Assembly (NCBI GenBank): GCA_024635665.1
Contig: JAGXIM010000155.1
Coordinates: 1-34,285, forward strand
From: Salinimicrobium sp.
Lineage (GTDB): Bacteria; Bacteroidota; Bacteroidia; Flavobacteriales; Flavobacteriaceae
Direction: 5' to 3'
DNA length: 34,285 nucleotides
Position numbers and translations under genes: made by a program. The notes beneath the pieces are model-generated. The model had not been told where the DNA came from. It saw nothing but the letters and a program-made list of their open reading frames with translations, and ran no database searches. Of this stretch, positions 1 through 34,285 are shown piece after piece (position 1 is the stretch's first letter; each line of letters begins with the position of its first letter).

Positions 1-480
1 GACCCTCATATGTGGAATGTGCGTAGCGATCCCTACCAGGACCGACATAACAGCAGCCGAAGCCCCTAAAAGATAGGACCTCCCCAAACCCTGAAAGGCC
101 GGAAAAAGATTATAGCTGGCCATGTATACCAAAGCACCAAAGATAGCTCCCAAAAAGTAGAAATTCAGTAGCTTTTTTGGAGAGAAATAGTTCAGGAAGT
201 ATATCCCGGAAAAATATAATATTAGCATGTTTCCAAGAATATGCCACGGCCCGCTGTGCAAAAAAGCATATGTGATTATTGACCAGGGCTTTAAAAGGAA
301 CTCCCCCGGCTCCTTTGGAAACACGAACCATTCCAGGAGAAAATCGGACTCCAGCTGAAAAAGATAGGCCAGCGTTCCAAAAAAGAAAAACAGGACAAAA
401 ACAGCAACATTTACCGCAATTAGCTTTTCACTAACCGTCGCGGTTTTTAGCTTATATTTAAAGTTCTCAGAGCCTCTCAT
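1..480 (-). CDS. Rhomboid-family intramembrane serine protease, C-terminus truncated by window edge
   Basis: My translation from complement of 478-480 gives MRGSENFKYKLK...WHILGNMLILYFSG...LLGASAAVMSVLVG; HxxxN and GxSA rhomboid motifs with TM segments. Listed ORF 110..331 is a different frame. Confidence 0.88.
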   Translation of the reverse strand, partial: MRGSENFKYKLKTATVSEKLIAVNVAVFVLFFFFGTLAYLFQLESDFLLEWFVFPKEPGEFLLKPWSIITYAFLHSGPWHILGNMLILYFSGIYFLNYFSPKKLLNFYFLGAIFGALVYMASYNLFPAFQGLGRSYLLGASAAVMSVLVGIATHIPHMRV

Positions 481-1223
481 CAATCCCATCTATTTTGGTT
501 AAACTGGTTCTTTTTCCAGTACCACATCATTATAAACCCAAATAAGGCACCGCCAATGTGGGCAAAATGCGCAATTCCTCCGCCAAACAACGAGTAGCCT
601 GTGACCCCCGAAAACAAGTCAATTGCTATCAAGGCCGGTATAAAATACTTCGCCTTGATAGGCACCGGTACGAATAATAAGAATAACTCGACATTGGGGA
701 ACATCATTCCAAACGCCACCAGGATCCCATATATTGCCCCAGAAGCCCCTACCGCAGGAGTGTTATAGGAAGTATAGAATTCCCGCAACATATCCTGGGA
801 AACAGAATTTAAAATTGAAGTGGAATATTCCCCGGTTTCCAAAAGAGCTTGTATGGCCTGAGGTTCCATCCCCACCTCTAACAGTTCAGAATAACCCGCC
901 TGAAAGTGGTAATAATTCACCAAAGAATGAATGATTGCTGCTCCAATCCCTGCTGAAAAATAGAAGAAAATAAACTTATTTTTTCCAAGCACCTGTTCTA
1001 TGGGACTTCCAAAAGCCCAAAGTGCGTACATATTGAACAGGATGTGCATAAAACTACCATGCATAAACATATGGGTAAGCACCTGCCACACCCCAAAATT
1101 GTCATTTTTAAAGAACCAAAGGGAGAAATATTGATAGGCCTGCTCGCCAATCGTAAGTGTACCTATAAAAAATATGACATTAATGATCAAAAGAACCTTT
1201 ACGGTTTCAGTCATTCTTCCCAT
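480..1223 (-). CDS. Rhomboid-family intramembrane serine protease
   Basis: HILFNMYALWAFG, VGASGAIYGI and HFAHIGGALFGF motifs; stop overlaps the start of the next rhomboid by one base (TGATG). Confidence 0.93.
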   Translation of the reverse strand: MGRMTETVKVLLIINVIFFIGTLTIGEQAYQYFSLWFFKNDNFGVWQVLTHMFMHGSFMHILFNMYALWAFGSPIEQVLGKNKFIFFYFSAGIGAAIIHSLVNYYHFQAGYSELLEVGMEPQAIQALLETGEYSTSILNSVSQDMLREFYTSYNTPAVGASGAIYGILVAFGMMFPNVELFLLFVPVPIKAKYFIPALIAIDLFSGVTGYSLFGGGIAHFAHIGGALFGFIMMWYWKKNQFNQNRWD

Positions 1224-3077
1224 TTACATAAACTTTTTGTCTAATTCGTCAACGGTTAAAGTGATAAATATAGGTTTATTATACGGAGATAGAGATGAAT
1301 CCTTGCATGCAAACAAACTATTAACAATATTTTGTTGTTCTGCAGAATTTAGCGCTGTACCCGACTTTACAGCCATTCCCTTTGCCAGGGATTTCGACAG
1401 GGTATCGACCTGGGAGAACCCACTTCCAGGTACTTCATTCTCAAGATCAGACAAAAGTTGCTCCAACAGGATTGCCACTTCACTTTCGGAAATCAATGTA
1501 GGAATACCCGTTATTTCCACTGAATTTTTCTTCAATTCGGAAAAAATAAAGCCGGTATTTTCCAGCGATGCTTTTATCTCCTTAAGCAGTTCCATCTCAT
1601 TGGTCGAAAATTGCAACGCCAATGGAAAAAGTAATTGCTGGCTAACAGCCGATGTTACCGTAATGTTTTTTAGAAGTTCCTCGTACAAAATACGCGAATG
1701 TGCACGGTGCTGATCAATGACCAGAATCCCGCTTTTAAGCGTGGAAACTATATATTTCTTGTTCAACTGAAAGGTAGTCCCGCCAGCCTGTTTATCTTCG
1801 CTGCCTCCAAAAAGATTTCCAGTCACCTCTTCACTTTCAAATTCTACCTGGTCAAAAGAAGAAGCCCTTCCCTGTTCATTTTGTTCCAGGCCAGTGTACA
1901 TACTTTCCCAACTCGCAGCAGATCTGACTTTTCTATAATTTGATGAAGAATATCCTCCCAAAGTGTCATTTTTGAATGGATTAAAGTTCAGATCCACCTC
2001 TACTTTCGGAGGGGTCACACCCTTCTGTGAAAACCCGTAAGGCGTATCCATCGAGGAGTCGCGATCAAAATCCAAAACGGGTGCTACATTGAATTGTCCC
2101 AGACTGTGTTTGATCGCACTGCGCAAAATCGTATACAACGCATGTTCATCATCGAACTTGACTTCGGTCTTGGTGGGATGAATGTTTATATCAATGCTCT
2201 TGGGGTTCACGTCGAGGTATAAAAAATAACCTGGATAGGCTTTATCCTTCAGCAAACCTTCAAACGAGGCCACCACCGCATGGTTTAGGTACGGACTTTT
2301 TATAAAGCGATCATTCACGAAGAAAAATTGCTCGCCCCTACTACGCTTGGCAAATTCAGGTTTGCCAACGAAGCCGTGGATCTTGACAATTTCGGTTTCC
2401 TCTTCTACGGGTACCAGTTTTTCTTTTGTCTTTCCTCCAAAAATATTGACAATACGCTGTTTTAAATTCGACCCAGGAAGTTGAAAAAGCTCACTCCCAT
2501 TGTGGAACAGTGAAAACTGGATCCCGGGATGCGCAAGCGCTACACGTTGAAATTCGTCAATAATATGCCGTAATTCTACAGAATCGCTTTTCAGGAAATT
2601 CCTGCGCGCCGGAATGTTGTAAAACAGGTTCTTAACACAAATATTTGTTCCCTGAGGTGTCACACAAGGCTCTTGTGAAACTACTTCGCTGCCTTCAATT
2701 TTAATACAGGTTCCAATTTCATCTTCTTCCCGGCGGGTTTTTAGTTCTACATGTGCAATAGCCGCAATGGAAGCAAGCGCTTCCCCTCGAAAGCCTTTGG
2801 TTCGTAAACTAAAAAGATCTTCTGCTGAATTTATTTTTGAAGTGGCATGACGTTCAAAACTAAGCCTCGCATCTGTGAGGCTCATCCCATTTCCATTATC
2901 GGTTACCTGAATAAGTATTTTTCCGGCTTCCTTGACCAAAACCCTGATCTGACTAGCGCCGGCGTCAATAGAATTTTCCAGCAATTCCTTGATGACCGAA
3001 GCCGGCCGCTGCACCACCTCCCCCGCAGCTATTTGATTGGCAACATGATCTGGCAAGAGATGAATAACATCGGTCAT
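1224..3077 (-). CDS. mutL: DNA mismatch repair protein MutL
   Basis: N-terminal GHKL motifs IAAGEVVQRPASVIKELLENSIDAGA, DNGNGM, TKGFRGEALASI; C-terminal dimerisation domain. Confidence 0.97.
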   Translation of the reverse strand: MTDVIHLLPDHVANQIAAGEVVQRPASVIKELLENSIDAGASQIRVLVKEAGKILIQVTDNGNGMSLTDARLSFERHATSKINSAEDLFSLRTKGFRGEALASIAAIAHVELKTRREEDEIGTCIKIEGSEVVSQEPCVTPQGTNICVKNLFYNIPARRNFLKSDSVELRHIIDEFQRVALAHPGIQFSLFHNGSELFQLPGSNLKQRIVNIFGGKTKEKLVPVEEETEIVKIHGFVGKPEFAKRSRGEQFFFVNDRFIKSPYLNHAVVASFEGLLKDKAYPGYFLYLDVNPKSIDINIHPTKTEVKFDDEHALYTILRSAIKHSLGQFNVAPVLDFDRDSSMDTPYGFSQKGVTPPKVEVDLNFNPFKNDTLGGYSSSNYRKVRSAASWESMYTGLEQNEQGRASSFDQVEFESEEVTGNLFGGSEDKQAGGTTFQLNKKYIVSTLKSGILVIDQHRAHSRILYEELLKNITVTSAVSQQLLFPLALQFSTNEMELLKEIKASLENTGFIFSELKKNSVEITGIPTLISESEVAILLEQLLSDLENEVPGSGFSQVDTLSKSLAKGMAVKSGTALNSAEQQNIVNSLFACKDSSLSPYNKPIFITLTVDELDKKFM

Positions 3078-3080
3078 TTC

Positions 3081-3371
3081 TTATGGATTGGTAAAAATAG
3101 AAAGATCAAAATCTATGATCCACAAGAAGATAAGTATTAGCACAGCAGCTATTACCAGCACCCGGCTATTGATTTCACGGTTGCCCCTGTTCCGGCTATT
3201 ACTGCGTGCTTCTGCCCATTGGGCGCCAAAATCCCCTGCATTCGTCATCTCTTTATATTTCGTGAATTTAGAGTCGAAGCTGTAGATATTGCCGCCATCT
3301 TTGCCCTTATAGTACCGCGGGGTATAGTTGTACCGCTGGTTTTTTCTAGCTTTATAGAAGTTGATTTTCAA
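3081..3371 (-). CDS. Small conserved-looking protein with C-terminal transmembrane segment
   Basis: ORF in line with mutL (3-bp gap), single TM near C-terminus (VLVIAAVLILIFLWII), TATTTTTG promoter-like element upstream. Confidence 0.75.
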   Translation of the reverse strand: MKINFYKARKNQRYNYTPRYYKGKDGGNIYSFDSKFTKYKEMTNAGDFGAQWAEARSNSRNRGNREINSRVLVIAAVLILIFLWIIDFDLSIFTNP

Positions 3372-3483
3372 AACGTTGATCTTTATTTTCCGGAAACACC
3401 AAAATTACTCAAAATGACCAAGATTTCCGAAGTTTAGGTGGCTAATCTAACAACTACAAAAATAGTGCCGTGGGGATGGCATT

Positions 3484-3981
3484 TTAGAGACGGGAGTCTT
3501 TGCGCAGTTGTGCCATCTTAATGGCCGCAACGGCGGCTTCTGCACCTTTGTTACCGTGTTTTCCACCAGAACGGTCAATCGCCTGCTGCATATTTTGGTC
3601 TGTGAGCACACAAAAAATTACAGGAATGTCGCTTTGGACATTGAGGTCTTTTATGCCCTGGGAAACTGCCTGGCAAACAAAATCAAAGTGCCTGGTCTCC
3701 CCTTCTATCACGCTGCCAATGGCAATAATAGCATCCAGCATATCGTAACTTTCCTGCATTTTTTTACAGCCGTAGACCAGCTCGAAACTTCCGGGAACGT
3801 TCCAGCGGACAATTTTTCTTTCCAAAACCTCATTTTCCAATAGCACCTCAATTGCCCCCTTACAAAGGTTTTCGGTAATGGAATCGTTCCATTCAGAAAC
3901 AACGATCCCAAACCTGAATTCCTTCGCGTTTGGGACTTTGTTCTTATCGTACTTAGAAAGGTTTTTTCCTTTAGTTGCCAT
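3484..3981 (-). CDS. ribH: 6,7-dimethyl-8-ribityllumazine synthase
   Basis: RFGIVVSEWN, VPGSFELVYGCKKM, AIGSVIEGETRHFDFVCQAVSQGI, GNKGAEAA. Confidence 0.97.
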   Translation of the reverse strand: MATKGKNLSKYDKNKVPNAKEFRFGIVVSEWNDSITENLCKGAIEVLLENEVLERKIVRWNVPGSFELVYGCKKMQESYDMLDAIIAIGSVIEGETRHFDFVCQAVSQGIKDLNVQSDIPVIFCVLTDQNMQQAIDRSGGKHGNKGAEAAVAAIKMAQLRKDSRL

Positions 3982-3987
3982 AATAAA

Positions 3988-4758
3988 TTATTGCATTGCC
4001 TGTGCCTGCCCCAAATAAATCTCCACATTATCGGCTTCGGGAGAATCAGGGAATTCATTTTTTATCCTCAAAAGGTGCTTTTCAGCAGTATCCCCTTCCC
4101 CTAACTGGATCGCCACAACAGCTGCTTTCATCAGGAATTTGGGTGCAGTGAAATTATTGGTTCGAATATTGGCAGCCTCCTCATAATAATCCAGTGCCTC
4201 CTCTGGTTGGTCTAGCTGAAGGAACGCATCGCCAATCCCACCTTTGGCCAAAGGTGCCAAAATCTCATCATCGCTCTTAAAATCGTCCAGGTTATCAATG
4301 GCTTGCTGATATTGGTTTGTTCTCAAGTAAGCCATCCCCGCGTAATAACGGGCAAGTTTCCCAGCATTGGTACCACCGTAGTTGTCTATTATGTCTGTGA
4401 AACCGTATTTCCCTTCTCCTCCAGTGAGGGCAAGCGTATAAAGCGAATCACTTTCGGCTCCAGAAGCATTTAAAGCATTTTCAAAATATTGCTGCGCCTG
4501 GAACATTTCATTAGCGGCTTCAGTCTCTTTTGGCTCCTGAATGAACTCTTCATAGGCAAGGTATCCAAGGATGACCACAGCGGCAACGCCGATTATGACG
4601 AAAATGTATTTTTGGTTTTTCGCAACCCAGGCCTCTGTTCTACCCGCGCCTTCATCCAGTGAGTTAAAGACTCCTGCTGTTGTTGACTCGTCTTCAACCT
4701 TTCTTTGTTGCTCTTCCTTACTGTTCGGCTTATGTCCTCTCTTCTTGTACGTTGCCAT
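3988..4758 (-). CDS. Membrane-anchored tetratricopeptide-repeat protein
   Basis: One N-terminal TM (YIFVIIGVAAVVILGYLAY) followed by TPR-like helices (YYAGMAYLRTNQYQQAIDNLDDF, GDAFLQLDQPEEALDYYEEAA). Confidence 0.85.
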   Translation of the reverse strand: MATYKKRGHKPNSKEEQQRKVEDESTTAGVFNSLDEGAGRTEAWVAKNQKYIFVIIGVAAVVILGYLAYEEFIQEPKETEAANEMFQAQQYFENALNASGAESDSLYTLALTGGEGKYGFTDIIDNYGGTNAGKLARYYAGMAYLRTNQYQQAIDNLDDFKSDDEILAPLAKGGIGDAFLQLDQPEEALDYYEEAANIRTNNFTAPKFLMKAAVVAIQLGEGDTAEKHLLRIKNEFPDSPEADNVEIYLGQAQAMQ

Positions 4759-4906
4759 AAAAAATTGTTAATTGAAGGGCAAAAATAGGATTTTTCTTTA
4801 AAATTAAAAGGGAAAAAAATTGTTTATTTATCCTAATTTGCACCAGCCTTAGGCTTCAAAACTTCAATTTTTTCGGCAAGTCTAAATTTCTGAATTACAA
4901 GTATTT

Positions 4907-5986
4907 ATGTTTCTTAAAACCCTTTCTTTACTGAATTATAAGAATTTTGATTCGGTTAATTTTGATTTTGACCGAAAAATAAATTGCCTGGTGGGCAATA
5001 ACGGGGTGGGAAAAACCAATGTTTTGGACAGTATTTACCACCTCTCCTTCGGAAAAAGCTATTTCAATCCTATCACCAGCCAAAATATAAACCACGATGC
5101 CGAATTTTTTGTGGTGGACGGCCTTTTTGAAAAGCAAGAACGGGAAGAACAAATCATTGTAAGTGCCAAACGAGGCCAGAAAAAGGTAATCAAAAGGAAC
5201 AACAAGCCTTACGAGAAATTCAGTGAGCATATTGGGTTTATTCCCACCGTGATCATTTCCCCGGCAGACCGCGATTTGATCATCGAAGGCAGTGAGACCC
5301 GTAGGAAATTTGTCGACGGGGTGATTTCCCAAAGTGACAACCAATACCTCAACACACTTATCAACTACGGAAAGATCCTCGCTCAGCGAAATTCCCTGCT
5401 GAAGCATTTCGCGGCAAACCAAAGTTTTGACAGGGACACCCTTTCAATTTATGACCAGCAACTGGAAAATTTTGGAAAGGTCTTGCACAAGAAAAGAAAG
5501 CAATTCTTAGAGGTTTTTATTCCCATTTTTCAGAAACGCTACGCGACCATCAGCAATGAACGGGAGGAAGTTTCGGTTTCCTATAAAAGTCAGCTGGAAG
5601 AACAGGATCTGGGCAGCCTGCTCCAGGAAAACCTGAATAAAGACCGTGCTTTGCAGTACACCAGCGTTGGGACCCATAAAGATGACCTTAGTTTTGAAAT
5701 TTCCGGTCATCCCATTAAAAAATTCGGGTCCCAGGGACAGCAAAAATCTTTTCTCATTGCTTTAAAGCTCGCCCAGTTTGATTTTATTAAAGACCTCAGC
5801 AAGGTTTCCCCAATCCTGTTGATGGATGACATTTTTGATAAACTCGATGAAAACCGGGTGGCACATATTGTGGATCTAGTGGCTACAAATGAGCTCGGGC
5901 AACTTTTTATTAGCGACACCCATGGCGATCGCACCGAAAAAGTAGTAAAAGAAACCGGCCAAACCTATAAAATGTTCAACCTGTGA
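4907..5986 (+). CDS. recF: DNA replication/repair protein RecF
   Basis: Walker [25 protein letters not shown], signature FGSQGQQKS, Walker [14 protein letters not shown]. Confidence 0.96.
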
Positions 5987-6417
5987 AAAAGACAGTTTTT
6001 TCCATATTCCTCCTGATATTTTTAAGTGGGTGCGATTTTCGTTCCCCTCAGGAAAAAATTGATAACCTAAACGGCTATTGGGAGATCCAAAAAGCCGATT
6101 TACCACAAGGAATTTCTAAGGAATTCCGTTACAGCGAACTGGTGGATTACATCCAGGTGGAGGAAAATAAAGGTTTCCGAAAAAAAGTGCGGCCACAGCT
6201 GGGCGGAAGCTTCATTTCTTCGGAAGACCAGGAAAATTTTTCGGTTAAAGTTGAAAATGACAGCATAAATTTGTACTATACCACTCCCTACGATCAGTGG
6301 AAAGAAACCGTGGTTTCTTCCGAAGAAGACGAGCTAAAGATCCTCAATTCACGTGGGATCCTTTACACCTACAAACGATTTACACCTTATTCAAGCGACT
6401 ATGGCAAAGAGAATTAA
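5983..6417 (+). CDS. Small putative lipoprotein, lipocalin-like (weak)
   Basis: GTG start overlaps recF stop by 4 bp; lipobox [19 protein letters not shown] resembles lipocalin-like NGxW opening. Confidence 0.75.
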
Positions 6418-6697
6418 CGACCACAAAAGCATTAGCGAAGCCCTGCAGGAGTTTGTTAGCGACCATAAATTGCAAAAAGGGCTGGACAAGGTGAATGTGA
6501 AAGACGTTTGGAACAGCCAGATGGGACCTGCCATTGAAAAATATACCACCGCGATCAAACTTGAAAAAGATGTGCTCTATGTACAGTTAAATTCTTCGGT
6601 TTTGAGGGAAGAACTGGGTTACGGCAAAGAAAAGATCGTTAGGATGCTCAACAAGGAGCTGGGAAAAGAATTGATAAGAAAGCTCATTTTACGATAA
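6401..6697 (+). CDS. DUF721 / DciA-like protein
   Basis: [49 protein letters not shown]; true start probably ATG 6401, not the GTG at 6353; adjacent to recF. Confidence 0.85.
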   Translation: MAKRINDHKSISEALQEFVSDHKLQKGLDKVNVKDVWNSQMGPAIEKYTTAIKLEKDVLYVQLNSSVLREELGYGKEKIVRMLNKELGKELIRKLILR

Positions 6698-6823
6698 GCT
6701 GTTTTTAAATTTCACTTTTTTTTCTTCGGAAGCTTTCTTCTTCCAATCTTAATCCTGCCTCAGCTTTCCTGAATTATTCCAGCAGCATTCCTTCCAAAAA
6801 GGGCATTTTTTCCTTATATTATT

Positions 6824-7492
6824 ATGGAATTTCTTAAACTATTTGAGATGACGACAAAGCAGGAAATGATCGAGAAACAACTAAAGGGTCGAAATATTTC
6901 CGCTCCGCAAGTATTGCAGGCTATGGCCGAGGTGGACCGCTCCCTTTTTGTGCCCGAAGATATGCAGGACAAAGCTTATGAAGACCGCCCACTGCCAATT
7001 GGCAAAGACCAAACCATAAGTCAGCCCTATATTGTTGCCTACATGGCCGAAGAACTTGAGCTTAAAAAAACTGATAAAGTCCTGGAAGTGGGAACAGGTT
7101 GCGGCTACAATGCGGCTGTTATTTCCCGCCTGGTATCACAGGTGTACAGCGTGGAAATCATTGAATGGCTTGCAGCGCTCGCCAAAGAAAATCTGGCCAG
7201 GACAGATTATGATAACATCAGCATCCGGCATGGTGACGGATATTCGGGCTGGAAGGAAGAAGCCCCTTTTGATGCCATTTTACTAACTGCCGCACCCGTA
7301 GCCATTCCCAAACCTTTAAAAGATCAACTCAAAATCGGCGGAAAGATTCTGGCGCCGGTTGGAAGGATCAATCAGGAATTGGTTCTCCTGAAAAAAACCG
7401 GGGAAGAAACTTTTGAAGAGAAAAAACTGTTGCCCGTACGCTTCGTTCCTATGACCGGAAGGGCAGACAAAGGTGGGTCTTATGGAAAATAA
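6824..7492 (+). CDS. pcm: Protein-L-isoaspartate O-methyltransferase
   Basis: GKDQTISQPYIVAYMAE and VLEVGTGCGYNAAVIS SAM motif; alternative start ATG 6848 (MTTKQEMIEKQL). Confidence 0.95.
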   Translation: MEFLKLFEMTTKQEMIEKQLKGRNISAPQVLQAMAEVDRSLFVPEDMQDKAYEDRPLPIGKDQTISQPYIVAYMAEELELKKTDKVLEVGTGCGYNAAVISRLVSQVYSVEIIEWLAALAKENLARTDYDNISIRHGDGYSGWKEEAPFDAILLTAAPVAIPKPLKDQLKIGGKILAPVGRINQELVLLKKTGEETFEEKKLLPVRFVPMTGRADKGGSYGK

Positions 7493-8639
7493 CAGCATAG
7501 GCACAAATATTCGGGAAGCCCAAAACCTGCTCGAGGATTTCGCCAACAGGACCGGGGTTTCAGGAAAAGAAGGAGATCCTGCCATCCGCTATTTATGGAC
7601 CGATGCTTTTGCGGTACAGGCTTTTTTTGGCCTCCACAAGATCTTCGAAGAAGAAAAATATAAGAATTGGGCGCTGAAGTTGATCGACCTGGTTCATGAA
7701 CATTTAGGAAAACACCATCCGCAGGATGAGCGCGAGGGCTGGATAAGCGGATTAATTGCTGAAAAAGGCCAACTACACCCCACCGTTGGCGGTTTGCGGA
7801 TTGGTAAAAAACTTTCCGAACGACAGAATGACGAATCCTATAACTCACAACTGGAATGGGAGCGGGATGGGCAATATTTCCATTACCTCACAAGATGGAT
7901 CACTGCCTTGTTACAGGCAAAAGCCGAAACCGGGGAAAGCAAATACGCCACCTATGCAGCAGAATTGATGTTGGCTGCCGGGAAATTTGTTTATCAGGTG
8001 GGGTCTGCGCCTTCCATGTACTGGAAAATGAACACCGAACTTTCCAGGTCCCTGGTAGCAAGTACGGGAGCACATGATCCTCTGGAAGGGCTGGTTTGTG
8101 TGAAAAGTATCCAGGCTGCCTTGCCGGAAAATATGAAAGAACTGGATGCTCTGGGCAATCAATTCCGAATTATGTGCGAGCAACAGAATTGGGAAACTTC
8201 AGATTCTTTGGGGATTGGCGGACTTTTACTAAATACCCTGCGATCTGCGCTTCTGGCAAGCGAAAAAATTTCATTGCCAGCTTCCATCAAACCAGAAAAA
8301 TTGTTGGAGGAAAGTATTTCGAGTTTCAACATGTTTTCAGAAGTTTATAATAAGAACGAAAGCGCCAGGAGAAGATTGGCTTTCAGAGAGTGCGGACTAA
8401 GTTTAGGGTTGCATGCACTTTTGGGAATGAAAGATCAAATAAAGACACCAAATCTTCAGCTGGGAAAATTGGAAGCATACCAGCCTCTTGCCAGGGAAAT
8501 AGAATCTTTTTGGCTAGATTCCAACCATCAAAAGTCCCCAACCTGGAATGATCACCACGATATAAATGCAGTCTCGCTGGCCTCGAGCTTAATTGCCCAG
8601 GAGGATGCGGCGGCTTTTTCAGGAATTCGGGAGAAGTAA
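7482..8639 (+). CDS. Uncharacterised soluble alpha-helical protein, possible alpha/alpha-toroid (glycosidase-like) fold
   Basis: ATG 7482 overlaps pcm by 11 bp; helical repeats with aromatic/His motifs (LWTDAFAVQAFFGLHKIFEE, WERDGQYFHYLTRWITALLQA, FRECGLSLGLHALLG); no signal peptide. Confidence 0.8.
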   Translation: MENNSIGTNIREAQNLLEDFANRTGVSGKEGDPAIRYLWTDAFAVQAFFGLHKIFEEEKYKNWALKLIDLVHEHLGKHHPQDEREGWISGLIAEKGQLHPTVGGLRIGKKLSERQNDESYNSQLEWERDGQYFHYLTRWITALLQAKAETGESKYATYAAELMLAAGKFVYQVGSAPSMYWKMNTELSRSLVASTGAHDPLEGLVCVKSIQAALPENMKELDALGNQFRIMCEQQNWETSDSLGIGGLLLNTLRSALLASEKISLPASIKPEKLLEESISSFNMFSEVYNKNESARRRLAFRECGLSLGLHALLGMKDQIKTPNLQLGKLEAYQPLAREIESFWLDSNHQKSPTWNDHHDINAVSLASSLIAQEDAAAFSGIREK

Positions 8640-8646
8640 AAAAAGA

Positions 8647-8672
8647 AAAAACCACCCAAAAAGGTGGTTTTT
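8647..8672. terminator. Bidirectional rho-independent-type terminator between convergent genes
   Basis: aaaaaccacc-caaaaa-ggtggttttt, 10-bp perfect stem with A and T tracts. Confidence 0.85.
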
Positions 8673-8694
8673 GAAGAATATTTTTGAGCTGTAA

Positions 8695-9114
8695 CTAGAA
8701 AATTTCTCTTCCGGCAAAATGGAAAGCACCTTCAATTTGTGCATTTTCATCGCTATCACTTCCGTGAACAGCATTTTCACCAATAGAATCGGCATATTTT
8801 TTCCGGATGGTTCCTTCAGCAGCATCTTCGGGATTTGTAGCACCAATAAGGGTCCTAAAATCTTCGACCGCATGCTCTTTTTCAAGTATAGCAGCCACAA
8901 CTGGACCACGGGTCATGAATTCCACCAATTCGCCAAAGAAAGGACGCTCATTGTGAACCTCATAGAATTTTTCGGCATCACGACGGGTCATCTGGGTAAG
9001 TTTCATGGCCACAATCTTAAATCCTGAAGCAGAGATTTGCTCTAAAATAGCTCCAATGTGTCCTTTTTCCACTGCATCGGGCTTTAACATGGTGAAAGTT
9101 CTATTTCCTGCCAT
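8695..9114 (-). CDS. ndk: Nucleoside-diphosphate kinase
   Basis: [60 protein letters not shown]. Confidence 0.97.
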
Positions 9115-9139
9115 TATTTCAACTTTTTTAATTTGGCAG

Positions 9140-9170
9140 CAAAAATAGTCAATTCAGGGGCATTTTCAAC
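9140..9170 (-). promoter_or_regulatory. Bacteroidota-type promoter for ndk
   Basis: On minus strand GTTG - 19 nt - TATTTTTG (matches TTTG-N19-20-TAnnTTTG pattern), 9140-9147 is the -7 element. Confidence 0.7.
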
Positions 9171-9301
9171 CAAGAAAACCGTTTAAGAATATCACATGCA
9201 TCTAAAAACCAAAAATCTTGCTGGATTTTGCCATTTTTGGAACTTCAGAAATAAAATCCTCCGGTTTTTAAATCTTTAAATTATCAATATCTTCGCCCTC
9301 T

Positions 9302-10318
9302 ATGACAAACAAAGACATTTCTCGCGTAAAGGAGCTGTTGGCGAGCCCGCAAAAAATAGTTATTGTCCCACATAAGGGACCAGATGGGGATGCCATAGGC
9401 GCGACCCTGGCATTAAAACTATTTCTGGAGGCGCAGGGCCATTTTGTAAAACTGATTGCCCCAAACGAATACCCCGATTTCCTGAAATGGATGCCAAATT
9501 CTGAAGATGTTCTTATATATGAGAAAACGCAGGAAAAATGCAACGGACATATTGAAGAGGCCCAGCTGATTTTCACCCTGGATTTCAACCAACTTTCCAG
9601 AGCGGGGGAAATGGCTGCATCTCTCGAAAAAGCAAGTGCGCCTTTTATAATGATAGACCATCACCAACAGCCGGGCACCTACGCTGAAGTGACTTACAGT
9701 GATGTAACCATGTGTTCTACCTGCCAGATGGTCTACCACTTTATCGAAAACATTGGATTGGCAGAAAAAATCACTCCGCAAATTGCCACCTGTTTGTACG
9801 CCGGCATAATGACCGATACGGGTTCCTTCAGGTACCGCTCTACCACCAGCCTTACCCACAGAGTCGTCGCCGATCTTATTGAAAAAGGGGCTGACAATAC
9901 CAGCATCCATGAAAATATTTACGATACCAGTTCTTACAGTCAGTTGCAGTTGCTGGGCTGTGCGCTGCAGAATTTAAAAGTGGTGGAAGATTTAAGGACT
10001 GCCTATATCACCCTTTCGCAGGAAGAGTTGGACCGGCACAACTTCAGGAAAGGTGACACCGAAGGTTTTGTGAACTACGGGCTGTCTTTGTCGGGAATAG
10101 TTTTTGCCGCCATTTTTATTGAAAACAAAGCAGAGAATATCGTGAAGATCTCCTTTAGGTCAAAAGGCACATTTTCCGTCAATGACCTTGCCCGAAAATA
10201 TTACCACGGGGGCGGCCATATAAATGCAGCTGGCGGAAAAAGCGATCTTTCACTGGAAGAAACAGTTGAAAAATTTATTAGTATCTTGCCCGGGTACAAA
10301 ACCAGTTTGTCCTTATGA
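9302..10318 (+). CDS. DHH/DHHA1 family phosphoesterase (NrnA-like)
   Basis: IVPHKGPDGDAIGATLALKLFL, LDFNQ, MIDHHQQPG, AGIMTDTGSFRY, GGGHINAAGG. Confidence 0.94.
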   Translation: MTNKDISRVKELLASPQKIVIVPHKGPDGDAIGATLALKLFLEAQGHFVKLIAPNEYPDFLKWMPNSEDVLIYEKTQEKCNGHIEEAQLIFTLDFNQLSRAGEMAASLEKASAPFIMIDHHQQPGTYAEVTYSDVTMCSTCQMVYHFIENIGLAEKITPQIATCLYAGIMTDTGSFRYRSTTSLTHRVVADLIEKGADNTSIHENIYDTSSYSQLQLLGCALQNLKVVEDLRTAYITLSQEELDRHNFRKGDTEGFVNYGLSLSGIVFAAIFIENKAENIVKISFRSKGTFSVNDLARKYYHGGGHINAAGGKSDLSLEETVEKFISILPGYKTSLSL

Positions 10319-10869
10319 AGAAATTGATCCTACCGCTGCTGGGGCTCCTGCTGTTATTTTCCTGTAAGTCCCCCGAAGCCAGAAGACCGGTGACACAAAA
10401 ATCGGGTTCCTACATAGATGAATCAATTAAGCGGAACAAAGAACTGGTAGCTGCCGAAGAAAAACAAATCCAAGAAATTATTGAACAAGATCCTGAAAAC
10501 GAATATATTTCCTCCCCAAGCGGCTTCTGGTATTATTATAATGAAAAAGACACTAGCGCCACAAACACGCCCGAATTCGGGGATATGGTGGAATTCGATT
10601 ACAGCCTCGAAACCCTGGATGGCCAAAACATATATACCAATGAGGAAATCCCCACCCGCACGTACGTAATGGACAAAGAGAAATTGTTCACCGGACTGCG
10701 AGAAGGATTGAAACTTATGAAAAGAGGGGAAACCGTCACCTTTTTATTTCCCTCCCATAAAGCCTTCGGGTTTTACGGGGACAAAGGAAGGATTGGCGCC
10801 GATGTTCCCATCCTTTCCACCGTGACCTTGAATAAAATAATTAAAGAAAACAACAACCAAAATAACTAA
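10315..10869 (+). CDS. gldI: GldI-like FKBP-type peptidyl-prolyl isomerase lipoprotein
   Basis: Lipobox LLLLFSC; FKBP features (GDMVEFDYSLETLDGQNIYTNEE, GLREGLKLMKRGETVTFLFPSHKAFGF); overlaps DHH gene by 4 bp. Confidence 0.85.
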   Translation: MKKLILPLLGLLLLFSCKSPEARRPVTQKSGSYIDESIKRNKELVAAEEKQIQEIIEQDPENEYISSPSGFWYYYNEKDTSATNTPEFGDMVEFDYSLETLDGQNIYTNEEIPTRTYVMDKEKLFTGLREGLKLMKRGETVTFLFPSHKAFGFYGDKGRIGADVPILSTVTLNKIIKENNNQNN

Positions 10870-10875
10870 TCTACA

Positions 10876-12000
10876 ATGAAAAAAATCAGTTTGCTGCTCT
10901 TATGCACTTTTGTACTGGCTTTCACAGCCTGTAATGATGATGAATACCCAGATCTCGAAAACGGGATCTATGCCGAATTTAAAACCAGTCAGGGAACTTT
11001 CCTTGCTGAATTGTATTATGAAGACACACCCATGACTGTGGCTAGTTTTGTTTCCCTCGCGGAAGGCAAAAGTACCATGGCCGAAGCCGAATTTGAGGGG
11101 AAACCATTTTACAATGGGCTCACTTTCCACAGGGTAATAGAAGATTTTATGATACAGGGAGGAGATCCCGAGGGAACCGGAAGCGGTGGCCCGGGGTACA
11201 AATTCCCAAATGAAATCGTGGATACTTTAACTCATGATTCCAAAGGCATACTTTCAATGGCCAACTCCGGTCCCAACACCAATGGAAGCCAATTTTTCAT
11301 TACACTTAAGGAAACACCCTGGCTTGACGGCATGCACACTGTGTTTGGTAAAGTAGTTCTGGGCATGGAAGTGGTTGACAAAATTGGAGCTATGGAAACA
11401 GGTTCTACCGACGCACCGGTTGAAAAAGTGGTGATGGAGGAGGTGAATATTATCCGAAAAGGCAGCGAAGCCAGGAATTTTGAAGCCGCCAATGTTTTGG
11501 ATCAGGAACTGCAGAATTTCCAGGCTGAAACTGAAGCAAAGGAACAGCAAAAAATCCAGAAAAAACTGGAAAGACAGCAACGCTTTGACAATCTCAAAGC
11601 TGAAGCCGAAGAACTCAAAAGTGGGCTACAAATTGCCTACATCGAAAAAGGCGAGGGACCACAGCCAAAGCTGGGTGATACGGTCATGGTAAATTACCAG
11701 GGCTACCTCACCGACGGGGAAATTTTTGATACCAATGTAGCGGAAGTGGCTGAAGAAGCAGGTATTCTAAACCAAAGGAGGCAGCAAATGGGAGGTTATA
11801 AGCCTATGCCGGTGCTTTACAGCCCCGAAGCCCCAATGATCCCCGGATTTAAAGAAGGCATCCAGCAAATGCAGGTTGGTGACAAAGCAGTTTTGTTTAT
11901 TCCCTCACATTTGGGATATGGAGACCGCGGTGCACCACCAGTAATCCCTCCCGGAGCCAACCTTGTCTTCCAGGTGGAACTGGTAGGCCTGCAGGAGTAA
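10876..12000 (+). CDS. Dual peptidyl-prolyl isomerase lipoprotein: cyclophilin domain fused to FKBP domain
   Basis: Lipobox LAFTAC; cyclophilin FHRVIEDFMIQGGDPEGTGSGGPGYKFPNE and GSQFFITL; FKBP GDTVMVNYQGYLTDGEIFD, PSHLGYGDRGAPPVIPPGANLVFQVELV. Confidence 0.95.
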   Translation: MKKISLLLLCTFVLAFTACNDDEYPDLENGIYAEFKTSQGTFLAELYYEDTPMTVASFVSLAEGKSTMAEAEFEGKPFYNGLTFHRVIEDFMIQGGDPEGTGSGGPGYKFPNEIVDTLTHDSKGILSMANSGPNTNGSQFFITLKETPWLDGMHTVFGKVVLGMEVVDKIGAMETGSTDAPVEKVVMEEVNIIRKGSEARNFEAANVLDQELQNFQAETEAKEQQKIQKKLERQQRFDNLKAEAEELKSGLQIAYIEKGEGPQPKLGDTVMVNYQGYLTDGEIFDTNVAEVAEEAGILNQRRQQMGGYKPMPVLYSPEAPMIPGFKEGIQQMQVGDKAVLFIPSHLGYGDRGAPPVIPPGANLVFQVELVGLQE

Positions 12001-12018
12001 AAATTCAAAATATTCAAT

Positions 12019-12059
12019 AAAAAAGGGATCCAAAAATGTCATTTTTGGATCCCTTTTTT
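12019..12059. terminator. Bidirectional terminator hairpin
   Basis: aaaaaagggatccaaaaat-gtc-atttttggatccctttttt, 19-bp perfect stem, between convergent genes. Confidence 0.9.
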
Positions 12060-12077
12060 ATTGGTTCTAACTTTTCT

Positions 12078-13541
12078 TTATTCCTTCTCCGGAATATTTT
12101 TCAGCACTTCCAAAACAAAATCCCAATACTTCTGGGCTGAAGAAATGCTCGCCCGTTCATCTGGAGAGTGAGCGCCCCGAATGGTTGGCCCAAAGGAAAT
12201 CATATCCATTTCTGGATACTCATGGCCCAAAATTCCGCATTCCAGTCCGGCATGGCAAGCTGCGACTTCCGCTTTTTGCCCATTCATCTTTTGGTAAAGT
12301 GAATCCAGCACTTTCAGGATAGCCGAATCTTTATTCGGTGCCCAGCCGGGATAAGCCCCGGAAAGCTCCACTTCAAATCCTGCCATTTCAAATCCCGAAC
12401 GAATACTATTCGCGAGGTCATTTTTAGAAGATTCCACTGAAGAACGTGTAAGGCAAAGGATCTCGATTTCCCCATTCTCCACTTCTACCCGGGCGACATT
12501 ATTGGAAGTTTCCACCAGGCCTTCAATCTCGGGGCTCATCCTGTACACGCCGTTGTGGGCAGCGTACAGCGCTTTTACCAATAGTTCCTGCACTCCTACT
12601 TCCATAACTTTCTTTGGAAGGTGGGTTTCAGAAATTTCAATATTCAACTTAGGTTCCAGAGATTTATATTCCTGCTGAATTTCCTGAATAAGCTTCCCGG
12701 TTTCATCTAAAAAATCTTTTTTCTGAATCTCGTCCACAGTAACAACGGCTTCGCTTTCCCTCGGGATCGCATTTCGAAGTCCGCCACCGTTGATTAGGGA
12801 TAAACGCAATCCAAATTTTTCAAACCCACCAAAAAGTACACGGTTCATCAATTTATTTGCATTGCCCAGGCCTTTGATAATGTCCATTCCAGAATGGCCT
12901 CCTTTCAATCCTTTTACAACAATTTTATAGGGTACCGAATTTTCGGGAACCGGTTCTTCCTTGTACGTCCTTTTGGCCGTAATATCCACGCCTCCGGCAC
13001 AACCAATCCCAATTTCATCATCTTCTTCGGTATCCAGATTAAGCAAAATATCCCCTTTTAAAAGTCCCGGTTTAAGCCCCATGGCACCTGTCATTCCTGT
13101 TTCTTCATCAACGGTAAACAGTGCTTCCAGCTCGGGATGCTCGATTTTATTGCTTTCCAGGATTGCCATCATGGTGGCCACGCCAAGGCCGTTATCGGCT
13201 CCTAAAGTTGTTCCTTTTGCTTTTACCCAATCCCCTTCCACATGCATATCGATCCCCTGATTTTCAAAATCAAAATTGGAATCACTGTTCTTTTGGTGTA
13301 CCATGTCCAAATGCGACTGCAGAACGATTGGTTTTTTGTTTTCCATTCCCGGAGTGGCCGGTTTTCTAATGATCACGTTCCCTACTTCATCCACCAGGGT
13401 TTCCAAGCCCAGATCGTTCCCAAACATTTTTATGAATTCTATTACCCTTTCCTCCTTTTTAGAAGGCCGGGGAACAGCGTTGAGATCGGCAAATTTATTC
13501 CAGAGTTGCTTTGGTTCCAAAGCCCTTATTTCTTCATTCAT
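12078..13541 (-). CDS. pepD: Aminoacyl-histidine dipeptidase (PepD/M20 family)
   Basis: LQSHLDMVHQKN, GTTLGADNGLGVATMMAILE, LFTVDEETGMTGA, HAGLECGIL; start set to M at 13541 because a TATATTTG element lies at 13564-13571 inside the longer ORF call (13592). Confidence 0.93.
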   Translation of the reverse strand: MNEEIRALEPKQLWNKFADLNAVPRPSKKEERVIEFIKMFGNDLGLETLVDEVGNVIIRKPATPGMENKKPIVLQSHLDMVHQKNSDSNFDFENQGIDMHVEGDWVKAKGTTLGADNGLGVATMMAILESNKIEHPELEALFTVDEETGMTGAMGLKPGLLKGDILLNLDTEEDDEIGIGCAGGVDITAKRTYKEEPVPENSVPYKIVVKGLKGGHSGMDIIKGLGNANKLMNRVLFGGFEKFGLRLSLINGGGLRNAIPRESEAVVTVDEIQKKDFLDETGKLIQEIQQEYKSLEPKLNIEISETHLPKKVMEVGVQELLVKALYAAHNGVYRMSPEIEGLVETSNNVARVEVENGEIEILCLTRSSVESSKNDLANSIRSGFEMAGFEVELSGAYPGWAPNKDSAILKVLDSLYQKMNGQKAEVAACHAGLECGILGHEYPEMDMISFGPTIRGAHSPDERASISSAQKYWDFVLEVLKNIPEKE

Positions 13542-13563
13542 TTGAGTAAATTTTGTGTTTTCA

Positions 13564-13571
13564 CAAATATA
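13564..13571 (-). promoter_or_regulatory. -7-like promoter element for pepD
   Basis: TATATTTG on minus strand, short (about 16 nt) predicted leader to ATG 13541; no clear -33 element. Confidence 0.5.
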
Positions 13572-13769
13572 GGTTTTATTGTTTTTTGCCACGAACCCAG
13601 AAAGGGTTTTTCGAACAAATGCAACTATTTAAATGCTGAGTCTATTAATATTTGGTAGTCTTTTTGTTGATCTCACCTGAATTTTCCCTATTCCACAAAC
13701 CAATACGTTCCATTGAAATCATCAAAACCTTCTTCTTACCTACAAAACCAAATGCTAAGAAGTATTTGC

Positions 13770-13777
13770 TATTTTTG
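13770..13777 (+). promoter_or_regulatory. -7-like promoter element for DUF3810 gene
   Basis: TATTTTTG ending 4 nt before GTG 13782. Confidence 0.5.
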
Positions 13778-13781
13778 GAAG

Positions 13782-14855
13782 GTGAAAAAAAGAGCTGCTC
13801 TTATCCTGGCGATCCTGCTGCCGGTACAAATCCTGATGATAGAGATCCTGTCTTTATATCCCAATTTTGTGGAAAAATGGTACAGCCATGGGATCTATCC
13901 CTTTACCAGCCAGCTCCTAAGAATGGGGCTCGGGTTCCTGCCTTTTTCCCTTGGAGACTTTCTTTACGGGTTATTGATAATCCTGCTTATTAGATGGATC
14001 ATAACCAGAATTCGGCAGAAATTCCAAAAGCCCAGGAAATGGGCAATAGAAGCCCTGGCCACACTTTCCTTGATTTACTTCTGTTTCAACCTTTTTTGGG
14101 GTTTCAATTATTACCGGCTTCCGCTACATGCTTCGCTGGAAATTGAGAGTGATTATACGACCGAAGAATTGATCCAACTCACTAAAGCATTGATCCAAAG
14201 ATCAAATGAGATCCACACAGCTATAACCGCCGATGATTCGGTCAAGGTCACGCTCCCCTACTCCAAAAATGAACTTTTGGATTTTTCGGTTGCTGGTTAT
14301 GACAATGTACAGGAAAAATTCCCCCAACTGGATTATGACCAACGCAGCCTTAAAAGATCACTGTACAGCCTCCCGCTCACATACATGGGCTTTAACGGAT
14401 ATCTTAACCCGTTGACCAACGAAGGCCAGGTAAATACGCTGATTGTTCCCTACAAGATCCCAACCACCGCCAGTCATGAGATAGGACACCAACTGGGTTT
14501 TGCCAAAGAAAACGAAGCAAATTTTCTTGCCTGTATCACTACCATGAACCATCCAGATGTCTATTTCAGGTATTCGGGTTATACTTTTGCGCTTAGCTAC
14601 TGCCTTAGCGAACTCTACCGCAGGGAACCCGATCTCACCACCGAACTTCTGGGAACCCTAAATTATGGAATCCACCTCAACTACCTGGAGGTGAAGGAAT
14701 TTTGGCAAAGGCATAAAAATCCTTTTGAACCTATTTTTATGTATATCTACAACAGTTTTTTGGTTGCAAACAATCAACCAGAAGGTATGCGCAGTTATAG
14801 TTATGTAGTTGCCTTATTGGTAAATTACCACAAGAATAAAGGCAGTTTCAACTAA
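13782..14855 (+). CDS. DUF3810-like membrane protein, putative zinc metallopeptidase
   Basis: N-terminal TM helices (AALILAILLPVQILMIEIL, FLYGLLIILLI, LIYFCFNLFWGFNYY); HEIGHQLG + downstream KENEANFLA. Start set to GTG 13782 (VKKRAAL...), not 13713. Confidence 0.82.
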   Translation: MKKRAALILAILLPVQILMIEILSLYPNFVEKWYSHGIYPFTSQLLRMGLGFLPFSLGDFLYGLLIILLIRWIITRIRQKFQKPRKWAIEALATLSLIYFCFNLFWGFNYYRLPLHASLEIESDYTTEELIQLTKALIQRSNEIHTAITADDSVKVTLPYSKNELLDFSVAGYDNVQEKFPQLDYDQRSLKRSLYSLPLTYMGFNGYLNPLTNEGQVNTLIVPYKIPTTASHEIGHQLGFAKENEANFLACITTMNHPDVYFRYSGYTFALSYCLSELYRREPDLTTELLGTLNYGIHLNYLEVKEFWQRHKNPFEPIFMYIYNSFLVANNQPEGMRSYSYVVALLVNYHKNKGSFN

Positions 14856-14925
14856 AGTTTGATGTTCTTAATTTTTTGTTAACTTACCGTCTTAATTTTT
14901 TTTTCACCCAATCCTAAACCATTTT

Positions 14926-17901
14926 ATGAGATTCAAATTCTTGATTTGTATCCTGTTCAGCGCCAGTCTTGGCTTACAGGCACAGGAATACTTTCCAAAA
15001 AACGACGCCGTCAAGGCTCAGGACAACACCAATTACACAGTACTCAAAAATGCCAAAATTCACGTAGATCCTTCCACGGTTATTCCAAATGGTATGCTAG
15101 CCATGAAGGACGGGAAAATAACTGCTGTTGGTAAAAACATTCAAATTCCCGCCAATAGTGTGGTGGTGGATCTAAAAGGAAAAGATGTATATCCATCCTT
15201 TATCGACCTTTTCACCCATTTTGGAATTGAAAAACCCGAAGGCAATGCCGGCAGCCCCTATAGCGGCAATCCACAATACGACGCCTCAAGGGAAGGATAT
15301 TACTGGAATGACCATATTAGGCCGGAGACTTCAGCAGTCGGGAATTTCAAATACAGTTCTTCAGAAGCTGAAGAACTTCGGAAATTAGGCTTTGGAACAG
15401 TGAACACACACACTCCCGACGGAATTGTAAGAGGAACCGGAATGCTGGTTGCTTTAAATTCTGAAGGGACTGAAGGAGACCGTATCCTCGATAAAGAATC
15501 GGCCCAATACCTTTCCTTCGAAAAAAGCGCAAAATCCAGGCAGGTTTATCCGTCTTCAATTATGGGGGCAATGGCCTTGTTAAGGCAAACTTATCTGGAT
15601 GCCGACTGGTATGCCAGGGGAAATGCCAAAAACAAAGATTTGGCACTGGAAGCTTTTAATGAAAACCGGGACCTGGTACAGATCTTCAAAACCGAGAACC
15701 TTCTGGATGAACTCCGTGCCGACAAAGTTGGGGATGAAGTTGGGGTTCAATACGTCATTTTAGGAAGCGGAAAAGAATTTGAAAGCCTGGATGCGATCAA
15801 AGCCACCAATGCCACTTATATTATTCCGCTCAATTTCCCAAAACCATTTGACATTGAAGATCCTTACATGGCAAGTTACGCCAGCCTGGGTGACATGAAA
15901 GAATGGAATCAGGCGCCGGCCAACCTCAAAATGATGGCCGAAAAGGGCATTCCTTTCGTTCTTACTTCCTGGAATTCAGAAAAAGAATTCAAAGAAAATC
16001 TTCTAAAAGCTATAGAATACGGACTTGCGAAAGAAACCGCTTTGGCAGCTTTAACTACAAGGCCAGCGAAAATTATTGGGCAGGAAAACACACTGGGAAC
16101 CTTAAAAGAAGGTGCCTGGGCGAATTTCATCATTACCTCGGGTGACTATTTCGATAAGGAAACCACCTTATACGAAAACTGGGTTCAGGGGAAAAAATTA
16201 GTGATAGAAGACATGAATGTGGTGAACCTGGCAGGCACTTATGATGTACAAATTGATGGAGACACCTATGAGATGAAGATTAGCGGGGAAGCAGCAAAAC
16301 CAAAGGCCGAAGTGAAAATAGGAAATAACAAAATAGGTTCCAAAGTCACCTATAATGACAATTGGCTGAACCTGATCCTATCTGCACCCGATACCACAAA
16401 AACCGAATATACAAGACTATCTGCGAGAATTCCTGAAGATCCAAAAAACTTCAGCGGAAAAGCCATTTTAGGCACCGGATCTGAAACAAGTTTTACAGCA
16501 GTTCGAACTTCAGAAACTTCAGAAGATAAAGACAAAGAGGAGAAAAATGAAGAGCATCCTGAAGTTGTGCCCGTAACTTTTCCGAACAAGGCGTACGGCT
16601 TTGAAACTTTACCAAAGCAACAGGATATTCTGTTCAGGAACGCGACGGTATGGACGAACGAAGCCGAAGGTATTTTGGAGAACGCCGATGTGCTTGTCAA
16701 AAATGGCAAAATAGCGGCAGTTGGCAGCAATCTCAGGGCTCGCGGTGCCACGGTGATCGACGCCACCGGTAAGCATTTGACGACTGGTATTGTTGATGAA
16801 CATTCCCATATTGCTGCTTCGGGTGTAAATGAAGCGGGGCACAATTCTTCCGCCGAAGTAAAAATGGAAGACGTTGTGGATCCAGATGACATTGGGATCT
16901 ACCGAAACCTTGCGGGAGGAGTTACAACTATGCAACTGCTCCACGGTTCGGCCAATCCAATTGGAGGCCAATCGGCAATCCTAAAAATGAAATGGGGAGG
17001 GACGCCAGAGGATTTGATCCTCGATAATTCCCCGAAATTCATAAAATTCGCATTAGGGGAGAACGTGAAACAAGCCAACTGGGACAGCAATTCCAGATTT
17101 CCGCAGACGAGAATGGGTGTGGAGCAGGTTTTCGTCGATTACCTGACACGAGCGAAGGAATATGAAAAACTAAAGAATAGCGGGCAACCCTATCGCAAAG
17201 ACATTGAGATGGAGACCATTGTTGAAATCCTGAACGGCGAGCGACACATAACAGCCCATTCTTACGTTCAAAGTGAGATCAATATGTTGCTGGAAGTAGC
17301 CGAAAGATTCGGGTTTAAAATAAATACCTTCACTCACATCCTTGAAGGATATAAATTAGCTGATAAAATGGCCGAACGCGGCACAGGAGGCTCGACTTTT
17401 TCTGACTGGTGGGCTTACAAATACGAGGTTAAAGATGCCATTCCGCAAAATGCTGCGATTATGCACAATGCAGGTGTGACGGTGGCAATCAATAGTGACG
17501 ATGCCGAAATGAGCCGAAGGTTGAACCAGGAGGCTGCAAAAAGTGTGAAGTACGGAGGTATTTCCGAAGAAGAAGCCTGGAAATTTGTCACTTTGAACCC
17601 GGCCAAATTACTTCATATCGATGACCGGGTGGGAAGCATCAAGGAAGGAAAAGATGCCGACCTCGTATTGTGGACAGACCATCCACTTTCGGTATATGCC
17701 AAACCTGAAAAAACCCTGATCGAAGGAATTGTTTATTTCGATTTGGATAGAGACAAAGAACTCAGGCAGAAAATTGAAAGTCAAAAAAACCAACTTGCCA
17801 CACAAATGCTGAAGGCAAAGAACGACGGATTAAAAACCCAGCCAGTGAAAGATTCGAAGAAAGAGGAATTGCACTGCGACAGCCTTCACTTAAACTATTA
17901 A
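14926..17901 (+). CDS. Secreted amidohydrolase, two amidohydrolase-like halves (N-terminal degenerate, C-terminal catalytic)
   Basis: Signal peptide MRFKFLICILFSASLGLQAQ; PSFIDLFTHFG (degenerate) in half 1; TTGIVDEHSHIA, ITAHSYV, NTFTHILEG, VAINSDDAEM in half 2. Confidence 0.9.
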   Translation: MRFKFLICILFSASLGLQAQEYFPKNDAVKAQDNTNYTVLKNAKIHVDPSTVIPNGMLAMKDGKITAVGKNIQIPANSVVVDLKGKDVYPSFIDLFTHFGIEKPEGNAGSPYSGNPQYDASREGYYWNDHIRPETSAVGNFKYSSSEAEELRKLGFGTVNTHTPDGIVRGTGMLVALNSEGTEGDRILDKESAQYLSFEKSAKSRQVYPSSIMGAMALLRQTYLDADWYARGNAKNKDLALEAFNENRDLVQIFKTENLLDELRADKVGDEVGVQYVILGSGKEFESLDAIKATNATYIIPLNFPKPFDIEDPYMASYASLGDMKEWNQAPANLKMMAEKGIPFVLTSWNSEKEFKENLLKAIEYGLAKETALAALTTRPAKIIGQENTLGTLKEGAWANFIITSGDYFDKETTLYENWVQGKKLVIEDMNVVNLAGTYDVQIDGDTYEMKISGEAAKPKAEVKIGNNKIGSKVTYNDNWLNLILSAPDTTKTEYTRLSARIPEDPKNFSGKAILGTGSETSFTAVRTSETSEDKDKEEKNEEHPEVVPVTFPNKAYGFETLPKQQDILFRNATVWTNEAEGILENADVLVKNGKIAAVGSNLRARGATVIDATGKHLTTGIVDEHSHIAASGVNEAGHNSSAEVKMEDVVDPDDIGIYRNLAGGVTTMQLLHGSANPIGGQSAILKMKWGGTPEDLILDNSPKFIKFALGENVKQANWDSNSRFPQTRMGVEQVFVDYLTRAKEYEKLKNSGQPYRKDIEMETIVEILNGERHITAHSYVQSEINMLLEVAERFGFKINTFTHILEGYKLADKMAERGTGGSTFSDWWAYKYEVKDAIPQNAAIMHNAGVTVAINSDDAEMSRRLNQEAAKSVKYGGISEEEAWKFVTLNPAKLLHIDDRVGSIKEGKDADLVLWTDHPLSVYAKPEKTLIEGIVYFDLDRDKELRQKIESQKNQLATQMLKAKNDGLKTQPVKDSKKEELHCDSLHLNY

Positions 17902-17905
17902 TACA

Positions 17906-19219
17906 ATGAAAAACCTAAAAATAAAACTTCTGCCGCTCCTCTTATTTATAGCAGGAAACTCATTTGCCCAGCAAACACCGGCACCGGAACAAACAAGACC
18001 AGTAACAATAGTGGGCGCCACGGCGCATATTGGGAATGGCGAAATAATTGAGAACAGCGTGATCATTTTTGAGAATGGAAAATTAACAACGGTGGCCGAG
18101 GCCAATTCCACTAGCAGGAATTACCCCGGAACCATTATAGACGCCGGGGGAAAGCATGTTTATCCCGGGTTTATTGCACCCAACAGTACATTGGGGCTTG
18201 TGGAAATCGATGCGGTCCCACAATCTGATGATGAAGACGAACTAGGTGAAATTCTACCTCACGTTCGAAGTATCATTGCCTATAATGCTGAGAGCCAGGT
18301 GGTGGAAAGTATGAGGGCCAACGGCGTTTTGATCGGTCAAATCACGCCCAGAGGTGGAAGGATCTCCGGTACTTCCTCTATTGTACAATTCGATGCGTGG
18401 AATTGGGAAGATGCAGTCCTTAAGGAAGACGATGGCATCCATGTTAACTGGCCCAACAGCTTTAGGCGTGGCCGCTGGTGGCGTGACGAAGATCCCGGTA
18501 TAAAAATAAATGAAGATTACCAGGAAAATGTGATGCAGATTTCAGATTTTTTCAAGGATGCAAAAGCATATTTAGCCGGACCAAGGGATCATAAAAACCT
18601 CCCTTTTGAAGCGATGGAAAATATATTTTCCGGAGATCAAAACGTATATATACATGCCGATGGCGAGAAAGAAATTATAGATATCCTGGCATTCAAAAAA
18701 GAACAAAAACTCGATGATGTGGTGCTCGTGGGTGGCTACGATGCCTATAAAATTGCCGATCAACTGAAAGCCGGCAATGTGGCAGTCCTCGTGGGCCGGG
18801 TGCATGAAACTCCCAATTTGGAAGATCAGGATTATGATTTGCCCTACAAGATGGCCGGGCTCCTCAACGACAAAGGCATTTTGGTGGGTCTGGAAACCAG
18901 TGGTGACATGGAGAGGATGAACAGCAGGAATTTGCCATTTTACGCAGGAACTGTAGTGGCTTTTGGTACAGACAAAGAAGAAGCTTTAAAGATGATCACT
19001 TCCAACACCGCAAAGATATTGGGGATCGACAGTACAATGGGAACATTGGAAGCAGGAAAAGACGCCACTTTGTTCATTAGCGAAGGAGATGCGCTGGATA
19101 TGCGCACCAATAAATTGACAAAAGCCTATGTTCAGGGACGCGACATAAGCCTGGAAAGCCATCAAACCGAGCTCGCCAAAAGGTATGGCGATAAGGTAGA
19201 GCAGAACAAAAGCAACTAA
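17906..19219 (+). CDS. Secreted amidohydrolase-like protein, apparently lacking metal ligands
   Basis: Signal peptide MKNLKIKLLPLLLFIAGNSFAQ; GKHVYPGFIAPNSTLG in place of PGxIDxHxH; C-terminal TSNTAKILGIDSTMGTLEAGKDATLFI typical of family. Confidence 0.88.
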   Translation: MKNLKIKLLPLLLFIAGNSFAQQTPAPEQTRPVTIVGATAHIGNGEIIENSVIIFENGKLTTVAEANSTSRNYPGTIIDAGGKHVYPGFIAPNSTLGLVEIDAVPQSDDEDELGEILPHVRSIIAYNAESQVVESMRANGVLIGQITPRGGRISGTSSIVQFDAWNWEDAVLKEDDGIHVNWPNSFRRGRWWRDEDPGIKINEDYQENVMQISDFFKDAKAYLAGPRDHKNLPFEAMENIFSGDQNVYIHADGEKEIIDILAFKKEQKLDDVVLVGGYDAYKIADQLKAGNVAVLVGRVHETPNLEDQDYDLPYKMAGLLNDKGILVGLETSGDMERMNSRNLPFYAGTVVAFGTDKEEALKMITSNTAKILGIDSTMGTLEAGKDATLFISEGDALDMRTNKLTKAYVQGRDISLESHQTELAKRYGDKVEQNKSN

Positions 19220-19272
19220 CAGGGACGAAAAGATTTACTGAAAAAGGCGGTTTTTAACCTTCCTTGATTTTT

Positions 19273-19362
19273 AAAAAATACTGACTGCCTTAAAAAGTTT
19301 AGCCTTCATCACATTGAAATATTTAAGCTGTGACAAAGGTTTACTTTTTAAGGCAGTTTTTT
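19273..19362. terminator. Long imperfect hairpin between convergent genes, probable bidirectional terminator
   Basis: 15-bp perfect outer arms ACTGCCTTAAAAAGT (19284-19298) / ACTTTTTAAGGCAGT (19343-19357), further inner pairing and flanking A6/T6. Confidence 0.65.
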
Positions 19363-19798
19363 ATACTTTAAATTCTCCCGAATCCAGCACAACTTGTGTA
19401 GAAGGAACCACTGGTTTTTGTGTGTCTTCGGCGGTTATGAAAACACGAATTGGTTCGTAAGCAGTAGAAGTTTCAAGAGATCCCTTGTTTTTTCTATTGA
19501 TATCCAGGTTTCCAATATTGATGGTTCCGTGTTTTTTGCTCACCATCCAAACCACATAATACCTGCGCGCCGGGGTTAGCCTATCTGCCTCGGCAAGATT
19601 TTCCACTTTTAGGTCCAATTCAAAATTTTCATTGCCATTTTTGTTCACCTTTAGGGTGGCTTCGGCTGCCGGCACTACTTCAGATACCGGAAAAACCACT
19701 TTGCTGGAACAGGAGCTTATCAGCACCGCAATAAAAATATATGAAAGGATTTTAAAAGCATCTTTTATAGGCAGGCTTTTCTTTTTATTCTTAACCAT
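19361..19798 (-). CDS. Putative lipoprotein of unknown function
   Basis: N-terminal hydrophobic segment with lipobox VLISSC; beta-rich remainder (RRYYVVWMVSKKHGTINIGNL). Confidence 0.75.
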   Translation of the reverse strand: MVKNKKKSLPIKDAFKILSYIFIAVLISSCSSKVVFPVSEVVPAAEATLKVNKNGNENFELDLKVENLAEADRLTPARRYYVVWMVSKKHGTINIGNLDINRKNKGSLETSTAYEPIRVFITAEDTQKPVVPSTQVVLDSGEFKV

Positions 19799-19950
19799 CT
19801 TTCTGTTTTTAGGGAATTTACCGCTTTTTTCTTACTTCCTTAAAAAAGTTTCTCCCAAAACGACTACCCTTGCTGAAATTTTAGAAAAAAATATGTTTCA
19901 CCAGTCAAAAAGGGCAAAATCGAAAGATATTTTTCCCGACAGCACTTTAG

Positions 19951-19958
19951 TATCTTTG
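19951..19958 (+). promoter_or_regulatory. -7-like promoter element for SpoU methyltransferase gene
   Basis: TATCTTTG ending 4 nt before ATG 19963. Confidence 0.5.
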
Positions 19959-19962
19959 CCAC

Positions 19963-20769
19963 ATGCAAAAACAAATAAGCAGCCTCCAAAACCCAGCGGT
20001 AAAAAAGCTCCTGCAGCTTCAGGAGAAATCCAGGGTACGAAAGAAGGAGAACTCCTTTGTGATTGAAGGGCTTCGGGAAGTTGGATTAGCGATTAAAGGC
20101 GGGTTCCAACTAAAAGAATTCTACTACTGCGCCGACCTTTTTTCTTCAGAAGAAGTTGAAAGCCTTCTAAAAGAGCAGTTTTCTGAAGTTGAGATCACTG
20201 AAATCACCAAGGAGGTCTATGAAAAAATTGCCTATCGCGGAAGTACGGAAGGGGTTTTTGCTGTAGCTGCTTCAAAAGAGCTTTCACTTGAAAATATTCT
20301 TCTAAAAAAGGAAAATCCGTTAATTTTGATAGCTGAAGCCCCTGAAAAACCCGGAAATATTGGCGCTTTGCTTCGAACTGCCGATGCGGCCAATCTGGAT
20401 GCTGTTTTTATTGCCAATCCAAAAACCGATCTTTTCAACCCTAACATCATTCGGTCCAGCGTGGGCTGCGTGTTCACAAACCAACTCGCTACCGGAAGCA
20501 CTTCAGAAATTATTCAGTTTTTAAAGCATCGAAAAATTGCCATTTTTGGAGCTGCTTTACAGGCATCGGTTCCCTATGATGTGGTGGATTTCACTTCTGC
20601 CAGTGCAATTGTGGTAGGAACCGAAGCAACCGGCCTCAGTAGGGAATGGATTGAAAGCACCGACCAAAACATACTGATTCCTATGCAGGGTGAAATAGAT
20701 TCCCTGAACGTTTCGGTCGCCGCCGGAATCCTTATTTTTGAAGCCAAGAGGCAACGGAAATTCCTCTGA
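19963..20769 (+). CDS. TrmH/SpoU-family RNA methyltransferase
   Basis: SLQNPAVKKLLQLQEKSRVRKKENSFVIEGLREV, EAPEKPGNIGALLRTADAANLDAVF, VGTEATGLSREW, IPMQGEIDSLNVSVAAGILIFEAKRQR. Confidence 0.95.
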   Translation: MQKQISSLQNPAVKKLLQLQEKSRVRKKENSFVIEGLREVGLAIKGGFQLKEFYYCADLFSSEEVESLLKEQFSEVEITEITKEVYEKIAYRGSTEGVFAVAASKELSLENILLKKENPLILIAEAPEKPGNIGALLRTADAANLDAVFIANPKTDLFNPNIIRSSVGCVFTNQLATGSTSEIIQFLKHRKIAIFGAALQASVPYDVVDFTSASAIVVGTEATGLSREWIESTDQNILIPMQGEIDSLNVSVAAGILIFEAKRQRKFL

Positions 20770-20773
20770 AGGG

Positions 20774-20864
20774 TTTAAGGTCTAAGGTTTAAGGTAATTT
20801 GGAATTTGGAATTTGGAATTTATTATTTATTGTTAGTTGATCATTGTTAATTGTTAATTGCTAA
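20774..20864 (+). repeat. Degenerate 7-bp-phased intergenic repeat tract (13 units)
   Basis: TTTAAGG TCTAAGG TTTAAGG TAATTTG GAATTTG GAATTTG GAATTTA TTATTTA TTGTTAG TTGATCA TTGTTAA TTGTTAA TTGCTAA read without a register change. Confidence 0.8.
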
Positions 20865-20868
20865 AAGT

Positions 20869-22101
20869 TTGAGCTCAGAAACCCTTTTTTACATTATTGT
20901 TGCGATTATATTGCTGGATTTTGTCATAGATCAAATCCTCGATTTCCTAAACGCGAAACATTTTGATGATCCCATCCCGCTTTCTTTACAAGATGTGTTT
21001 GATGCAGAAGAATATCAAAAATCACAGCGCTATAATAAAACGCGACATAGATTCGGACTGGTCTCCTCCACTTTTTCATTAGTGGTGCTCCTGCTTTTTC
21101 TATTTTTCGACGGATTTGATTTTGTAGACCAGGTTGCGAGATCAATTTCTGAAAATCCTATTATTATAGCCCTTATTTTCTTTGGGATCATCATGTTGGG
21201 AAGTGACTTTTTATCGCTCCCGTTTTCTTACTACAGCACTTTTGTGATCGAGGAAAAGTTTGGTTTTAACAAGACCACCAAAAAGACATTTTTCCTCGAC
21301 AAATTAAAAGGCTGGGGAATGATGATAGTGGTTGGAGGCGCCATTCTCGCGCTTATTGTCTGGTTCTATCAATTTGCCGGAGAGGCCTTTTGGTGGTACG
21401 CCTGGATTTTGGTGGCGGTTTTCAGTATATTTCTAAACATGTTCTATGCCCGTCTCATCGTGCCATTGTTCAACAAACAAAATCCACTTCCAGAAGGGTC
21501 TTTACGAAACAAGATCGAAAATTATGCTCAAAAAGAAGGTTTTAAACTGGAAAAGATCTTCGTAATAGATGGCTCCAAAAGAAGCACCAAGGCGAATGCT
21601 TATTTCTCGGGCTTCGGAAATGAAAAAAGGGTAACACTTTATGACACACTTATCAACGACCTGGAGGAAGAAGAGATCATTGCAGTACTTGCACATGAAG
21701 TAGGCCACTACCGGAAAAACCATGTAATCGTCAACCTTATCATCAGCATTCTTACCACGGGCTTCACCCTTTGGCTATTGTCCCTTTTTGTGGGGAATCC
21801 ATTGTTATCGCATGCTCTGGGGGTTGAAAACCACGGATTTCATATTGGATTGGTGGCTTTTGGTCTTCTGTACAGTCCCATTTCTGAAATAACAGGCATT
21901 ATCATGAATTACCTGTCGCGAAAATTTGAATATCACGCAGATAATTTTGCCAGGCGAACGTACAGTTCCGGGCCGTTGGTTTCTGGTCTTAAAAAACTTT
22001 CAAAAAACAGTTTAAGTAATCTCACCCCACATCCTGCTTATGTTTTTGTTCATTATTCCCATCCCCCGCTTTACAAACGTTTTAGAAACCTGCTCGATTA
22101 A
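20869..22101 (+). CDS. M48-family metalloprotease (Ste24/CAAX prenyl protease-like)
   Basis: VLAHEVGHYRKNH zinc motif, EYHADNFA, multiple TMs; start TTG 20869 (or TTG 20851 inside the repeat), no ATG nearby. Confidence 0.92.
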   Translation: MSSETLFYIIVAIILLDFVIDQILDFLNAKHFDDPIPLSLQDVFDAEEYQKSQRYNKTRHRFGLVSSTFSLVVLLLFLFFDGFDFVDQVARSISENPIIIALIFFGIIMLGSDFLSLPFSYYSTFVIEEKFGFNKTTKKTFFLDKLKGWGMMIVVGGAILALIVWFYQFAGEAFWWYAWILVAVFSIFLNMFYARLIVPLFNKQNPLPEGSLRNKIENYAQKEGFKLEKIFVIDGSKRSTKANAYFSGFGNEKRVTLYDTLINDLEEEEIIAVLAHEVGHYRKNHVIVNLIISILTTGFTLWLLSLFVGNPLLSHALGVENHGFHIGLVAFGLLYSPISEITGIIMNYLSRKFEYHADNFARRTYSSGPLVSGLKKLSKNSLSNLTPHPAYVFVHYSHPPLYKRFRNLLD

Positions 22102-22106
22102 TTTTA

Positions 22107-22137
22107 TTGTTTGTTTTCATTCTTAATTGTACATTTA
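22107..22137 (+). promoter_or_regulatory. Bacteroidota-type promoter for spoT/rel
   Basis: TTG - 20 nt - TACATTTA, ending 4 nt before ATG 22142. Confidence 0.5.
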
Positions 22138-22141
22138 TTTT

Positions 22142-24346
22142 ATGATGACGGAAGCCGCTTTAGAAAAAGAAAACAAGGAAATTGCCCAGCAGTACAAAAA
22201 ACTCCTACGCATAAGTTACCAAACCCTGAGCAACGATGATAAAAAATTGATTCGACAGGCTTTTGATATTGCTGTTGATACTCATAAAGGCCAGCGTAGA
22301 AAATCGGGCGAGGCTTATATTTTCCATCCAATTGCTGTTGCCAAAATCGTGGCTTCAGAAATTGGGCTGGACGCCACTTGTATTGCGGCCGCCTTGTTGC
22401 ACGATGTGGTCGAAGATACCGAATACACCCTGGAGGATATCGAAAATCAATTCGGAAAAACGGTTGCCAAGATCGTTGATGGCCTCACTAAAATATCCAG
22501 TCTTAAGAAGGACAAAGATGTTTCGCTGCAGGCGGAAAACTTCAGAAAAATGCTGCTAACCCTGAATGATGACGTGCGGGTGATCATCATCAAGATCGCA
22601 GACAGGCTGCACAATATGCAGACCATGGATTCGATGAGGTCTGACAAGCAGGAAAAAATAGCTTCAGAAACCCTGTACATTTATGCCCCGCTTGCTCATA
22701 GAATTGGGTTGTACAACATTAAAAACGAACTTGAAGACCTTGGTCTCAAATACACCGAACCTGATGTTTATAACGAGATCCTTCAGAAAATAAGGGAGAG
22801 CAAGGAGCAACAGGATCAGTATATAGGAGAGTTTACCGAAGTGATTAGGGATTCCCTGGACAAAGAAAATATTGACTACACGATCAAAGGACGGCCAAAA
22901 TCGATTTATTCGATCCACCGGAAAATGAAAAATCAGAATATAAGTTTTGATGAGGTGTATGATAAATTTGCCGTTCGAATCATTTACAGTACCAATCCTT
23001 CCAACGAAAAATTCCTGGCGTGGAAAATTTACTCAATTGTCACAGATCACTTTCGCCCCAACCCTACCCGTCTGCGGGACTGGATTTCTTCCCCAAAATC
23101 TACCGGTTATGAAGCCTTACACATCACGGTTATGGGACCAAAAGGACGCTGGGTGGAAGTACAGATACGCAGTGAGCGCATGAACGAAATTGCTGAAAAG
23201 GGCTATGCGGCGCATTATAGGTACAAAGAAGGAAACCACGAAGATGGACTCGAGGAATGGGTGAATAAACTACAGGAAGCCCTTGAAAACCCCGATATAA
23301 ATGCCGTTGATTTCGTGGAACAATTCAAGTTAAACCTGTACTCTAAAGAAATTTTCGTGTTTACCCCCCAGGGGGATCTAAAATCCTTGCCAAAAGGCGC
23401 CACCCCAATGGACTTCGCTTTCAGCATACATACTGAAGTTGGTTTAAAAACACGGGGGGCACGTGTAAACGGAAAACTGGTACCCTTGAGCACCGAATTA
23501 AACAGCGGCGACCAGGTGGAAATAATCACTTCAGAAAAAGCGAAACCGAACTCAAACTGGCTCGATTATGCCACAACGGCAAGGGCGCGTGCAAAAATAA
23601 AATCTTCTTTAAAAGAAGAAAAGAAATCGATTGCCGAAGAAGGAAAAGCAATACTTACACGCAAACTGAAAGCGCAGAAAATCGCTTTCAATGAAAAAAC
23701 CCTGAACGAATTGGTGGTGTTCTTTAAATTGAAGACCAGTCAGGATCTATTCTATCGTGTGGGGGTGGGGACCATTGACAACCCAAAATTGAAGGAATAT
23801 GCAGCTTCCCGAAGCAATGCCCTGGTTAGTTTCTTCAAAAGTAAGATTAGGAAGCCAAATGTATCTGAGGACCTGGAGAAAGACGAGATCACAGCCAAGT
23901 ATGACCAGCTGGTTTTTGGCAGGGCCGAGGAAGTTTTGGATTACAAACTGGCAAATTGCTGTAATCCAATCCCGGGGGACAGTGTCTTTGGATTTGTTAC
24001 CGTAAGTGAAGGAATAAAAGTACACAAAAAAGATTGTCCTAATTCAATCCAGCTACAGAGCAATTTCGCTTACAGGATCATTCAGGCGAAATGGAAAGAT
24101 TCGACACAGGAGGAATTCAAGGCGGTGATAAAGTTGACCGGGATCGATAATCTCGGTTTGGTAAATGACGTCACCAAAGAAATTTCCAACAACATGAATG
24201 TCAACATGAAAAATATCAATTTTGATAGCACAGACGGGGTATTCACCGGCCGCATCACAGTGATCGTCAAAAACAATACGATCCTCAAGAAGTTAATGGA
24301 ACACCTCAAAAAAATAAACGGGATAGATAAGGTAGCACGTGAATAA
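22142..24346 (+). CDS. Bifunctional (p)ppGpp synthetase/hydrolase, Rel/SpoT family
   Basis: HD domain ALLHDVVEDTEYT, synthetase region (KSIYSIHRKMKN, STGYEALHITV), TGS domain (FVFTPQGDLKSLPKGATPMDFAFSIHTEVG), C-terminal ACT region; start ATG 22142 or 22145. Confidence 0.96.
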   Translation: MMTEAALEKENKEIAQQYKKLLRISYQTLSNDDKKLIRQAFDIAVDTHKGQRRKSGEAYIFHPIAVAKIVASEIGLDATCIAAALLHDVVEDTEYTLEDIENQFGKTVAKIVDGLTKISSLKKDKDVSLQAENFRKMLLTLNDDVRVIIIKIADRLHNMQTMDSMRSDKQEKIASETLYIYAPLAHRIGLYNIKNELEDLGLKYTEPDVYNEILQKIRESKEQQDQYIGEFTEVIRDSLDKENIDYTIKGRPKSIYSIHRKMKNQNISFDEVYDKFAVRIIYSTNPSNEKFLAWKIYSIVTDHFRPNPTRLRDWISSPKSTGYEALHITVMGPKGRWVEVQIRSERMNEIAEKGYAAHYRYKEGNHEDGLEEWVNKLQEALENPDINAVDFVEQFKLNLYSKEIFVFTPQGDLKSLPKGATPMDFAFSIHTEVGLKTRGARVNGKLVPLSTELNSGDQVEIITSEKAKPNSNWLDYATTARARAKIKSSLKEEKKSIAEEGKAILTRKLKAQKIAFNEKTLNELVVFFKLKTSQDLFYRVGVGTIDNPKLKEYAASRSNALVSFFKSKIRKPNVSEDLEKDEITAKYDQLVFGRAEEVLDYKLANCCNPIPGDSVFGFVTVSEGIKVHKKDCPNSIQLQSNFAYRIIQAKWKDSTQEEFKAVIKLTGIDNLGLVNDVTKEISNNMNVNMKNINFDSTDGVFTGRITVIVKNNTILKKLMEHLKKINGIDKVARE

Positions 24347-24351
24347 TCTTA

Positions 24352-24359
24352 TACCTTTG
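24352..24359 (+). promoter_or_regulatory. -7-like promoter element upstream of fur-like gene
   Basis: TACCTTTG, 9 nt between element and ATG 24369. Confidence 0.4.
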
Positions 24360-24368
24360 TAAGCACAT

Positions 24369-24824
24369 ATGAGCAAAAAAATCGTCAATAAAAACGACCA
24401 GGCAGTTGTAAAAAATGTATTTACAAAATACCTGGAAGACAAAGGCCATAGAAAGACCCCTGAACGTTTTGCGATCCTTCAGGAGATCTATCACAGTGAA
24501 GACCATTTTGATATTGAATCGTTGTACATCAAAATGAAAAACAAAAAGTACCGGGTGAGCCGGGCTACTTTGTACAATACGATTGAACTTCTTCTTGAAT
24601 GCGGACTGGTGCGAAAGCATCAATTCGGAAACAATCAAGCTCAGTACGAGAAATCCTATTTTGACAGAAACCATGATCACATTATCCTTACCGATACAGG
24701 AGAGGTCATTGAATTTTGCGATCCCCGCATCCAGTCGATAAAACAGACAATTGAGGAGATCTTTGATATTGAAATCAGCAAACATTCGCTCTATTTTTAC
24801 GGAAACAAAAAAACAATCGAATAA
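24369..24824 (+). CDS. fur: Fur-family transcriptional regulator
   Basis: [54 protein letters not shown]. Confidence 0.92.
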
Positions 24825-24836
24825 CTTTTAATATTT

Positions 24837-26108
24837 ATGGCAGTAGATTTACTTCTTGGATTACAATGGGGAGATGAAGGAAAAGGAAAGATTGTAGATG
24901 TCCTCACCTCAAAATACAATATTATCGCCCGTTTCCAGGGAGGTCCAAATGCAGGGCACACCCTCGAATTTGATGGAATAAAACACGTGTTGCATACCAT
25001 TCCTTCAGGTATCTTCCATCCCGAAGCCATTAACCTCGTGGGAAACGGAGTTGTAATAGACCCTGTGATCTTTAGCAGGGAAATGGACAACCTGTCCAAA
25101 TTTGATCTGGATTTTAAAAAGAAACTAAAAATCTCCAGGAAAGCCCATCTCATTTTGCCTACGCACCGCCTCCTGGATGCTGCCAGCGAAGCTGCAAAAG
25201 GAAAGGCAAAAATAGGTTCCACGCTCAAAGGAATTGGCCCCACTTATATGGACAAAACCGGACGGAATGGAATACGGGTTGGCGATCTAGAATTAAGTGA
25301 CTGGAAAACCAAATATCGCAATTTGGCCGATAAGCATGAAGCCATGATTGGGTTTTACAATGTGGATGTACAATACAATCTAAAAGAATTGGAAGCTGAA
25401 TTCTTCGAAGCCATAGGAGCGCTTAAGTCTTTGGAATTCATTGATAGCGAGGAATATTTGCACCAGGCACAAAAAGACAATAAATCAATACTTGCCGAAG
25501 GAGCCCAGGGTTCCCTCCTGGATATTGACTTTGGGACGTATCCATTTGTTACGTCTTCCAATACCACTGCCGCTGGTGCCTGTACAGGCTTGGGGGTTGC
25601 CCCCAATCAAATAGGAGAGGTTTTTGGGATTTTCAAAGCCTACACCACCAGGGTGGGCAGCGGCCCTTTCCCCACTGAACTTTTTGATAAGGATGGGGAA
25701 AAGATGGCCCACGTGGGACGGGAATTTGGCGCCACTACTGGTAGACCCAGAAGATGTGGCTGGTTGGACATGGTTGCTCTCAAATATGCTGTTCAGGTAA
25801 ATGGGGTTACCCAGTTAATTATGATGAAAGCCGATGTTTTGAGCGGCTTCAAAGAATTGAAAGTGTGTACCGCCTACAACTACCGCGGAAAGCAGGTGAC
25901 CCACTTCCCATTTAACGTTGAGCACGAAAATGTTACTCCTGTTTATACTGTCTTCAAAGGATGGGAACAGGATTTGACAAAACTCACGAAAGCTTCAGAA
26001 CTTCCTGAAGAACTCAACGATTATATCCAATTTATCGAAAAAGAGCTGGAAATTCCTATCAAAATCGTTTCTGTAGGGCCAGATAGGTTGCAGACAATCA
26101 ACCGCTAA
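24837..26108 (+). CDS. purA: Adenylosuccinate synthetase
   Basis: LLLGLQWGDEGKGKIVDVLT, GGPNAGHT, GIGPTYMDKTGRNGIRVGDL, EGAQGSLLDIDFGTYPFVTSSNTTAAG. Confidence 0.98.
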   Translation: MAVDLLLGLQWGDEGKGKIVDVLTSKYNIIARFQGGPNAGHTLEFDGIKHVLHTIPSGIFHPEAINLVGNGVVIDPVIFSREMDNLSKFDLDFKKKLKISRKAHLILPTHRLLDAASEAAKGKAKIGSTLKGIGPTYMDKTGRNGIRVGDLELSDWKTKYRNLADKHEAMIGFYNVDVQYNLKELEAEFFEAIGALKSLEFIDSEEYLHQAQKDNKSILAEGAQGSLLDIDFGTYPFVTSSNTTAAGACTGLGVAPNQIGEVFGIFKAYTTRVGSGPFPTELFDKDGEKMAHVGREFGATTGRPRRCGWLDMVALKYAVQVNGVTQLIMMKADVLSGFKELKVCTAYNYRGKQVTHFPFNVEHENVTPVYTVFKGWEQDLTKLTKASELPEELNDYIQFIEKELEIPIKIVSVGPDRLQTINR

Positions 26109-26126
26109 AAAAAATATAATTTACAG

Positions 26127-26159
26127 AAAAGGTGTTGAAAGATATTTCAGCACCTTTTT
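26127..26159 (+). terminator. Rho-independent terminator after purA
   Basis: aaaaggtgttgaaa-gata-tttcagcacctttt stem (one G-T pair) plus T tract. Confidence 0.85.
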
Positions 26160-26243
26160 GTGTTTAATCAGGTTGCTGTATTCGAACCACTCTCTACTCT
26201 TTCAAAATTTTCAGGCTTTCAAAATAATTCGTTGAGAAAACCG

Positions 26244-26251
26244 TACTTTTG
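26244..26251 (+). promoter_or_regulatory. -7-like promoter element for OstA-like gene
   Basis: TACTTTTG; the ORF-track TTG start at 26249 lies inside this element, so TTG 26267 is preferred. Confidence 0.45.
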
Positions 26252-26266
26252 GAGCAAATTTTTTCT

Positions 26267-28084
26267 TTGAAAAAGCTTCCATTTCTTGCAAGTTTGTTGT
26301 TTCTCCTGCTCGCGGGCTTCTCCTCTATTGCGCAAACCGTAAAAAAGATCGATTACGAGAGTGACAGGACCATCAAAAATGAGGAAAAATATCCGGGGGC
26401 CCTTATTTTGAGTAAAGTAGATGATCAGGTCCATTTCACACATCAGGGAATTGAAGTCTGGGCCGATCAGGCGATTCACTATTCTGAGGAAAATTTTTTT
26501 AAAGCTTACGGAAATGTGAGAATGGAACAGGGTGATACCATCACCATGACCAGTTCGTATGCCGAGTATAATGGCACTACACAATTCGCTTTTGCCAGTG
26601 GAAATGTCAACATGAGGAATCCGGAGACCAGCCTGCAAACCGACACCTTATTTTTCAACAGGATCAAACAGCAAGCTTTCTATCGCAGTGGCGGTACGGT
26701 ACGTGACTCGGCTAGTGTGCTAAAAAGCCGTGTTGGGCGATACTTTTTGGAGGACGATAAATATTCCTTTGCTTCCGAAGTCGTGATAACAAACCCAGAA
26801 TACGTATTGAAATCTGCCCAGCTGGATTTTTACTCCGATTCGGGCCATGCCTATATGTACGGCCCTTCCACAATCACCAGTGATGAATCCACCATCTATG
26901 CCGAAAGGGGGTTTTATGACACCCGGGGCGACACCGGCTATTTTATCAAGAACTCAAGAATAGATTACGAAAACCGCATTTTAGAGGGGGATAGTTTATA
27001 TTTCAACCGAAACACCAATTTTGCTTCTGCCACCAACAACATAAAAGTCACCGATACCGTCAATAAGAGTATCATTAGAGGACATTATGCTGAAGTTTTC
27101 AGGGAAAAAGATTCTGTTTTTATTACAAAGAAAGCGGTTGCGGTAGCACTTCAGGAAAGGGATTCGGTCTATATACACAGCGATACGCTCATGGTGACCG
27201 GGAAACCGGACAACCGAATTATACGCGGGTTTTATGATGTGCGGCTTTTTAAAAGCAATATGAGCGGGAAGAGCGACTCAATTCACGTTCAGCAAAGCAC
27301 TGGATTGACACAGATGTTGGGCAATCCGGTAATTTGGTCAGAAAACAATCAATTGACAGGCGACACCATCCACCTTAAGAACAATGTGAAGACAGAACAG
27401 CTCGACTCTTTACTCGTGTTCGAGAATGCCTTTATGATCCAGCGGGATTCTGTGGGTGGTTTCAACCAACTGAAGGGCAAGGAAATGTACGGCCAATTTA
27501 CCGATAACGAATTGCGCCAGGTGGACCTGGTCAAAAACACTGAAACTATTTACTACATGCGCAATGAAGCCCAGGACTTGATTGGCATTAGTAAAACTTT
27601 ATCCAGTTCCATCCAAATCCTATTCGAGGATCGGCAGATTGAAGAAATTTATTATTTCAATGATGTGGACGGAACCTTATATCCCGAAGAGGAATTACCG
27701 CCAAATGCACGGGAATTAAAAGGATTCAACTGGCGTGGGGAGGAAAGGCTGAACTCAGTGGAGGATCTTTTTGCCGGGGAACCACCTTATGAACTGGTAA
27801 AAATCCAGGGTATCCCTCTGCCCGATAAGGAGGAACAATTCTTTGAGGAACGCGTGGAGGACGATCTTCTCCTAAACGAAAAATCCCGTCTACGCCCCGA
27901 AGACCTTCAGAACAGGGCTCAGGACACCATTTCCCCAGAGCAAGCGGATGATACGGTACAAGAAATCCAAACTGTCCCACAACAAGACAGCCTGGTGCGG
28001 CCAAGGCAATTGATGGAAATCCGAGCCCGGGACAGCATTAATTCCCCCAGGCCTAAGAAATCGCCAGCGCCCGGGAAAACTTAA
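26267..28084 (+). CDS. OstA/LptA-like periplasmic LPS-transport-related protein
   Basis: Signal peptide (M)KKLPFLASLLFLLLAGFSSIAQ; ILSKVDDQVHFTHQGIEVWADQAIHYSEENFFKAYGNVRMEQGDTITMTSSYAEYNGTTQFAFASGNVNM; proline/charged C-terminal tail. Confidence 0.85.
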   Translation: MKKLPFLASLLFLLLAGFSSIAQTVKKIDYESDRTIKNEEKYPGALILSKVDDQVHFTHQGIEVWADQAIHYSEENFFKAYGNVRMEQGDTITMTSSYAEYNGTTQFAFASGNVNMRNPETSLQTDTLFFNRIKQQAFYRSGGTVRDSASVLKSRVGRYFLEDDKYSFASEVVITNPEYVLKSAQLDFYSDSGHAYMYGPSTITSDESTIYAERGFYDTRGDTGYFIKNSRIDYENRILEGDSLYFNRNTNFASATNNIKVTDTVNKSIIRGHYAEVFREKDSVFITKKAVAVALQERDSVYIHSDTLMVTGKPDNRIIRGFYDVRLFKSNMSGKSDSIHVQQSTGLTQMLGNPVIWSENNQLTGDTIHLKNNVKTEQLDSLLVFENAFMIQRDSVGGFNQLKGKEMYGQFTDNELRQVDLVKNTETIYYMRNEAQDLIGISKTLSSSIQILFEDRQIEEIYYFNDVDGTLYPEEELPPNARELKGFNWRGEERLNSVEDLFAGEPPYELVKIQGIPLPDKEEQFFEERVEDDLLLNEKSRLRPEDLQNRAQDTISPEQADDTVQEIQTVPQQDSLVRPRQLMEIRARDSINSPRPKKSPAPGKT

Positions 28085-28097
28085 AGGCAACAGCAAC

Positions 28098-29285
28098 TTG
28101 AAGAAAGACTTTTTTAAATACCAGGCGCAAACCTCGCCTTTCCCGTTGGCTATGGATGTTTCCCACGCCACCGGTTCCTATATTTATTCCACAGAAGGCA
28201 AAAAATACCTTGATTTTGTGGCAGGCGTTTCTGCCTGTAGTCTCGGTCACCGGCATCCAAAAGTAGTAAATGCGGTAAAAGAACAGTTGGACAAATACCT
28301 GCACGTGATGGTTTACGGGGAATACGCCCAGGGCCCAGCCGTAGAATTGTGCAAATTGCTCGCCGATCTTCTCCCTGCACCCCTGGAAAAAACATATCTC
28401 ACCAATTCTGGCACCGAGGCCATTGAAGGTTCCCTCAAACTTGCCCGTAGGTACACCGGCCGAACAGAATTGATCGCTGCCAAAAATGCTTATCATGGCA
28501 ATACGATGGGATCTTTGAGTTTGATGACCTATGAAGAACGGCAGAAACCTTTTCGGCCATTGATTGGGGATGTTTCTTTTATTGATTTTAATGAAACCAA
28601 AGACCTTCAGAAAATAACCGACAAAACGGCAGCTGTCATCCTGGAGACGATTCAAGGTGGCGCCGGGTTCATACTTCCGGAAAAGGATTACCTCAAAAAG
28701 ATCAAAAAAAGGTGCGAAGAAGTGGGAGCACTCCTAATTCTGGACGAGATCCAGCCCGGTTTCGGCCGTACCGGAAAATTGTTTGGGTTCCAACATTTTG
28801 ACATTGTACCCGATATTCTCGTGATGGGAAAAGGCATGGGTGGTGGTTTACCAATTGGGGCTTTCACAGCTTCTTCAGAAATCATGAATGTCTTGAGTGA
28901 CCGGCCCAAAATGGGACATATCACTACTTTTGGGGGAAACCCGGTTATTGCCGCCGCCGCACTGGCCACACTCAAGGAGATAACTCAAAGCAATCTTATG
29001 GCGGAAATTGCTGAAAAAGAAGCACTTTTCAGAAAACTTCTGGTACATCCACTAATCCGTGAAATTAGAGGGAAAGGACTGATGCTCGCACCTATTCTTG
29101 CTTCCGAGGAAATCGCCAACAAATTGGTGCTTCGGGCACAGGACAACGGCCTGATCCTCTTCTGGTTACTCTTTGAGAAAAAGGCGGTAAGGATTTCGCC
29201 GCCGCTCACAATTTCCAGCGAAGAAATAAAGGAAGGTTGCGGCATCGTTATTGCTATATTAGAAGATTTACAACAGACGGCTTAA
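28098..29285 (+). CDS. Class III PLP-dependent aminotransferase
   Basis: TNSGTEAIEGSLKLARRYTGR, LILDEIQPGFGRTGKLFGFQHFDIVPDILVMGKGMGGGLPIGA; TTG start. Confidence 0.93.
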   Translation: MKKDFFKYQAQTSPFPLAMDVSHATGSYIYSTEGKKYLDFVAGVSACSLGHRHPKVVNAVKEQLDKYLHVMVYGEYAQGPAVELCKLLADLLPAPLEKTYLTNSGTEAIEGSLKLARRYTGRTELIAAKNAYHGNTMGSLSLMTYEERQKPFRPLIGDVSFIDFNETKDLQKITDKTAAVILETIQGGAGFILPEKDYLKKIKKRCEEVGALLILDEIQPGFGRTGKLFGFQHFDIVPDILVMGKGMGGGLPIGAFTASSEIMNVLSDRPKMGHITTFGGNPVIAAAALATLKEITQSNLMAEIAEKEALFRKLLVHPLIREIRGKGLMLAPILASEEIANKLVLRAQDNGLILFWLLFEKKAVRISPPLTISSEEIKEGCGIVIAILEDLQQTA

Positions 29286-29383
29286 GCTGTTGATTACTTT
29301 GTTAACAACAAATCTATGATAGACTTTAGTCGCTATAGAACATTTATAACTTTAATACTGACGAAATCAGTAACAATCTGCTT

Positions 29384-30784
29384 ATGCAATTAAGTCAAAA
29401 CGAAGAAAACAATTTCTCCCTTTCCCGTTTCGAATCCATGCTCAAGACCAATGATGTGTTGTTTTTTGATTCCAACGAGTTTGAAAATATCATTCACCAC
29501 TATTTAGAGAACGGCAAAATAGCTCTGGCTAAAAAAGCGGTCAAGCTTGGCCTTTCTCAACATCCAGGCTCTTCTAATCTCAAACTTTTCCAGGTAGAAA
29601 TACTTGTGTTTGAGGACAAATTGGATATAGCGGACGGTATTTTGGACGAAATTTACGATTTGGAGACTTCCAACGAAGAAATCTATATACAAAAGGCAAA
29701 CATTTTGTCGAAGAAGGACCAGCACCAGGAAGCGATAAAAATGCTTGAAATTGCATTGGATATTACTTTTGATGAAGCTGATGTTTATTCCCTGTTGGGA
29801 ATGGAATACCTTTTTCTTGAGGATTTTGAGAATGCAAAACAGAATTTCATGAAGTGCTTGGAAGCCGATCAGGAAGATTATTCGGCTTTGTACAATGTCA
29901 TGTATTGTTTCGACTTTTTGGAACAAAAACAAGGTGCGATCGAATATCTGAATTCTTTTCTCGACCGTAACCCTTATTGTGAAGTGGGCTGGCACCAGTT
30001 GGGAAAACAATACTTTGATCTTAAAAATTACAAAAAAGCACTTGCAGCTTTTGATTTTGCCATAATAAGCGATGATTATTTTATCGGTGCCTACCTTGAA
30101 AAAGGAAAGGTGCTTGAAAAAATGGGCAAGTATAACGAAGCCATTGAGAATTATAAGATTACAATGGATCTCGACGACCCTACTTCTTTTGCATACCTCC
30201 GAATTGGGAAGTGCTACGAGAAACTGGACCTCGACGAATTGGCCTTGAAAAATTACCGGCAAACCGTTCATGAAGATCCTTTATTGGACAAAGGCTGGAT
30301 CGCCATTACAGATTTCTTCTATAAAAAAGGAAATCACCGCAAAGCGCTTTACTATATCAACAAAGCCATTAATATTGATGGCGAAAATGTGCTGTACTGG
30401 AAACGCTACGCTCGCATCAACACTAAGCTACTCAACCTGGAAGAAGCCGAAAGGGGCTACAGAAGAAGTCTCGAATTGGGCAATTATGAGCTGGAAACCT
30501 GGATCAAAAGATGCGATATCCTGATTGACCTTGGCGAATATGAAGCTGCGATCCAAAACTTGCTGCAGGCAGTGGAGTTTTATCCAGAAACAGCCGAGAT
30601 TGAATACCGGCTTGCTGGGCTGCACTTCATGCTCCAGGAGGCAGAAAAAGGATATTTCCACCTGAACAACGGGTTGACGATGGACTATGAATATTACATC
30701 ATCATTGAGGAATTGTTCCCCTCTATTTTCGCCCGTAAATCGGTAAAAGATAAAATCAGGTTGCACCTTAAATCATGCAGTTAA
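29384..30784 (+). CDS. Large tetratricopeptide-repeat protein
   Basis: Successive TPR units (YSLLGMEYLFLEDFENAKQNFMKCLEADQ, GAYLEKGKVLEKMGKYNEAIENYKITMDLD, AYLRIGKCYEKLDLDELALKNYRQTV); no signal peptide. Confidence 0.93.
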   Translation: MQLSQNEENNFSLSRFESMLKTNDVLFFDSNEFENIIHHYLENGKIALAKKAVKLGLSQHPGSSNLKLFQVEILVFEDKLDIADGILDEIYDLETSNEEIYIQKANILSKKDQHQEAIKMLEIALDITFDEADVYSLLGMEYLFLEDFENAKQNFMKCLEADQEDYSALYNVMYCFDFLEQKQGAIEYLNSFLDRNPYCEVGWHQLGKQYFDLKNYKKALAAFDFAIISDDYFIGAYLEKGKVLEKMGKYNEAIENYKITMDLDDPTSFAYLRIGKCYEKLDLDELALKNYRQTVHEDPLLDKGWIAITDFFYKKGNHRKALYYINKAINIDGENVLYWKRYARINTKLLNLEEAERGYRRSLELGNYELETWIKRCDILIDLGEYEAAIQNLLQAVEFYPETAEIEYRLAGLHFMLQEAEKGYFHLNNGLTMDYEYYIIIEELFPSIFARKSVKDKIRLHLKSCS

Positions 30785-30789
30785 TTCTG

Positions 30790-30797
30790 TAACTTTG
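30790..30797 (+). promoter_or_regulatory. -7-like promoter element upstream of DUF368 pair
   Basis: TAACTTTG; overlaps the TTG start (30795) of the ORF track, so ATG 30819 is preferred. Confidence 0.45.
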
Positions 30798-30818
30798 CGC
30801 ACTTCTAAAAAAAAGATA

Positions 30819-31766
30819 ATGCGACGAAGTTTTCTTGATTACCTTATCATTTCTTTCAAAGGTATGGCAATGGGCGCCGCAGACGTGGTTCCAGGAGTTT
30901 CAGGCGGTACAATAGCCTTTATTTCGGGGATTTATGAAGAGTTGATCCGCACAATTAGTGGTGTGGATCTAAGGTTGCTAAAGACGTGGAAGCGGGAAGG
31001 TTTTTCCAAAATGTGGGAAGAACTCAACGGCAACTTTATTGTTGCGTTATTAACCGGGATTTTTTTTAGCGTCTTCACGGTAATGCGCCTGGCAAATTAC
31101 CTGCTGGAGAACCATCCAATCCTCATTTGGGCATTCTTTTTTGGGCTTGTTCTGGCCAGTATTTATTATGTGGGCAATCAAATTCCAAAGTGGTCCTTTA
31201 ACGTTTTTCTTTTCCTGGTGATAGGTGCAGCAGTTGCTTTTTACCTCACCACCCTTCCACCTATGGCTGCTGCGGCCAGTGAGCTTTACCTGTTCTTTGC
31301 CGGTGCCATTGCAATTTGTGCCATGATCCTGCCCGGAATTTCGGGAGCTTTCATACTTGTGCTTTTGGGAGCTTATAAAACAATTAGCGAAGCCACCCAT
31401 GACTTTGATTTCAAGACCCTGGGGATCTTTGCTCTGGGTGCAATTTTTGGATTGCTTTCTTTTTCACGCCTGCTCAAATGGTTATTTTTGAACTACAGCA
31501 CCCTTACCCTGGCAACTTTGACCGGTTTTATCGCGGGATCATTAAATAAAATATGGCCATGGAAAAGGATTTTGGAAACCGAAATGTACGGGGGTAAATC
31601 TGTCAGCATTCGGGAAGAATCTGTCATGCCCTGGAATTTTGACGCCGAACCACATACCATGCAGGCTTTTTTCCTAATGCTTGCAGGCTTTCTGGTTATT
31701 CTTATCTTAGAGCGCCTGGCTGTAAAAAAACCTGTTCAGGAACATGCAGAAAACCCGAACGTTTAG
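30819..31766 (+). CDS. DUF368 membrane protein (candidate polyprenyl-phosphate translocase, PopT-like), copy 1
   Basis: KGMAMGAADVVPGVSGGTIAFISGIYEELI, CAMILPGISGAFILVLLGAY, many TMs. Confidence 0.92.
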   Translation: MRRSFLDYLIISFKGMAMGAADVVPGVSGGTIAFISGIYEELIRTISGVDLRLLKTWKREGFSKMWEELNGNFIVALLTGIFFSVFTVMRLANYLLENHPILIWAFFFGLVLASIYYVGNQIPKWSFNVFLFLVIGAAVAFYLTTLPPMAAAASELYLFFAGAIAICAMILPGISGAFILVLLGAYKTISEATHDFDFKTLGIFALGAIFGLLSFSRLLKWLFLNYSTLTLATLTGFIAGSLNKIWPWKRILETEMYGGKSVSIREESVMPWNFDAEPHTMQAFFLMLAGFLVILILERLAVKKPVQEHAENPNV

Positions 31767-32766
31767 CGATAAATTTTTCCTGGTCCTAAAAGGCCTTGCC
31801 ATGGGTGCTGCCAATAAAGTGCCCGGTGTATCTGGCGGGGTCATTGCATTCGTAGCTGGTTTTTACGAGGAATTTATCTTTTCCCTGAGAAGGATCAACT
31901 ACAACTCGCTGAAACTTTTAATCAACGGCAGGTTTAAAAGCCTTTATTATTACACCAATGCCCGCTTCCTTGGACTCCTCATCCTGGGCATGGTCATTAG
32001 CTATTTCAGTGTTTCCCTGCTCCTCGATTACCTGCTTACGCACTACGAACTTTATGTGTGGGCCGCTTTCTTCGGAATGATCCTCGGGTCCATTTATTAC
32101 ATCACTAAAGATTTTGATGACTGGAACTTCAGGAACATCGTATTTGTCCTACTCGGGACCATCGCCGGCGTGGGTATAAGCTGGCTGGAACCGGCTGCTG
32201 AAAATGATAACCTCTGGTTTGTTTTTTTGTGTGGAATCGTTGGCGTCTCTGGAATGACGTTGCCCGGCCTGTCCGGTTCTTTCATCCTTATCCTTTTTGG
32301 CAATTATGTGCTTTTATTGGTGGATTCTGTAAACGCTTTGTCTGAAACCATGACCGATATAGTCGCCTGGGACTTCTCTTTTCTGGAAAATGTAGAACGA
32401 ATGCGGCTTGTAAAGGTGTTGCTTGTTTTTACCCTCGGCTCCATAGCCGGATTGGTAAGCCTTTCGCATGTACTCGGTTGGCTTCTGAAGCATTATAAAA
32501 ATGCCACTTTTGCTGTCATTATTGGCTTTATCACCGGATCTTTGGGCGTGGTATGGCCCTGGAAAGAAGCCCAATTTCGGAGAGATGACGAAGGTGTTTT
32601 TCTTCTAGACAAAAGCGGGAACCAAATAATCGACAATTACGACCGTTTTTTACCAGATTTGGGCAATCCCAACACATGGATCGCCACTTTTTTCATCGTT
32701 CTTGGTGCTTTTCTCGTGTTGTGGTTAGCCTGGTATGAACATAGAAATAAAATATTAGATGCGTAA
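31744..32766 (+). CDS. DUF368 membrane protein, copy 2
   Basis: KGLAMGAANKVPGVSGGVIAFVAGFYEEFI, SGMTLPGLSGSFILILFGNY; overlaps copy 1 by 23 bp. Confidence 0.92.
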   Translation: MQKTRTFSDKFFLVLKGLAMGAANKVPGVSGGVIAFVAGFYEEFIFSLRRINYNSLKLLINGRFKSLYYYTNARFLGLLILGMVISYFSVSLLLDYLLTHYELYVWAAFFGMILGSIYYITKDFDDWNFRNIVFVLLGTIAGVGISWLEPAAENDNLWFVFLCGIVGVSGMTLPGLSGSFILILFGNYVLLLVDSVNALSETMTDIVAWDFSFLENVERMRLVKVLLVFTLGSIAGLVSLSHVLGWLLKHYKNATFAVIIGFITGSLGVVWPWKEAQFRRDDEGVFLLDKSGNQIIDNYDRFLPDLGNPNTWIATFFIVLGAFLVLWLAWYEHRNKILDA

Positions 32767-33493
32767 ATTTGGACTTATTGGACGGAATATTTCCTACTCG
32801 TTTTCACCGAATTATTTTGCTGAAAAATTCAGCAGGGAAAAAATAGATGCATCCTACCAAAATTTTGATCTGCAGGATCTTTCTGAATTTCCGGAGATCC
32901 TCAGAAAAAACAAAGGGCTGGAAGGTTTAAATGTGACCATTCCATATAAAGAATCAATTTTGCCCTTTTTGGATAGCATAGCTCCTATAGCTTCAGAAAT
33001 TGGTGCGGTAAATACCATAAAAATCAGCAAAAGCGGAAAACTTACTGGTTTCAACACAGATTATTATGGATTTTTGGAAGCAATCCGGCCTTTTCTGAAG
33101 GAACAGCATAAAAAAGCCCTTATCCTTGGCACCGGCGGCGCTTCCAAAGCTGTGGTTTACGCGCTGAAATCAGAAAATATTGAAACCACCTTTGTTTCCA
33201 GAAAACCATCCAAAAATGCCATTTCCTACGAAGATTTGGATAAAGAAGTTCTGGAAGATCATCTTTTAATCATCAATGGTACACCCCTTGGAACCTTTCC
33301 AAATACCGGTGATTTTCCCAAAATCCCTGTGCAAAACCTCACTCCAGGACATCTGGTTTTCGACCTCATATATAATCCGCCGACAACCAAACTTATGGAA
33401 CTCGCAAAAATAAATGGGGCCACAGTTACAAATGGCCTAAAAATGCTGGAATTACAAGCTGAAAAAGCCTGGGAAATTTGGCAGCAGGATTAA
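32759..33493 (+). CDS. aroE: Shikimate dehydrogenase
   Basis: GLIGRNISYSFSPNYF, GLNVTIPYKE, GAVNTIK, ILGTGGASKAVVYAL, FDLIYNPPTTKLM; overlaps DUF368 copy 2 by 8 bp. Confidence 0.95.
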   Translation: MRKFGLIGRNISYSFSPNYFAEKFSREKIDASYQNFDLQDLSEFPEILRKNKGLEGLNVTIPYKESILPFLDSIAPIASEIGAVNTIKISKSGKLTGFNTDYYGFLEAIRPFLKEQHKKALILGTGGASKAVVYALKSENIETTFVSRKPSKNAISYEDLDKEVLEDHLLIINGTPLGTFPNTGDFPKIPVQNLTPGHLVFDLIYNPPTTKLMELAKINGATVTNGLKMLELQAEKAWEIWQQD

Positions 33494-33602
33494 AGCAGCC
33501 TTTAAATCCCACCCATACAAATCGGTGTAATCCCTTGTTAGGTTTGACGGGAGTTATTATCTTTCAGAATTATTTACGAATGAGAACCTAACATTGAAAG
33601 AT

Positions 33603-34285
33603 ATGTCTGACAAAGAAAACCTGCCCGAGAAAAAGCTTTCGGAAAATGAAGATAAGAACCTTGAAAAAAAGGTGAAAAAGGAACAACCGGAAACTCTTCA
33701 GCCAGCGGATCAAATAGTTGAAAAACCTTCCGAAGAAAAAGGCAATGAGGAAAAAAACGATGCCATAGAAGATGCGATGGTCGATGAGGCCAGCACTTCA
33801 GAAAAGAAGGGCAATACAACCCAATCCTCTCCAGAAGCTGCACTGCACTCTGACGAAGAAGATGAGGCAAAGGCTGAAGCCGCTTCCCAGGAAAGTATTT
33901 CCGGCGAACAAAACTCGGAAGACACATCTAAGAAGCAAAAATCGGAACCGGAAGAACCTTTAGAAGCCGAGAAAAAACTTGCAGCTTCCCAACCCGAAGA
34001 AGAAAAAAAACCTTCCAAAAATGACATTTCTGAAGGGGAAGAAACTGCAGTAAAATCAACTTCAGAAGCTTCTGAAGATGATAAAATCCAGGAAGATAAA
34101 GAGGAAACTTCGACTCCAAAGCAAAAATCCGAACCGGAAGAACCTTTAGAAGCCGGGAAAAAACTTGCAGCTTCCCAACCCGAAGAAGAAAAAAACCCTT
34201 CCAAAAATGACATTTCTGAAGGGGAAGAAACTGCAGTAAAATCAACTTCAGAAGCTTCTGAAGATGATAAAATCCAGGAAGATAA
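33603..34285 (+). CDS. Low-complexity acidic N-terminus of a large protein, probably DUF349 family, truncated by window edge
   Basis: Open frame from ATG 33603 to window end: MSDKENLPEKKLSENEDKNLEKK...; E/K/S-rich; position after aroE suggests DUF349 (inference). Confidence 0.7.
   Translation, partial: MSDKENLPEKKLSENEDKNLEKKVKKEQPETLQPADQIVEKPSEEKGNEEKNDAIEDAMVDEASTSEKKGNTTQSSPEAALHSDEEDEAKAEAASQESISGEQNSEDTSKKQKSEPEEPLEAEKKLAASQPEEEKKPSKNDISEGEETAVKSTSEASEDDKIQEDKEETSTPKQKSEPEEPLEAGKKLAASQPEEEKNPSKNDISEGEETAVKSTSEASEDDKIQED
33933..34285 (+). repeat. In-frame tandem duplication, 186-bp period (62 aa)
   Basis: Copy from 33933 (aagcaaaaatcggaaccgg...) repeated from 34119 (aagcaaaaatccgaaccgg...) with 3 substitutions over 167 visible bp; second copy reaches the window edge. 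Confidence 0.95.

Follow-up and report, generated by a model that had tools for sequence, protein, structure and literature searches.

A composite heptad tract between two genes of Salinimicrobium

How did a short intergenic spacer of Salinimicrobium sp. come to be built of about 13 units of seven bases, and does the resulting tract have a role at the gene that it adjoins? The window, by which we mean the whole stretch of 34,285 nt analysed, is contig 19 of a MAG of 2.16 Mb (76% complete, 164 contigs). Its relevant features are:

19963–20769, plus strand: SpoU-family RNA methyltransferase, the upstream gene (Pfam PF00588, 1e-34)
20772–20864, no strand assigned: composite heptad tract of 93 bases, about 13 units in one register (period-7 identity and Tandem Repeats Finder)
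20772–20795, no strand assigned: TTTAAGG-type units, 3.4 copies (Tandem Repeats Finder, 88% matches), starting 2 bases past the SpoU stop
20796–20821, no strand assigned: GAATTTG-type units, 3.7 copies (Tandem Repeats Finder, 100% matches), with GGAATTT units at the orthologous place in the same-genus relatives G005 and G007
20828–20836, plus strand: TATTGTTAG at the place of the same-genus box TATATTAG (alignment; spacing off by one base, no intact box)
20829–20864, no strand assigned: TTGTTAA-type units, 5.1 copies (Tandem Repeats Finder, 75% matches, and alignment), flanked by the promoter-like remnant and the start codon
20869–22101, plus strand: M48 (Ste24/CAAX-prenyl-protease-like) membrane metallopeptidase with HEVGH motif and a genus-conserved TTG start (Pfam PF16491, 1e-60; PF01435, 1e-34)

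From position 20774 the units read TTTAAGG TCTAAGG TTTAAGG TAATTTG GAATTTG GAATTTG GAATTTA TTATTTA TTGTTAG TTGATCA TTGTTAA TTGTTAA TTGCTAA, and the 13 consecutive 7-mers of the initial annotation agree exactly with this order and its coordinates. Across 20770–20871 the identity at offset 7 is 0.726 (73%) compared to 0.338 ± 0.046 in dinucleotide shuffles, with 0 of 20,000 shuffles scoring as high, which rules out a chance AT-rich spacer and bears out the annotated idea of an expanded and drifted element phased at 7 bp. The highest score for any period from 4 to 20 across 5,000 shuffles was 0.565, and the period-7 maximum of the entire window begins at 20773. Tandem Repeats Finder divides the tract into the three adjoining period-7 arrays listed above. 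The mean number of differences out of 7 rises with growing unit separation from 1.7 through 2.5, 3.6, 4.3 and 4.9 to 5.3, and thus comes to the random level of about 5 once units stand five or six apart. As this rise is smooth, a single in-phase drifting array describes the tract better than three independent arrays, in agreement with the proposal that the unit families follow each other without a register change; the walk-like profile is suggestive rather than conclusive, because arrays chosen for similarity of adjacent units favour such a profile.

The tract is intergenic, between the SpoU stop at 20769 and the conserved start at 20869. Its last base lies 4 bases short of TTG 20869, so that of the two possibilities annotated, abutting or entering the protease start, the former applies. 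With a period of exactly 7 beyond chance, a location between genes and many further loci in the genome, it is a member of the intergenic heptad-repeat kind (LSSR, STRR, TAACTGA). We detected neither ACTG nor CAGT in the tract, the core which at 7-base spacing characterises TAACTGA and ACTGN3 arrays, nor a stable inverted repeat of hairpin, REP or MITE-like type (folding z 0.13 against shuffles). Its local history appears readable from comparison with relatives, while any functional role is only putative.

Period 7 in the genome and the family

Heptads at other loci, and at the orthologous junction of relatives (see below), had been named as a check on the annotation, and both were found. In sampled stretches of the source genome, 303 kb in total, there are six intergenic arrays of period 7, none of periods 4–6 and 8–13 and two of period 14 (2 x 7), with few such arrays in coding DNA. 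Period 7 leads likewise in G009 (5 versus 1 intergenic arrays), in G023 (18 versus at most 2) and among 80 loci of the family. Composite heptad arrays recur at other loci of the source genome; in G023 one array runs for 30 units in one register from AGAACAT through ACTGAGG to ACTTAAT. In other composite arrays, too, unit similarity decays smoothly with separation.

Some loci were noted in passing. GGAATTT heptads stand directly before the ATG of a gene with a product starting MYLEIV in the same genome (L002, 1498–1532, G000:C83), and ACTG units occupy that place in two other genera (L199, L201); we take this gene to encode ATP synthase epsilon, judged by eye. At 33933–34285 of the window a 186-base tandem repeat of 1.9 copies (98% matches) is cut off by the end of the contig, so a longer repeat probably broke the assembly here.

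The SpoU-M48 gap in related species and the origin of the tract

The nearest named relatives found for the M48 protein belong to Christiangramia/Gramella and others of the Flavobacteriaceae. Heptads at the same gap differ in number and kind of units among related species: (GTTGCGG)n/(GTTGTGG)n is present in G006 and G008, ACTCATT/ACTCACT in G002 and GGAATTT in G005 and G007, all of the same genus, and at the family level Gelidibacter (L064, L095) has ACTG-type units, a Christiangramia MAG (L055) has GTGAAGC mixed with CAATAAA, and G034 has ATTATCA units. A family-wide hot spot at this junction was considered but not supported (3/51 versus 10/422 gaps, p=0.16). Because the junction is not significantly richer in heptads than other gaps across the family, its repeats are best read as turnover of a general feature, not as proof of a special site.

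Other repeat kinds occur here as well. In two same-genus gaps (L026, from 356; L027, from 287) a short ORF is inserted amid CACCCC...GGAGGGG palindromic repeats, in L026 with heptad stretches on both sides; the ORF presumably encodes a DUF559-like endonuclease, judged by eye. The gap of L028 extends over 850 bases and is made up of long units that are nearly identical, plus a run of N.

Of the candidate protease starts TTG 20851 and TTG 20869, the comparison retains only the latter, since a TTG is found at its position in 9 of 11 same-genus relatives and an ATG in the other two. Eight of the nine relatives with TTG carry TATATTAG or TATCTTAG and the ninth TATATTTA, about 26–39 bases upstream of the last base of the start codon. 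From its sequence, TATATTAG would be a sigma-A-like box; it agrees loosely with the flavobacterial sigma-A -7 box, TAnnTTTG (PMC9723704). No TAnnTTTG is present within 20770–20868 of the window. In the alignment, GGAATTT units directly precede the box in G005 and G007, as the GAATTTG units do in the window tract, and from TATTGTTAG the sequence continues toward the start as TTGATCA TTGTTAA TTGTTAA TTGCTAA. The SpoU and M48 genes overlap or lie at most about 25 bases apart in several other genera of the Flavobacteriaceae, and on account of these short or overlapping gaps they likely form an operon.

On balance we think that the tract arose by repeated 7-base slippage duplication in the spacer, which captured neighbouring sequence and was followed by drift. 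Slipped-strand replication, preferring steps of 7, would repeatedly add tandem copies at the intercistronic array, each gain copying whatever 7-mer stands at the array edge, with point mutations accumulating afterwards. The genus presumably had an ancestral GGAATTT stretch just upstream of the promoter-like box TATATTAG. In the lineage of the window, TTTAAGG units are on the SpoU side, the box has changed to TATTGTTAG, and TTGTTAG-like units would have multiplied between the altered box and the TTG start; the TTGTTAA family thus probably grew from a changed promoter-like sequence adjoining older GAATTTG units. The protease would then be expected to depend mainly on read-through transcription from SpoU and to be translated without coupling. 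The species of the window is represented by a single MAG, and the heptad differences are known between species.

Slippage can raise the copy number, and no further process is required for the window tract. According to Mrazek (2007), cited in PMC4679880, most genomes have heptads as their commonest class of long repeats, and a 7-nt polymerase contact has been put forward as the cause; 7-nt indels between Cyanothece strains are also known (PMC4679880). Simple slippage accounts neither for the prevalence of 7 over 5, 6 or 8 nor for the kept core and polarity of the ACTG arrays described below.

ACTGNNN arrays with a conserved core and fixed polarity

(ACTGNNN)n arrays with four such cores were identified in 55 of 151 family genomes, ACTG being constant and NNN varied, as in ACTGCCT ACTGCGT ACTGAAA ACTGCTT ACTGTCT ACTGTTT ACTGAAG ACTGTTG from G174. 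The spacing is almost exclusively 7, with 762 matches in ten rich genomes versus 9 at spacing 6 (two-base spacers) and 3 at spacing 8 (four-base spacers). In units beside three divergent ACTG units each core base is kept in 80–89%, while the triplet agrees with its neighbour in 34–59%, and the complete core is present in 41 of 56 such flank units; these had not been used for selection and come from stretches not chosen for ACTG. In an open scan of all tetramers at spacing 7, ACTG ranks first in the source genome together with G009 and in G023. A minimal-change test on the full set of arrays gave a null result for core retention (p 0.97), because composite arrays mix cores and counts of distinct letters saturate, and the flank-unit test was used instead. 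Core retention was weak in a small sample from G165.

Among a wider sample of Bacteroidota the pattern is present in 40 of 118 genomes, counting the source genome and other family members. In some other Bacteroidota the reversed control GTCA equals or exceeds ACTG in frequency (ACTG versus GTCA: 201 versus 435 in G290, 0 versus 123 in G280), which rules out ACTG as a universal core and makes it a habit of certain lineages. G290, a Bacteroidota genome of 2.4 Mb, holds very many heptad matches of both types.

The arrays are oriented. The ACTG strand has its 3' end 2–20 bases before a same-strand start in 16 of 19 cases and within about 16 bases of the stop of an antisense gene in 20 of 30; the 5' end is free. 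The genes in these counts are ORFs from mechanical calling, and stop codons contributed by the array itself can pull stops toward arrays without explaining the orientation. As sampled stretches contained no ACTG arrays in G288 and six in G165, density was low and polarity was retested on the matches listed; in three genomes from other families of the class the rule holds for 16 arrays and fails for 4 (p=0.012). An extension of the rule to every heptad family, by the A/C-rich strand, gave only 23 versus 13, so it is weak for heptads with other units. Slippage and drift do not predict the kept core, free triplets and fixed polarity of the ACTG arrays, which point to selection or some biased process.

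Could the same process have shaped the window tract? Heptads in general might be a selected cis-element, i.e. short-core sites with free spacers, placed every 7 bases at gene edges for a putative nucleic-acid-binding protein (of cold-shock or S1 type, of RRM type as an idea only, or a DNA-binding protein), with the window tract as a variant or decayed form. The core columns, the exclusive spacing and the polarity favour this, as does the published observation that TAACTGA sets terminate beside start codons (PMC4679880). We nevertheless consider it unlikely: the window tract has no ACTG core nor any other single kept core, cores such as GTCA dominate in some Bacteroidota, and both the null minimal-change test and the G165 sample count against it. 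Moreover, transcripts would carry ACUG ahead of starts and CAGU behind stops, a difference that does not suit one RNA-binding protein.

Several known systems resemble these arrays. Mazel is said to have described STRR heptamers of cyanobacteria in 1990; they are likewise intergenic 7-base tandem repeats, but from another phylum, and the composite, drifting units of the window resemble them without demonstrated homology. The host belongs to the Flavobacteriaceae, so the annotated comparison to cyanobacteria serves as an analogy; within this family heptad repeats are partly described, namely in Gramella, Aequorivita and Elizabethkingia (PMC4679880). LSSRs of 5–11 nt (Mrazek 2007, cited in PMC4679880) share heptamers as the commonest class and slippage as the proposed origin, but are near-perfect, whereas the window tract would mostly escape a perfect-repeat search. 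TAACTGA intergenic heptamers are known from Beggiatoaceae, Cyanobacteria and five Bacteroidetes (MacGregor 2015, PMC4679880). They too have 7-base units in intergenic positions, are often mixed with other heptamers and often end beside a start codon; forward sets end at starts, and a reverse set in Flexibacter litoralis lies just after a stop (PMC4679880). They differ in that the window tract lacks a TAACTGA/ACTG core, and in that the ACTGN3 class takes any triplet while TAACTGA is one spelling. The close relatives of the Gramella forsetii and Aequorivita examples lack repeats. TAACTGA was interpreted as possibly horizontally spread (PMC4679880). Since TAACTGA is ACTGATA rotated, it falls within the wider ACTGN3 class, and horizontal transfer is not a necessary conclusion from how scattered its occurrence is.

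Taken broadly, Flavobacteria and other Bacteroidota might use a selected cis-element genome-wide. Its core, four fixed bases recurring at 7-base intervals with free triplets in between, would most often be ACTG and in some lineages another; the element would sit at gene edges and point to the gene. TAACTGA of giant sulfur bacteria and cyanobacteria would be one spelling of it and the window tract a drifted relative. We regard this as possible, if doubtful. The open-access literature searched, with subscription journals mostly outside its coverage, yielded no description of the wider ACTGN3 class, which is a more interesting lead than the window tract. The latter is one small case among gene-edge repeats of a kind that is widespread but hardly described; many of these keep a four-base core and vary the other three bases. 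The data indicate that many Bacteroidota heptad repeats are composite and degenerate, and therefore easily missed by perfect-repeat searches. With a kept core, free triplets and the 7-base step, it becomes testable why bacterial repeats are heptamers, an old question: under pure slippage all seven positions should decay equally, whereas with a bound protein or enzyme one expects core retention and polarity.

Inverted pairs and unit number

An opposing CAGT array is present within 200 bases of 12 of 57 ACTG arrays, always on the 5' side and never on the 3' side (background 0.01). Five intercistronic gaps (L177, L192, L196, L198, L200) have the layout stop-(NNNCAGT)n-loop-(ACTGNNN)n-start. On this basis, MITE- or BIME-like inverted elements or hairpins in intergenic gaps might have the arrays as their arms, and some gaps with opposing arrays fold far better than shuffles (z -6.3, -5.6, -4.9). 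Heptad gaps generally fold no better than control gaps (mean z -1.1 versus -1.3), which excludes an RNA hairpin as a general explanation and leaves inverted elements very improbable; with z 0.1, such a reading is already unlikely for the window tract. We have equally little confidence in a phase-variation switch, where unit number would tune the spacing of promoter or ribosome site to the TTG start: the array stops right before that start and units vary among related species, but imperfect units slow slippage, and the protease family appears to be of housekeeping type. Slippage duplication followed by drift stays our preferred origin of the tract.

At two loci (L174 and L179, around 1500) ACTG heptad arrays end at the 5' edge of an element (GGGGAATTAGCTCAGCTGG) which, judged by eye, we take to be a tRNA gene.
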